A program made the position numbers and the translations under genes. The notes beneath the pieces are model-generated. The model did no database searches. It saw only the letters and a list, made by a program, of their open reading frames with translations, and was not told where the DNA came from. 64,000 nt of DNA from Gammaproteobacteria bacterium 54_18_T64 (GTDB lineage Bacteria > Pseudomonadota > Gammaproteobacteria > Pseudomonadales > Porticoccaceae), in assembly GCA_002162825.1 (NCBI GenBank), contig MAAU01000059.1, forward strand, positions 41,604-105,603. The letters are read 5' to 3'. Shown here one piece after another: positions 1-64,000 of this stretch; position 1 is the first letter of the stretch, and each line of letters begins with the position of its first letter.

Positions 1-2
1 AT

Positions 3-1022
3 TCCGCCGCACTGGAAAAAGGCATGACTCCTGCCAGTATGATTAACGACGCCCCCCTCACCTTTAACGATGCAACTATCGAAACCCAGTGGCGCCCCGT
101 CAACAGTGGCGGCAAATTTTATGGCCCGACGCGCCTGCGCAAAGCCCTCTATTTATCCCGCAACCTGGTATCTATTCGCGTCTTGCAATCGACCGGCATC
201 GCCTACGCCATCAACACTGCGTCAAAATTCGGCTTTAACCCACAACAGCTACCCCACGATTTATCCCTCGCCCTAGGTAGTCACGCCGTCACCCCGCTGG
301 CCATTGCTCGGGGTTATGCAACCTTTGCCAACGGCGGATACAAAATTGAGCCCTACCTTATCGAGCGTATTACCGATAGTGATGGGGTGAATGTTTTTCA
401 GGCAATGAACCCCTTGGTCTGTCGCGGCGACTGCACTGATAAAAGGGATACTAACGAGAGCACCGGTGATTCGAGCAATCCGGCACTGCAAAGTGCACTG
501 TCAGAAGTAGCAAGCCCCGTACGCCCATCTGCCGAAAGAATACTCGAGCCCCGCGTCGCCTACCTGATCGACTCCATGCTCAAGGATGTCGTCAAAAGAG
601 GCACAGCCACTAAAGCACGTACCATGCAACGCAATGATATCGCAGGTAAAACCGGTACTACCAATGGCCCCAGGGACGCCTGGTTTTCCGGCTACAATCC
701 CGACCTGGTAACCACCACCTGGCTTGGCTTTGACGACAACCGCAAGCTCGGCCGGCGGGAATATGGTGGCTCGGCAGCCCTGCCCATCTGGATAGACTAT
801 ATGAGCAAGGCGCTGGCTAACCGCCCCCAACGCAGCCATCCACAACCTGCAGGTCTGGTCTCTGTACGCATAGATCCGACAAGCGGGCTGAGGGTTTCAC
901 CGAGCGAAAAAAACGGTGTTTTTGAACTCTTCCGAGGAGAAAATCTTCCGGCCTATGGCGACAGCAGCAACCCAGAACAGGTTTTCGAGGCTGACAGCGC
1001 GCTACCGGAAGATATTTTTTAG
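3..1022 (+). CDS. mrcA: Penicillin-binding protein 1A, C-terminal part (5' truncated by window edge)
   Basis: Frame is open from base 3 (SALEKGMTPASMINDAPLTF...) ahead of the ORF's first Met; transpeptidase motifs such as AGKTGTTNGPRDAWFSGYNPDLVTTTWLGFDD. Confidence 0.93.
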   Translation, partial: SAALEKGMTPASMINDAPLTFNDATIETQWRPVNSGGKFYGPTRLRKALYLSRNLVSIRVLQSTGIAYAINTASKFGFNPQQLPHDLSLALGSHAVTPLAIARGYATFANGGYKIEPYLIERITDSDGVNVFQAMNPLVCRGDCTDKRDTNESTGDSSNPALQSALSEVASPVRPSAERILEPRVAYLIDSMLKDVVKRGTATKARTMQRNDIAGKTGTTNGPRDAWFSGYNPDLVTTTWLGFDDNRKLGRREYGGSAALPIWIDYMSKALANRPQRSHPQPAGLVSVRIDPTSGLRVSPSEKNGVFELFRGENLPAYGDSSNPEQVFEADSALPEDIF

Positions 1023-1039
1023 CCCTTTGTTATTACCGC

Positions 1040-1909
1040 CTAACTCTCCACCTCAATGCCCGACAACAAGTTTTTCCAGGGGAAAGAGCTGTCACCCAAA
1101 ACGTAAAAATAGGGGTTGAGCAATTCATCCTTGCGGTTGTAGCGCAAGGGCTCCAGATCAAAATTCAGCACCTGACCACCCGCCGCCTCAACAACAGCCT
1201 GCGCCGCCGCCGTATCCCACTCCATGGTCGGTGCCAGGCGCGGATAAATATCGGCACTGCCCTCCGCGACCAAACACAACTTTAACGAGCTACCCATATT
1301 GCAAGTGTCCGTTTCACCCAGATCTTTCGCCAGACGCCTTAGTAAATCATCAACTGCGCCAGCCCCGTGACTACGGCTTGCCACTACAGTCACTGGATTA
1401 TCGGTCCCACCGCGCCCGCTCATCGTACGCACAGAGATAGCTTGCCCGGGCTGCTCACCTTCCATTTTATAAGCACCGCTTCCGCTCAGGCCGGTATAGG
1501 TAACCCCGCTCACAGGTACATGTACCACTCCCAAAACGGGCACATGATTGTCGACTAATGCGACATTGACAGTAAATTCACCGCTGCGCTTGATAAACTC
1601 TTTAGTACCATCGAGGGGATCAATAATCCAGTAACGCTGCCACTGAATGCGTTCCGAAAAAGGCGGCGCTGCGGCTTCCTCACTCAGCACTGGAACACCT
1701 TCCAGCAAGCCTTCTAAACCGCCAACTAATATATGGTGAGCGGCTAAATCTGCAGCGGTGAGCGGTGATTCATCGGACTTCACCTCGACACCCAGATCAC
1801 TGCGGGCATAGACCTCAAGGATAGCCTCACCGGCACGACGGCAAAGCGCCACAACCTCATCGACAATGTCTGTATTTACAATTGTTTGGTCCACACTAGC
1901 TCCCTTCAT
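1040..1909 (-). CDS. cysQ: 3'(2'),5'-bisphosphate nucleotidase CysQ
   Basis: Inositol monophosphatase-fold motifs: VKSDESPLTAADLAAH, WIIDPLDGTKEFIKRSGEFTVNVAL, MEWDTAAAQAVVEAAGG. Confidence 0.93.
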   Translation of the reverse strand: MKGASVDQTIVNTDIVDEVVALCRRAGEAILEVYARSDLGVEVKSDESPLTAADLAAHHILVGGLEGLLEGVPVLSEEAAAPPFSERIQWQRYWIIDPLDGTKEFIKRSGEFTVNVALVDNHVPVLGVVHVPVSGVTYTGLSGSGAYKMEGEQPGQAISVRTMSGRGGTDNPVTVVASRSHGAGAVDDLLRRLAKDLGETDTCNMGSSLKLCLVAEGSADIYPRLAPTMEWDTAAAQAVVEAAGGQVLNFDLEPLRYNRKDELLNPYFYVLGDSSFPWKNLLSGIEVES

Positions 1910-1935
1910 CGCTTAAACGTTATAAAGACCATCAC

Positions 1936-2496
1936 CTACTTGAGAGGTGATGACTGAAAATAATCTCGCGCCAGGTACAGGGCAGCAATCGAAATACCAT
2001 CACTGACATCGGCTCGCGCCACCAGTTCGGCCAGGTTATCGAGAGGCCACTCCATAGTAGCCATCGGCTCCGGCTCATCCCCCGGTAGGGATTCCTCGTA
2101 GAGATCCCAGGCTACCAGTAGGTCGATGCTGCGTTCCATATAAGACGGCGTCAAATGGATGCTCTTCAAAAATCGCAACTCGCGAGCGCCCACACCGGCC
2201 TCCTCCTTTAATTCTCGATTGCCCGCCGTCAGGTTATCCTCCCCTGGATCAATGGCCCCCTTGGGCAAACCCCATTGATAGGCATTAATACCGGCACTGT
2301 ATTCCTGTACCAGTATCACCGAGCCCTGTGCCGTTAGCGGCACCACGGCGACTGCGCCATAACCCGACGACGCCAGGCGCTCGTACGTGCGCTCCACGCC
2401 ATTAGAAAAGCGTAAATCTAGTTGCTCAATTTGAAACAGGCGAGTCCGGGCAATGCGTTGTCGCTTCAAAACCAGGGGATTAGTCGGCATACTCAA
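1936..2496 (-). CDS. nudE: ADP compounds hydrolase NudE (Nudix)
   Basis: Nudix box GAIDPGEDNLTAGNRELKEEAGVGA; adjacent to cysQ and yrfG as in related genomes. Confidence 0.92.
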   Translation of the reverse strand: MSMPTNPLVLKRQRIARTRLFQIEQLDLRFSNGVERTYERLASSGYGAVAVVPLTAQGSVILVQEYSAGINAYQWGLPKGAIDPGEDNLTAGNRELKEEAGVGARELRFLKSIHLTPSYMERSIDLLVAWDLYEESLPGDEPEPMATMEWPLDNLAELVARADVSDGISIAALYLARDYFQSSPLK

Positions 2497-2571
2497 CCCT
2501 TATAGAGGTATTGGGCATCTCTAAAAATGCATTTCTAGAGTTGCCTCATTGATTCAGAGGTATTATCGACT

Positions 2572-3228
2572 ATGCTCGACTGGAACACCATTGACACCGT
2601 ACTGCTCGACATGGACGGCACCCTGCTCGACCTGCATTTTGATAACTTCTTCTGGCAGCATCATCTACCGGCCCGCTATGCGGAGCTTCACAAAATCGAG
2701 CCCGAGGCCGCACTCGACAAACTCTACCGGCGCTTTGAAGAAAAACGCAGCTCTATCGAATGGTACTGCACCGATTTCTGGTCGACCGAACTCGGCCTCG
2801 ACATCCCCGCGCTGAAAAAAGAGGTACAACACCTGATTGCCGAACGTCCCCATGTACGGCAGTTTTTAAGTGCCCTTGGCAGCACCCATCGCCAACGCAT
2901 TTTAATCACCAATGCCCACCGCGATAGTCTTAATCTGAAGCTCGACATTACCGGTATTGACGACCTACTCGACACTCTGATTTCGTCCCACGATTACAGT
3001 GTGCCAAAAGAATCGCCAACCTTTTGGGAAAGCCTTAGCCAACAAATTGACTTCGACCCGAAGCGCACACTCTTTATTGATGACACCGAAGATATGCTCA
3101 AAGCCGCTGAGAATTTTGGCATCGCCCACCTACTGTGTATCAGCCAACCCGACAGCAAAGTTCCACCGCGAAGTGATTTCAAGTATCCCGCTGTTGAGAA
3201 TTTCTCCGACCTACTGCCAATTAACTAA
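2572..3228 (+). CDS. yrfG: GMP/IMP nucleotidase YrfG-like HAD hydrolase
   Basis: HAD motif LLDMDGTLLDLHFDNFFW; FIDDTEDMLKAAE; neighbour of hslR/hslO. Confidence 0.9.
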   Translation: MLDWNTIDTVLLDMDGTLLDLHFDNFFWQHHLPARYAELHKIEPEAALDKLYRRFEEKRSSIEWYCTDFWSTELGLDIPALKKEVQHLIAERPHVRQFLSALGSTHRQRILITNAHRDSLNLKLDITGIDDLLDTLISSHDYSVPKESPTFWESLSQQIDFDPKRTLFIDDTEDMLKAAENFGIAHLLCISQPDSKVPPRSDFKYPAVENFSDLLPIN

Positions 3229-3259
3229 GGACTGCTGACCCCAGCATTCGACACAAAGT

Positions 3260-3658
3260 ATGACTGCCATGGAAAAAGTTCGCATTGATAAATGGTTGTG
3301 GGCCGCCAGGTTTTTCAAAACTCGCGCCCTGGCCAAAGCGGCCATCGAAGGTGGCAAGGTACACATTGCCGGGCAGCGGGTGAAGGCCAGTAAAGAACTA
3401 AAGGTAGGTGCCGAACTCACCATTCGCCAGGGCTGGGACGAAAAGCACGTAAAGGTCGATACTCTCAGCGATAAGCGCAGAGGTGCACCCGAGGCCGCAG
3501 CGCTGTACAGTGAAACGGAGCAAAGCATCATCGAAAGAGAGAGACGGGCCGCCGAACGCAAGGCCGCAGGCAGTAGCCACTATCCGCCCGACCAGCGCCC
3601 CAACAAAAAACAACGGCGCCAAATTCATCGTTTTCAGCGCGAACAAGAACTCGACTAA
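3260..3658 (+). CDS. hslR: Heat shock protein 15 (S4 RNA-binding domain)
   Basis: MEKVRIDKWLWAARFFKTRALAKAAIEGGKVHIAGQRVK. Confidence 0.93.
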   Translation: MTAMEKVRIDKWLWAARFFKTRALAKAAIEGGKVHIAGQRVKASKELKVGAELTIRQGWDEKHVKVDTLSDKRRGAPEAAALYSETEQSIIERERRAAERKAAGSSHYPPDQRPNKKQRRQIHRFQREQELD

Positions 3659-3794
3659 AAGGCCTTCCGTCCGACCGAGCCCTCTGGACAAAATTAGGCA
3701 TTTTCCGTACATTGCAGCCCGGCTAAGCAAGCACCAAGCTGGCTTAAGCCATCAAGCACATCCCAGGTTCACCAATAAACCCAGCGGTAAAGTA

Positions 3795-4703
3795 ATGTCC
3801 AAACCCGACAATGACGTACTGCAGAGATTTCTCTTTGAACAGAGCGATGTGCGCGGCGAAATCGTCTCCCTGCAAGACAGCTATCAGGCCGTACTCACCA
3901 ACCACAGGCAATCGGGCCAAGGCATACCCGCCGCCATAGACACCCTGCTCGGCGAGTTTCTCAGCGCCGCCGCACTATTGAGCGCAACGCTCAAATTCGA
4001 CGGCATTATCACCTTGCAGGCAAAACCCAAAAACGAGGGTGCGCTGAAGCTCATTATGGCCGACTGCACGCGCCACAACAATCTGCGCGCCGTTGCTCGT
4101 TACGAAGCCAGCAAAGCGCCGAGCGACGAGCAAGGCTGCGATTTTCGCTCACTGCTGGATGGCGGCTATCTGGTGATCACCATCGATCCAGCCAAAGGGA
4201 AGCGCTATCAAAGTGTGATCGCTATCGAGCACGACTCACTGAGCGCATGCCTGAATACCTATTTCCAGCAATCGGAACAACTACCCACCCGCATATGGCT
4301 GGCCGCCGATGAACACAGAGCAGCTGGTCTGCTACTACAGGCCCTGCCCATTCAACTACAAAGCCTCGAACAACGTTCCGAACTTTGGCAGCATTTAAGC
4401 CTCCTGGCCGACACACTGAAAGCCGACGAGCAAGTAGCACTTAGCCATCAACAACAATTACATCGCCTGTTTCATCAAGAAGAACTACAGCTCTTCGAGC
4501 CCACAGCCCTACAATTTTCCTGCAGTTGCTCGCGCAGCCGCACGGCCAATATGTTGATTAGCCTGGGAGAAAAAGAGATCCAGGCCATTTTCGAAGAACA
4601 GACGAGTATCGATGTTGGCTGTGAATTCTGCCACTACGTCTATCAATTTAGCGCCGAGCAAGCGGCACGGCTGTTTATCGACGAACCACCGACCCTGCAT
4701 TAA
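3795..4703 (+). CDS. hslO: Hsp33 redox-regulated chaperone
   Basis: Start reassigned to [25 protein letters not shown]-terminal CSC...CEFC zinc/redox cysteines. Confidence 0.94.
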
Positions 4704-4743
4704 GGCCGTCGTTTTTTCCCTTCGCCACGGGACACTTTTCTGG

Positions 4744-4749
4744 CATAAT
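4744..4749 (+). promoter_or_regulatory. Candidate -10 (CATAAT) of a pckA promoter
   Basis: CATAAT at 4744 with a weak -35-like TTCGCC at 4721-4726 (17 bp spacer) upstream of pckA. Confidence 0.3.
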
Positions 4750-4815
4750 TGGCGCCCTTTTTTGCACGACCCAGATAGCGCGCTATCCCTTGAACCGTTC
4801 ACAGGATTGAAACTA

Positions 4816-6375
4816 ATGACCGACTTTGATACTTCCGCGGCAACCATCTACACCGACCTGAGTTCCGCTGAACTGATCGAGCAATCCCTCCAACGCAAGG
4901 AAGGTGTGCTCACCCACACAGGCGCTCTGCGCACGGAGACCGGCCAGCACACTGGCCGCTCGCCCGCCGACCGCTTTATCGTCGAAGAGCCCAGCACCAG
5001 CGACGCCATCAACTGGGGTCCGGTCAACCGCCCCTTCCCCCAGGACAAGTTCGACGCCCTGTGGGATCGCGTTGAATCTTACATCGCCGGCGTCGACCGC
5101 TTTATTTCCTATCTGCATATCGGCCAGGACAAAGAACATTACATCCCCGCCAAGGTCACCACCGAGACGGCCTGGCACAACCTGTTCGCCAGAAACATGT
5201 TTATCCGCACCGAGCAATACAATCCTGCGAGTAAAGAGGGCTGGCAAATTCTCCACGCCGCTAACTTCGTTTGCGAGCCCGAGCGCGATGGCACCACCAG
5301 TAGTGGTGTTGTGGTCATCAACTTCGCCCAACGCAAAGTACTGCTTGCGGGTATGAAGTACGCCGGTGAAATGAAGAAGAGCATGTTCTCGGTACAAAAC
5401 TTTCTGCTACCCGAGAAAGACGTGATGCCCATGCACTGCGCCGCCAATGTTGGTGAAAACGGCGATGTGGCCCTGTTTTTCGGACTCTCCGGCACCGGTA
5501 AAACCACCCTTTCGGCCGACCCCTTGCGCTATCTTATTGGCGATGACGAGCACGGCTGGAGCAAGGGCGCCGTGTTCAATCTCGAGGGCGGCTGCTACGC
5601 CAAGACCATCGACCTCAGCCAGAAGAATGAGCCGGTAATCTGGGATGCCATTCGCTTCGGTGCCATTGTCGAAAACGTCGTACTCAACGACCAGCGCGAG
5701 CCCGACTACTGCGATACCTCGCTGACCGAAAACGGTCGCTGCAGCTATCCGCTGGAACACGTTGAAATGCGCTCCGATAAAAACCGCGCCGGCGAGCCCA
5801 AGCACATCATGTTCCTCACCTGCGACGTCACAGGCGTCTTACCCCCCGTATCCATCCTGTCAAAAGAAGCGGCGGCCTATCACTTCCTCAGCGGTTACAC
5901 CGCACGCGTGGGCTCCACTGAGCTCGGTGGCGAGTCCGGTATCAACCCCACGTTCTCAGCCTGTTTCGGCGCTCCCTTCATGCCTCGACCCGCCGGTGTT
6001 TACGCCGAGTTACTGATGAAGCGTATTGAAGATTTTGGCAGTAAAGTCTACCTGGTTAACACCGGCTGGACCGGCGGTGCAGGCGGTGCCAACGGCAGCG
6101 GCTCGCGCTTCCCCATCCCCGTCACTCGCGCCATCATCACCGCCATTCAAAACGGCGATCTGGAGACAGCCGAGACCGCACAGCTGCCCCACTTAAACCT
6201 CGAGTTCCCCGTCGAGGTATCCGGTGTCGACAAGAGCTACCTCAACCCACGTGCGGCCTGGGCCGATCAAGCCGCCTACGACGAGCAAGCGAGTAAACTG
6301 GCAGGGCTGTTTGTACAAAACTTTAAAACCTTCGATGTCTCCGATGACATCAACAACGCCGGACCCAGCATATAG
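4816..6375 (+). CDS. pckA: Phosphoenolpyruvate carboxykinase (ATP)
   Basis: P-loop [45 protein letters not shown]; start at [15 protein letters not shown]. Confidence 0.96.
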
Positions 6376-6418
6376 GGTGCGCGATGACAGCCCCTTAGCC
6401 CGTAAGGGATAAAAAATA

Positions 6419-6459
6419 AGGCATAAAAAAAGCACCGGCAAGGTGCTTTTTTTATGCCT
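6419..6459. terminator. Bidirectional intrinsic terminator between convergent pckA and hemY
   Basis: Perfect 18-bp inverted repeat AGGCATAAAAAAAGCACC / GGTGCTTTTTTTATGCCT with 5-nt loop. Confidence 0.88.
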
Positions 6460-6477
6460 GCCAAACGCTCAAGGATA

Positions 6478-7716
6478 TTAAGCCCGCACCATTAGCTGTG
6501 TCTCACCACCAGTCACCGCGAGCAAACCCTGACGATAAAACTGCAGGCTTTTGTCGTGCTCACCCAGGCGCCCCATCACTTCCGCCAGCTCAGCATAAAT
6601 TTCAGAGCGGCTATCGAGCTCCAGCGCAGCCTCTAAATAGTCTCGGGCCTTGCCCCATAATTCACCTCGTTGGCACAACCGCGCCAACGCCAGCAGCAGG
6701 TCGGGGTTATCCGGCTGCGCCTTGAACCAAGTCTCCGCTGTCTTCAGCTGCTGGGCGGCAAGCTCGCCACCAAGTAGCCCATAGCTGGTCAATAGTTCCT
6801 TGTCCCAGCCTTTTGTAATGGCTCGGCGCAGTTCTTTTTCAGCCTGAACCGGCTCACCAAGCTGGCTCAACAGGGCTGCATGGTGGGCGATAAGTACCGG
6901 CACCGAACGCAAGGATTTTGCGGTTCGCCCCCACAGATCGACCAGCGCCTGCTTATTCGACGCCATGTCTGGGCCGAGGTTTTTGGCGAGAGCAGTCAAC
7001 TGCTGGGCGCGAATCGATATTTCCAGCTGGCGCAGCGCCTCATCACCCAGTACTTTGTTAGCCCGCAAGTCTGCCAGGAGCTTTTCCAGCTGATCCCACT
7101 GCTGCAAATTTCTGTAACTTCTTTCAAGTAAACTGAGTATGTAGGGGTGTGTTGGATGGCGCCCGTGCAAAAGCTCTAACATTGGCAAGGCCTCTTCGTA
7201 GTCACCTTTGCCAACTAGCAATCGCACACGCGTCAAAGCCACCGCCAACTCATTGCGCGAGTCCGCTTTTTCCGCCAGAGCCAAGAGCTGGTTGACCTCC
7301 TCCTCATTGCCCAGCTCCGCCGCCGCCCCCGCCGCACCCAGGTAATTGATAAGAGCGAGTTCAGAACCTGCCGCCGTCTTTGTTAGCAGCTTGCAGGCCG
7401 ATGCCCAGCGCCCCTCGGCCAGATCCAGTAAACCCCTATAGGTTAACTGGCTATTTTTGTGTTGTTTTTTAGCCTGCCAATTCCGGCTCAGGTGTAAGCC
7501 AGGCAAGACTAAGGCACGGATCAAACTAAGTAATATACGAAATAGCAGCCACAACGCCAACACAGCCAGAACCCCCGTCCAAAGGGTAAATTGCAGCGCC
7601 GTTGTACCAAGGGAAATCACTACAAAACCGGGGAATTGCCCGATCAACCAATAAAGGGAACTGCCGAATAGGGTAGCTAGGAGCAATAGCACAATTGAAA
7701 TTCTCACGGCTATCAA
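6478..7716 (-). CDS. hemY: Heme biosynthesis protein HemY (TPR, membrane)
   Basis: N-terminal TM segments, HemY-type TPR body; downstream of hemX. Confidence 0.9.
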   Translation of the reverse strand: MIAVRISIVLLLLATLFGSSLYWLIGQFPGFVVISLGTTALQFTLWTGVLAVLALWLLFRILLSLIRALVLPGLHLSRNWQAKKQHKNSQLTYRGLLDLAEGRWASACKLLTKTAAGSELALINYLGAAGAAAELGNEEEVNQLLALAEKADSRNELAVALTRVRLLVGKGDYEEALPMLELLHGRHPTHPYILSLLERSYRNLQQWDQLEKLLADLRANKVLGDEALRQLEISIRAQQLTALAKNLGPDMASNKQALVDLWGRTAKSLRSVPVLIAHHAALLSQLGEPVQAEKELRRAITKGWDKELLTSYGLLGGELAAQQLKTAETWFKAQPDNPDLLLALARLCQRGELWGKARDYLEAALELDSRSEIYAELAEVMGRLGEHDKSLQFYRQGLLAVTGGETQLMVRA

Positions 7717-8867
7717 CCCTCCAAACCGTCAGACCGACTCTCGTGTGCCCTGCGATAGTCACGTAGGGCATAAAGCGAAGCGCTAATATCGGGTAGAGCC
7801 TGTTCTACCACTTCGCTCTGTAATTCTTTCAGCTCTTCGATAATGGCTCGCGAATCTTCATTAGCGGTGAAATTTTCACCAATAACCCTTGCCGCACGAA
7901 CAAGACTCGTGCGATAAATGACCTGCTCTTCACGCAACAGAGCTTGCTGGGCATTGCCAAGAGCAATAAATAAACGATCCCGCAATTGAGCCTCCCTTTC
8001 AAGCGTCATTAGCGGTGCCAGTGGCTGCTCAAGAGAACGCACATAAAAATGCCTCGCGATAAAGCCCTGACTGGCGCTGCGAACATTCTGCCAGAAATGC
8101 TGATACCAGGGGCCTTCGAGCAATATGGTATCAGGGAGCTCCGCATCAGAGGCATCACTCTTCGGTGCCTGATCGGCCGCCAAGCCTCGCACCGGTAAGG
8201 CCGGAAAAGTCATCATCAAATCGGACAAGGTGCCGATGCGCAGGAAAAGACCCTCGCGATCAATCACCGAGGTGCGGCGTAGCGCCGCAATATTTCCTGA
8301 CAGGGTTTTACGTATCGCGATCAGTCCCGGGTCATCCAGTTGTGCCAACACCTGGTCCGCCGCTTCAAGTAAGGTTTGGGCGCCCTGGGGTCGGCGCTCA
8401 ACCAGTAAACGCTGATTGGCCAGGCGAATTAAAAACTCCGCTTCATCCAGTAAAAGCTTGCCTCGACCCGTATTACTCTTACTTTCAAGCAAGGCTAACT
8501 GGGCCTGCTGTTCTTGCTGCAAGACGGCAAGCTGACGCTCAAAACTGGCAACTAACCGCTCCTGTTCTGCTGCTTTGCGGGCCATGTCTTGCCGTACATT
8601 CCCAATTAACATGGTCTGCCCTTCGGCAACTTTGAGAATCGCGGCGCGCTCCACCCACAAGGTTTGACCAAACCAGGCCAAAGCACTGCCACCGGTAATA
8701 ACGAGCAACAATAAAAATAGCGTGAGCCAACGCCAAGCTCTACCGGTGGCAGGTTTTTTCGTTTTACCCTCAGCCTTAGCGGCTGTCTTACTTTGCGATT
8801 TAGTCTCGGCCACGGAGCCGGCCTGCGTTTTTCCCTGCGTTTCCGCAGCTTGATTTTTGTTATCCAC
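7713..8867 (-). CDS. hemX: HemX (uroporphyrinogen-III C-methyltransferase family membrane protein)
   Basis: Lys/Ala-rich N-terminus, single TM, LLLDEAEFLIRLANQRLLVERRPQGAQTLLEAAD; hemCDXY order. Confidence 0.9.
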   Translation of the reverse strand: MDNKNQAAETQGKTQAGSVAETKSQSKTAAKAEGKTKKPATGRAWRWLTLFLLLLVITGGSALAWFGQTLWVERAAILKVAEGQTMLIGNVRQDMARKAAEQERLVASFERQLAVLQQEQQAQLALLESKSNTGRGKLLLDEAEFLIRLANQRLLVERRPQGAQTLLEAADQVLAQLDDPGLIAIRKTLSGNIAALRRTSVIDREGLFLRIGTLSDLMMTFPALPVRGLAADQAPKSDASDAELPDTILLEGPWYQHFWQNVRSASQGFIARHFYVRSLEQPLAPLMTLEREAQLRDRLFIALGNAQQALLREEQVIYRTSLVRAARVIGENFTANEDSRAIIEELKELQSEVVEQALPDISASLYALRDYRRAHESRSDGLEG

Positions 8868-8923
8868 CCGTCATCCCGCTATTCAATCAATATTATTTTC
8901 AACTTACTAGACCAGCTAAGTCG

Positions 8924-9748
8924 TTACCGGGCCGGAGTGTAACAGTCCAGTACACTCTGCTCCATGTCTTGCACCAGAGCACTAGAGGCAAGGTGTATCG
9001 AGCGAAAGCCCCTGCCCCGCGCCAAAGTTTCCACGCGAACGCTGGGCACGACAATGGGCAAATTTTTCAAACGGCTCAGGTGAGCCTCAGGCACGATCTC
9101 AAGTAGAGCCGCGAGTATCTGCCCACTGTAAATAAGTAACAGCGGGCTCTGTGCCTGTATCAATTCGACAATGCTATGACTATGGCATGCCTCGACGACT
9201 CGGCCATATAGTTCACAGCAATCGACTTTTGCCCCCCGCTCCCGCAAGGTCTTCTCAAGCAGGTCGCGACCCTGCCCACCCCTGAAAATAAGGATTTTCT
9301 GGCCCTCTACGGTTTTTAAGGCCGACAGTGCTAACAAAGCCTCACTGGTGTAACCCGATGTTGGTACGCTGACTGGTACACCTTGCTCCAGCATAGGCTG
9401 GGCGGAGGTCGGTCCTACCGCAAAATAGTCAACACCCACAGGCAACATCGGCCAATAGCGGTCCAGCCAGTACCAGGCCGAGCGCGCTGCATGCTGGCTG
9501 ACGATGATGGCTTTGTCGTACTCGGAAAAGGCCATCACCTGTCGCTTAACCTGTTCATTATCAGCCCCTACCGCCTCGATTTTGATGACCGGGTAGTGGT
9601 GGCAGATAGCGCCCAACCTTGCAAGGCGAGCCATTAAGGAATCTTGCTTTTGGAATCCCGCGAGAGGCGCCCCGGCGGTTTGATCGAAGGTATAAGGCGC
9701 TGAACTCGCGCGCAGGCTAAGAATATGCCGACCGCTCAGGGCCGGCAT
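8924..9748 (-). CDS. hemD: Uroporphyrinogen-III synthase
   Basis: Position between hemC and hemX; AIIVSQHAARSAW, ILIFRGGQGRDLLEKTLRERGAKVDCCELYGR. Confidence 0.9.
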   Translation of the reverse strand: MPALSGRHILSLRASSAPYTFDQTAGAPLAGFQKQDSLMARLARLGAICHHYPVIKIEAVGADNEQVKRQVMAFSEYDKAIIVSQHAARSAWYWLDRYWPMLPVGVDYFAVGPTSAQPMLEQGVPVSVPTSGYTSEALLALSALKTVEGQKILIFRGGQGRDLLEKTLRERGAKVDCCELYGRVVEACHSHSIVELIQAQSPLLLIYSGQILAALLEIVPEAHLSRLKNLPIVVPSVRVETLARGRGFRSIHLASSALVQDMEQSVLDCYTPAR

Positions 9749-9749
9749 A

Positions 9750-10685
9750 TCAGGGTGCCGTAATGGCCGAGAGGATTTTATCCGCTCCTCGTGCCAATAG
9801 ACGCCGAGCTAGCTCAATACCGAGTTGCTCGGCAGATTCTATAGCGCCGGTGATGTCCTCACGCAACATCACACTGCCATCGAGCGAACCCACCAGAGCC
9901 CGGAGGTAGAGTTGATCAGCACTCAGTTCGGCATAACAGGCTATTGGCACCTGGCAGCCCCCCTCCAGCTCACGATTGACTGCCCTTTCGGCGGCTACTC
10001 GAGCAGCGGTATCCGGGTGGTGTAGGACGCTTAATAAACTCTGTGTTTGCTCATCAGCGGCGCGGCACTCTATACCTACCGCACCCTGCCCCCCAGCTGG
10101 CAATGACTGGCTCACAGGGATGCGTTGGGTAATTCTATCGGCCATATCAAGCCGTAGTAAACCCGCAGTCGCCAGAATAATACCGTCATACTCAGCCGCA
10201 TCCAGTCGTGCCAGGCGGGTGTTGACGTTACCCCGCAAATCAAGCACGTCGAGTTGGGGATAACTTTCCATCAGTTGGCATTGGCGCCGCATGCTACTGG
10301 TGCCGACGCGGGCACCCGTGGGCAACTCATCAATACTGCGGAAGTGATTGGAGACGAAGGCATCACGAGGGTCTTCCCGCTCGCAGATCACCGGCAGAAC
10401 CAGACCCGGTGGCAGGGCCATTGGCACATCCTTCATCGAATGCACCGCAATATCGGCCCGCCCCTCCAGTAATGCGACTTCGAGTTCTTTAACAAAGAGC
10501 CCCTTACCGCCAATTTTAGCCAGTGGCGTATCGAGAATCTTATCGCCCTGAGTGGTCATACCTATGATTTCTACACTAAGCCCCGCATGGGCCTGCATCA
10601 AGGCATCCCGAACAAAGTGCGCCTGCCACAGGGCCAGGGGACTTTTTCGGGTGGCGATACGCAAAATAGGCATGGACTCACTCAT
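9750..10685 (-). CDS. hemC: Hydroxymethylbilane synthase (porphobilinogen deaminase)
   Basis: [41 protein letters not shown]. Confidence 0.97.
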
Positions 10686-10871
10686 TCGTTGAGGAACGGA
10701 TTACTATCAAAATACCCGCGCCAAAACGAACGAGGTATTAAGGCCCATAATATTAACAGATGCGAGACACTAAATTAGCTAGGGGCGACGAGAATAGCCA
10801 CCGCGACTCGACCCGACAGCGGCCAACAAGGAAGTTGTTGAGAAACAAAAAAGCGAACGGGACCCTACTTA

Positions 10872-11609
10872 TCAGATTTGCTCAAGCAAACGACGCACCG
10901 AGGTAATATGGCGACGGCTCACCTGGGGCTTGATATCCAGCTCTTTTAGGCGCACAAAGCAGTGGCCCTCACTGTCTCGCTCCAGGCCTTCAATGTGTAG
11001 TACCGAGACTAGCGCATTGCGATGGATACGCACAAAGCGCCCCTCAAATTCGCCTTCCAGCTCCTTCAAGGTATCATCCAGCAAGGCCTCACCACCTGTG
11101 TGGTAGGCGGTCACATATTTGTGATCGGCCTGAAAAAGGCGAACATCGCTAATTGGAATGAGGTCTATCTCACCTCTGTTTTTCGACGCCAGGTGAGTGC
11201 GCCCGCCCTCACCAATAACGACTGTATCTTGCAGGCTGTTAAGCTGGGCCTTGTTAACACGCCCAGTTCGACCCAACGCCGCGTCCAGGTCCGCCTGCTT
11301 TACCGGCTTTAACAAATAACCAATGGCCTGGGATGAAAAGGCCTCTATCGCATAGTCTTCATAGGCGGTACAGAAAATAACTGCCGGAGGGGGCTCTAAT
11401 TCGGCCAAGTGCTGAGCCGCCGCAATACCATCCATTCCGGGCATGCGCACGTCCATCAACACCACATCGGGGTTTGACTCACGGGCACACTGAATTGCCT
11501 GCTGACCATTTTCAGCCATGGCGACGACATTAAAATCCGGCATCGCGGCAACCATGCGCTGTAGGCGGTCGCGCGCCAGGGGCTCATCATCAACGATCAA
11601 AACATTCAT
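10872..11609 (-). CDS. algR: LytTR-type response regulator AlgR
   Basis: Receiver domain MNVLIVDDEPLARDRLQRMV...DVVLMDVRMPGMDGI plus LytTR domain FVRIHRNALVSV. Confidence 0.93.
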   Translation of the reverse strand: MNVLIVDDEPLARDRLQRMVAAMPDFNVVAMAENGQQAIQCARESNPDVVLMDVRMPGMDGIAAAQHLAELEPPPAVIFCTAYEDYAIEAFSSQAIGYLLKPVKQADLDAALGRTGRVNKAQLNSLQDTVVIGEGGRTHLASKNRGEIDLIPISDVRLFQADHKYVTAYHTGGEALLDDTLKELEGEFEGRFVRIHRNALVSVLHIEGLERDSEGHCFVRLKELDIKPQVSRRHITSVRRLLEQI

Positions 11610-11616
11610 AAAAATC

Positions 11617-12636
11617 TCACTCCCCCAGCGGGAAGTTTATATGTGTGATGTAATGATTATCCATTCTCTCCGCACGCACCACAGCAGTCGGCCCGAAATG
11701 TGCAACAAGTCGCTTTTGCACATTGTCAATGGCCATTTTACTGCCCTTGTTATGCTGCATTCTTTGGCTGCGAGGATTGCCTACCGTCAAAATCAAACGC
11801 TCATTGACCCGTTTGACACTGATTTTAATCAGCCCACCTTCCGGTAATAACTGAATGCCGTGATAAACGGCATTCTCCAGAACCGGTTGCAAGGTCAGGC
11901 TGGGGATTTCCACATCTCCGTAATCTCCTATTTCCCATTCCGTTTGCAGGCGCTCTCCCAAGCGCAATTTTTCCAGCGCCAGATAACTGCGGCACAGGGC
12001 CAGCTCTTCGCGCATAGGCACCAGGGTATGGGCATCATCCAGCACCCGCCGGAACAGGTCAGCCAAATCGACCACCACCTGCTCAGCCTTTTCTGGGTCA
12101 ACGGCAATCAGGCTGGCAACCATATTCATACTGTTAAACAAAAAATGCGGGCGTATGCGCGCCTGTAACTCCTGAATTCGCGAGGCCTCCGCCAGTCCAT
12201 GCAGCATCTTGACCTGGCGGGCCAAGTGTAAATAGCGCAGTAGCATGGCACTTAAAACTAAAGCAAGTACGATCCCCTCAGCCAGCTTAAAGCGCTGGAA
12301 TAGCGGTTCAAACATAACGACCAGGCTAATCTGAATGGCCAATACAGCCATCACCAGTACCGCAACCATCACCGCATAACTCAGCACAGCCTCATTGTCG
12401 CTAAAGGCTGTCCACGCCATGCGTTCGACAAGCCAGACCAACAATCCGACAGCCGCCGAAACGAATAGCGCAGTCAGGCACACCTGGGCCAACACAGACC
12501 AGCCGACCAGCGACGGGCCGCCAGCCAGCCATGACATCACCACAAACAAAAACTGACCAATTAGTAGCACGCCAAAACAGCTAGCACTGCGCCCAATAAT
12601 ATCCTTGGGGAGCTCAGGCCTGAGTGATGTTGGCAC
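11617..12636 (-). CDS. algZ: Sensor histidine kinase AlgZ/FimS-like (LytS family)
   Basis: IQELQARIRPHFLFNSMNMVASLIAVDPEKAE; TM N-terminus; paired with algR. Confidence 0.9.
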   Translation of the reverse strand: MPTSLRPELPKDIIGRSASCFGVLLIGQFLFVVMSWLAGGPSLVGWSVLAQVCLTALFVSAAVGLLVWLVERMAWTAFSDNEAVLSYAVMVAVLVMAVLAIQISLVVMFEPLFQRFKLAEGIVLALVLSAMLLRYLHLARQVKMLHGLAEASRIQELQARIRPHFLFNSMNMVASLIAVDPEKAEQVVVDLADLFRRVLDDAHTLVPMREELALCRSYLALEKLRLGERLQTEWEIGDYGDVEIPSLTLQPVLENAVYHGIQLLPEGGLIKISVKRVNERLILTVGNPRSQRMQHNKGSKMAIDNVQKRLVAHFGPTAVVRAERMDNHYITHINFPLGE

Positions 12637-12709
12637 CAGGCCAGCGTCCGGTTTATTTTTACTTCGACCTAGTTTCAGCTTTCTTACCCAGCGTATTCGT
12701 TGAATTAGC

Positions 12710-12715
12710 TATAAT
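12710..12715 (+). promoter_or_regulatory. Candidate -10 (TATAAT) of argH promoter
   Basis: Exact TATAAT about 70 bp upstream of argH in the divergent algZ/argH gap; no strong -35. Confidence 0.35.
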
Positions 12716-12785
12716 GCGCCATTTTTACACAACAGGCACCCTATGCCGTGGGCAGGCGTGCCAATAACTGTCAACAGAGGTCACA

Positions 12786-14195
12786 ATGAGCGACAAAAAA
12801 TCATCCAACCAGTCCTGGGGCGGTCGTTTTAGCGAGCCCACCGACGCCTTCGTTGCCCGCTTCACCGCCTCGGTAAATTTTGACCAGCGCCTTTATAAAC
12901 AAGATATTGAGGGCTCCCAGGCCCACGCGGCAATGCTAACCCGCGTTGGTATTCTCACCGAGCAAGAACACCAGCAAATTAAAACCGGACTCGAAGAAAT
13001 TCAAGCCGATATAGAAGCTGGTGCCTTTGAGTGGTCGATTGCCCTTGAAGATGTACACATGAATATCGAGGCGGCGCTGACTGCCAAAATTGGCATCACC
13101 GGCAAGAAGCTACACACGGGACGCTCGCGCAATGACCAGGTAGCGACGGATATCCGCCTCTGGTTACGCGCCGAAATAACCACCATTCAGCGCGAACTAC
13201 ATCGCCTGCAAGAGGGCCTGTTGTATATTGCCGAACGCGAAGCCAGCACCATAATGCCCGGCTTCACTCACCTGCAAACGGCTCAACCAGTGACCTTTGG
13301 CCACCATTTACTGGCCTGGTACGAAATGCTAGTACGCGACCAGGGACGTCTGGCCGACTGTAAAAAACGGCTCAACCAATCACCACTGGGCTCCGCAGCA
13401 CTTGCCGGCACTACCTACCCCATTGACCGGGAGTACACCGCCAAACTGCTCAATTTCGATGGCCCCACCGCCAACAGCCTCGACTCGGTCAGCGACCGGG
13501 ACTTCGCCATCGAGTTCTGCGCCTTTGCCAGCCTGTTGATGACCCACCTCTCGCGGGCTTCCGAAGAACTCGTGCTCTGGGCATCGGCACAATTTGATTT
13601 TATCGACCTGCCCGACCGCTTTTGCACAGGCTCATCCATCATGCCGCAAAAGAAGAACCCGGATGTTCCCGAGTTAGTACGCGGTAAAACCGGGCGTACC
13701 CACGGCCACCTGATTAGCCTGCTGACCCTGATGAAGTCCCAGCCCCTGGCCTACAATAAAGACAACCAGGAAGACAAAGAGCCCCTATTCGACAGTGTCG
13801 ATACCGTGCGCGACTGCCTGCGCGCCTTTGCCGATATGGTGCCTGCCATCACAGTGAAAAAAGAAAAGATGTACGAGGCGGCGCGGCGCGGCTTCTCCAC
13901 TGCCACCGATCTCGCCGACTACTTGGTGGGCAAAGACGTGCCCTTCCGCGACGCCCACGAAATCGTCGGCAGTGCAGTCGCCTACGGCATTGAGAGCGGC
14001 AAAGACCTGTCGGAAATGTCCCTCGGCGAACTGCAAAAATTCGGCGACATGATTGCCAACGACGTCTTTGATGTACTAACCCTTGAAGGCTCCGTTGCCG
14101 CACGCAAGCATATTGGCGGCACCGCACCACAACAGGTTACCCTTGCCGTCGCCCGAGCCCACCAACAACTTGAAGAACAAAGTAAGAATTTCTAA
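12786..14195 (+). CDS. argH: Argininosuccinate lyase
   Basis: [40 protein letters not shown]. Confidence 0.97.
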
Positions 14196-14288
14196 GTGGA
14201 ATACGCGCCAAATTTGACGCGCTAATATTGAGGGCAAGTACAGTGAACCGCTATACTTGCCCTCCGCTGACTGGACAAATGATTACCA

Positions 14289-14456
14289 ATGACTGCCATT
14301 GCCTACCGCCGTATTTTCCTTTTATTGCCCCTACTTTTATTGGCAATCTCTACACTCAATGCCTGTGGCAATAAGGGTGCTCTGTATATTCCGCCGCCAG
14401 CTATCGAACGACAAAGTGAAGCGCCAATCCCGGCTGAGGACAGCGAAAACGAATGA
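14289..14456 (+). CDS. lptM: Small LPS-associated lipoprotein LptM/YifL family (55 aa; absent from the ORF track)
   Basis: My translation MTAIAYRRIFLLLPLLLLAISTLNACGNKGALYIPPPAIERQSEAPIPAEDSENE*; lipobox LNAC followed by GNKGALYIPP; ATGA overlap with lysA. Confidence 0.9.
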   Translation: MTAIAYRRIFLLLPLLLLAISTLNACGNKGALYIPPPAIERQSEAPIPAEDSENE

Positions 14457-15709
14457 GCCACTTTCAACGCCGCAATGGCCAGCTCCATATCGACAATGTC
14501 GCTCTCGCCGATCTCGCTGCCGAGCACGGCACACCGGCCTACATCTATTCAAAGGCCGCCATTAGTGAGCAGTTCCTGGCCTATCAACAAGCCATGGGCG
14601 AACAGTCCCACCTGATTTGCTATGCAGTAAAGGCCAACTGCAGTCTCGCCATTCTCAACCTGCTAGCAAAATTGGGTGCCGGCTTTGACATTGTTTCCGG
14701 CGGCGAGCTGGAGCGCGTCCTGGCTGCCGGCGGCCTACCACAAAATATTGTTTTTTCCGGTGTCGGCAAGAGTCACGAAGAAATCACCCTGGCCCTACGA
14801 ACTGGCATTCACTGCTTCAATGTTGAATCGACTGCAGAACTGGAGCGCATCCAGCACATCGCCCAAGGCCTCGACATCGTCGCGCCCATTTCAATTCGGG
14901 TGAACCCCGATGTCGACGCTGGCACCCACCCCTATATTTCCACCGGGCTCAAAGAAAACAAGTTTGGCATTGAAATCGACGCTGTTGTCGAAGTCTACCA
15001 ACGAGCCGCATCGCTCTCCCACCTCAGCATTAAAGGTGTCGACTGTCATATTGGTTCGCAACTCACCGAAATCGCCCCCTTTATCGATGCCATGGATAGA
15101 GTTCTTCTGCTCATTGATCGCCTCTCCGAGGTCGGCATTGCCATTGAGCATTTAGATCTCGGCGGCGGGCTCGGCGTGCGCTATCAGGACGAACACCCCC
15201 CGGCCATCGGCGACTATATTCAGGCCATCCGCCAGCGCCTCGGCGCTCGAAATCTGCGGCTCATCCTCGAACCCGGTCGCTCCATCGTCGCCAATGCCGG
15301 CGTTCTACTCACCAAGGTCGAATATCTTAAAGCAGCCGGCGACAAGAATTTTGCCATTGTCGATGCCGCCATGAATGACATGCTGCGCCCCGCCCTCTAT
15401 GAGGCCTGGCTCGATATTGAAACGGTCAGTGATAACAAGCAGGCCAAAGCAGTAGTTTATGACATCGTCGGCCCGGTCTGTGAAACCGGCGACTTCCTCG
15501 GTAAGCAGCGCTCCCTGGCCATTGCCGAGGGCGACCTGCTGTGCATTCACTCCTGCGGTGCCTACGGTATGTCGATGAGTTCAAATTACAACAGTCGCCC
15601 CCGAGCGGTGGAAATCATGGTTGATGACTGCGACAGCCACGTCATTAAAACTCGTGAGTCGAGGGCCGATTTAATGCGCGGTGAATCTCTGCTGCCGGAC
15701 AACCACTGA
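14453..15709 (+). CDS. lysA: Diaminopimelate decarboxylase
   Basis: YAVKANCSLAIL, EPGRSIVANAGVLLTKVEYLK, CGAYGMSMSSNYNSRPRAVE. Confidence 0.96.
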   Translation: MSHFQRRNGQLHIDNVALADLAAEHGTPAYIYSKAAISEQFLAYQQAMGEQSHLICYAVKANCSLAILNLLAKLGAGFDIVSGGELERVLAAGGLPQNIVFSGVGKSHEEITLALRTGIHCFNVESTAELERIQHIAQGLDIVAPISIRVNPDVDAGTHPYISTGLKENKFGIEIDAVVEVYQRAASLSHLSIKGVDCHIGSQLTEIAPFIDAMDRVLLLIDRLSEVGIAIEHLDLGGGLGVRYQDEHPPAIGDYIQAIRQRLGARNLRLILEPGRSIVANAGVLLTKVEYLKAAGDKNFAIVDAAMNDMLRPALYEAWLDIETVSDNKQAKAVVYDIVGPVCETGDFLGKQRSLAIAEGDLLCIHSCGAYGMSMSSNYNSRPRAVEIMVDDCDSHVIKTRESRADLMRGESLLPDNH

Positions 15710-16540
15710 ATGTATATTCGCTTCACCAAAATGCACGGCCTCGGTAATGATTTTGTAGTCATCGACGCCGTGACCCAGGCCGTGACAATGAGCGACAAGC
15801 TCGCTCGCCGCCTCGCCGACCGCAACACCGGCATCGGCTGTGATCAAATTTTACTGGTTGAGCCGCCCAGCCGCCCCGATGTCGATTTTAAATACCGTAT
15901 TTTTAATGCCGACGGTAGTGAAGTCTCTCAGTGCGGCAATGGCGCGCGCTGCTTCGCCAAATTCGTCCGCGACAGGCGACTCACTGGTAAGTCACTGCTT
16001 AGCGTCGAAACCCACGCCGGCACGCTACAATTGAGTATTGACAACAAACAGAGCTATACCGCCACCTTGGGCATACCCAACTTCGAACCCTCGCAAATAC
16101 CTTTCACAGCTGACCAGCCTGCACTGACCTACCCCCTTGAAGCCGCTGGGCAGTGTCTCGAGATTGCTGCCCTATCCCTCGGCAACCCTCATGCCGTATT
16201 GCGAGTTGCCAACATTCAACAGGCCCCCATTGACGAGCTTGGCTCACTGCTCGAAAGTCATAGCCGCTTCCCGGAACGAGTCAATGTCGGCTTTATGGAA
16301 ATTCTGAGCCGCCATGAAATCAACCTGAGGGTATACGAGCGCGGCGCTGGCGAAACCCAAGCCTGCGGTAGCGGCGCCTGTGCGGCAGCGGTAGCTGGTA
16401 TTGCGCAAGATCTGCTAGACTCTCCCGTCAAAGTCAACTTGCCGGGCGGTAGTCTAACTATCATCTGGCAGGGCGAAAACCAGCCGGTGTCAGTCACAGG
16501 CCCGGCGACAACCGTTTATCAGGGGCGCATTCGCCTATGA
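15710..16540 (+). CDS. dapF: Diaminopimelate epimerase
   Basis: FTKMHGLGNDFVVID, SQCGNGARCFAKF, ETQACGSGACAAAVAG. Confidence 0.97.
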   Translation: MYIRFTKMHGLGNDFVVIDAVTQAVTMSDKLARRLADRNTGIGCDQILLVEPPSRPDVDFKYRIFNADGSEVSQCGNGARCFAKFVRDRRLTGKSLLSVETHAGTLQLSIDNKQSYTATLGIPNFEPSQIPFTADQPALTYPLEAAGQCLEIAALSLGNPHAVLRVANIQQAPIDELGSLLESHSRFPERVNVGFMEILSRHEINLRVYERGAGETQACGSGACAAAVAGIAQDLLDSPVKVNLPGGSLTIIWQGENQPVSVTGPATTVYQGRIRL

Positions 16541-17271
16541 GTACCAATGATAAGCCTGGCACACAAGCCGGGCACTCGATCACTGAAAAGCAGGTGTGTG
16601 CATTCCTCGCTACAGAAACGGACTTTTTTGGACGCCACCCCGAGTTACTGGAATCCCTGGAACTGCCCCACGAAAGTGGTAAGGCGATATCCCTTATCGA
16701 GCGCCAGCTAAGTGTCTTGCGCGAGCGCAATCTGGAAATGCGCTCCCGTTTGAGCAAGCTACTCGAAACAGCGGGAACCAACGATAAGTTGTTTGAAAAA
16801 ACCAAGCGCCTGGTGCTCAGCCTACTCGAGACCAGCAGTCTAACGAGGGCTATCGACACCCTCTACGACAGTCTGAAAAACGACTTTAAGATTGAATACC
16901 ATCAACTCATTCTATTTGATGCCGATAAGAGCCTAGCAACGCCAGCCAAGGTAATCAGTCTCGCCCAGGGCACCCAGGCCATTGGCGGCCTACTACGTAG
17001 CAATCGCGCCACCTGTGGCGTGCTGCGTGACGAAGAGCTGGCCTTCCTGTTTGATGGCCGGGCAAACGCCATTAAATCGGTTGCCGTCGTGCCTCTCAAC
17101 AACGGCAACACCTTTGGTATTCTCGCCATTGGCAGCTCCGACCCACTGTATTACAAAAGTAGCATGGGCACGCTTTTCCTCAGCTATATCGCCGAAGTCC
17201 TAAATCGCATTTTACCTTCGATGGTGGCCCAGGTAGCCAGCGTACAAGCTATCGCAGCGCCGCAAAAATGA
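16537..17271 (+). CDS. DUF484 family protein (GAF-like)
   Basis: ATGA overlap with dapF; DUF484 arrangement between dapF and xerC; FFGRHPELLESLELPHESGKAISLIERQLSVLRERN. Confidence 0.92.
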   Translation: MSTNDKPGTQAGHSITEKQVCAFLATETDFFGRHPELLESLELPHESGKAISLIERQLSVLRERNLEMRSRLSKLLETAGTNDKLFEKTKRLVLSLLETSSLTRAIDTLYDSLKNDFKIEYHQLILFDADKSLATPAKVISLAQGTQAIGGLLRSNRATCGVLRDEELAFLFDGRANAIKSVAVVPLNNGNTFGILAIGSSDPLYYKSSMGTLFLSYIAEVLNRILPSMVAQVASVQAIAAPQK

Positions 17272-17283
17272 GCTGAGGCCACC

Positions 17284-18204
17284 ATGGCAAAGGTTCCCGA
17301 TGACGCGCAACTAACTAGCTTTACCCGATACACCCGGGCCAAAAATCTCTCACCACTGACCACCAGGAGCTATCTGCGCGACCTGCACCGCCTACAATCA
17401 CTATTGGCAGAGCAGGCAGTGGTAAGTCTCAAAGATATTGATAGCCAACACATCCGCAGTGCATTGGCGACACTGCATAAAAGCGGTCTCGCCAATGCCA
17501 GCCTCCAGCGCTGGCTATCATCACTGCGCACTTTTTTTCGCTATGCCCTGCAACAAAAATGGCTAAGCCATAACCCTGCCAACGGTCTGCAGGCACCGAC
17601 AAGGGCGAAAAAACTGCCCAAGCTGATGGATGCCGACCAAACCTGCCAGCTAGTGAACATTAGTACCGATGACTGGCACTCCCTCCGCGACCGCGCGCTG
17701 CTCGAATTACTGTATTCATCCGGACTGCGCCTGGCAGAAATCGCCAATGTCGATATCGACGCCATACATTTTCAAGAAGCCACGGTAACTGTCACCGGCA
17801 AGGGCAACAACATGCGTCTTATTCCCGTCGGCAGCTATGCCCTGAGCGCCATTGAACTATGGCTAAAGGTACGGGGCGAAAAGGCGCTAGAGAGTGAAAA
17901 GGCGCTATTTGTCAGCCAGCGGGGCAGGCGTATCAGCCACCGGGCCATTCAACAGCGTGTACAAAAAATTGGCCGGCAACAGGGTATCCGCCAACCAGTT
18001 CACCCCCATATGTTGCGCCATTCCTTTGCCAGTCATATGCTGGAGTCGAGTGGAGATTTACGTGGGGTTCAAGACTTACTCGGACACGCCAACCTGTCGA
18101 CCACCCAGGTTTATACCCACCTGGACTTCCAGCACCTGGCCCTCACCTATGACCGCGCCCACCCAAGGGCCCACTCTCGAAACAAAAAAAAGCCCGGGAC
18201 ATGA
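17284..18204 (+). CDS. xerC: Tyrosine recombinase XerC
   Basis: HMLRHSFASHMLESSGDLRGVQDLLGHANLSTTQVYTHLDFQHLA; dapF-DUF484-xerC order. Confidence 0.95.
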   Translation: MAKVPDDAQLTSFTRYTRAKNLSPLTTRSYLRDLHRLQSLLAEQAVVSLKDIDSQHIRSALATLHKSGLANASLQRWLSSLRTFFRYALQQKWLSHNPANGLQAPTRAKKLPKLMDADQTCQLVNISTDDWHSLRDRALLELLYSSGLRLAEIANVDIDAIHFQEATVTVTGKGNNMRLIPVGSYALSAIELWLKVRGEKALESEKALFVSQRGRRISHRAIQQRVQKIGRQQGIRQPVHPHMLRHSFASHMLESSGDLRGVQDLLGHANLSTTQVYTHLDFQHLALTYDRAHPRAHSRNKKKPGT

Positions 18205-18219
18205 ACTCAACCCAGGCTT
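18184..18219 (-). terminator. Intrinsic terminator of the minus-strand glnK paralogue, overlapping the 3' end of xerC
   Basis: Minus-strand RNA AAGCCTGGG-loop-CCCGGGCTTTTTTTTG; 9-bp stem with one mismatch, then a U-tract. Confidence 0.7.
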
Positions 18220-18242
18220 ATACGGTGCTTGCAGCAAATTGT

Positions 18243-18593
<351 letters not shown>

Positions 18594-18630
18594 TCATCTT
18601 CTTCCTAGTCTCAACAGTACACTTTTAGCC

Positions 18631-18669
18631 AACAACAAAAAAGGGAGCTAAGCTCCCTTTTTTGTTGTT
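18631..18669. terminator. Terminator downstream of amtB
   Basis: Perfect 19-bp inverted repeat AACAACAAAAAAGGGAGCT-A-AGCTCCCTTTTTTGTTGTT. Confidence 0.85.
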
Positions 18670-18691
18670 CCAGGCCTTAAATCAAGGCTTA

Positions 18692-19960
18692 TTATTTCGT
18701 ACTAGTAACAAACTCTGGGTAGGCTTCCATACCACACTCGGAGATATCAACACCTTCGTATTCCTCTTCTTCGCTGACGCGAATACCGCACAATGCTTTC
18801 AGGACAACCCACACCAGTAAGCTAGCACCAAAGACCCAGGCAAAGATCACCCCAATGCCCATTAACTGAGCGGAGAGAGTTGCATCTGGGTTGGACCAAC
18901 AAACGGCCAACAAGCCCCAAACACCGACAACACCGTGAACGGAAATTGCACCAACCGGGTCATCAATCTTCAATTTATCAAAGGTAACCACGGAGAAAAC
19001 CACGAGGACACCACCGATTAAACCGATCACTGTCGAGAGCATGGGTCCGGCAGTCAGCGGTTCAGCCGTAATCGCCACCAAACCAGCCAGTGCGCCGTTA
19101 ATGGCCATGGTTAAATCCGCCTTGCCAAACAGCAAGCGAGCGGTAATCAGAGCGGCGATCAAGCCACCGCAAGCCGCAGCGTTGGTATTGACGAAGATAT
19201 CAGCAACCGCATTGGCCTCACCAATATCGGATATTTTTAACTCTGAGCCGCCGTTAAAACCAAACCAGCCCACCCAGAGAATGAACATACCGAGGGCCGC
19301 CATTGGCATATTGGCACCGGGGATGGGGTTAACTGAGCCGTCTTCGCGGTATTTTCCCTTGCGCGCGCCGAGCAAGATAACGGCAGCGAGTGCCGCAGCA
19401 GCGCCGGTCATATGCACCACACCGGAACCGGCAAAGTCGAGAAAGCCCGCTTCATTGAGGAAACCGCCGCCCCACTTCCACATACCCTGTAGGGGGTAAA
19501 TAACACCCGTCATCACAACGGCAAAGGCCAGGAATGACCAGAGCTTCATACGCTCAGCGACCGCACCGGAGACAATTGACATCGCCGTGGCAACAAAGAC
19601 CACCTGGAAGAAAAAGTCGGATGCACCCGAGTAATAGGTGTAATCACTGGCATCCGCTGCCGCACCGGCCAGCACCTCCTCGGCACTAGCGTTGGCAATG
19701 CTATTGCCAAACCAGCTATCGGGTAGATAACCACCCTCCGAGCCGCCATACATGATGGTATAGCCCATCAGCAGGTACATCACACAGGACACGGCGTAAA
19801 GCGCCACGTTCTTGGTTAAAATTTCTGTGGTATTTTTCGCTCTCACCAGGCCCGATTCGAGCATGGTGAAACCAGCGGCCATCCACATGACCAAAGCGCC
19901 ACACACCAAAAAATAAAAGGTGTCCAGCGCATACTTAATTTCAACGATATCGCTTTCCAT
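18692..19960 (-). CDS. amtB: Ammonium transporter Amt/AmtB
   Basis: VMWMAAGFTMLESGLVRAKN, GSGVVHMTGAAAALAAVILLGARKGKY; start moved to the second Met behind a GAGGGG RBS. Confidence 0.95.
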   Translation of the reverse strand: MESDIVEIKYALDTFYFLVCGALVMWMAAGFTMLESGLVRAKNTTEILTKNVALYAVSCVMYLLMGYTIMYGGSEGGYLPDSWFGNSIANASAEEVLAGAAADASDYTYYSGASDFFFQVVFVATAMSIVSGAVAERMKLWSFLAFAVVMTGVIYPLQGMWKWGGGFLNEAGFLDFAGSGVVHMTGAAAALAAVILLGARKGKYREDGSVNPIPGANMPMAALGMFILWVGWFGFNGGSELKISDIGEANAVADIFVNTNAAACGGLIAALITARLLFGKADLTMAINGALAGLVAITAEPLTAGPMLSTVIGLIGGVLVVFSVVTFDKLKIDDPVGAISVHGVVGVWGLLAVCWSNPDATLSAQLMGIGVIFAWVFGASLLVWVVLKALCGIRVSEEEEYEGVDISECGMEAYPEFVTSTK

Positions 19961-20003
19961 TGTTTTCCCCTCAATCAATCTAATCTGATAAATAGTTGTT
20001 TAT

Positions 20004-20357
<354 letters not shown>

Positions 20358-20832
20358 TTACTCAAATGTTATTAGTATTCATGCGTATTTTAAATGTCCA
20401 GTGAATTGAGGTGACCCGCGATTGCCCCTTCCTCAAGGCGAGCCCAATCCATTGGAAAAAAACCTACTCAACTCCTACCCCAACAGCCCATACGGTCTTT
20501 AAGTAGGCAGTGAAAGCCCCAAAAAAAACCTTATGACGTAGAACGTATTGCCTGTGCCAAAAAATTCACCTTCCGTCCATAGAATGCAAGAAATAAGCCC
20601 TGCGCACAAGAACTTAGAGTGAACCATCACATTTTTTTAAATTGCTCACACCCAAAAGACCACCATGGTGGCTAATAAGGACTCCATGAAGGACCTATCG
20701 TATAAACCCAGCCGCCGCTACATCGTAAAAACCACCACCAGACAATAGCAACAGCCCTCTTCTATCTACCTGTGCTTTCATTGGTGATAACTATCTGCTA
20801 AAAGAGTCGTTCTGTGCCATCAAGGAAGATCT

Positions 20833-22311
20833 ATGTCACTGGCCGTCATTTACACACGGGCAAAATCTGGCATTAGCGCACCATTGGTCACGGTGGAAGT
20901 CCACCTCTCCAACGGTCTACCCAGTCTCAGTATCGTTGGCTTGCCTGAAGCGGCGGTAAAGGAAAGCAAGGACAGGGTACGCAGCGCCTTGCTAAACAGT
21001 CACTTCGAATTTCCCGCACGGCGCATCACCATCAACCTGGCCCCCGCCGACCTACCCAAGGAAGGTGGTCGCTTTGACCTACCCATAGCACTGGGCATAC
21101 TCGCCGCCTCGGGACAACTGCCACTAGACATACTAAAAGAGCACGAATTTATTGGTGAACTGGCTCTTTCTGGCGAGCTGAGACCCGTCGATGGTATTTT
21201 GCCGAGCGCTCTTGCCTGCGGTAAAAACCAGCGCAAGATGATATTGCCCCAGGCCAACGGCCGCGAGGCAGCCCTCGCGAGCAAGACTGCCGTTTGCACC
21301 GCCCAGCACCTCCTGGAAGTTTGCGCTCATTTACAGGGTAGGGAGACTTTGCCTCTGCAAAGTCACTATCAAGAAACTGAATTCCCCCTCACCGCAGACA
21401 TCAATGAAGTGATTGGTCAGCACCAGGCCAAGCGCGCACTGGAGATTGCCGCCGCCGGCGCCCACAACCTACTCTTTAGCGGCCCTCCCGGAACGGGAAA
21501 AACCATGCTAGCCAGTCGCCTAGCCAGTATATTACCGCCCCTCGACGAAAGTGATGCCCTGGAAGTTGCCGCCATCTACTCGGTGAGTAATGATCAAACT
21601 CGAACTAATTTTTTTGAACGCCCCTTCCGCTCTCCACACCACACCGCATCGAGCGTATCATTGGTCGGCGGCGGCAGCTCGCCCCGCCCAGGTGAAGTGT
21701 CTAAGGCCCACCACGGCGTACTCTTTCTCGATGAATTACCGGAATTCCCTCGCAAGGTTCTAGAGGTACTAAGAGAGCCCCTGGAATCGGGCTCAATATT
21801 GATAGCCAGGGCGCAGACAAGCATCGAGTATCCCGCCAATTTTATGCTGATCGCGGCAATGAACCCCTGCCCCTGTGGCTATTTCGGCGAGCAGCGCTGC
21901 AGCTGTACTCCCGGTGTAGTCAATCGTTACCGGGATAAAATATCGGGGCCACTACTGGATAGAATAGACCTTCAAGTCCATGTACCCCGCGTACCTCACC
22001 GCGAGTTAACGGCCACCAAGCCAGCGACAGAAAGTAGTACATGCATACGCGAGCGCGTGGTCGCGGCGAGACAAAAACAACAGCTTCGCCAAGCCAGCCT
22101 CAACGCCCAACTATCTCGCAAACAACTGGATCAGTTCTGCCGGCTCAACGGGGAGCAGCGTGAAATGATGAACACGGCCATTGAACGTTTGGATCTTTCG
22201 GCTCGTGGCTTTCACCGGGTATTGAAAGTTGCTCGTACCATTGCCGATATTGAAAACCAGGATGAAATCCAAAACCAACACCTGCACGAAGCCCTGGCCT
22301 ACCGCCTGTAA
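20833..22311 (+). CDS. comM: YifB/ComM family Mg chelatase-like AAA ATPase
   Basis: GPPGTGKTMLASRLASILPP, RPFRSPHHTASSVSLVGGG, MNPCPCGYFG; RBS aaggaagatct before ATG. Confidence 0.94.
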   Translation: MSLAVIYTRAKSGISAPLVTVEVHLSNGLPSLSIVGLPEAAVKESKDRVRSALLNSHFEFPARRITINLAPADLPKEGGRFDLPIALGILAASGQLPLDILKEHEFIGELALSGELRPVDGILPSALACGKNQRKMILPQANGREAALASKTAVCTAQHLLEVCAHLQGRETLPLQSHYQETEFPLTADINEVIGQHQAKRALEIAAAGAHNLLFSGPPGTGKTMLASRLASILPPLDESDALEVAAIYSVSNDQTRTNFFERPFRSPHHTASSVSLVGGGSSPRPGEVSKAHHGVLFLDELPEFPRKVLEVLREPLESGSILIARAQTSIEYPANFMLIAAMNPCPCGYFGEQRCSCTPGVVNRYRDKISGPLLDRIDLQVHVPRVPHRELTATKPATESSTCIRERVVAARQKQQLRQASLNAQLSRKQLDQFCRLNGEQREMMNTAIERLDLSARGFHRVLKVARTIADIENQDEIQNQHLHEALAYRL

Positions 22312-22340
22312 GCCCGCGGTACAGCTCGAGCGCCTGGGAA

Positions 22341-22550
22341 TTAATGGTCGAGGCGGAAACCGACTTTGATGGTAGCCTGCCAATGTTTTACTTTTCCATC
22401 TTCGATATAACCGCGACTCTCAACCACTTGAAACCAGTGTAAATGCTTAATTGTCTTAGTCGCTTCCGCGATGGCTGCGCTGATCGCGTCGTCAGTACCT
22501 GTGGTCGAGCTACCTGTCACTTCGATATGCTTATAGATATGTCCGGGCAT
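22341..22550 (-). CDS. Dodecin family flavin-binding protein
   Basis: MPGHIYKHIEVTGSSTTGTDDAISAAIAEATKTIKHLHWFQVVESRGYIEDGKVKHWQATIKVGFRL matches dodecin pattern; start trimmed. Confidence 0.9.
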   Translation of the reverse strand: MPGHIYKHIEVTGSSTTGTDDAISAAIAEATKTIKHLHWFQVVESRGYIEDGKVKHWQATIKVGFRLDH

Positions 22551-22721
22551 CATGAAATCCTCTAAGCCAATCATTTCAACACCAGCCCGAGCAAAAAACC
22601 GCGCCGGAATCGGATAGTGCGCGCACCCTTGATTGAGCATTCGCCACTACCCAGAGCTTAGACAAAGGCCCTTCATCCCGCCAATAACTTTACTATTTTT
22701 TGTTTTAGAAACCGTGCTCAA

Positions 22722-25220
22722 TCAAAAATATTTAGCGCTAAATTCACTCGCAGGCACGGGCCTGGAATAGAGAAAACCCTGGAATATCTGACAACCGATG
22801 GCATGTAAAAAACTGGCCTGCTCACTGTTTTCGACACCTTCAGCAACAGGACTCAGAGAGAAGTGACGGGCAATATCCATAATTGTTTTTACAATGGCCG
22901 CATCATCTTTGTCGCTAATAATATTACGCACGTAGGTCTTATCAATTTTTATTTCATCGAGGGGCAGGCGTTTCAAATAATACAGGGAGGAGTAACCCGT
23001 GCCAAAGTCGTCAATGGCTATCTTCACACCCAATTGTTTTAATTGATTGAGCTTTTCGACGGTTTCATCAATATCTTCTATTAACATGCCCTCGGTAATT
23101 TCTAGCATGATACTTTCCGGGAGCACATTATTGCGCTGAATAACATCCTCTATACTGAAGACGAAGTCTTTGCGCCTAAATTGTACGGGACTAATATTCA
23201 CCGAGACGCTAAAACCCTGCTTTAAACAAGCCGTATCTTGCCAAGTTTTTAACTGGGCACAGGTCGCCTCCATCACCCATTGTCCAATGTCGACAATCAA
23301 GCCCGTCTCCTCGGCAATACCGATAAACTCAACCGGCGGAATCATGCCCTTATCGGCATGTTGCCAACGAATAAGAGCTTCCGCCCCCAAGGGCTGTCCC
23401 GCGCTGTCTACCTTGGGTTGATAATATAATTCAAACTCCTGTTGCTTAATGGCATGGCGTAAATCCTGCTCGATAAGCACGCGTTTGTCGGCGTCTTGCT
23501 GCTGCTCGGCGCGATAAAAAGCCACCGCATTACGACCATTTTGCTTTGCCTGATACATCGCAACATCGGCATTTTGTATCACCTTTTCCGCCGTATCGCC
23601 GTCCTGGGGGAAAACCGCCAGGCCAATACTGGACGACATATGGTAATTGAGGCCATTGATAATATAGTCATCGGCCAGTGTTGCGCGCAACTTGTCGGCA
23701 ATCACTCGCGCCTTGTGAGCCACCATATGGGCACCCCCGGCAATAATCGGCACCACCACCACAAACTCATCGCCGCCGATACGAGCAACGGTGTCATCGG
23801 TACGAAAAACATCCAACAATCGCCGCGCCACTTCTATCAATAAAATATCGCCACTGGCATGGCCCAGGCTGTCATTGAGTAACTTGAAGCGATCCAGATC
23901 GAGATAAAACACCGCGCCACTGGTGGCGTTTCTTTTCGATGATGCGCAATACTGGTGCAGCCTATCCAGCAACAAACGGCGATTGGCCAGTTTTGTCAGT
24001 GGGTCGTAATAGGCCAGGCGGCTGATTTCTTGCTGGGCATTTTTGTACTCCGTGATATTGGACACGGCTGCACGCACCATGACGGGCCGCTCATTGCTAT
24101 CGCATTCCACCTGGCCCTGAGTTCGTAGCCAGAGCAGATCCCCCTGTGGTCGCTGAAAACGACTCTCCATTTCAAAGGGTCGGCCAGCGCCAATATCCTC
24201 AAGCACCGTCACCAGTAATTCCACGTCATCCTCGAACACGAGACTGCGCAGGCCATTAAAACTGGTTGGCAGCGCCTCATCAGACAGCCCGAATAACTGG
24301 CTAGCACCATCAGACCAGGACATTTTATCCGTGGAAATATCGGCTTCCCAAATGACAATGCCACCCGCCTTGGTGGCCAGGCGTGTCATTTGCTCCTTGT
24401 GTGCCAGTTCATCCAGTAGGCCCTGTCGCTCGAGTTCCATGCGCTTGCGATCGGTAATATCCCGAACATTGGCAAACGTCAGCCGCCTGCCGTAGTAATC
24501 AAAACCGCTAAAGCTCACCTCCACTTCGCGGGGCTCGCCATTGGGCAAGCAAAGCAACCACTCAATGGTACCAATACGCCCCCTTTCGAGCGCTGATAAA
24601 ACACGGTTTAACTTTTCAACGGCCTCTATGCCGTCACTTTGCACGTCCATCGACAATTCGGTAATGGGCAAACCCACCAGTTCATTCTTGTCACGCTGAG
24701 AAAGGCGGGCAAACTGCTCATTACAGGCCTCGATATGGCCGCCGTCTAGCACCACTGCCGCCTCCGGCAAAGAGTCAATAAGCTGGCGAAAAGATTTTTC
24801 CGATTCCGGAGCAACAATGATTTTGGGTATCAAACCACCGATTTCCTGACAGTTCACAAGATAGTGCCCCGGATCATCTTCTTGGCTGGGAAGGTGTGCC
24901 AGTGTTTCCACCAACTCAATATGCCGACCATCCCAGGTATCACGCAGGGTTTTTCCCGTATAGCTATTCACCGCTTCATCGCTGGGCGAATCGTCCCCAG
25001 CACACGAGTGTAGGAAATCGAGAAAGCCTATATCTTCCTGCTCGACATAGAGCTCATCCAGTGTCGAGCCAATCAACATATCGGCAGGAAAGCCCGTCAG
25101 CTTTAAAAATGCCGGATTGACCTTGATTATTTTCCGTGTCGCATCAGCGATAACAGACGGCTGGCCGGCGTCAAAAGCCAATGCCGCAACCGCTGTATTA
25201 GCGTCGCTCATTTTTTGCAT
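22722..25220 (-). CDS. PAS-containing GGDEF/EAL cyclic-di-GMP turnover protein
   Basis: PAS-like repeats, ARIGGDEFVVVV with preceding RTDD (RxxD), LGAEALIRWQ, IDDFGTGYSSLYYLKRLPLDEIKIDKTYV, EGVE. Confidence 0.95.
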   Translation of the reverse strand: MQKMSDANTAVAALAFDAGQPSVIADATRKIIKVNPAFLKLTGFPADMLIGSTLDELYVEQEDIGFLDFLHSCAGDDSPSDEAVNSYTGKTLRDTWDGRHIELVETLAHLPSQEDDPGHYLVNCQEIGGLIPKIIVAPESEKSFRQLIDSLPEAAVVLDGGHIEACNEQFARLSQRDKNELVGLPITELSMDVQSDGIEAVEKLNRVLSALERGRIGTIEWLLCLPNGEPREVEVSFSGFDYYGRRLTFANVRDITDRKRMELERQGLLDELAHKEQMTRLATKAGGIVIWEADISTDKMSWSDGASQLFGLSDEALPTSFNGLRSLVFEDDVELLVTVLEDIGAGRPFEMESRFQRPQGDLLWLRTQGQVECDSNERPVMVRAAVSNITEYKNAQQEISRLAYYDPLTKLANRRLLLDRLHQYCASSKRNATSGAVFYLDLDRFKLLNDSLGHASGDILLIEVARRLLDVFRTDDTVARIGGDEFVVVVPIIAGGAHMVAHKARVIADKLRATLADDYIINGLNYHMSSSIGLAVFPQDGDTAEKVIQNADVAMYQAKQNGRNAVAFYRAEQQQDADKRVLIEQDLRHAIKQQEFELYYQPKVDSAGQPLGAEALIRWQHADKGMIPPVEFIGIAEETGLIVDIGQWVMEATCAQLKTWQDTACLKQGFSVSVNISPVQFRRKDFVFSIEDVIQRNNVLPESIMLEITEGMLIEDIDETVEKLNQLKQLGVKIAIDDFGTGYSSLYYLKRLPLDEIKIDKTYVRNIISDKDDAAIVKTIMDIARHFSLSPVAEGVENSEQASFLHAIGCQIFQGFLYSRPVPASEFSAKYF

Positions 25221-25291
25221 GTCAGCCCCTGCAATATCCGGTCATTACAGTGACTCACATTTTTTAACTACTTTCATCAATGCACCCGCCC

Positions 25292-25882
25292 TCACAAAGG
25301 TTTCGGCTCAGGGAATTTCATGCGATTCGCGGCCTTTTTTTCTTCACTTTTGCGTAGCAAAATTAATGTCGCACCCAAACCACCACTGTGCCGAGGCGCG
25401 CTGTGGAAGGCCAGAACCTCCGGCAGCTGTGGCAACCAATAATTGACACAACTTTTCAACAGTGCCGGGTTTTCCCTGTGCTCACCTTTGCCGTGGGTAA
25501 TTGAGCCACAGCGAATATTGTGAGCGACACAATCACGGACAAAATGCAGTACTTCTATTCGCGCTTGCACGACCGTTAGACGGTGTAAATCCAAACTCGA
25601 CTCAACGCTATAGCGGCCCTGCTTTAAGTGACGAAAAACACCGTGCTGAACCCCATCCCGTTTAAAGGATAGGGTGTCGAGAGCCTTGACCCGAGGTACA
25701 TGCTCTGCTCCTGGAAGGAAATCATCCTCATTCTCACTCACTTTGACAGCTGCCATGCGCCGCGACACTAGTGTCGGACTATTTCTATCCACCAGAATTT
25801 TCAAGCCAAGCCCAAGCTGGGTGACGGGCTCAACATCACCGACGAACTCACGAAACAGTTTTTTTTCTTCTTCTTCGATCAT
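25292..25882 (-). CDS. Smr domain DNA endonuclease SmrA-like
   Basis: SLDLHRLTVVQARIEVLHFVRDCVAHNIRCGSITHGKGE...LAFHSAPRHSGGLGATLILLR. Confidence 0.9.
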   Translation of the reverse strand: MIEEEEKKLFREFVGDVEPVTQLGLGLKILVDRNSPTLVSRRMAAVKVSENEDDFLPGAEHVPRVKALDTLSFKRDGVQHGVFRHLKQGRYSVESSLDLHRLTVVQARIEVLHFVRDCVAHNIRCGSITHGKGEHRENPALLKSCVNYWLPQLPEVLAFHSAPRHSGGLGATLILLRKSEEKKAANRMKFPEPKPL

Positions 25883-26043
25883 CGCCCTTTACTCTCACCG
25901 TCAATTGACTCACTGAGCACAACTGGGTGATTCTAACAGCCCCCCTCTTCAGAAGGTGTGTACTCTCTAACACTTACTAATATCCATACCCCAAAAACAA
26001 GCATATTTCCCTCTCGCGATAGTAATTTAAGCCTGGGCGGAAA

Positions 26044-27507
26044 CTACAAATACGGCGAAAAAAGCCAGCAAAGGGCGTCTCGGCTCCGTGACAGCAGCGA
26101 GCGACCATCCAGATCAGACAGGCCTAACTCCACTCCGCCGGCGACCCTCCGTTCAAACTCCTGTTCCAACTCTACGGCCAGCAGTGGGTCATATATTTCA
26201 ACACTGAGCTCATAGTTTAAACGCAGGCTACGGGAGTCAAGATTAGCCGAGCCAATCAGTAAATACTGCCCATCCACCAAAAACAACTTGCTGTGGTTAA
26301 AGGGCGGGGCCTGGTAGACAACCCTGACATTGTAGTAAAGCAGTTCCCAAAGCATGTTACGCATGGCCCAATGGACGTAGGGCAAATTGTTTTTCTCCGG
26401 TAGTACCAGCGTCACCACCACACCGCGCAAGGCGGCTGTTTGCAGGGCCGTCAGCATTTCTCGCGGCGGCAAAAAATAGGGTGTCATGATGCGAATCGAC
26501 GACTTGGCCTGTGCTATCGCCGCCATGAGCACATGGCTGAGTTTGTCGAGGTTCATATCCGGCCCATCGACAATCACCCGACAGCGACTGTCACCGCACT
26601 CACTAGGCTCAGTACTGCCTGCTTTCACTACTCTACCACTTGCCAACTGCCAGGTTTGAGTAAAGCCAGCCGTCAGCTGGGCGACGATGGGGCCTTGAAA
26701 CTGAAAGTGAATATCGGCCGTCTTTTTTTTGTTCGCACTTTCTGCGACAAGATGCCGGTCACCCAGGTTCATGCCACCGGTAAAGGCTATTTGGCCATCG
26801 ACCAGCAATAATTTTCGATGGTTGCGCAGGTTAAAACCCGGCAACACCGGCATTAAACGAGGTGGGTGAAAGCGCTCGACACGGATACCGCGACGACGCA
26901 AGCGGCTGCTAATCCGCGGCCAGGAGTAGAGATCACCCATGCCATCGACAATCACCCTCACCGCGGCACCGCGACTTTGGGCGCCGTAAAGGGCCTCTGC
27001 AAATGCCCCACCCGAAGCATTACTTTCAAAAATATAGGTACTTAAATCGACGCTCCTCTCCGCCCCGTTGATGGCATCTAACATCGCGGGAAAGGCCTGC
27101 TCACCATTGCGTAAAATCACCACTCGATTCCCCTCCAGCAAGGGTAAGCCCGTGAGCGCATAGGTAGCACGAATTAGTGGGCTAAATTCGTTTTGCACCT
27201 TGCCATAGCAAGGTATCTCAGACAGGGGTTCTTCACCCCGCTCGAAGTCGACAAAGCGGCGCTGGTGGGCACCATCCCGCCACAGCTGAGCCCGGTGGTG
27301 AACGCGGTTAATACCAAACAAAAAATACAGGGCCGGGCCAATAATGGGGAACAACAAACAGACGCCGATCCAGCCCATCGCAGCGCGGGGATCGCGCTTA
27401 TAGAGCAGCGCGTGCCACATGGTGACAGGGGCGAGGACGAGCGCGAGGGCAATCAGGCTATTGACCATAAGGTCGAGCCCATTGACCTCGCTTAACGCTA
27501 TCATCAA
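26044..27507 (-). CDS. cls: Cardiolipin synthase (phospholipase D superfamily)
   Basis: Two HKD motifs: NHRKLLLVDGQIAFTGGMNLGD and FNHSKLFLVDGQYLLIGSANLDSRS; N-terminal TM pair. Confidence 0.93.
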   Translation of the reverse strand: MMIALSEVNGLDLMVNSLIALALVLAPVTMWHALLYKRDPRAAMGWIGVCLLFPIIGPALYFLFGINRVHHRAQLWRDGAHQRRFVDFERGEEPLSEIPCYGKVQNEFSPLIRATYALTGLPLLEGNRVVILRNGEQAFPAMLDAINGAERSVDLSTYIFESNASGGAFAEALYGAQSRGAAVRVIVDGMGDLYSWPRISSRLRRRGIRVERFHPPRLMPVLPGFNLRNHRKLLLVDGQIAFTGGMNLGDRHLVAESANKKKTADIHFQFQGPIVAQLTAGFTQTWQLASGRVVKAGSTEPSECGDSRCRVIVDGPDMNLDKLSHVLMAAIAQAKSSIRIMTPYFLPPREMLTALQTAALRGVVVTLVLPEKNNLPYVHWAMRNMLWELLYYNVRVVYQAPPFNHSKLFLVDGQYLLIGSANLDSRSLRLNYELSVEIYDPLLAVELEQEFERRVAGGVELGLSDLDGRSLLSRSRDALCWLFSPYL

Positions 27508-27646
27508 GCAGAGTGCTCTTGTTTTATAGTAGGCTCCTATTGATATAGCAGGCTGAGGTTCTCAGTATGGTGCCGATAAGCAACAATAACAATTTAACAA
27601 GCTGCCCCACATTCAACAGAAGTTCGGGGCCCTAAAAGGAGCACCT

Positions 27647-28150
27647 ATGCATTCGCTACTAACATTAGGCAAGCCCGTGGGCGAGTTGCTAAAACAAGGC
27701 AACCAAACCTTGGCCGTTTGCGAGTCATCCATTGCCGGTTTGCTATCGGCCGCGCTGGTCTCCGTGCCCGGGGCATCGGCCTATTTTCTCGGTGGTACAG
27801 TCGTCTACACCCTCGAATCTCGTCGCCAATTCCTCGACATGAGCGATAGCGATATGAAGGGAGTTCGCAGTGCCACGGAAAAATATGCCCTGCTCTGTGC
27901 CCGCAGTATTCACAACACACTGGGCGGTACCTGGGCCCTGGCCGAAACCGGTGCCACCGGCCCCGCTGCCAATCCCTATAAAGACCCTCCGGGTACAGCC
28001 TGGTTCGCTGTCACCGGTCCCATTGAGAAAACCCTGCAAATTAAAACCGGCCATAATAAGCGTGAAGAAAATATGTGGCAGTTTGCCGCAGCGGCCCTGG
28101 GCCTACTTGAAGAGTACATCTGCGAGGCTGCAACACTCGGCAATAGCTAA
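27647..28150 (+). CDS. CinA C-terminal domain family protein (PncC-like nicotinamide-nucleotide amidohydrolase)
   Basis: LAVCESSIAGLLSAALVSVPGASAYFLGGTVVYT...WALAETGATGPAANPY. Confidence 0.85.
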   Translation: MHSLLTLGKPVGELLKQGNQTLAVCESSIAGLLSAALVSVPGASAYFLGGTVVYTLESRRQFLDMSDSDMKGVRSATEKYALLCARSIHNTLGGTWALAETGATGPAANPYKDPPGTAWFAVTGPIEKTLQIKTGHNKREENMWQFAAAALGLLEEYICEAATLGNS

Positions 28151-28160
28151 AGACGCATAA

Positions 28161-28790
28161 CTACAATAAGTGGCTACGGTTTTTTGCCATTATAATAAGA
28201 AACAAATCGCTATTGACCAAACTACCCAGCCAACGCCGAACAGCAGGTAGGGCCTGAGTCTCAAACCAGAGCCCATCGGTATTGGCAAACTGGCGCACAA
28301 AGGGAAAGGTGGCAATATCGACAAAGCTCACTTGCGAGCCCAGTAAATAGGCATTGTCATTCAACTGAACATTTAATTTATAGAGGAAATCCATTCCCCT
28401 ATCTCGCGCCTCAGCACTATCGCCGCCGGGAAAGCGCTGGGGATATTTATAGCGGTCGAGGGCCGCTTTAAAACTACCATCATTTTCGTCAATGAGTGAT
28501 TGACTAAGCCGGAATGATGTCGGCAGCCAGGCTGCCGGGTCATTCTGGACCAGTGCCCAATGCATAATATCCAGGCTTTCATCGAGCACCTCTCCCGATG
28601 GTAGTTGCAATACCGGTACCGATCCCTTCGGTGAGAGCAGAAGCATTGCCGCCGGTTTTGCCTTTAATTCAACTTCGACCAGCTCACACTGCACACCCGC
28701 CTGGTAGAGGGCCATACGAGCACGCATGGCATAGGGGCAGCGCCGGAAACTATAGAGTAGTGGGTACAAGTCCCTGCCTTTACTCAACAT
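28161..28790 (-). CDS. Glutathione S-transferase family protein
   Basis: LYSFRRCPYAMRARMALYQAGVQCELVEVELKAKPAAMLLLSPKGSVPVLQLPSGEVLDESLDIMHW. Confidence 0.9.
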   Translation of the reverse strand: MLSKGRDLYPLLYSFRRCPYAMRARMALYQAGVQCELVEVELKAKPAAMLLLSPKGSVPVLQLPSGEVLDESLDIMHWALVQNDPAAWLPTSFRLSQSLIDENDGSFKAALDRYKYPQRFPGGDSAEARDRGMDFLYKLNVQLNDNAYLLGSQVSFVDIATFPFVRQFANTDGLWFETQALPAVRRWLGSLVNSDLFLIIMAKNRSHLL

Positions 28791-28831
28791 TACACCACCT
28801 CCGCCAGTCAGGCCCGTAGTTTTTCATGACC

Positions 28832-28879
28832 AAAAAAAGCCCCATTTTGAAAGCGAAACATCACTTTCAAAATGGGGCT
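28832..28879 (-). terminator. Intrinsic terminator after the minus-strand fadB-like gene
   Basis: Perfect 16-bp stem AGCCCCATTTTGAAAG / CTTTCAAAATGGGGCT, 10-nt loop, U-tract on the minus-strand RNA. Confidence 0.88.
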
Positions 28880-28920
28880 ACACATAACACTAACCGGCTA
28901 TTTAAGTGGCTAGCTGGGTA

Positions 28921-31005
28921 CTACAGGTCGTAAAAACCCTTACCTTCCTTCGCCAGTTTCGCCAATAATGGTGCCGGTTGCCAGTAGTGATCGCCAAACT
29001 GCTTGGCGTATTTGGCGTAGGCGTCGACGATATTTTGCAGGCCAATCTGATCTGCCCAGAACATGGGGCCGCCCTTATAACCGGGAAAGCCGTAGCCATT
29101 AATCCAGATAATGTCGATATCCAGCGGCCGCGCGGCAATACCCTCTTCGAGGATAAGCGCACCTTCGTTAATCATCGGATACAGGCAACGTTCTAGAATT
29201 TCCTGATCGCTAATGTCGCGCTGCGCTATGCCCGCTTCTTTGGCACACTCGGCAATTAAGGCTTTAACAATGGGGTCGGGAATGGGCGTGCGGCCATCCT
29301 CGTATTTATAGACACCGGCATTGGTTTTTTGCCCGTGACGGCCTAACTCAACAATTTTATCGATCCACACCGAGTCGCGTTTTTCGACCTTACCCGCCTT
29401 GCGACGCTCTTCCCGTACCTTATAACCGACATCCAGCCCCGCCATATCGGCCATAGTGAAGGCACCCATGGGGAAGCCGAAATCGAACAAGATTTTATCA
29501 ACCTGTTCGGGGCTAGCACCCTCTTCAACCAGGTAAGCAGATTCACGGGTGCGCTGGTGCAACATGCGGTTGCCCACAAACCCATCGCAGACGCCGACCA
29601 TGGCGCCAATTTTTCCAATGCGCTTGGAAAAGCTCATCACTGTCGCAATCACATCGTCGGCCGTAAGTTCACCGCGTACATTTTCCAGCAGGCGCATGAC
29701 GTTAGCCGGACTAAAAAAGTGCATGCCAATCACGTCCTGTGGTCGGCTGGTTACATTGGCAATTTCATCGACGTCGAGAGTTGAGGTATTGCTGGCGAGA
29801 ATGGCGCCGGAGCGACAAACGCTATCGAGCTTTTTAAAGACTTCCTTTTTAACATCCATATTCTCGAACACGGCTTCAATCACAATATCGACATCTTTAA
29901 TGTCATCGTAGCTCAGTGTTGGCTCAATCAAGGCCATGCGTTTTTCAACATCCGCCATGGAGATACGGCCTTTTTTCGCGGTATTTTCGTAGTTTTTACG
30001 AATTAAAGCGATGCCTTTATCGAGAAATTCCTGCTTCATTTCCAGCAACTTAACGGGGATACCGGCATTGGCGAAGTTCATCGCAATACCACCGCCCATG
30101 GTGCCAGCACCAACAACGGCGCCACAATTAATCTCACGCTTTACCGTGTCTTTCGCCAAGCCAGGCACCTTTGCCACTTCGCGCTCGGCAAAGAAAATAT
30201 GACGCTGTGACGCGGATTCTGAAGACCTCATTAATTCCATAAATAATTCTTCTTCGCGTGCCATGCCTTTATCAAAGGGCAATTCAAAGGCAGCGCGAAT
30301 CGATTTAATAATATGGAAGGGCGCGAGAAAACCGCGCTGCTTACGGGCGATGCTTTTCTCAAAGTTGTCGAACACCTCGGAACCTGCAGCCTCGGGCGCA
30401 ATATCTCTAATGGCGCGCGGGCCGCTACCATCGGCCAGTAATTTTTCAGCATAAGCAATGGCGGCTGCTTCAAGATCACCATCGACAATCTCATCGACAA
30501 TACCCAACTCAAGGGCTTTGGCCGCTGGCACATGACCACCACCAACAATCAACTCAAGTGCTGCTTGCGCACCGACCAAACGCGGCAGGCGCTGGGTGCC
30601 ACCGGCACCGGGCAACAGACCGAGGTGAACTTCGGGCAAGCCGACTTTGGCCGAGGACAGAGCAACGCGGTAGTGACAACCCAGGGCTACTTCCAATCCG
30701 CCACCGAGGGCAGTACCATGAATCGCGGCAACAATAGGCTTAGCTGCCGTTTCCATATTGCCAATCACGGGCACTAAACCCGGCTCGCCCATGCCCTTGG
30801 CGAACTCATTAATATCGGCACCGGCAATAAACGTTCTGCCTTCGCAGATCAGCACCATGGCTTTAACGCCGTCATCGGCGAGGCCCTGCTCAACACAGGT
30901 TTTCAGGCCCGCTCGCACCGACTGGTTAAGGGCGTTAACGGGGGGATTGTTAACTTTAATCAGGCCAATTGCGCCCTGCTTTGAAAAACTCACGGTATTA
31001 GACAT
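28921..31005 (-). CDS. Bifunctional enoyl-CoA hydratase / 3-hydroxyacyl-CoA dehydrogenase
   Basis: N-terminal crotonase motif ([21 protein letters not shown]) and C-terminal HCDH ([40 protein letters not shown]). Confidence 0.93.
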
Positions 31006-31052
31006 GGTGCTTCCTTATTTTTGCAGTGAATTTGCTTGTAAAACAGCCCGTA

Positions 31053-31349
31053 TTATTTGGCCATATGCTCTTTTAGAGCCGTCACGTAATCTTCTGCGTG
31101 ACGGTGAGTGGAAACGATATCCAGTAGGGTCTGACCCTCGGTATTAGTGGCATTAATATTTCTTTTTGCCGCTGTAAAAAACTTCAAAAAAGTCAAAAAG
31201 TTTTCTGCCCGCATGCCGCGATAGGCCTTTTCAAGCACATGAAAATCGCCATCGACACCCTGCGGCGCATCGTAATCTAAAAAAGTCTTGATACGCTCAT
31301 CATCAAACATCTCACCAAGAACTTTTTGCTTATCTTTTTTTAAAGCCAT
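31053..31349 (-). CDS. Small PA4642-like conserved protein
   Basis: MALKKDKQKVLGEMFDDERIKTFLDYDAPQGVDGDFHVLEKAYRGMRAENF; resembles the PA4642 family from memory. Confidence 0.65.
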   Translation of the reverse strand: MALKKDKQKVLGEMFDDERIKTFLDYDAPQGVDGDFHVLEKAYRGMRAENFLTFLKFFTAAKRNINATNTEGQTLLDIVSTHRHAEDYVTALKEHMAK

Positions 31350-31388
31350 TCTTCAACTACCTAAGTTTAATTACCTGACAAATACGAC

Positions 31389-32837
31389 TTATAGCAATGC
31401 ATCGAGTTTTTGCAGCAGCACTTCATTCACCTGCTTGGGGTTGGCCTGGCCCTTTGAGGCCTTCATGATCTGACCCACAAAGTAGCCGAGCATTTTGGGG
31501 CGCTTGGCCTCGTCCGCCTTGCGATAATTTTCCACCTGCTTGGCACTGTTGGCAATCACCACATCCACCATCCCCGCGATGGCGCCACTATCGGACACCT
31601 GCTTCAAACCACGAGCTTCGATAATGGCATCGGGCTCACCCTCTCCCTCCCACATGGCAGCGAACACCTCTCGCGCCATTTTATTGGAGATGGTTTGATC
31701 GATAATGCGTGCAATCAATGCCGCTAATGGTTCTGCACTAATCGGACAATGCTGTATCAACACATCTTCGCTATTTAAACGTGCCGCCAATTCACCTGTC
31801 ACCCAGTTAGCCGCCAGTTTAGCGTCACCACAGCGGCTAGCCACGGTTTCAAAATAAGCCGCCGTGGCAATTTCGTCGGAGAGTACGCTGGCATCGTAGG
31901 CAGACAATTCATAGCTATCCATAAAGCGCGTGCGTCGGGCCTCGGGCAATTCGGGTAGTGATGCCCGCACCGCGTCAACATAGGCCTGATCGATTTCCAC
32001 CGGCAGTAAATCCGGGCAGGGGAAGTAGCGATAATCATTGGCTTCCTCTTTACTGCGCATCGACCGCGCGGTGTGGGTGTCGCCATCGTAGAGTCGGGTT
32101 TCCTGCTTCACTGTGCCGCCGTCTTCGATTAAGTCGATCTGGCGCGCCACCTCCTGCACAATCGCCCGTTCCATAAAACGGAAGGAGTTGAGGTTTTTAG
32201 TTTCCGTGCGTGTACCCAGCTCCTCGCCTTTTTTGCGCACCGAAACATTAACGTCGAAACGCATCGAGCCCTGGGCCATTTCACCGTCGCAAATACCGAT
32301 GGACACCACCAGTGCGTGCAACTTTTTGGCGAAGGCCACCGCCTCTTCCGGGCTGTTCATATCGGGTTCGGAAACAATTTCAATCAGCGGCGTACCAGCC
32401 CGATTGAGATCAATACCCGACATGCCGTGGAAATCTTCGTGCAGTGACTTACCGGCATCTTCCTCGAGGTGGGCGTGGTGAATGCGCACGGTTTTCGTGC
32501 TGCCATCATCGAGCTGAATATCCACCTTGCCCGCGAGCACAATCGGCCTTTCCAGCTGGGTGGTTTGATAACCCTTGGGCAGATCGGGGTAAAAATAATT
32601 CTTGCGATCGAAAGCGGAAATCAGGCCGATATCGGCATCGATGGCGACACCGAACATCACTGCCATGCGCACCGCTTCCGCATTGAGCACAGGCAAGGTA
32701 CCGGGCATGGCCAGATCAATGGCACAGGCCTGAGTGTTGGGCGCGGCACCAAACTCGGTGCTGGCGCCAGAAAAAATCTTGGTTTTAGTGGCCAGCTGGG
32801 TGTGAACTTCCAGGCCGATGACGGTTTCCCATGTCAT
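31389..32837 (-). CDS. gatB: Asp-tRNA(Asn)/Glu-tRNA(Gln) amidotransferase subunit B
   Basis: [49 protein letters not shown]. Confidence 0.97.
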
Positions 32838-32851
32838 GCTGTCCGTACTCC

Positions 32852-34306
32852 TTAATCGATGCCGGGGGCGCAGCGCGAATGCCAGTCGCTGGCCTGCTGA
32901 TAGCGGTGGGCGACATTGAGCATGCGCCCCTCGTCAAAATAGTTGCCAATTAATTGCAAGCCAACCGGCTTACCCTCGACCAGGCCGCAGGGCAGGGACA
33001 TGCCGGGCAGGCCCGCCAGATTGGTGGCAATGGTGTAGATATCCTCCAGATACATCGCCACTGGGTCATCACTTTTGGCGCCAAACTCAAAGGCCGGGTT
33101 GGGGCAGGTGGGTCCGGCAATCATGTCGACGTCTTTAAAAGCGCTGACAAAATCGTCTTTGATTAAGCGCCGTACCTGCATGGCTTTATTGTAGTAGGCA
33201 TCGTAATAGCCCGCCGACAGACAATAGGCACCGATCAAGATGCGACGCTTAACCTCATCGCCAAAGCCCTCGGAGCGGCTACGCATATACATATCGCGTA
33301 AATCGGCCGGGTTTTCACAACGATAGCCGTAGCGTGAGCCGTCGAAGCGGGATAAATTTGCCGAGGCCTCCGCCGGGGCGATGACATAGTAGGCCGGCAC
33401 AGAAAGGTGGGAGTGGGGCAGGCTGATGGCCTTGAGTTTGGCACCCTGCTTTTCCAACTCTGCCAGAGCATCGCGCACCGCCTGCTCGGTGGCGGGGTTC
33501 AAGCCCTCGCCAAAATACTCTTCAGGCACGCCGATGGTCATGCCACTGACATCCCGATTTAAGTTCGCGCGATAATCGGGCACCTCCCGCTCAAGCGAGG
33601 TCGAGTCCTTGCTGTCAAAGCTCGCCATTTCATTGAGCATCAGCGCTAGATCTTCGGCAGTACGTGCCATGGGGCCACCCTGGTCGAGGCTCGAGGCAAA
33701 GGCAATCATGCCCCAGCGCGATACCCGCCCGTAGGTTGGCTTTAAGCCGGTGATACCACACAGGGCAGCGGGCTGGCGAATGGAACCACCAGTATCCGTA
33801 GCAGTGGCAGCGGGCGTCAATCGCGCGGCAACCGCCGCCGCCGAACCACCCGAGGAACCACCTGGCACGCAGTCGGTCTGCCAGGGGTTTTTTACCGGAC
33901 CGTAGTAACTGGTTTCATTGGACGAGCCCATGGCGAACTCATCCATATTGGTTTTACCCAATACCACCACACCAGCGGCGGCAAAATTTTCGACCACGGT
34001 GGCATTGTAGGGCGGCACAAAGTTGTCGAGCATTTTCGAACCACAACTGGTGCGCACACCGTCGGTGCAGAAAATATCTTTGTGGGCGATGGGCACACCA
34101 CACAGCGCCGGCACACTACCAGCGGCCCGTTGTTGATCGGCCATTGCGGCCTGCGCCAGGGCCTGTTCTTCGGTAATCGTAATAAAGCTATTGTAAGTGC
34201 CATCGAGCCGCTTAATGCGAGCCAGAAAATGCTCGGTCACTTCGACGCTTGAAAATTCACCAGCGCCCAGGCCTGCGCTTAATTCGGTCAGGGTAAGGTT
34301 GTGCAT
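32852..34306 (-). CDS. gatA: Asp/Glu-tRNA amidotransferase subunit A
   Basis: Amidase signature [52 protein letters not shown]. Confidence 0.97.
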
Positions 34307-34454
34307 CCTGTTTCCTCAGACTGTCTCCACGGAGACCGTATTTGATTAACGACTCGACACTCCGTACTACGATAATGAGCGTCGCGCCTTGTGCCATAGG
34401 CAGTGATAAAACTGCGCCACAGACAGATCTATGGGTTTATTTGATGAAGCGGCC

Positions 34455-34742
34455 TTATTCGATGACTTTCGGCACCAAGTAAAGTCCATCCTCGGTAGCG
34501 GGAGCGGTCGCCTGAAAGGCATCCCGACGATTAGTCTCACTCACCTCATCGAGGCGCAAACGCTGCCGGGCACCCAGAGGGTTGGCCAGGGGCTCAACAT
34601 TCGCGGTATCGACGGCCTGTAACTGGTCGACCAGCGCCAGCACCTCGTTAATACGTTGCGCGCTCGCCAGAGCATTTTCATCTGAGATATGAATACGCGC
34701 CAGCTCGCCAAGTTTTTCAATGTCAGATCTATCGATGGACAT
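34455..34742 (-). CDS. gatC: Asp/Glu-tRNA amidotransferase subunit C
   Basis: DIEKLGELARIHISDENALASAQRINEVLALVDQLQAVDTANVEPLANP. Confidence 0.96.
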   Translation of the reverse strand: MSIDRSDIEKLGELARIHISDENALASAQRINEVLALVDQLQAVDTANVEPLANPLGARQRLRLDEVSETNRRDAFQATAPATEDGLYLVPKVIE

Positions 34743-34772
34743 GGTAGGGCAGCCATCCTCGGAGTGTCTTGA

Positions 34773-35957
<1,185 letters not shown>

Positions 35958-35982
35958 CCAGCAGCGCCACTGAGCCCGGGCC

Positions 35983-36879
35983 ATCAAAAACCTCTTCAAG
36001 CAAAGCTCTTCCCCACTGCGCATGCTGATCCTGGCCCTGGCTGCGCTGGCACTAATCGCCCTCGATTCCTTCACCCACTGGTTACGCCCGACCCACGTTT
36101 GGCTAGAGCCCCTGGTTCAACCCTTTCAATGGGCATCGACTCTGCCCATGCGCTGGCGCGAGTGGAACGATGAGTCGCTGGAAAGTCGCGCGGTGATTAT
36201 TGCCAACAATGACAAACTAGAGACCGAAATCCTGGTCTATAAAGCCCAGCTGCAGCGCATGGCCGAATTGTCGGCGCAAAACCAGCAACTCAAGAGTCTA
36301 CTCAATGGTGCCGAGCTGCTGAAGAACAGCGTCCTCGTCACCGAATTGGTGGGCATCTCACCCGACCCCTTCCACCACGTCATCACCATCAATCGTGGCG
36401 CTGCTGACAATATTCGCGCGGGCCTGGCGGTAATCGATGGCGAGGGCCTGATGGGCCAGGTCACAGAGGTCTTCGAGCACCACAGCCGGGTACTATTGAT
36501 CACCGATTCCCGCCACGCCCTGCCGATTTACAACCTGCGCAACAAGGTGCGGGGCATTATAGAGGGCAGCGGCGACTTCCAGCGCCTGCGCCTGCGCCAC
36601 GTCTCGCCAACTCAGGATATTCAGATCGGCGACACGCTGCTCAGCTCCGGCCTCGGCGGGCGCTTTCCCTCCGGCTACCCGGTCGGCACCGTCAGCGCCA
36701 TTAACAAAGACCCCGGCCAGGCCTTCATCGAGGTCAGCGTCACCCCCGCCGCCAAGGTCGACCGCAGTCTGCGCCTGCTGGTGGTGTTTTCAGCGGTCGA
36801 AGCCCTCAATAACTATCCTCAGACTGAGCCCGAGCCCCGCCCACAACGTTCTGACGCCAGTCATGCCACGGAGCAATAG
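35983..36879 (+). CDS. mreC: Rod shape-determining protein MreC (probable non-ATG start; first ATG is 36022)
   Basis: In-frame (I/M)KNLFKQSSSPLRMLILALAALALIALDSF from the ATC at 35983; MreC body VLITDSRHALPIYNLRNKVRGIIEG...GGRFPSGYPVG. Confidence 0.85.
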   Translation: MKNLFKQSSSPLRMLILALAALALIALDSFTHWLRPTHVWLEPLVQPFQWASTLPMRWREWNDESLESRAVIIANNDKLETEILVYKAQLQRMAELSAQNQQLKSLLNGAELLKNSVLVTELVGISPDPFHHVITINRGAADNIRAGLAVIDGEGLMGQVTEVFEHHSRVLLITDSRHALPIYNLRNKVRGIIEGSGDFQRLRLRHVSPTQDIQIGDTLLSSGLGGRFPSGYPVGTVSAINKDPGQAFIEVSVTPAAKVDRSLRLLVVFSAVEALNNYPQTEPEPRPQRSDASHATEQ

Positions 36880-37348
36880 CCCTCTACCGCTGACGGCCAT
36901 TGGCCTCAGCCTACTGGGCGCGCTCTTTCTTTACAGCCTGCCCCTGCACAACAGCCTCGTATTCTGGCGCCCACCTTTTGTGCTACTGATCAGTATCTAC
37001 TGGTTGTTAGTCCTGCCCCAACACCTGGGCATTACCTTTGTTTGGCTCCTCGGTCTGCTGCTCGACTTACTCTACGGCAACGTGATAGGCCAGAATGCCT
37101 TGGCAATGTCCGTCACCGCCTATCTGCTAAAGACTCAGGAATACCGCGTACGTCACCTCAACCTGCCCTTCCAGTGTCTGGCCGCGCTATTTATCGTGAT
37201 CATCTACCAGACACTGTGGGTCAGTACGCGCCTGATTTCGGAAGATATCGCCCTCGGCTGGCGTGTCTTCTATCCGGCACTGAGCAGCGCCCTTATATGG
37301 CCCCTACTGGCGGGCACGCTGTACAGACTGCACCACCTCTTCCATTAA
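36863..37348 (+). CDS. mreD: Rod shape-determining protein MreD
   Basis: Hydrophobic MreD-type protein overlapping the mreC 3' end; mreBCD order. Confidence 0.92.
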   Translation: MPRSNSPLPLTAIGLSLLGALFLYSLPLHNSLVFWRPPFVLLISIYWLLVLPQHLGITFVWLLGLLLDLLYGNVIGQNALAMSVTAYLLKTQEYRVRHLNLPFQCLAALFIVIIYQTLWVSTRLISEDIALGWRVFYPALSSALIWPLLAGTLYRLHHLFH

Positions 37349-37369
37349 ACACACTGCCAAGGTGAGAAC

Positions 37370-37972
37370 ATGGATAAACCCTTGAGCGATATTGACCTCA
37401 TTCTCGCCTCCGCCTCACCCCGTCGCGCCGAGCTACTGCGCCAAATTGGCGTGCGCTTTGCCGTCCACCCCGCCGACATCGATGAAAGCCAATATCCGAA
37501 TGAAGCCGTAGAGGATTATGTGCAACGCATGGCCTGCGAAAAAGCACAAACCGTGGCTCGGCAAAAGCCCACAAACGAGCTGCCCGTACTCGGCGCCGAC
37601 ACCACGGTAGTGCTCGAGCAACAAGTTTTCCCCAAGCCGGCTAGCAAGGCAGAGGCCATTGCCACATTGCGGGCTTTGTCAGGGCGCAACCATAGGGTAT
37701 TATCCGCCATTGCGGTGGTTGCCGGAGGTCGTACAGGGCTCAGCTTATCCGAGACCTCGGTGCGTTTTCGGGAGATAGAAGAACAAGAATACGAACGCTA
37801 CTGGTCGACAGGTGAACCTCTGGGGAAAGCCGGTGCCTATGCCATACAGGGCTTGGGCGCCGTATTTGTAGAGGCTATTACGGGTAGCTATTCCGGTGTC
37901 GTTGGCCTGCCGCTTATGCAAACGTTTGAGTTATTTGAGCGTTTTAATATCGCCTGTTGGAATGCACCATGA
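37370..37972 (+). CDS. maf: Maf family nucleoside triphosphate pyrophosphatase
   Basis: LILASASPRRAELLRQIGVRFAVHPADIDES, GADTTVVLEQQVFPKP, GLGAVFVEAITGSYSGVVGLPL. Confidence 0.96.
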   Translation: MDKPLSDIDLILASASPRRAELLRQIGVRFAVHPADIDESQYPNEAVEDYVQRMACEKAQTVARQKPTNELPVLGADTTVVLEQQVFPKPASKAEAIATLRALSGRNHRVLSAIAVVAGGRTGLSLSETSVRFREIEEQEYERYWSTGEPLGKAGAYAIQGLGAVFVEAITGSYSGVVGLPLMQTFELFERFNIACWNAP

Positions 37973-39450
37973 AAGCAGAAATACTGGTCAATATCACGCC
38001 ATCGGAAACCAGGGTCGCCCGCATAGAAGAGGGGATTCTGGTCGACATTGCCATCGAAAGAGTGGGCAATCGCAGTTTAGTGGGCAATATTTACAATGGC
38101 AAAGTCGTTCGCGTTATGCCCGGTATGCAAGCCGCCTTTGTAGAAATTGGCCTCGACAAGGCCGGCTTCATCCACGCCAACGACATTATGCAAAGTGCCG
38201 CCCCCAGTGGCGACACTCAGTCGGCCGAGACACCCGATATCCGTCAACTCTTGCGCGAGGGCCAGGTACTGCCCGTGCAAGTCATTAAGGAGCCAATCAG
38301 CAGCAAGGGCGCGCGACTTTCCACCCACCTCTCCGTATCGTCGCGCTATCTGGTGTATATGCCCGGCGTCGATCATGTCGGCATCTCCCAGCGCATTGAA
38401 AAGGAAGACGAAAGAGAGCGACTACGCACCCAGCTCGACCTCGCGGTCGAAGCCGGTGGCATGAAGGAGGAGGGCGGTGGTTATATTATTCGCACCGTTG
38501 CCGATGGCGTCGAGGAAGACGAATTCCGCACCGACGTCGACTACCTACATCGTCTGTGGGGCCTGGTGAAAGATAAAATGACCCGCCTGCCCGCGCGCAC
38601 CTGTATTTATCACGACCTGCCCCTATCGCTGCGCGTGATGCGCGATGTCGCAGCGGAGGAAGTCGAGAGAATTCGCGTCGACTCCATCGACATCCACAAA
38701 CAAATGTGTCGCTTTACCGAGAGCTTCAGCCCGGAAATGCTCGCAAAACTTGAGTACTACCAGGAACAACGTCCGATCTTCAGCCTCTTCGGTGTCGAGG
38801 ACGAAATCGATAAATCCCTGGAGCGCAAGGTCAAACTAAAGTCTGGTGGCTATCTGATTTTCGACCAAACCGAGGCCATGACCACCATCGATGTCAATAC
38901 CGGTGGCTTTGTTGGCCACCGCAATCTCAGCGAAACCATCTATACCACCAACCTTGAAGCTGCCGGCGCCATTGCCCGGCAGCTGCGCCTGCGCAACCTC
39001 GGTGGCATTATCATCCTCGATTTTATCGACATGAAAGACCCCGAGCACCGCCGTCAGGTGCTGCGGCGCCTGGAGAAGGAACTGGAACTCGATCACGTCA
39101 AGATGAAGGTCACCGGCGTGTCTGAACTGGGCCTGGTGGAAATGACCCGCAAGCGCACCAGTGAAAGCCTACAGCGTCTATTGTGTGAGCCCTGTGAAAA
39201 CTGCCAGGGGCGCGGCTTTTTAAAATCGGTGGAAACCACCTCGTTCTCCATCCTCCGCGAAATCGTCAACCACAACGGCACCGAGAACGCTAAAAAGAGG
39301 TTGGTGCTGGCGGCGCCCGCCGTGGTTGAACGCATCCTCGACCAGGAGGCCGCCTACCTCAGTGCCGCCGAACAGGAAATTAATTGTCCCATCGAGCTGC
39401 GCACCGAGGGCAGCTACTCCCAGGAGCAGTACGACATTATTACGGTGTAA
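37969..39450 (+). CDS. rng: Ribonuclease G
   Basis: MKAEILVNITPSETRVARIEEGILVDIAIER; ATGA overlap with maf; TIDVNTGGFVGHRNLSETIYTTNLEAA. Confidence 0.96.
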   Translation: MKAEILVNITPSETRVARIEEGILVDIAIERVGNRSLVGNIYNGKVVRVMPGMQAAFVEIGLDKAGFIHANDIMQSAAPSGDTQSAETPDIRQLLREGQVLPVQVIKEPISSKGARLSTHLSVSSRYLVYMPGVDHVGISQRIEKEDERERLRTQLDLAVEAGGMKEEGGGYIIRTVADGVEEDEFRTDVDYLHRLWGLVKDKMTRLPARTCIYHDLPLSLRVMRDVAAEEVERIRVDSIDIHKQMCRFTESFSPEMLAKLEYYQEQRPIFSLFGVEDEIDKSLERKVKLKSGGYLIFDQTEAMTTIDVNTGGFVGHRNLSETIYTTNLEAAGAIARQLRLRNLGGIIILDFIDMKDPEHRRQVLRRLEKELELDHVKMKVTGVSELGLVEMTRKRTSESLQRLLCEPCENCQGRGFLKSVETTSFSILREIVNHNGTENAKKRLVLAAPAVVERILDQEAAYLSAAEQEINCPIELRTEGSYSQEQYDIITV

Positions 39451-39511
39451 GGGGCTGTTGACGCACATGGTAAGCACCGTTTTTCTGCAGCCCTTTTAGG
39501 AGCCCGCAACA

Positions 39512-42500
39512 TTGGATGTTCCCGCAGCAATAAAGCGTAGTGCCCGCTACGCCTGGACTGCCCTCGCCTTTTTAATTATTAGCTACGCCCTGCTGGTGGT
39601 CATCGGCCGCCAACTACTACCCTTACTCGATCAGCGCCAGGAACAGGTCGAGCAGCTACTGTCCGAGCGGTTCGGCATGGCCATCACCACGGAGCACCTG
39701 AGCGCTACCTGGACGCGCTTTACACCGCGCCTACAAGCCCGGAACTTGCGCATTGGGGCTGAGAACGCAGAGCCGGCCATACGCATCAGCAGCATCCAAT
39801 CCGAGTTTGACATCCTCGCTAGCGTCTTCAATGCCGGGCCTGTGTGGAATGAGCTCAGCATCGGCGAGGTCAAGCTGGCCCTGCGTGAAGATACCGATGG
39901 CCGGTGGTACATCGGCAACTTCCCCCTCACCAGCTCCAGCGACAATAAGGGACAGCAACTGGAGGACCTCGCTAATATCCTTCGCCTCAGCACCCATATT
40001 GGCATCGAGCGGCTCACCATCGACATCGCCTTTTTTGACGGCACTCCGAGCACGCTCTACATCGACAACATCAAAATCGAAAGCAGCGCGGATTTTCACC
40101 GCGCCCGCGCCAACCTTTCTCTCGACGGCGCAGAGGATAGAGCCGAACTTCTAATTGAGGGCCGAGGTGATAACTGGCAACACTTCGATGGCCAGGCCTA
40201 CATCAACGTCAAGCGCATCAATCTACGCAAGGCCCTTGGCATCGTACTGCGCGGCTGGCAGCCCTTTTCGGCCCTCCCCGAAGCCATCGAAACCAACACC
40301 TTACTCGATGCGGAATTGTGGATCAGCGCCCTGCAACCCGGTCATTTTAACTTGCGCGGCAAGGTCAAGGCCGACGAAATCCCTTTCAACTGGCGCGCCG
40401 ATTTAGCGCCCATTAAAAACCTCGACACCCACCTCAGCGGCTGGTTTAGCAGCGGCAAGGATTGGGGTCTACAGGCCCAAAACCTGCGTTTCGACTGGGG
40501 CGACACAATCATCCAGCCCCTCAACATCAGTTTTAAACAGGGCCTGGGCGAACACTGGAATGACATCACCCTGGCCGCCGACCACATTAGTCTCGCCACC
40601 CTGAAGCACAGCCTGGTGCAATCGCGACTGGCGGGCGATGCGCTGGCAGAAGTCATCGACACCTTGAAGCCCTCCGGCACACTGCGCGGTGTGCAACTGT
40701 CTCTCGACTTGGCAAAAGCCCAGCCCCTGCGTCAATTCAGTAGTCGTATTGAACAATTGAGTCTGGACTCCTGGCACCACAGCCCCGCCATGCGTGGACT
40801 CAGTGGCTATTTACACTGGCAGGGCGATGGTGGCTATTTCGACATCGATACAGACGATGACTTCGCCATGCACTATCCCGGTGTCTATTCTCAATTTATG
40901 CACTACGGCACGACCCGGGGCCGCGTCAATATCGGCTGGACGGAAGCCGATGCCAGCCTGCAAATTGCCGGCGGGCCGATTGCTATTGACAGTGAGGAGG
41001 GTGAGATTCGCGCCTATCTCAGCCTCGACATACCCACCACTAATAAGGGTCGCGAGCCCAAGATGGTGCTCCAGGCCGGCATCAAAAACAGTCACTCGCG
41101 CTACCGCAACAACTACCTGCCGGCAATACTCGACCCAGGCTTACTCGACTGGCTCGAGCGCTCGGTCGGCGATGCCGATATTGCCGAGGCCGGTTTTATC
41201 TGGCGCGGTTCCCTCAGGGGCGACCGCCATCGACAGCGCAGTGTGCAATTCTTCGCCCAGCTGGCCAACGCAGAGATCGACTACGCCCCGCCGTGGCCCC
41301 GACTGAGTGAGGCCTCCGCCCTACTCAAGGTCGATGACGCTCACTTCGAGGGCGTCCTCAAGACCGGTAAACTCGGCGACGGCCCTGCGCGAGCAGTAAT
41401 CGACGAGGCCGTTATCAGCACCCTTCCGGACGCCCTGCTCTCGGTTAAAGCCGCTATTACCACGCCCTTAGATACAGTCTTCGATACCCTCCTAAAGTCC
41501 CCCCTGGCCGCTAAATTGTCGACCCTGGAAGACTGGGAAGTCGCCGGCACTGCCAGCGCCAGGCTGAATATGGTCATTCCCCTGTCAAGCAAGCGCCTGG
41601 GGGAGTCCTACCGCGTGACAAGCAATATTAAACGCGCCCAAATGCAGCTGCGCACTTTCCCGGCCATCACTTTCAGCGAATTGAACGGTAGCATTGCCTA
41701 CAACGACCGCGATGGCCTCCATGCCACCGGCCTCAACGGCACACTACTGGGGCAGACCCTAACAGCAGACATCAACAGCCAGGATGGTCAGTTAAACATC
41801 ACCGCTACTGGACACTTCGACCTATCGAAAGCCCCCATCGGGCCGCCCCTGATCAGCGCAAACATCACCGGTACAAGTAGCTACACCGCCAGCTTTGCCA
41901 GCCCGGCCCATGGTGTCCCCGCTACGCTGAGCCTACTCTCCGATCTGCAGGGCATTGCCATTGACCTGCCCCAACCCCTGCTCAAAACGGCAGCCCAAGT
42001 CTGGCCACTGGCAGCTTCCCTGCAATTTCGCGATGGTGACCTCCTTATCGAAGCCCATACCGACACGCTCAAGGCCCAGCTGCGCATTGCCAACCGCCAG
42101 CTCGCCAATGGCCATATTATCCTCGGCGACAGGGAGGGTACTGAGGCCCAAAGCCTCGCTACAGACCCCGTCGACAAGGCCGCTAATGAAGGGCTACTGA
42201 TTAGCGGCCACACCCCGGTATTTCAACTGGATGACTGGCTAGACACACTGCAAACGGACCCTCACTCTGAACAAAGCCAGCTCTCGGTCGATTTCCCCAT
42301 TCGCGCCAGAGTTGCTATTGATCATGTCAGTGCCGCCGGTTTTGAGCTGGAGGCGGTTGCCGTCGATGCGCTTTACAGCCAGCAGCTGTGGAATATTCAT
42401 CTTGATAGCCCCAGCCTTGCCGGTCATCTGCGTGTCCCCGCCGACCGCGACCAAACCATCGTGGCGCGCTTGAACTACCTCACCCTGCCCAGGCCCGAGT

Positions 42501-43399
42501 TCGACAGCGGTCAAAGCCTGTTAAACGACCTCGACCCCCGCACTTTGCCGGCACTGGATTTTGCCACCGAGGGCCTGCGCATCGGCGACAATGAACTGGG
42601 TAGCCTGGCCTTTGTCATGCAAGCCAACGCAGAGGGCGTGAGCATCGAGCAAATCGTCGCCGAGATCACCGGCATTACCATCGCCAAGAGCCCCGGTGGT
42701 GACGGTGCCCAACTTATTTGGAGCCACATCGATGGCGAGCATCGCAGCCAATTTAACGGCGCCCTACTCAGCGATGATCTCGGCGGCGTCTTAAAAGCCT
42801 GGGATATGCCGGTGATACTGTCCACCGATCGCGCGGTCTTCCTCTCCGATTTAAGCTGGCAGGGTAAACCCTGGGAACTTACGGCCAATGCCATGGACGG
42901 GCACATTGCCCTCAGTTTTAAGCAGGGGCAGTTCTTTCAGGCACCGGGCACAACCACCAATGCTCTGTTAAAAGTCATTGGCCTTATCAACTTCGACACC
43001 TGGTTAAGACGCCTGAAGTTTGATTTTTCCGACCTCTTTGCCAAGGGCGTTCACTTCGATCGTCTCGAGGGCGGCCTGGCTTTTGAGCAGGCCCTGGTGC
43101 GCTTTGACGCCCCCATCGTGGTGACCCTGCCCTCGGGGAAAATGCGCTTACTGGGGCACACCAACCTGGTGGAGGAAAGCATTGATGCGCGCTTAATTGC
43201 CACCCTGCCGATCGGCACTAACCTGCCCTGGATAGTGGCACTTGCCGGTGGCTTGCCCGCTGCCGCCGGGGTCTATATCACTAGTAAGCTGTTTGAAAAG
43301 CAGGTCAACCGCATCTCCAGTATCAGCTACAAAATTACGGGCGACCTCGACAACCCCGAGCTTGAGGTCGACCGTATTTTCAGCGATAAAAGCGACTAA
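39512..43399 (+). CDS. yhdP: YhdP family protein (AsmA-like, TIGR02099-type envelope protein)
   Basis: 1295 aa, N-terminal TM, downstream of rng; TTG start preceded by AGGAG. Confidence 0.93.
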   Translation: MDVPAAIKRSARYAWTALAFLIISYALLVVIGRQLLPLLDQRQEQVEQLLSERFGMAITTEHLSATWTRFTPRLQARNLRIGAENAEPAIRISSIQSEFDILASVFNAGPVWNELSIGEVKLALREDTDGRWYIGNFPLTSSSDNKGQQLEDLANILRLSTHIGIERLTIDIAFFDGTPSTLYIDNIKIESSADFHRARANLSLDGAEDRAELLIEGRGDNWQHFDGQAYINVKRINLRKALGIVLRGWQPFSALPEAIETNTLLDAELWISALQPGHFNLRGKVKADEIPFNWRADLAPIKNLDTHLSGWFSSGKDWGLQAQNLRFDWGDTIIQPLNISFKQGLGEHWNDITLAADHISLATLKHSLVQSRLAGDALAEVIDTLKPSGTLRGVQLSLDLAKAQPLRQFSSRIEQLSLDSWHHSPAMRGLSGYLHWQGDGGYFDIDTDDDFAMHYPGVYSQFMHYGTTRGRVNIGWTEADASLQIAGGPIAIDSEEGEIRAYLSLDIPTTNKGREPKMVLQAGIKNSHSRYRNNYLPAILDPGLLDWLERSVGDADIAEAGFIWRGSLRGDRHRQRSVQFFAQLANAEIDYAPPWPRLSEASALLKVDDAHFEGVLKTGKLGDGPARAVIDEAVISTLPDALLSVKAAITTPLDTVFDTLLKSPLAAKLSTLEDWEVAGTASARLNMVIPLSSKRLGESYRVTSNIKRAQMQLRTFPAITFSELNGSIAYNDRDGLHATGLNGTLLGQTLTADINSQDGQLNITATGHFDLSKAPIGPPLISANITGTSSYTASFASPAHGVPATLSLLSDLQGIAIDLPQPLLKTAAQVWPLAASLQFRDGDLLIEAHTDTLKAQLRIANRQLANGHIILGDREGTEAQSLATDPVDKAANEGLLISGHTPVFQLDDWLDTLQTDPHSEQSQLSVDFPIRARVAIDHVSAAGFELEAVAVDALYSQQLWNIHLDSPSLAGHLRVPADRDQTIVARLNYLTLPRPEFDSGQSLLNDLDPRTLPALDFATEGLRIGDNELGSLAFVMQANAEGVSIEQIVAEITGITIAKSPGGDGAQLIWSHIDGEHRSQFNGALLSDDLGGVLKAWDMPVILSTDRAVFLSDLSWQGKPWELTANAMDGHIALSFKQGQFFQAPGTTTNALLKVIGLINFDTWLRRLKFDFSDLFAKGVHFDRLEGGLAFEQALVRFDAPIVVTLPSGKMRLLGHTNLVEESIDARLIATLPIGTNLPWIVALAGGLPAAAGVYITSKLFEKQVNRISSISYKITGDLDNPELEVDRIFSDKSD

Positions 43400-43415
43400 G
43401 GTAAAAGGACTGGTG

Positions 43416-44234
43416 ATGACCAAGATTGCTGCAATTCAACTGAAAGGCTCGGGTCAACCGGAGGCCAACCTCGAGGTCGCCGCCCACTTTATTGGCGCCG
43501 CCGCCAGTGCCGGCGCCCAACTCGTGGTCCTGCCCGAGCACTTCGTTTACTACAATGTCCGCGATACCCAGGCCGTCGCCACAGCGGAAGCCGGCAAGGG
43601 CCTGGCGCGATGCTTCTTTGCCGCACAGGCTAAAAAACACCGCCTGTGGCTGGTCGCCGGTACATTGCCGCTGTTCGCGGAGTCACCCGAAGACAGAGCC
43701 AAGCCCTACGCCACCTCCCTGCTCTACAATGCCGACGGCCAGGAGGTGGCCGCCTATCGAAAAATCCACCTCTTCGATGTCCATGTACAAAAAACCGGCA
43801 AGCGCTATTGTGAATCCGACAGCTATCGCCACGGCACTGATCCAGTGGTGGCGCCAAGTCCCTGCGGTAGCATCGGCATGAGTGTCTGCTACGACCTGCG
43901 CTTCCCTGAGCTCTATCGGCAACTCACCGAGCGCGGTGCTGAAATACTGGTCGCACCCTCAGCCTTTACCGCCGCCACTGGCCAGGCCCACTGGCAGCTC
44001 TTGCTGCGCGCCCGCGCGGTGGAAAACCTCAGCTACGTGGTCGGCGCCAACCTCTGCCACCGCGACCACCCCAAAAAACCCACCTGGGGCGGCTCCGCCA
44101 TTATCGACCCCTGGGGCGAGGTGCTCGCCGAAATGGATGACGAAGAGGGTTTTATCTGCGCCGATATCGACCTCGCCCGGCTTGCGCAATTGCGTCAAAA
44201 CATGCCGGTGCTGGAACATCACCGCCTGCCCTAA
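43416..44234 (+). CDS. Carbon-nitrogen hydrolase (nitrilase/omega-amidase family)
   Basis: QLVVLPEHFVYYN, YRKIHLFDVHV, GMSVCYDLRFPELYRQL (Glu-Lys-Cys triad); start trimmed from 43242. Confidence 0.93.
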   Translation: MTKIAAIQLKGSGQPEANLEVAAHFIGAAASAGAQLVVLPEHFVYYNVRDTQAVATAEAGKGLARCFFAAQAKKHRLWLVAGTLPLFAESPEDRAKPYATSLLYNADGQEVAAYRKIHLFDVHVQKTGKRYCESDSYRHGTDPVVAPSPCGSIGMSVCYDLRFPELYRQLTERGAEILVAPSAFTAATGQAHWQLLLRARAVENLSYVVGANLCHRDHPKKPTWGGSAIIDPWGEVLAEMDDEEGFICADIDLARLAQLRQNMPVLEHHRLP

Positions 44235-44395
44235 GCTTGGTGCAATAAGTCCAATGTTAATAAACCAGGCTGTGCCGAGGAGTTTGCATTGATCTGTGAC
44301 AAGGACCAGGAGAACGCGCTACTATCGGGGCTTGGCTCGCAAACCTTGACCGCGGCCCTTACTTTGACATGCGATATTTGAAAGGAAGACCCACC

Positions 44396-45064
44396 ATGAA
44401 TCAATCGACCCACCCAGCAGGCATTGAAAAACAAAGTTCCATACTGGCGACCAATAAGGTCATCCGCAACACCTATATTTTACTGTCGATGACACTGCTC
44501 TTCAGTGCCGCCACCGCCGGCATTTCGATGACACTGAACCTGCCCCACCCCGGCTTCATCATCACCCTGGTGGGCTATTTTGGTCTGTTATTTCTAACCA
44601 CCAAATTTCGCGACAGCGCCCTCGGCCTGGTTTTCGTGTTTGCCCTCACCGGCTTTATGGGCCTCACCCTCGGTCCCATCATCAATATGTACCTGGGTCT
44701 GCCCAATGGCACCGAGCTGGTGATGAACGCCCTCGGCGCCACGGCCATCACCTTTGTCGGCCTGTCTTTCTACGCCCTCAGCTCACGCAAGGATTTTAGC
44801 TTTCTGGGTGGCTTTATCATGGTTGGCGTCATCGTCGCCTTCCTCGCCGGTATCGGTGCTTATTTCTTAGAAATGCAGGGCCTGTCGCTGATCGTCTCCG
44901 CCATGTTCGTGATCTTGATGTCGGCAATGATTCTCTGGCAGACCAGCCAAATCATTAACGGCGGTGAGACCAACTACATTATGGCCACCGTGACCCTCTA
45001 CATCGCCATCTACAACCTGTTCACCAGCCTTCTGCACCTGATGGGCGTGCTTAACGACGACTAA
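44396..45064 (+). CDS. Bax inhibitor-1/YccA family membrane protein
   Basis: NKVIRNTYILLSMTLLFSAATAG...FTSLLHLMGVLNDD; multi-TM BI-1 pattern. Confidence 0.92.
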   Translation: MNQSTHPAGIEKQSSILATNKVIRNTYILLSMTLLFSAATAGISMTLNLPHPGFIITLVGYFGLLFLTTKFRDSALGLVFVFALTGFMGLTLGPIINMYLGLPNGTELVMNALGATAITFVGLSFYALSSRKDFSFLGGFIMVGVIVAFLAGIGAYFLEMQGLSLIVSAMFVILMSAMILWQTSQIINGGETNYIMATVTLYIAIYNLFTSLLHLMGVLNDD

Positions 45065-45094
45065 GCCCCAGCGCTGGCCCTAGAGGCCAGGTAC

Positions 45095-45142
45095 AAAAAA
45101 GCCCTGCCCGCCTGATTTTACTCAGACGCGTAGGGCTTTTTT
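45095..45142. terminator. Bidirectional terminator between convergent yccA-like and BKACE genes
   Basis: AAAAAAGCCCT ... AGGGCTTTTTT inverted repeat with flanking A/T tracts. Confidence 0.75.
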
Positions 45143-45167
45143 ATTGGCGTGTTTTAAGCGGGCTTAT

Positions 45168-46028
45168 TTAGCTCAAACTTTCACGAATATCCGCTGCCGT
45201 GGCGGGCTCACCCCCAGCCGCGCGAATCGCCTTTACCGCCTCTTCAACCCATTGCACATTGCTTTTTTCTGACTGAAAAGGGGCATCCTCCAGCCCCACT
45301 CGCACATGACCACCCAACTCGACAATCTTCGGGATTAAGGGAATGGTGTTGATATCGAGGCCCGCCACCATCCACGGTGCACCGGGTGCCTCCTCTGCCA
45401 TCAATTTCGCCAATGCCTCAATGGCCCACTCGCGGGGCGGGAAGCAAAAGGTAAAGCCATCGGACAACATAAAACGATAGACCGGTGTTTGCATACCCTC
45501 GACAGCCTTGTAGAGCTTGGCACCCTCGCGCACGAAACCCGGCTCATAACAGGCATAGGAGGGACGCCAGCCGTATTGCGCAGCCATCTCTGCGCTGGCC
45601 CGCAACACCCCCGGAGGATTGCTGTAAACATCACCATCACTACCGAATATATTGACGCCCTTCATGGCGAAGTTGCACGAACCCGGATCCAAAATACCCC
45701 ACTCCAGCACTCCGCGACGAGTCAACTCATTGGTGGTGCGATTGCGCACCTCTGCATCGTCGCCCATGGGCATTGCCACCGATGAGGGGTAGACAATGGC
45801 ATCCACCTGTTCTCGTATGCCCTCGATGAAGGCCTGACAAATATCAACGTCAGCATTTTGCTTGCCGGTGTCGGGATCTAAACTGTGGGCGTGGATAATG
45901 GCCGCCCCGGCATTGCTACAGTCTATGCCTTCGCGAGTAATTTCCTCGGCGCTCACGGGTATATTGGGCTGTAGGGCACGAGTCCAGGCGCCGTTCATAG
46001 CCACTTCCAACCACACTTTATTGCTCAT
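45168..46028 (-). CDS. BKACE/DUF849 family beta-keto acid cleavage enzyme
   Basis: AAIIHAHSLDPDTGKQNADVDIC (HxH) and GLEDAPF motifs of the family. Confidence 0.88.
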   Translation of the reverse strand: MSNKVWLEVAMNGAWTRALQPNIPVSAEEITREGIDCSNAGAAIIHAHSLDPDTGKQNADVDICQAFIEGIREQVDAIVYPSSVAMPMGDDAEVRNRTTNELTRRGVLEWGILDPGSCNFAMKGVNIFGSDGDVYSNPPGVLRASAEMAAQYGWRPSYACYEPGFVREGAKLYKAVEGMQTPVYRFMLSDGFTFCFPPREWAIEALAKLMAEEAPGAPWMVAGLDINTIPLIPKIVELGGHVRVGLEDAPFQSEKSNVQWVEEAVKAIRAAGGEPATAADIRESLS

Positions 46029-46172
46029 TCCATCTCTCTCCTTATTATTAAATAAACGCTATCTTTAGGCAGCGCCGAACAGTCCTGCAGGCAGGCGACA
46101 CACGACCGATTGAACTATTCTTATCCACAAGAGCGCTTAAGATAGTGCGAATGAATAAAGAGTAGAGGCAAT

Positions 46173-46730
46173 ATGAAACGGTCCGGCCCAGCCCTGTTAT
46201 TGCTGCTTACTGTCAGCCTTGGCACCAGTCTAGCCTTGTCTCTGGGTCGCGATCAAGCCAACAACAAGCAAGCCATGTCCCCGCTCGGTGCACGGCAGTT
46301 AATTGCAGCCCAGCAGCAATTAGACTCCATTGACAAGGCCACCTGGAAACAACTGCTTACCAAACCCCAATACGACATCCTCTGGCGCAGTAAAACAGAG
46401 CGCGCCTTTAGCGGCGCCTTGCTTAACAATCATAAACACGGTGTTTATGTCACGGCAGGCTGCCGTTTACCGGTCTTCCACTCCAGTCACAAGTTCGAAT
46501 CTGGCACGGGTTGGCCCAGCTTTTGGGAAGCCCTGAACAAGGACAATATCGTCCTTAAAGACGACTGGTTTCTCGGTTATAAACGCACCGAAATACTGTC
46601 TAGCTGTGGCGAGCACCTGGGTCACGTGTTCGACGATGGCCCGGCCCCCACCGGCCTGCGCTATTGCATCAACTCCCTGGCGCTCAACTTTATGCCTGAT
46701 AAGCCTGAGCCAGCGAGCCCCACAGAATAA
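46173..46730 (+). CDS. msrB: Exported MsrB-family peptide-methionine (R)-S-oxide reductase
   Basis: N-terminal signal peptide; FESGTGWPSFWEAL, LGHVFDDGPAPTGLRYCINS. Confidence 0.9.
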   Translation: MKRSGPALLLLLTVSLGTSLALSLGRDQANNKQAMSPLGARQLIAAQQQLDSIDKATWKQLLTKPQYDILWRSKTERAFSGALLNNHKHGVYVTAGCRLPVFHSSHKFESGTGWPSFWEALNKDNIVLKDDWFLGYKRTEILSSCGEHLGHVFDDGPAPTGLRYCINSLALNFMPDKPEPASPTE

Positions 46731-46900
46731 TGCCCACACCAATCCCCGCTAGCGCCCCTCGAACGCCATTTAACGAGGCACTAAGCACTGCGTAGGCCGG
46801 TAAAGGCAGGGCTCCGGTTTGTGACACGGCACTGTACTCTGCCACTGCAGCGCAATTTTTCCCGAACAGTGGTTTACCGCTTTACTATAATTGGGGTTAA

Positions 46901-47848
46901 ATGACGGCTGTTAATTCCCACAGCCAGTTGGCGCGACGTTTTGCAGCGCCGACGGCATCAAGACTAGAGAAGGTAACCGTGAATTCTATTGGATTTGAAT
47001 TTGTACAGTCACTCAGTGAAGAGCTGTCAAAGGGCACGGTTAAACTGCCATCGCTGCCCGATATCGCCATGAAAATTAAGACCATCCTGGAAGACCCAGA
47101 AGTTTCAGCGAAACAGGTTGCCAAGGTAGTGAGTACCGAAGCCACTTTTTCGGCACGACTGTTAAAGGTCGCCAATTCTGCAGCCCTCAACAGCTCGGGC
47201 AACACCATCAAGGACATCCCCACCGCCATTACGCGGATGGGCTTTAAAATGGCCCACAGCATTGCTGTCGCCATCGCCATGGATCAGGTCTTGAACGCCC
47301 ATTCCCTGGGTAAGCTGGATAAGTACTTCAAGGACCTGTGGCTCCACAGCCTCAATGTCGCCGCCTTTTCCTACGTCCTCGCCAAAAAACAAACCAAAAT
47401 CAAAGCCGACGAGGCCCTTATTGCCGGCTTATTACACGACGTCGGTAAAATTTATCTACTCGCGCGCATGGAAGATTATCCCGAGTTAACCGAAGATCTA
47501 CAGACCTTTGAGGCCGTCATCGTCGAGTGGCATACAGGTGTCGGTGCAGCCATTCTTGAGGCCTGGCGCTTTAGCAATGATCTGGTAACGGTCGCCGATG
47601 AGCACGAGATGCTCGACCGCGTACCCACCAATGCCCAGGGTGGGGCCAGTTTCGAGGCAGACCTGGCCGATGTCGTGCAAGTTGCCAACCTGTTTGCCCA
47701 TGCCATCGAGCATGGCAGTGAAATGGAACCGGAGTGGGCCGACATCAAGTCTTTTCAACGACTAAAGCTCAATGACGAATTAATTCACGACATTATGGTG
47801 CAATCCAAGGTTGAGATAGACTCCATTGTCAGTTCATTGCAGGCTTGA
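46901..47848 (+). CDS. HDOD domain protein
   Basis: LPSLPDIAMKIKTILEDPEVSAKQVAKVVSTEATFSARLLKVANSA...LLHDVGKIYLL; the true start may be further in (GTG near 46979). Confidence 0.9.
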   Translation: MTAVNSHSQLARRFAAPTASRLEKVTVNSIGFEFVQSLSEELSKGTVKLPSLPDIAMKIKTILEDPEVSAKQVAKVVSTEATFSARLLKVANSAALNSSGNTIKDIPTAITRMGFKMAHSIAVAIAMDQVLNAHSLGKLDKYFKDLWLHSLNVAAFSYVLAKKQTKIKADEALIAGLLHDVGKIYLLARMEDYPELTEDLQTFEAVIVEWHTGVGAAILEAWRFSNDLVTVADEHEMLDRVPTNAQGGASFEADLADVVQVANLFAHAIEHGSEMEPEWADIKSFQRLKLNDELIHDIMVQSKVEIDSIVSSLQA

Positions 47849-47918
47849 TAAGTAATGCTTTGTTAAGACCCCTAAGTTCAAATAATAAAAAACCGCACTG
47901 TTAAAAGCCATCCCCCAA

Positions 47919-48383
47919 CATGATTACCATGAGGCACAACACTTAAATTTTTATACTGCGCAGGGTAATGTCGACGCAGCCCGCAAGGAGCAAGAGGCCA
48001 TCACCCCTCTATTGGCAAACCCAGCGATTGCCAATCTCGATACCTTTGCTTTTCCCGCCACTATCTTGCTCAAGATCGCCGATAATCTTTTGCGCGGCGA
48101 AATAGCCCTTACCCAGGAAAACTACGGCGCAGCGCTTACACACTACGAGAAGTCCGTCGCTCTGCAAGATTCACAGCCCAACACCGAGCCGCCCTACTAG
48201 CCCACCCGCCAATCATTGGGCCAGGCCCTACTGCTGGCCGAGCCTTATGTCGATGCCAAAGCGGTCTATCGCCGGTATCTAGAGTATTACCCGCGCAATG
48301 GCTGGTCGCTGAATGACCTGGTGCAGGCACTGCTAAAACAGGGTAACAGCGAGGCGACAAGCTGCCGCTTTAACAGCGTCTAG
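47919..48383 (+). pseudogene. Remnant of a TPR-containing protein with in-frame stop
   Basis: One frame gives [152 protein letters not shown]. Confidence 0.75.
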
Positions 48384-48519
48384 CAATTTGCCATATCGGT
48401 TTGCAGGGCTCACAGCTCTAAATTTAAATGCCGACGGCCTGTATAAACAAACTCTCGTTTGTTTTATTGAGCACTGCAATTATACAATCCCGAGCCAAGC
48501 CCCTAGCCCCAATAAGCCC

Positions 48520-49515
48520 ATGGTTCCCCTCTCCGTACTCGACCTTGCACCCATCTGTAGTGGCAGCCATGCCGGCAATGCCCTGCGCAACAGCTTAGAT
48601 TTAGCCCAACACGCCGAGGGCTGGGGCTTCCAACGCTACTGGCTGGCCGAACACCACGGTATGACTGGCATCGCCAGCGCCGCAACGGCAGTATTACTTG
48701 CCCACATCGCCGCGGGCACATCGACTCTGCGAGTCGGCGCCGGTGGCATTATGCTGCCCAATCACTCGCCGCTAATTATCGCCGAGCAGTTTGGCACCCT
48801 TGAGGCCCTGCACCCGGGACGCATTGATCTCGGCGTCGGCCGGGCTCCTGGCACGGACCCCGCTACCAGTCGTGCGCTGCGGCGCAATTCAAATGCTCAA
48901 GCGGAGCACTTCCCCCAGGATGTCGCCGAACTGATGGGCTATTTCAAGGCGGATCCGTCGTGCCAGCAGGTGCGCGCCATACCCGGCGAGGGACAGAATG
49001 TACCGCTGTGGATACTTGGCTCCAGTCTGTTCGGCGCCCAGCTTGCCGCCCACCTCGGTCTGCCCTATGCCTTTGCCTCACACTTTGCACCGGGGCAATT
49101 AATAGAGGCCATCAAAGTCTATCGCGAGAATTTCAAACCCTCCGACGCATTGGCGGAGCCCTACGTCATGCTCGGCATCGGTGTATTTGCCGCCGATAGC
49201 GATGCCGAGGCCGAGCTGCTAGCCAGCTCATGGCAGCAGGTTTTTGTTAACTTGTTCAGCGGTACACCCGGCCAACTACCGCCCCCCATCGTCAATTATA
49301 TGAGCGCCCTGCCAGCCATACAGCAAGCCATGTTGCAAGACGTACTGGCCTGCACCGTGGTTGGCAGCGCCGACAAAATCGCCAGTGAAATTAACGATTT
49401 TGTCGGCGAAACCGGGGCCGACGAACTGATCATTACCTCGCAGATATACGACCACCAGGCACGTCTGCACTCCTATAAAATAGTCGCCGACACCCTGATC
49501 AGCTCCAGAAGCTAG
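48520..49515 (+). CDS. LLM class (luciferase-like) flavin-dependent oxidoreductase
   Basis: [80 protein letters not shown]. Confidence 0.94.
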
Positions 49516-49673
49516 GCAAATATCGGCCCGTATTCAAGCTCCGATAACTCAAGGCCTCGATAATCACTTACCAATAGTGGTGACAGCGCTGTGCTGTTTA
49601 TCAACAACAAAAGACAATAATTGGCCACTCAGGCCCTATACTCAGCGGCCAAACTTACCAACAGGAAAATTCA

Positions 49674-50537
49674 ATGAGAGATTTAGCAGGAAAGGTCGCC
49701 TTTATTACCGGTGGTGCCAGCGGTATGGGCCTGGGCATGGCGCGAGCTTTTGCCAACGAGGGCATGAAGCTGATGCTCGCCGACGTTAACGAAGCGCGCC
49801 TCACCGAAGTCGAACAGGAATTTAAAGACAAGGGTATCGACATTGCCACCATCCTTTGCGATGTCACCAAGCAGGATCAGGTCAACGCCGCTGCCGATGC
49901 CACCGTCGAACGCTTTGGTAAAGTACACGTGCTGTGCAACAACGCCGGCATCAATGTCGGCGGCACCTACGAAGAACTCTCCCAGCAGGACTGGGACTGG
50001 GTTATCGCCGTCAATCAGCTCGGTGTGCAGTACGGCATCAGCGCCTTCCTACCCAAAATCAAGGCCCACGGTGAGGGCGGCCATATCGTCACCACCTCCT
50101 CCATGGCCGGCATGGTTAACGCCGGGCCGGGCTGGGCACCCTACAACGCCAGCAAGTTTGCCGTGGTGGTGATGAACGAAGTGCTCTATAGCGAGTTGAA
50201 AGAAACCAATATCGGTGTCTCCGTACTCTGTCCCGGTGCCGTCGCCACCAATATTATTGAAGCCGCCGATAGCCGCCCCTCAGACTTCGGCAGCTCCGGT
50301 GACAAACCCGTGATCGCCGGCGATGTTGCCGAGTTGTTAGAGCACGGCCTCGACCCCGATGTGGTTGGCAAGCTGGTACTAGAGGGCATTCAGGAAGAGC
50401 AGTTCTACCTGTTTACCGACCCGCGAATGATTAAAGCCGTCGAGCGACGCTTTGAGCGTATTCAGCGAGGCTTTGACTGGTCGGCAAATTCCAGTGCCTT
50501 AGTCGATGCCAAAGCACCGGGTTCAACGGCCAGCTAA
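49674..50537 (+). CDS. Short-chain dehydrogenase/reductase
   Basis: GKVAFITGGASGMGLGMARAFANEG, NNAGINVGG, YNASK active-site motif. Confidence 0.94.
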   Translation: MRDLAGKVAFITGGASGMGLGMARAFANEGMKLMLADVNEARLTEVEQEFKDKGIDIATILCDVTKQDQVNAAADATVERFGKVHVLCNNAGINVGGTYEELSQQDWDWVIAVNQLGVQYGISAFLPKIKAHGEGGHIVTTSSMAGMVNAGPGWAPYNASKFAVVVMNEVLYSELKETNIGVSVLCPGAVATNIIEAADSRPSDFGSSGDKPVIAGDVAELLEHGLDPDVVGKLVLEGIQEEQFYLFTDPRMIKAVERRFERIQRGFDWSANSSALVDAKAPGSTAS

Positions 50538-50573
50538 ATGGAGCCGAGAATATAAGCAGGCCATACTGCCTGC

Positions 50574-50888
50574 TTATATTCCATTAATGACAACAACGGG
50601 CGAAAGACCCAACCAGTAAAGATAAAGAATCACCCCGCAGACCAACGCCACCCAGCCATCGCAAACCAGCTTTAATGCCAGCGGTGCCTGTCGCACCTCC
50701 ATAAAATAGCGAATCACGATTCGCACTTTAATAAAGGCGATAAGAATTAGTCCGCTGGAAATAAGGCGATAGTCGCCAGTTTGTATAGCATTTAAGCCAT
50801 CACCTTGCCCCAGCCACCACGACAGACAGGTGGCGAGCATTAATAAGAGCCAGGCGGCGCTGACGGGTTTTAATAATAAGTGCATCAT
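50574..50888 (-). CDS. Cytochrome c oxidase subunit IV / NorF-like small membrane protein
   Basis: 3-TM protein; LISSGLILIAFIKVRIVIRYFMEVRQAPLALKLVCDGW; overlaps the COX3-like gene. Confidence 0.75.
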   Translation of the reverse strand: MMHLLLKPVSAAWLLLMLATCLSWWLGQGDGLNAIQTGDYRLISSGLILIAFIKVRIVIRYFMEVRQAPLALKLVCDGWVALVCGVILYLYWLGLSPVVVINGI

Positions 50889-51499
50889 TTCATTAAATAC
50901 AAGAGTGGAAAGAGCACGATCCACAACAAGTCCACCATGTGCCAATAGCTGGCGCCACTTTCAATGAGCATCATTTCTTTTGCCTTGTCAGCAATGGGCA
51001 GCTCTCCCTTACGTTGAACGGCAGATTTTGCCTTTAGCCATAAAAACACCAGCACCCCCATACCAATCAAGACATGGAGAAAGTGCAGGCCGGTGAATAT
51101 GTAGTAATACATATAAAAATCACTGCTGGTCAGCGTGATACCCGCTGTGATTTTTTCTCGATACTCAATAATTTTTACCACCGCAAACCCGAGCCCACAG
51201 AGCATCGCAAGGACAAAGAAACGCGGTGCTAGCCGGGTGACTTTACTGCGCATATCTTCGACGGCCATGGCGACAAACCAGGAACTGGCCAGTAAAAACA
51301 GCGTATTGAGGGCGCCGTAGTTTTGATTCAGCGTCGCCTGCGACTGCAGATACACATCTATATTGAGCCCGCGGTAATAAACAAAAACGAAGAAAAACAA
51401 GCCAAAAATCGCCATATCCCCGAGTATAAAAACCCAGATACCCACCTCGCCGGGAACATGAGTTTTTGCTGACACGAGCCCTGCCGAATGCGTCGACAA
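50885..51499 (-). CDS. Cytochrome c oxidase subunit III / NorE-like membrane protein
   Basis: PGEVGIWVFILGDMAIFGLFFFVFVYYR, YYYIFTGLHFLHVLIGMGVL, GASYWHMVDLLWIVLFPLLYLMK. Confidence 0.88.
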   Translation of the reverse strand: MSTHSAGLVSAKTHVPGEVGIWVFILGDMAIFGLFFFVFVYYRGLNIDVYLQSQATLNQNYGALNTLFLLASSWFVAMAVEDMRSKVTRLAPRFFVLAMLCGLGFAVVKIIEYREKITAGITLTSSDFYMYYYIFTGLHFLHVLIGMGVLVFLWLKAKSAVQRKGELPIADKAKEMMLIESGASYWHMVDLLWIVLFPLLYLMK

Positions 51500-51518
51500 C
51501 CTATGTTACTCCCACGCC

Positions 51519-52220
51519 TTATGCAGGTTCGGCGGGCAAACCTTGCTGCCTGATCGCTTTCAATAAGAGGGGAAACATCACCACAAACCAGCCGAAGAAA
51601 ACCGCGAAGGGCAACCAGAAAGCGAGTAGGCCATCCCAGGCAAAGGGCCCGGTTTTAAAGAAGGTAATCAAGCCACCGGGGATTAATAATATCGCCACCC
51701 AAATATTAAAATAGGCGACCCAGCGGGGAAATACCGGCACGTCCGACTTATCGCCAAATACCGCCAGACCTATCACCAGGTTTTGTATAAAGAAGGGCGA
51801 GAAAGTCATCACAAAAAACAACCAGGCGAAATCATTGAGCAGCATAATAAGCTCAGGATCCCTATCCGGTCTAAAGGCCGCAGTGGTCCACACCATGGGC
51901 GGCACAACGAGCACCACAACACCGACGGCTCCCGCAACCAACAGCGCATACGTTAAGGCGGGGGACTCACCCTCAATACGCTTTAGCTGTACGGCAATGG
52001 CCGCCACCCAGGGTGCACTAAGCGCGGCACTGAACATGGTAATCACCATACCCAGGCGAATGAGCCCGGTATTTTCTTGATAAAAAGCGGCGACCTCATG
52101 AGCGCTCATCGCCGGCGACATGGGCGGAATATAACCGGCGATAAACCACCAGCCAATACTAAATAAAACCAAAAAACCAACGCCGCACCAGGCGCAAAAT
52201 AATTGGGCTCTTGTACTCAT
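51519..52220 (-). CDS. Uncharacterised multi-pass membrane protein
   Basis: About 6 hydrophobic segments; start at MSTRAQLFCAW behind AGGTGG RBS; 19-bp gap to the COX3-like gene. Confidence 0.85.
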   Translation of the reverse strand: MSTRAQLFCAWCGVGFLVLFSIGWWFIAGYIPPMSPAMSAHEVAAFYQENTGLIRLGMVITMFSAALSAPWVAAIAVQLKRIEGESPALTYALLVAGAVGVVVLVVPPMVWTTAAFRPDRDPELIMLLNDFAWLFFVMTFSPFFIQNLVIGLAVFGDKSDVPVFPRWVAYFNIWVAILLIPGGLITFFKTGPFAWDGLLAFWLPFAVFFGWFVVMFPLLLKAIRQQGLPAEPA

Positions 52221-52311
52221 GGAACCACCTAAATTCAATATTTATTGTTATTAGGGGCACGACCTGGAAACAGCCCGCACCCCTATTCAGCCTGAACTTC
52301 AGGTTTAAACA

Positions 52312-53730
52312 CTACATTTGCAGGGCCTTACACTCGAGATAATCATCCAGCGCATAGGGACCGTGCTCGCGGCCATTGCCGGATTGTTTAAAACCACCGA
52401 AGGGGGCCATCATATTAAAGCCACCACCATTAATAATTACATTGCCACTGCGCAGCCGGCGAGCCACTCGACGGGCACGGTCCTTATCCTTTGACCAAAC
52501 GCCACTCGACAAGCCATAGATTGTGTCATTGGCAATGCGAATGGCCTCTTCCTCATCTTTATAGGGGATAATACTCAGCACCGGGCCAAAGATTTCTTCC
52601 TGGGCAATGGTCATATCCTGAGTGACTTTGCCAAACACGGTAGGCTGAATAAAAAATCCGGTGGGCAAATGAGCGGGTTGTTCGGGTCCGCCGCACAGCA
52701 GCTCTGCGCCCTCTTCAATTCCCTGACGAATATAATTTCTCACCCGCTCCTGTTGTGCCTTGGAAATAACCGGGCCGAGTTTTGCTTTGGGGTCGTCAGC
52801 TTGTCCGATGGTCAAACTTTGTGCCACTTCAACCGCTTTTTTAGCCACTCTTTCGTAGTCGGCCTCGGGTACTAACATGCGCGTGTGCGCGGCACAGGTC
52901 TGCCCGCTATTAAAATAACAATCATTGACGGTGCCGCGCACGGCATCATCGATGTCGGCATCGTCGAGAATCAGGGAGGGCGACTTACCACCCAGCTCCA
53001 CCACCACCCGCTTAACCGTATCGGCGGCCAGTTCGGCAACGCGTTTACCGGCGCGGGTCGAACCGGTAAAAGACACCATGTCGACTTTAGGATGGGTGGC
53101 CAGAGCCTCGCCCACCACCGGGCCAAGACCGGTAATGACGTTGACCACACCGGGCGGGAAGCCCGCTTCTTCGACCATCTCCGCCAACATAAAGGCCGTT
53201 AATGGTGCCACCTCACTGGGTTTAATAATGACCGTGCAACCCGCTGCCAGCGCCGGGCAAACCTTCGCCATAATTTGATGCAGTGGGAAATTCCATGGCG
53301 TAATACAGGCCACGACACCGACGGGCTCTTTGATAATATCGGAATTACCTATAGTCTCTTCAAAGCAATAGCTGTCGAGAATTTTAATAAAATTGGCCAC
53401 GCCCTGCAGCGGCAAACCGGCCTGTATGGGCTTGGCCATACCCAGGGGCATACCCACCTCACCGGCCATGACTGCACCCAGCTCATCCTGTCGAGCCGCC
53501 ATCGCGGTATGAAGTTTTTTTAAATAGGCCTGACGTTCCTGAGGCGTAGTCATGCCCCAGCTATCGAAAGCAGCGGATGCCGCAGCCACTGCATGGCTAG
53601 CATCTTCCGCAACACCCGCCGGCACACGGCCCATCACCTGTTCGCTGGAAGCATCGACAACGTCCAGTGTTTCTGTGCCTACTGGTGCCAGCCACTGGCC
53701 GTTAATATAAAATTTATCGCGAATGATCAT
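52312..53730 (-). CDS. NAD(P)-dependent aldehyde dehydrogenase
   Basis: [55 protein letters not shown]. Confidence 0.95.
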
Positions 53731-53978
53731 TGCACTAACTCCCTCTTATAATTTTATTCAGGGCTCATTCAATTAACTATCGAGCAAGCCAAGTATTCCC
53801 TATAACGACTTCTCAAGGCTTTTACTGACTTAAAGGGCCAGCTCAGGAAAAGACACACTCGATCCTAGTGGCTCCGCTACAGAAAGGCAAACAGCCTCGG
53901 TGCTCCTAACCTTCACACGGCCATGTAAAGCATCTGCGATGACACCGGGTAAGTTAATCAATAAAAAAGGGAAGCAAA

Positions 53979-54003
53979 CCCCTCGAGCAGACTTGTCGAG
54001 GGG
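53979..54003 (-). terminator. Candidate hairpin/terminator beyond the CoA-transferase gene
   Basis: CCCCTCGA-GCAGACTTG-TCGAGGGG; on the minus strand a T-rich stretch (TTTGCTTCCCTTTTTT) follows. Confidence 0.5.
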
Positions 54004-54061
54004 AGAGCTGAGCACACGAAAGCTTATGTTCTCTGTGGAACAAGCAGCCCTTACAAAGGAA

Positions 54062-55261
54062 TTAGCCGATGATTTTCTGGCTGCGCAGGGATTCCAGTTC
54101 GTCGCTCTTTAAACCGAGTAAATCACCCAGCACCTGGTCGGTATCCGCAGCAAGCAGTGGCGCGGGACTGAAAGACTCTTCATTGGTGCGCGATAACTTC
54201 ACTGGATTACCCGGCGCCTTGGTGGATTGACCATTGGGATGACTGACATCGATCACCATATTGCGATGGGCCACCTGGGGATCTGCCAGCGCCTTGCTAA
54301 AGCTGTTGATCGGCGCACAGGGGATGCGCTGAGCTTCGAGTAGTGGCAACCAGTGAGCCATGCTATTTGTCGCTAAAATTTCGGCTACTCGCCCTTCAAT
54401 AAAGGCTTTATCGGCGAGTCTGCCGGGCTGGTGGTCATACTCGGGTTTACGCAGTGAATCGCAGCCGAGCACTTCAAGTAGGCCGGTCCAGAAGTGGTCA
54501 AAAATTACCGCGATCACAATGAAGCCATCGCTGGTACTAAAGCTGTTGTAGGGCACATGGACAAAGTGGGAATTGCCAATGGGCTCGGGATCTTCACCGG
54601 AGAGAAAATACATGGTCGCCATATAACTGAGCATGGCAATCTGGCCGTCGAGCATCGAGATATCAACGTGCTGACCCTCGCCACTGCGCTCGCGTTCATA
54701 CAAGGCGGTCAACACCCCGACCATACTAAACATCCCCCCGCCCAGGTCGGCGATGGGTAGGCCGGAACGCAAGGGGCGCTCGGCGCTGTCACCGGTAATC
54801 GACATATTGCCGCCGTAGGCCTGCACCACCTGGTCAAAAGCCGTGCGGTGATTACCCGGGCCCTCGGAGCCAAAACCGGTAATCGAACAGGTAATAATGC
54901 GCGGATTGATGTCTTTCAACACGGCGTAGTCGACGCCGAGTTTTTGGGTGACACCGACGCTGAAGTTATCAAAGACAATATCGGCCTTTTTCACTAGCTC
55001 ATAAAACAGAGCCTTGCCCTCTTCACCTTTCAGGTCGATGGCGACGCTTTTCTTATTGCGATTGAGATTAATGAAGTAGGCGCCCATGCCGTCGATGGAG
55101 TGCTTCGGGTCATTGGCCAGTAAACGCCGGGTACGCTCGCCCTCGAGGGGTTCTATTTTGATCACCTCCGCACCGAGGTCGGCCAGGGTCACTGTGCCGA
55201 AAGGCCCCGACAGCATGTGGGTTAAATCAAGAATACGTAGACCAGCGAGAGGTTTGCTCAT
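54062..55261 (-). CDS. CaiB/BaiF family CoA-transferase
   Basis: MSKPLAGLRILDLTHMLSGPFGTVTLADLGAEVIKIEPLEG; start trimmed from 55354. Confidence 0.94.
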   Translation of the reverse strand: MSKPLAGLRILDLTHMLSGPFGTVTLADLGAEVIKIEPLEGERTRRLLANDPKHSIDGMGAYFINLNRNKKSVAIDLKGEEGKALFYELVKKADIVFDNFSVGVTQKLGVDYAVLKDINPRIITCSITGFGSEGPGNHRTAFDQVVQAYGGNMSITGDSAERPLRSGLPIADLGGGMFSMVGVLTALYERERSGEGQHVDISMLDGQIAMLSYMATMYFLSGEDPEPIGNSHFVHVPYNSFSTSDGFIVIAVIFDHFWTGLLEVLGCDSLRKPEYDHQPGRLADKAFIEGRVAEILATNSMAHWLPLLEAQRIPCAPINSFSKALADPQVAHRNMVIDVSHPNGQSTKAPGNPVKLSRTNEESFSPAPLLAADTDQVLGDLLGLKSDELESLRSQKIIG

Positions 55262-55414
55262 TGCGACTTCTATTATCATCTTTGGGGCAGGTATTCTGGC
55301 ATCGCCCGAGCCACTTAGCAAAGTCACTGCCAGGCAACGAAAAGCAGGCGACAAGATCGACGATGGCTATCTACAATAAGCCCCTTTTCACTTACCACAC
55401 ATAGAGACAAGAGT

Positions 55415-56146
55415 ATGGGGCTTAGACATTTTCTCAAAGGATTCGGACTGCTCGCCGCACCAGGAGTTCGACTCTGGGTCATCATTCCCCTTCTACTCAA
55501 CCTGGCCCTGTTTATAGGCTTGACCCTGTACGCGCTACAACAGTTTGAGGGCTTGATGGGCTGGCTATTCAACTACCTACCCGGCTGGCTGGAGTTTATC
55601 GCCTGGCTATTTCGCATCATCTTCGGCCTACTGTTGGCCCTCTGCTATGCCTACACCTTTACTCTGGTGGGCAACCTTATCGCCTCCCCCTTCTATGGAC
55701 TACTGGCGAATGCCGTGTATATCAAACTCTGCGGCAGTGAGGATGAGGCCCCTCTCAATTTAAAAACCGCCAGCGTTATTGCCCGCCAAGCCTTTATGCG
55801 CGAGCTACAAAAACTCGGCTACTTTCTGCCCCGCCTGGTGGGTGTACTCCTGCTCTGCCTGGTTTTATCTTTTATTCCACTCGTCAATTTCGTGGTGCCC
55901 GCCATCGCCTTTCTATGGGCCGCCTGGTCACTGGCCCTGCAGTATTTAGATTATCCGGCCGATATCAACTGCGTTAATTTCAAAACGGTTCGCCAACGAG
56001 CGGGGGGTGACAAGGGGCTGTCATTCACCTTTGGTTCTGTAGTGCTGCTGGGCAGTACTGTCCCAGTACTCAATTTATTGGTGATGCCCGCTGCCGTCGC
56101 GGGCGCGACATCGCTCTGGGTTGAGCGTTTTAAACAGAATCATTGA
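55415..56146 (+). CDS. cysZ: Sulfate transporter CysZ / EI24-family membrane protein
   Basis: FLKGFGLLAAPGVRLWVIIPLLLNLALF, NLIASPFYGLLANAV, FLWAAWSLALQYLDYPAD. Confidence 0.92.
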   Translation: MGLRHFLKGFGLLAAPGVRLWVIIPLLLNLALFIGLTLYALQQFEGLMGWLFNYLPGWLEFIAWLFRIIFGLLLALCYAYTFTLVGNLIASPFYGLLANAVYIKLCGSEDEAPLNLKTASVIARQAFMRELQKLGYFLPRLVGVLLLCLVLSFIPLVNFVVPAIAFLWAAWSLALQYLDYPADINCVNFKTVRQRAGGDKGLSFTFGSVVLLGSTVPVLNLLVMPAAVAGATSLWVERFKQNH

Positions 56147-56165
56147 GCCTGGAATAAAGAGGCGG

Positions 56166-56207
56166 AAATAAAAACGCCCGGTCTAAATCGTTAATTCAGA
56201 TCGGGCG
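56166..56207 (-). terminator. Intrinsic terminator of rhlB
   Basis: CGCCCGATCT / AGACCGGGCG stem (one G-U) followed on the minus strand by TTTTTATTT. Confidence 0.7.
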
Positions 56208-56239
56208 ATCGGCTCACTAGCCGCTTAAAGCTGTAGTGT

Positions 56240-57616
56240 TTAATGCTCGATTTTTACACGCACCAACATTTCTTCGGGCGGCTGTTCACAACTCAGCTTA
56301 TCACCGAGCAAAGCTTCTATCGGTTCTAGTAAAAACGCATCGTCCTCACAGGCAAAGCTAATAGATGTGCCGGTTTTACCAGCACGGCCGGTACGACCAA
56401 TACGATGTACATAGTCTTCCGCTTCTTCAGGAAGGGTGAAGTTGACGACATGGCTAATGCCATCGATATGAATGCCGCGCCCGGCGACATCGGTGGCCAC
56501 CAGTACCTTTAGTTTTCCTGACTTGAAATCTTCCAGCGTGCGCACGCGCTTATTCTGCGCGACTTCACCGGAGAGTAGGCCAACACTAAAGCCCGCCTTG
56601 CCGAGGAACTCCTGTAGCCGGCGACATTGATCGCGGCGATTGGCAAAAACAATAACGCTTTCAACGTCCTCACCCCGGAGTAAATTCACCAGCAAATCGC
56701 GCTTCTGCCGCGTTTGGGTGATATACACCTTTTGTGTAACCGTATCCGTCGCCACGCTTTCGGGGGCGATTTCGATTTTAATGGGATCGTGGGTCCACTG
56801 CTCGGTGAGGCTCTCGACCTCGGGAGTGAAGGTCGCCGAAAATAGCAGGGTCTGACGGTGATCATTGCGCGGGGTCTGGCGCACGATACGTCGCACCTGA
56901 GGGATGAAGCCCATGTCGAGCATGCGGTCGGCCTCATCGATTACCAGAACTTCGACGCGGTCGAGATAAACATCGTTGCTGCCACAAAAATCCATCAAAC
57001 GGCCCGGTGTAGCCACTAGAATATCGCAATGCTTTTCGTGGAGATGGCGACGCTGCTTGTCGTAATCCATGCCACCCACCAGAGTGTGGACATAGAGGTC
57101 GGAGTACTTGCTGAGCGTGCGGGCATCCTCGGCGATCTGCATCACCAGTTCACGGGTCGGCGCAATGATCAGCGAGCGCGCCTCACCAGCGAAACGCTCA
57201 TGCTCAATGGGGTTCTTTAGTAGATCGTCAATAACGGCAACCAAAAACGCCGCCGTTTTACCGGTGCCTGTTTGGGCCTTACCAACCACGTCGTGGCCGC
57301 GCAGGGTCAGGGGCAGGGAGCGGGCCTGAATCGGCGAACAGTATTGAAAGCCGGTGTCGGCGATGGCATGCATCAGTGTATCGGGCAGATCAAGATCGTG
57401 GAAACGCACCTTACCCTCAGCGGGCTCGACCTTGAAGTGTGAAAGTTTCCAGCCAGCAGCGCCTCGATTGCGGCCGCCACGGCCACCACGACCTCGTCGG
57501 CGTCGGCCTGACTGGGGCTTGTCGCCACTATTGTCACTGCTGCCTTCTGAGTTAGCTGCCGAAGCCTGGGGCTTACCGGTATTGTTTTGTGGACGTGCTT
57601 GTTTTTCTTCGCTCAT
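56240..57616 (-). CDS. rhlB: DEAD-box ATP-dependent RNA helicase RhlB
   Basis: [64 protein letters not shown]; Arg/Gly-rich N-terminus. Confidence 0.93.
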
Positions 57617-57732
57617 GCCTGTGCCGGATAGGGCGCTGACCATAGGGACAGCGCGGGGTGAAAAAGCTGCGGATTATAGCACAGCCTGAAAGCCTTGCAG
57701 ACCCGGCGTTGATGACTCAACACGACAGCCCA

Positions 57733-58398
57733 TTAATCCGCGACATCGCGCCAAAAATGCCGTTTCAGCCAGTAGTCCAAACTGACATAACGGCCACCTC
57801 CAGTGAAAAACAAACTGAGCAGCATGATTAAATATGTCGCCGCAAACTCAATGCCATTATTGAGCACCACAAAGTTACCCTTTTCCGTCAGCCAGCTGTA
57901 GTTGCCATTATCTTTCAGTAGGCTCTTGGCGACGGCGACACGCCGGCCCACCTCTTCACTGTTTTCGAGACTGCGCTGGGCAGCGGGGATGCCAACATCG
58001 GCGAGAATTTTTGCCGTGCTGGTGTCGGGATTGCCCGGTGCGATAGCGAACCAACCGTGCTGCCAATGCACCGTCATCATCGCCACCGCCATGGAAATAA
58101 TCAGCGGTATGGCAAACCAGCGCACGGCCAGGCCAACGAGTAGGGCCACACCACCAACCAGCTCGGCAAATATGGCCAGTGCCACCATTAGCGCCGGTGC
58201 GGGCATGCCCAGGCCCCAATCGGCATTGCCAAACCAGGCCACCATGTCTTCAAAGTTGTGCAGCTTGTGCAAGCCAGCAGCTATCATTATTGGTGCTAAA
58301 TAGAGGCGCAACAACAGTGGCGGCAGGCCCTCGAGCCATTTAATTCGATCAAAAATTGCGTCGTGCAGTACAGTATAAAATAGTGCCAGCTTGCCCAT
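57733..58398 (-). CDS. DoxX family membrane protein
   Basis: LLLRLYLAPIMIAAGLHKLHNFEDMVAWFG...LALFAELVGGVALLVGLAVRW-type DoxX pattern. Confidence 0.88.
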   Translation of the reverse strand: MGKLALFYTVLHDAIFDRIKWLEGLPPLLLRLYLAPIMIAAGLHKLHNFEDMVAWFGNADWGLGMPAPALMVALAIFAELVGGVALLVGLAVRWFAIPLIISMAVAMMTVHWQHGWFAIAPGNPDTSTAKILADVGIPAAQRSLENSEEVGRRVAVAKSLLKDNGNYSWLTEKGNFVVLNNGIEFAATYLIMLLSLFFTGGGRYVSLDYWLKRHFWRDVAD

Positions 58399-58495
58399 GG
58401 AGAAATTCTCTTGTGCGGTAATTTTGAAGTCGGCACTTTAGAGAAGCTCAGGCCGGAAAAATTCCCCAAATAATGCGCCGCGCAAAAGACTTTTT

Positions 58496-60043
58496 TCAGG
58501 GCGCCTTTTTCTGTTCTTGCACGGGCCGTAAAAACACCGGGTTTTGCTCCGCTTGACGGCGGTATAAAACATCGAGGGGCACCGACTGACCACACTCGGT
58601 GACAATGCGCGCATGGCTGCGATTCAACTCTCTGGGCTCGCGCACCCCGCAGGAGTGGGCAATCGTGCCAACCTCCTGTTCCATATTCAGCACATAGTTC
58701 GCCACGCGAGTGGCCTTGTCGTTGGGGTCAAGCCCCTGCTGCAGGTTCTTATCGTGGGTGGTAACACCGGTGGGGCAGGTGTTTTTATTACACTGCAGGG
58801 CTTGTATGCAACCAAGAGCAAACATAAAACCCCTGGCCGAAACCACAAAGTCGGCGCCGGCGCACAGCGCCCAGGCGACATCGGCCGGGGTAATTAACTT
58901 GCCAGCAGCAATTAGACGAATGCGCTCGCGCAAGCCAAACTCCTCTAACTTGTCGCCGACCATGGGCAGGGTTTCGCGAATATTCAAACCGGCGCTATCG
59001 AGCAGACTTTGCGGCGCGGCCCCCGTACCACCGTCACCACTATCGACAGTGATAAAGTCGGGAGCAAATTGCTCGACACCGCGCCGTTGAATGGCAAGGC
59101 AGAGTTCGTCAAAAAAGCTGGTGCCACCCACCACCAGTTTGAAACCCACCGGTTTTCCGGTCAGCTCGCGCACATGAGCCAGCTGAGTTAAAAGCTGTTC
59201 GACATTGCGAATATCGGCATGGCCATTGGGGCTAATAGAATCCTCGCCAATGGGGATGCCCCGGGTCATGGCGATCACTTCCGTGACCTTGATACCCGGT
59301 AGGATGCCACCCTTGCCAGGCTTGGCACCCTGACTTAATTTAATTTCAAACATTTTCACCTGGGGGTGGGCCGCGACGGCGAGTAGCTTTTTGTCATCCA
59401 ACTTGCCGGCGTCATCGCGCACGCCATATTTCGCGGTGCCAATTTGAAAGACAATGTCGCCCCCGCCTTCTAGATGGTGGGGCGAGAGCCCGCCCTCACC
59501 GGTATTGATCCAGCAACCGGCCTCAGCCGCACCCCGAGACAGGGCGCTCACCGCCGGTTGTGAAATGGCGCCAAAGCTCATCGCTGAGACATTAAAAAAG
59601 GACGCAGTGGTAAAGGGCTGGTGGCAATGGGGGCCAATGGTCAAGGCCTGTGCGGTGGCGGAGTCCTCCGCCAACGTCGGAAAGGGATCGGTGACAAATA
59701 ACACCGCGCCCGGCTCATTGATATTCTTGGTCGAGCCAAAAGCCACGGTGCCATCGACACTTTTTGCCGCGCGGTAAACCCAGGAACGCTTGGCGCGATT
59801 AAAGGGCATTTCCTCTCTATCCATGGCAAAAAAATACTGCCGAAAAAACTCTCCCAAATGCTCAAAGAAATAGCGAAAACGGCCAACCACGGGGAAATTT
59901 CGACGGATCGCATGCTTGGTCTGACGCGAGTCCACCACATACATATAGAAAATACCGAGAATACCGAGACCCAGTAAAAGGATCAGAAAATCGACAAAAA
60001 CATCCAGCAGTAAAAAGGAGATATCTTCAAAAGCCATCATCAA
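58496..60043 (-). CDS. FMN-binding glutamate synthase family protein
   Basis: N-terminal TM; SFGAISQPAVSALSRGAAEAGCWINTGEGGLSPHHLEGGGDIVFQIGTAKYGVRD, ALQCNKNTCPTGVTTHD. Confidence 0.93.
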   Translation of the reverse strand: MMMAFEDISFLLLDVFVDFLILLLGLGILGIFYMYVVDSRQTKHAIRRNFPVVGRFRYFFEHLGEFFRQYFFAMDREEMPFNRAKRSWVYRAAKSVDGTVAFGSTKNINEPGAVLFVTDPFPTLAEDSATAQALTIGPHCHQPFTTASFFNVSAMSFGAISQPAVSALSRGAAEAGCWINTGEGGLSPHHLEGGGDIVFQIGTAKYGVRDDAGKLDDKKLLAVAAHPQVKMFEIKLSQGAKPGKGGILPGIKVTEVIAMTRGIPIGEDSISPNGHADIRNVEQLLTQLAHVRELTGKPVGFKLVVGGTSFFDELCLAIQRRGVEQFAPDFITVDSGDGGTGAAPQSLLDSAGLNIRETLPMVGDKLEEFGLRERIRLIAAGKLITPADVAWALCAGADFVVSARGFMFALGCIQALQCNKNTCPTGVTTHDKNLQQGLDPNDKATRVANYVLNMEQEVGTIAHSCGVREPRELNRSHARIVTECGQSVPLDVLYRRQAEQNPVFLRPVQEQKKAP

Positions 60044-60059
60044 CCATCCCTGTATATTA

Positions 60060-60203
60060 TTAGCCCCGTCCTTGCAGGCGGAGAAGTATCAAGGCCACCA
60101 GGGGCTTAATCGCAGTCGCTAGAATCCAATAAAGCCCAAGACCTGTCAAAGTTAAAATAAAATCCTTTTTATTAGCCACCCGAACACGGGCCACTGTTAA
60201 CAT
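60060..60203 (-). CDS. Small predicted membrane protein (47 aa)
   Basis: MLTVARVRVANKKDFILTLTGLGLYWILATAIKPLVALILLRLQGRG; GAAGG RBS-like sequence 8 nt upstream; 16 bp before the glutamate-synthase-like gene. Confidence 0.5.
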   Translation of the reverse strand: MLTVARVRVANKKDFILTLTGLGLYWILATAIKPLVALILLRLQGRG

Positions 60204-60231
60204 AATAGCGCCTTCGACATTAAGCCGAGCC

Positions 60232-61620
60232 ATGCTCCCTGTTACTAGCGTAAAAGCCCACTTCGCCGCGAATAGCGTGCGCATGTTCAAACTGGCTCTG
60301 CCCATAACCATCGGTCAACTAGCCATCGTCGGCATGAGTGTCACCGACATTATTATTGCCGGGCGCCTCAGTACCGACGACCTCGCTGCGGTGACCCTGG
60401 GTAGCACCGTCTTTAATCTCTCCATCATGCTGGTGATCGGCATCATTCTCGGCAACGGCCCGCTTATCGGCCAGCTGTATAGCGCCGGTAAAATCCAGGG
60501 GCTACGCCAGCAATTTCAAAATTGCCTGTGGCTATGTTTGCCCCTCGGTCTACTCTGCAGTCTTTTCATCGTCGTGGGAATATTCTTCCTGCCCCAGCTC
60601 GACAGCCCCCAACATATCAACGCCATTGCCATAAACTATCTTCTACCCATGACGGGTAGCGCCTTTCTCCTGCCCTACATCATGGCCTTTCGCACTACCT
60701 TTGAGAGCATGGCTCACGCCCGTACGGCGATGGTCTTCAACGTGATGGGCTTTGCCATCAATATTCCTCTCGACTACCTGCTGGTCATGGGCGAATGGGG
60801 CCTACCCGCCCTCGGTGGTGCCGGCTGTGGCTGGGCGACACTCTGTGTCTCCCTGTTCATTGTCGGCGGGGAAGCTCTCTATGCCCGTCGGGCAAGCACC
60901 TTACAGGTCTATCAATTATTGAGTGGCTGGCAAATTTTCGACCGGCGACCCATCGTTGAGACCCTCCGCATCGGCCTACCCATTGGCGGTGCCATACTAG
61001 CGGAGGGGGGCTTTTTCCTGCTCATTCCGCTCCTCGTCGCCCACCTGGGTGCGGTCACCGTCAGTGGCCATTCGGTGGCTATATCCTTCGACTGGATGAT
61101 GTTCATGGTGCCAATGGGTATCTCCCAGGCCATTTCAATACTGGTTGCCCACGAAATGGGGCGACAGCGGGCCGCTCAGGCGCGCAGTATTTGTGCCACC
61201 GGGCTCAGCCTGACGGTGGTCATTGCCCTCGTGCAGGGCGCCTTTGTATTGTTATTTCGCCAGCAAATTGCCGCCCTGTTCACACCCGATGTCGCCGTGC
61301 AGGAGCTAGCGGCATCGCTACTGGTTTACGCCGCCATATTTCGCGTCTTTGACGCCATCAATATCGGCGGCAATGGTGCACTGCGGGGCTATAAAGATAC
61401 TCGTATTACCCTGGTACTGGCCGTTGTTGGCTATTGGCTAGTCGGCTTCCCCCTGTCCTACTCACTGGCCTTGAGTGAAGTATGGGGACCGCCACTGGGT
61501 GTTGAGGGCTTCTGGATAGGCATGGTCATCGCGCTGATTTTCACCGCCAGCCTGACCGCCAGCCGCGTCTATTTTACATCTCGAAACGCCGTGCTAAAAT
61601 TAACAAAGGCGAAAGACTGA
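60232..61620 (+). CDS. MATE family efflux transporter
   Basis: 12-TM MatE pattern; FKLALPITIGQLAIVGMSVTDIIIAGRLSTDDLAAVTLG; GALRGYKDTRIT. Confidence 0.94.
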   Translation: MLPVTSVKAHFAANSVRMFKLALPITIGQLAIVGMSVTDIIIAGRLSTDDLAAVTLGSTVFNLSIMLVIGIILGNGPLIGQLYSAGKIQGLRQQFQNCLWLCLPLGLLCSLFIVVGIFFLPQLDSPQHINAIAINYLLPMTGSAFLLPYIMAFRTTFESMAHARTAMVFNVMGFAINIPLDYLLVMGEWGLPALGGAGCGWATLCVSLFIVGGEALYARRASTLQVYQLLSGWQIFDRRPIVETLRIGLPIGGAILAEGGFFLLIPLLVAHLGAVTVSGHSVAISFDWMMFMVPMGISQAISILVAHEMGRQRAAQARSICATGLSLTVVIALVQGAFVLLFRQQIAALFTPDVAVQELAASLLVYAAIFRVFDAINIGGNGALRGYKDTRITLVLAVVGYWLVGFPLSYSLALSEVWGPPLGVEGFWIGMVIALIFTASLTASRVYFTSRNAVLKLTKAKD

Positions 61621-61764
61621 CTCGCCAAGCAATATCGAGACTGGGTACAACAGGGAAATCGCGCCAGGAAATTGCCAGCTGATTTACTTCGCTGGGCCAA
61701 CATCGCGACATAGTTACGATCCTTTTAGGGCTCGCTAATTTTCCCCATTGACCAGGAACTCAAG

Positions 61765-62184
61765 GTGAAAACACTCAATCCGAAAGAAGCCTGCCTTCTA
61801 GACATCCAAACCCTGCCAGACAAGCCCGAAACGAAAAGACAACAAGCCCCGCGCCCTCCTCGCACCGCCTACACCGCCCTTGCCAAGGTCTACGATATTG
61901 TCAATCAAGCGACCATTGGCTATATCGCCGACATCTCCACCAATGGCTTTATGCTGTTTTCCGGTCTCAACCTACCGGTTAATCAACGACGCCTGGTTTC
62001 CGTCGACCTGCCCCACCCCAATAGAGGTCTGACCACTATTCAGCTCGGCCTGCGCGTCGTTTGGAGCCGGCCCGATAATGGCAATCAAAATTTGCAGGCT
62101 CTGGGCTGCGAAATCATGGCCATCGAGCCCGCCGCCAAGCTTAACTTACTGCACTCATCCCTGGCCTATAGCCACAAAATATAA
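61765..62184 (+). CDS. PilZ domain protein
   Basis: GTG start; YIADISTNGFMLFSGLNLPVNQRRLVSVDLP...LQALGCEIMAIEP. Confidence 0.75.
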   Translation: MKTLNPKEACLLDIQTLPDKPETKRQQAPRPPRTAYTALAKVYDIVNQATIGYIADISTNGFMLFSGLNLPVNQRRLVSVDLPHPNRGLTTIQLGLRVVWSRPDNGNQNLQALGCEIMAIEPAAKLNLLHSSLAYSHKI

Positions 62185-62337
62185 ACGCCCAAAAAATCAT
62201 TCATAGCCTGCCCGCACCGGCACGGCGCAACCGCCTCGACGGCACAGATACTTGCCCCCGGCCTGAAAAGTTAGCCTTGCAGTCAAGTGTATGAAGCAGT
62301 ACCGTGAACTCAGAAAATTACAATAAATCATAAACAG

Positions 62338-62446
62338 GGATCAGGTTACATCTATCACCGAGATAGAGCGCACCTTGTAGTATCAAACGTAGTTTCTATA
62401 GCCAGAATGTTGGATAAGGTTATTGGTCAGATGTAATCCTGCCCCA
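62338..62446. repeat. REP/MITE-like element with imperfect terminal inverted repeats
   Basis: GGGATCAGGTTACATCT at 62338-62354 and AGATGTAATCCTGCCCC at 62430-62446 are near-reverse complements; internal CTATC-ACCGA-GATAG hairpin. Confidence 0.55.
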
Positions 62447-62460
62447 CGCAGGAGTTAAAC

Positions 62461-64000
62461 ATGTCCACCTATGACACGATTATTCAAAACGGTCTTATTT
62501 TCGATGGCAGCCGGATCCCCCGCTACAAGGGCGATATCGGCATCAAAGACGGTGTTATTGCCAAGATCGGTCGACTCGACAGCGGCACTGCCAAACAGGT
62601 ACTCGACGCCGAGGGCAAGCACGTTTGCCCCGGCTTCATTGACCTGCACACCCACTACGACGCACAAATATTCTGGGACCCCTACTGCACCCTCTCCGGC
62701 TGGCACGGCATCACCTCCGTGGTCATCGGCAACTGTGGCTTTGGCTTTGCCCCGGTTAAACCCGAGCTGCGCGAGCGCTCCATGTTATCGATGACGCGTG
62801 TCGAAGCCATCCCCTTTGAGTCCATGAAGGAGGGCATGCCCTGGGATTGGGTGACCTTCCCCGACTATCTCGACAGCCTCGAGCGCACCCCCAAGGCCAT
62901 TAATATTCTGCCCTATGTGCCCCTTGTGCCCCTGCTGATTTGGGTGATGGGTATGGAGCGCGCCAAGGCCGGCGAGCTGCCAACACCGGAAGAGGAAGCC
63001 GAAATCATCCGTATCCTCGAAGAGGCCATGGATGCCGGTGGTTGTGGCTGGTCGGCCCAGCGCCTGGCCCCGGGTTGTGGCGCCGATGTACAGCGCGACT
63101 ACGATGGCACACCGATGCCCACCGACGTGATGCACAACTCCACCTGTGTCGCCCTCGCCAAGGTACTGGCCAAGCGCAACGATGGCTTTATTCAAATGAC
63201 CATGCTCAGCGGCAATAACCCCGAGGCCGACAGGGCTCACCTCGAAGAACTCGCCGAGGCCAGCGGCCGCCCCATCCTCTACAACGTGGTACAAGCCAAT
63301 GCCAATGACCCCAGTGTCCATCGCGACACACTGAAGTGGCTCAGCGAATGTCACGCCCGCGGCAATAAGGTCTACGGTCAGGGCCTGACCACCGATGCCG
63401 GCTTTAATTTCTCCCTCGACGAATGGAACCTCTGGGACGACTCCGAGGCCTGGCGCCATGTCACCACCGGCACCTTTGAAGAACGTCTCGCCAAAATGGC
63501 CGACCCGGCACTACGGCAAAGTTTGAAAGATAACCCACCTGGCTTCGCGGCTACCGGCCCCATCGAAGAGAGCGTACTGATTCGTACCAATTCCGACCAA
63601 TTCAATGAATTTAAGGACCACAAAGTCGGCCTGATCGCCGAGAAAACCGGCAAACACCCGGTCGACGCCATGCTCGATATCGCCGTGGGCACCAATCTCA
63701 AAGCCGAGTTCTTTGCAACCCTGCCCAATGCCGGCAATCTGGAATATATGAAGGAAATCATCGACGACCCCTTTATCACCTTCGGTGTCTCCGACGGTGG
63801 CGCCCACACACGCTTCCTCACCGCCGGGCGCTACCCCACCGAAGCCATCACCAAGTACGTGCGCGAGCACAAAATGCTGTCATTAGAAGAGGTTCACTGG
63901 CGCTTGAGTTCATTGCCCGCCTCCCTGGCCGGCTTTAAGGACCGCGGCCAAATTAAGGAGGGCGCGCCGGCCGATATTGTGGTCTACGACTATGAAAACC
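62461..64000 (+). CDS. N-acyl-D-amino-acid deacylase / D-aminoacylase-type amidohydrolase (3' truncated by window edge; not in ORF track)
   Basis: My translation MSTYDTIIQNGLIFDGSRIPRYKGDIGIKDGVIAKIGRL...GFIDLHTHYDAQIFWDPYCTLSGWHGITSVVIGNCGFGFAPV...FGVSDGGAHTRFLTAGRYPTEAITKYV; RBS AGGAG. Confidence 0.93.
   Translation, partial: MSTYDTIIQNGLIFDGSRIPRYKGDIGIKDGVIAKIGRLDSGTAKQVLDAEGKHVCPGFIDLHTHYDAQIFWDPYCTLSGWHGITSVVIGNCGFGFAPVKPELRERSMLSMTRVEAIPFESMKEGMPWDWVTFPDYLDSLERTPKAINILPYVPLVPLLIWVMGMERAKAGELPTPEEEAEIIRILEEAMDAGGCGWSAQRLAPGCGADVQRDYDGTPMPTDVMHNSTCVALAKVLAKRNDGFIQMTMLSGNNPEADRAHLEELAEASGRPILYNVVQANANDPSVHRDTLKWLSECHARGNKVYGQGLTTDAGFNFSLDEWNLWDDSEAWRHVTTGTFEERLAKMADPALRQSLKDNPPGFAATGPIEESVLIRTNSDQFNEFKDHKVGLIAEKTGKHPVDAMLDIAVGTNLKAEFFATLPNAGNLEYMKEIIDDPFITFGVSDGGAHTRFLTAGRYPTEAITKYVREHKMLSLEEVHWRLSSLPASLAGFKDRGQIKEGAPADIVVYDYEN

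Follow-up and report, generated by a model that had tools for sequence, protein, structure and literature searches.

A probable AUC start codon for mreC, conserved as AUC, AUU or AUA in related Gammaproteobacteria

Translation of mreC in the window (the whole 64,000-nucleotide stretch of DNA that was analyzed) very probably begins at an AUC codon at 35983, judging by comparison with related genomes. That AUC starts MreC was one of the options raised in the original prediction, and it is strongly supported by a column of AUC, AUU or AUA codons (together AUH) in relatives and by coding constraint that begins at the ATC. The mreBCD gene order is intact, with mreB upstream and mreD downstream of mreC:

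34923 to 35957, forward strand: mreB (model NF010539, 531.9 bits); probable start at the ATG at 34923, which we take to be the start from the usual MreB N-terminus; the longest open reading frame begins at 34875
35958 to 35982, forward strand: mreB-mreC gap of 25 nt, with an in-frame TGA at 35971-35973 and a weak Shine-Dalgarno sequence, GAG, at 35972-35974 (about -1.9 kcal/mol)
35983 to 35985, forward strand: proposed initiator ATC of mreC, in a column that reads ATC, ATT or ATA in relatives
35986 to 36021, forward strand: codons 2-13 of mreC, encoding KNLFKQSSSPLR, a conserved cytoplasmic tail that is absent from the product of a start at 36022
36022 to 36024, forward strand: ATG, the first in-frame canonical codon of mreC, judged to be internal Met14 and not the start
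35983 to 36879, forward strand: full-length mreC with a 298-aa product, from the reading frame's translation and its match to the MreC model
36863 to 37348, forward strand: mreD (TIGR03426, 91.6 bits), with a canonical ATG start, overlapping the end of mreC

In the mreC frame, the TGA at 35971-35973 is followed by GCC CGG GCC and then by the ATC at 35983-35985. After the ATC the frame continues AAA AAC CTC TTC AAG CAA AGC TCT TCC CCA CTG CGC and reaches ATG at 36022-36024. These bases and codons are identical to those first described for the 5' end of the gene. A mechanical list of open reading frames begins mreC only at 36022, giving 285 aa. A profile search identified the product as MreC (TIGR00219, 162.1 bits against a cut-off of 92.75), and in the product translated from 35974 the match already starts at residue 9, which lies before the ATG at 36022. 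The alignment to the Escherichia coli MreC N-terminus given in the original prediction is correct: E. coli reads ATG AAG CCA ATT TTT AGC CGT GGC, and the ATC of the window stands in its initiator column.

The 301-codon frame from 35974 was used as query against 194 related genomes, with a match in 183, and loci were brought into the same orientation with their initiator codons aligned in one column. The family loci are the best 30 family matches, with no random draw. All 30 carry AUH at the column (ATC in 24, ATT in 4, ATA in 2), and ATG, GTG or TTG occurs in none. Six congeners from separately assembled genomes are among these 30, five of them named Gammaproteobacteria, Cellvibrionales or Porticoccaceae in the genome collection, and all six have ATC, ATT or ATA. 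Conservation of the ATC in close relatives, which the original prediction had proposed as a check, is thus borne out at the level of AUH. At order level, 36 of 41 loci have AUH, the rest being ATG (2), GTG (1), TTG (1) and one unclear; large single-contig genomes read TAG GAG CCG GTC ATC AAA CCG ATA TTC at the mreC start. Across the rest of the class (GTDB Gammaproteobacteria), AUH was found in at least 82 of 128 loci after one-codon register corrections, with four more loci resolved by hand; these loci were sampled from the highest-scoring matches to the model, so the proportion should not be read as unbiased. The start was originally regarded as a local oddity, and its class-wide conservation speaks against that view. 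ATA was enriched at the start in the class sample (0.23 versus 0.10, p = 0.005), considered as a sign of freedom from isoleucine usage, but the enrichment is absent in the family and order samples and is not relied on.

Columns other than AUH are mostly ATG, GTG or TTG. ATG is found in Enterobacteria, Aeromonas and others, including E. coli and Aeromonas caviae, and Acinetobacter has GTG; AUH is therefore not required for MreC function. Two class-level loci apparently start mreC at GTT, L145 and possibly L116, the latter ambiguous as an ATC precedes the GTT. At L172, L189, L177 and L208 the distance from AUH to the LF motif differs or the motif is lost, and Shine-Dalgarno spacing still indicates ATC or ATA. 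In Legionella adelaidensis (L294:571-620, NZ_LR134431.1) the annotation begins mreC at a GTG that overlaps the end of mreB and may not be the true start.

Substitution patterns among seven congeners place the edge of the coding sequence. Codons 2-13 of mreC show pS 0.609 and pN 0.081, close to codons 14-90 (pS 0.603, pN 0.053), and the eight in-frame triplets upstream of the ATC show pS 0.48 and pN 0.38. The step in protein-coding constraint falls exactly at the ATC, and the bases immediately before it show no protein-like evolution.

Ribosome-binding signals were compared over 148 AUH loci. Pairing with the anti-Shine-Dalgarno sequence peaks for 8-mers ending 4-6 nt before the AUH codon. The best energy has a median of -7.4; the corresponding values are -3.3 for randomly chosen upstream positions and -3.8 in front of ATG starts, although the random draws are not independent and the very small p-value of that comparison overstates the difference. 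Most of the 148 loci have a Shine-Dalgarno sequence at initiation distance, and only a weak one is present in the window (-1.9) and in most of its genus. Within that genus (L002-L008) a strong Shine-Dalgarno sequence before mreC has mostly been lost, with about -2 kcal/mol against -8.9 kcal/mol in the rest of the family. An association of AUH with strong and ATG with weak Shine-Dalgarno sequences was significant when phylogeny was ignored and not significant over phylogenetically independent pairs, of which only four were supported, and compensation of this kind was not upheld. Local folding at the mreC start gave no structure common to the loci, and an Rfam scan found no element in the mre region; its one sub-threshold chance match lies elsewhere.

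The bases alone would also fit other starts. Initiation at the ATG at 36022, the truncated MreC of the original prediction, would give a protein 13 residues shorter. That ATG is the first canonical codon of the frame, and relatives commonly have an ATG, GTG or TTG 10-17 codons into the gene. The position of this downstream codon varies, however, and in L014-L016 the first one is not reached until 46 codons into the frame, beyond the membrane helix, so the option cannot apply there. It also ignores a tail in whose codons purifying selection acts as it does elsewhere in the gene, it leaves MreC without the positively charged segment preceding the membrane helix, and the Shine-Dalgarno peak precedes the AUH codon. 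We consider this start very unlikely and rejected it on the constraint and on the relatives that lack the codon.

A start further upstream, at an unrecognized codon or through entry from mreB by frameshift or readthrough, would make the ATC an internal isoleucine codon. A few relatives do have an in-frame ATG, GTG or TTG upstream: among the 115 AUH loci of the order and class samples, 14 have one within 20 codons, and none precedes the AUH codon in 29 of 30 family, 30 of 36 order and 71 of 79 class loci. Only the three codons GCC CGG GCC separate the in-frame TGA from the ATC in the window, and the Shine-Dalgarno sequence is placed for the AUH codon. The column moreover exchanges with ATG, GTG and TTG, as expected of a start codon rather than an internal isoleucine. 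With upstream codons neither conserved nor evolving as protein, this reading is hardly credible and was rejected. The chance that a sequencing or assembly error hides a true ATG is negligible. A single C/G difference would yield ATG, and the source genome is a draft of 98 contigs, but the same error would have to recur in all 30 family loci; the assemblies of the six congeners and of 23 other genomes of the family, each made separately, show ATC, ATT or ATA at the same place, and the relatives rule the error out.

The AUH state was followed on a tree of 206 tips, made from joined C-terminal MreB and N-terminal MreC sequences with the start codon excluded. The tree was built by a fast method on short proteins with changes counted without direction, and it requires 18 changes between AUH and canonical states, whereas shuffled labels gave 39 on average and never fewer than 34. 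On this tree the AUH state is evidently inherited by descent, with several switches.

Other genes served as controls. infC is the textbook gene with an AUU start, and E. coli pcnB likewise starts at AUU. In most of the relatives infC has ATT or ATC behind a Shine-Dalgarno sequence, in the arrangement "SD, spacer, ATT/ATC AAG AAA", like mreC; a search of the window's own genome, which is about 83% complete, gave no infC match. Canonical starts are available for mreD in the relatives, and in most of the pcnB loci examined an ATG ahead of (M)LKR is conserved in place of AUH. The AUH start of infC and the canonical starts of mreD and pcnB indicate that the trait is gene-specific and that the method does not find AUH starts everywhere.

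With initiation at AUC, fMet-tRNA would read a near-cognate codon, as at infC, its anticodon pairing with AUH at the first two bases only. The product would be a 298-aa MreC that presumably begins with Met and carries the basic tail ahead of the membrane helix. At the first two bases IF3 accepts only Watson-Crick pairs, whereas at the third it is more permissive, though still selective (PMC10158994), and it represses starts other than ATG, GTG and TTG, such as the infC AUU and the Streptomyces sigR GTC (PMC5472188). We infer that mreC is initiated weakly and that IF3 disfavors its start. The likeliest outcome would be that MreC, encoded between mreB and mreD, is made at a low rate that is sensitive to IF3. 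A strong, well-placed Shine-Dalgarno sequence may offset the weak codon in most lineages; since it is mostly weak in the window's genus, initiation there may also be helped by ribosomes that finish translating mreB 25 nt upstream.

A possible reason for keeping the AUH codon is that it limits the amount of MreC relative to MreB and makes MreC synthesis responsive to the status of IF3 and the initiation complex. We give this role in IF3 response and stoichiometry about an even chance. Inertia is a possible explanation as well, though it leans toward the improbable: a strong Shine-Dalgarno sequence would make the weak codon good enough, and the codon would drift, neutral or compensated, with no regulatory role. 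Strong Shine-Dalgarno sequences do accompany most AUH starts, at least 18 changes of state are counted on the tree, and lineages with ATG do well. Yet AUH is held over most of the class when a single third-base change to G gives ATG, the changes are clustered far below the shuffled expectation, and the Shine-Dalgarno sequence is weak in the window's genus. A broader regulatory reading, which we regard as speculative and rather unlikely, is that the AUH start is an ancient gammaproteobacterial control by which IF3 and the availability of 30S initiation complexes set MreC, and thereby elongasome activity and rod shape, and that it was lost in enterobacteria and a few other lineages on the move to ATG. 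If this is true, wall elongation is tied to translation capacity.

The proposed control of mreC resembles several known systems. infC, which encodes IF3 and has an IF3-autoregulated AUU or AUC start, shares with mreC an AUH codon behind a Shine-Dalgarno sequence, conservation over a wide clade and frequent misannotation (PMC5472188). It differs in that infC encodes the sensor itself, closing a feedback loop, whereas the mreC product is a cell-wall elongation protein without a known link to translation. In E. coli pcnB a weak AUU start limits a dose-sensitive protein, as may be the case for mreC, but pcnB is not kept as AUH in this clade and has ATG instead. The GTC start of Streptomyces sigR is noncanonical, IF3-repressed and misannotated and fixes the relative amounts of two proteins from the same operon (PMC5472188), as is seen or suggested for mreC; it is GTC rather than AUH and belongs to another clade and function. 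The GTT columns of L116 and L145 are reminiscent of it. In Yersinia pestis, rcsD-Hpt has a functional AUU start, proven by mutation (PMC10191623), which is likewise comparable, although it is an internal start in one species and not the start of a gene throughout a clade.

AUH starts are already known as a kind, and the mreC case is unusual for its breadth and pathway. No earlier report of an AUH start of mreC was found in the literature searched, whose coverage leaves out many journals. To our knowledge, noncanonical starts have been characterized experimentally in very few bacterial genes. With an AUH start conserved over most of a class, a shape gene from an unrelated pathway would join infC as another clade-wide example, and the fidelity of translation initiation would be connected with cell-wall growth. 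An important shape gene thus seems to be controlled by a "weak start" that escapes genome annotation.

Standard annotation permits only ATG, GTG and TTG, so the MreC N-terminus is probably wrong in many genomes. A Pseudomonas aeruginosa record (CP123788.1, L077:219-269) reads TAG GAG CGG ATC ATC AAA CCG CTA TTC at the mreC start, and its annotation begins mreC at a GTG in the membrane helix region, about 16 codons after the ATC. This annotated start is probably an error, and P. aeruginosa probably belongs among the species with an AUH mreC start. A misplaced start in this species would affect expression constructs, fusions and topology work. In Cupriavidus metallidurans, two mutations are reported in the mreB-mreC intergenic region, for which a stem-loop or a small RNA has been suggested (PMC13192273); effects of these mutations on mreC initiation could also be considered.
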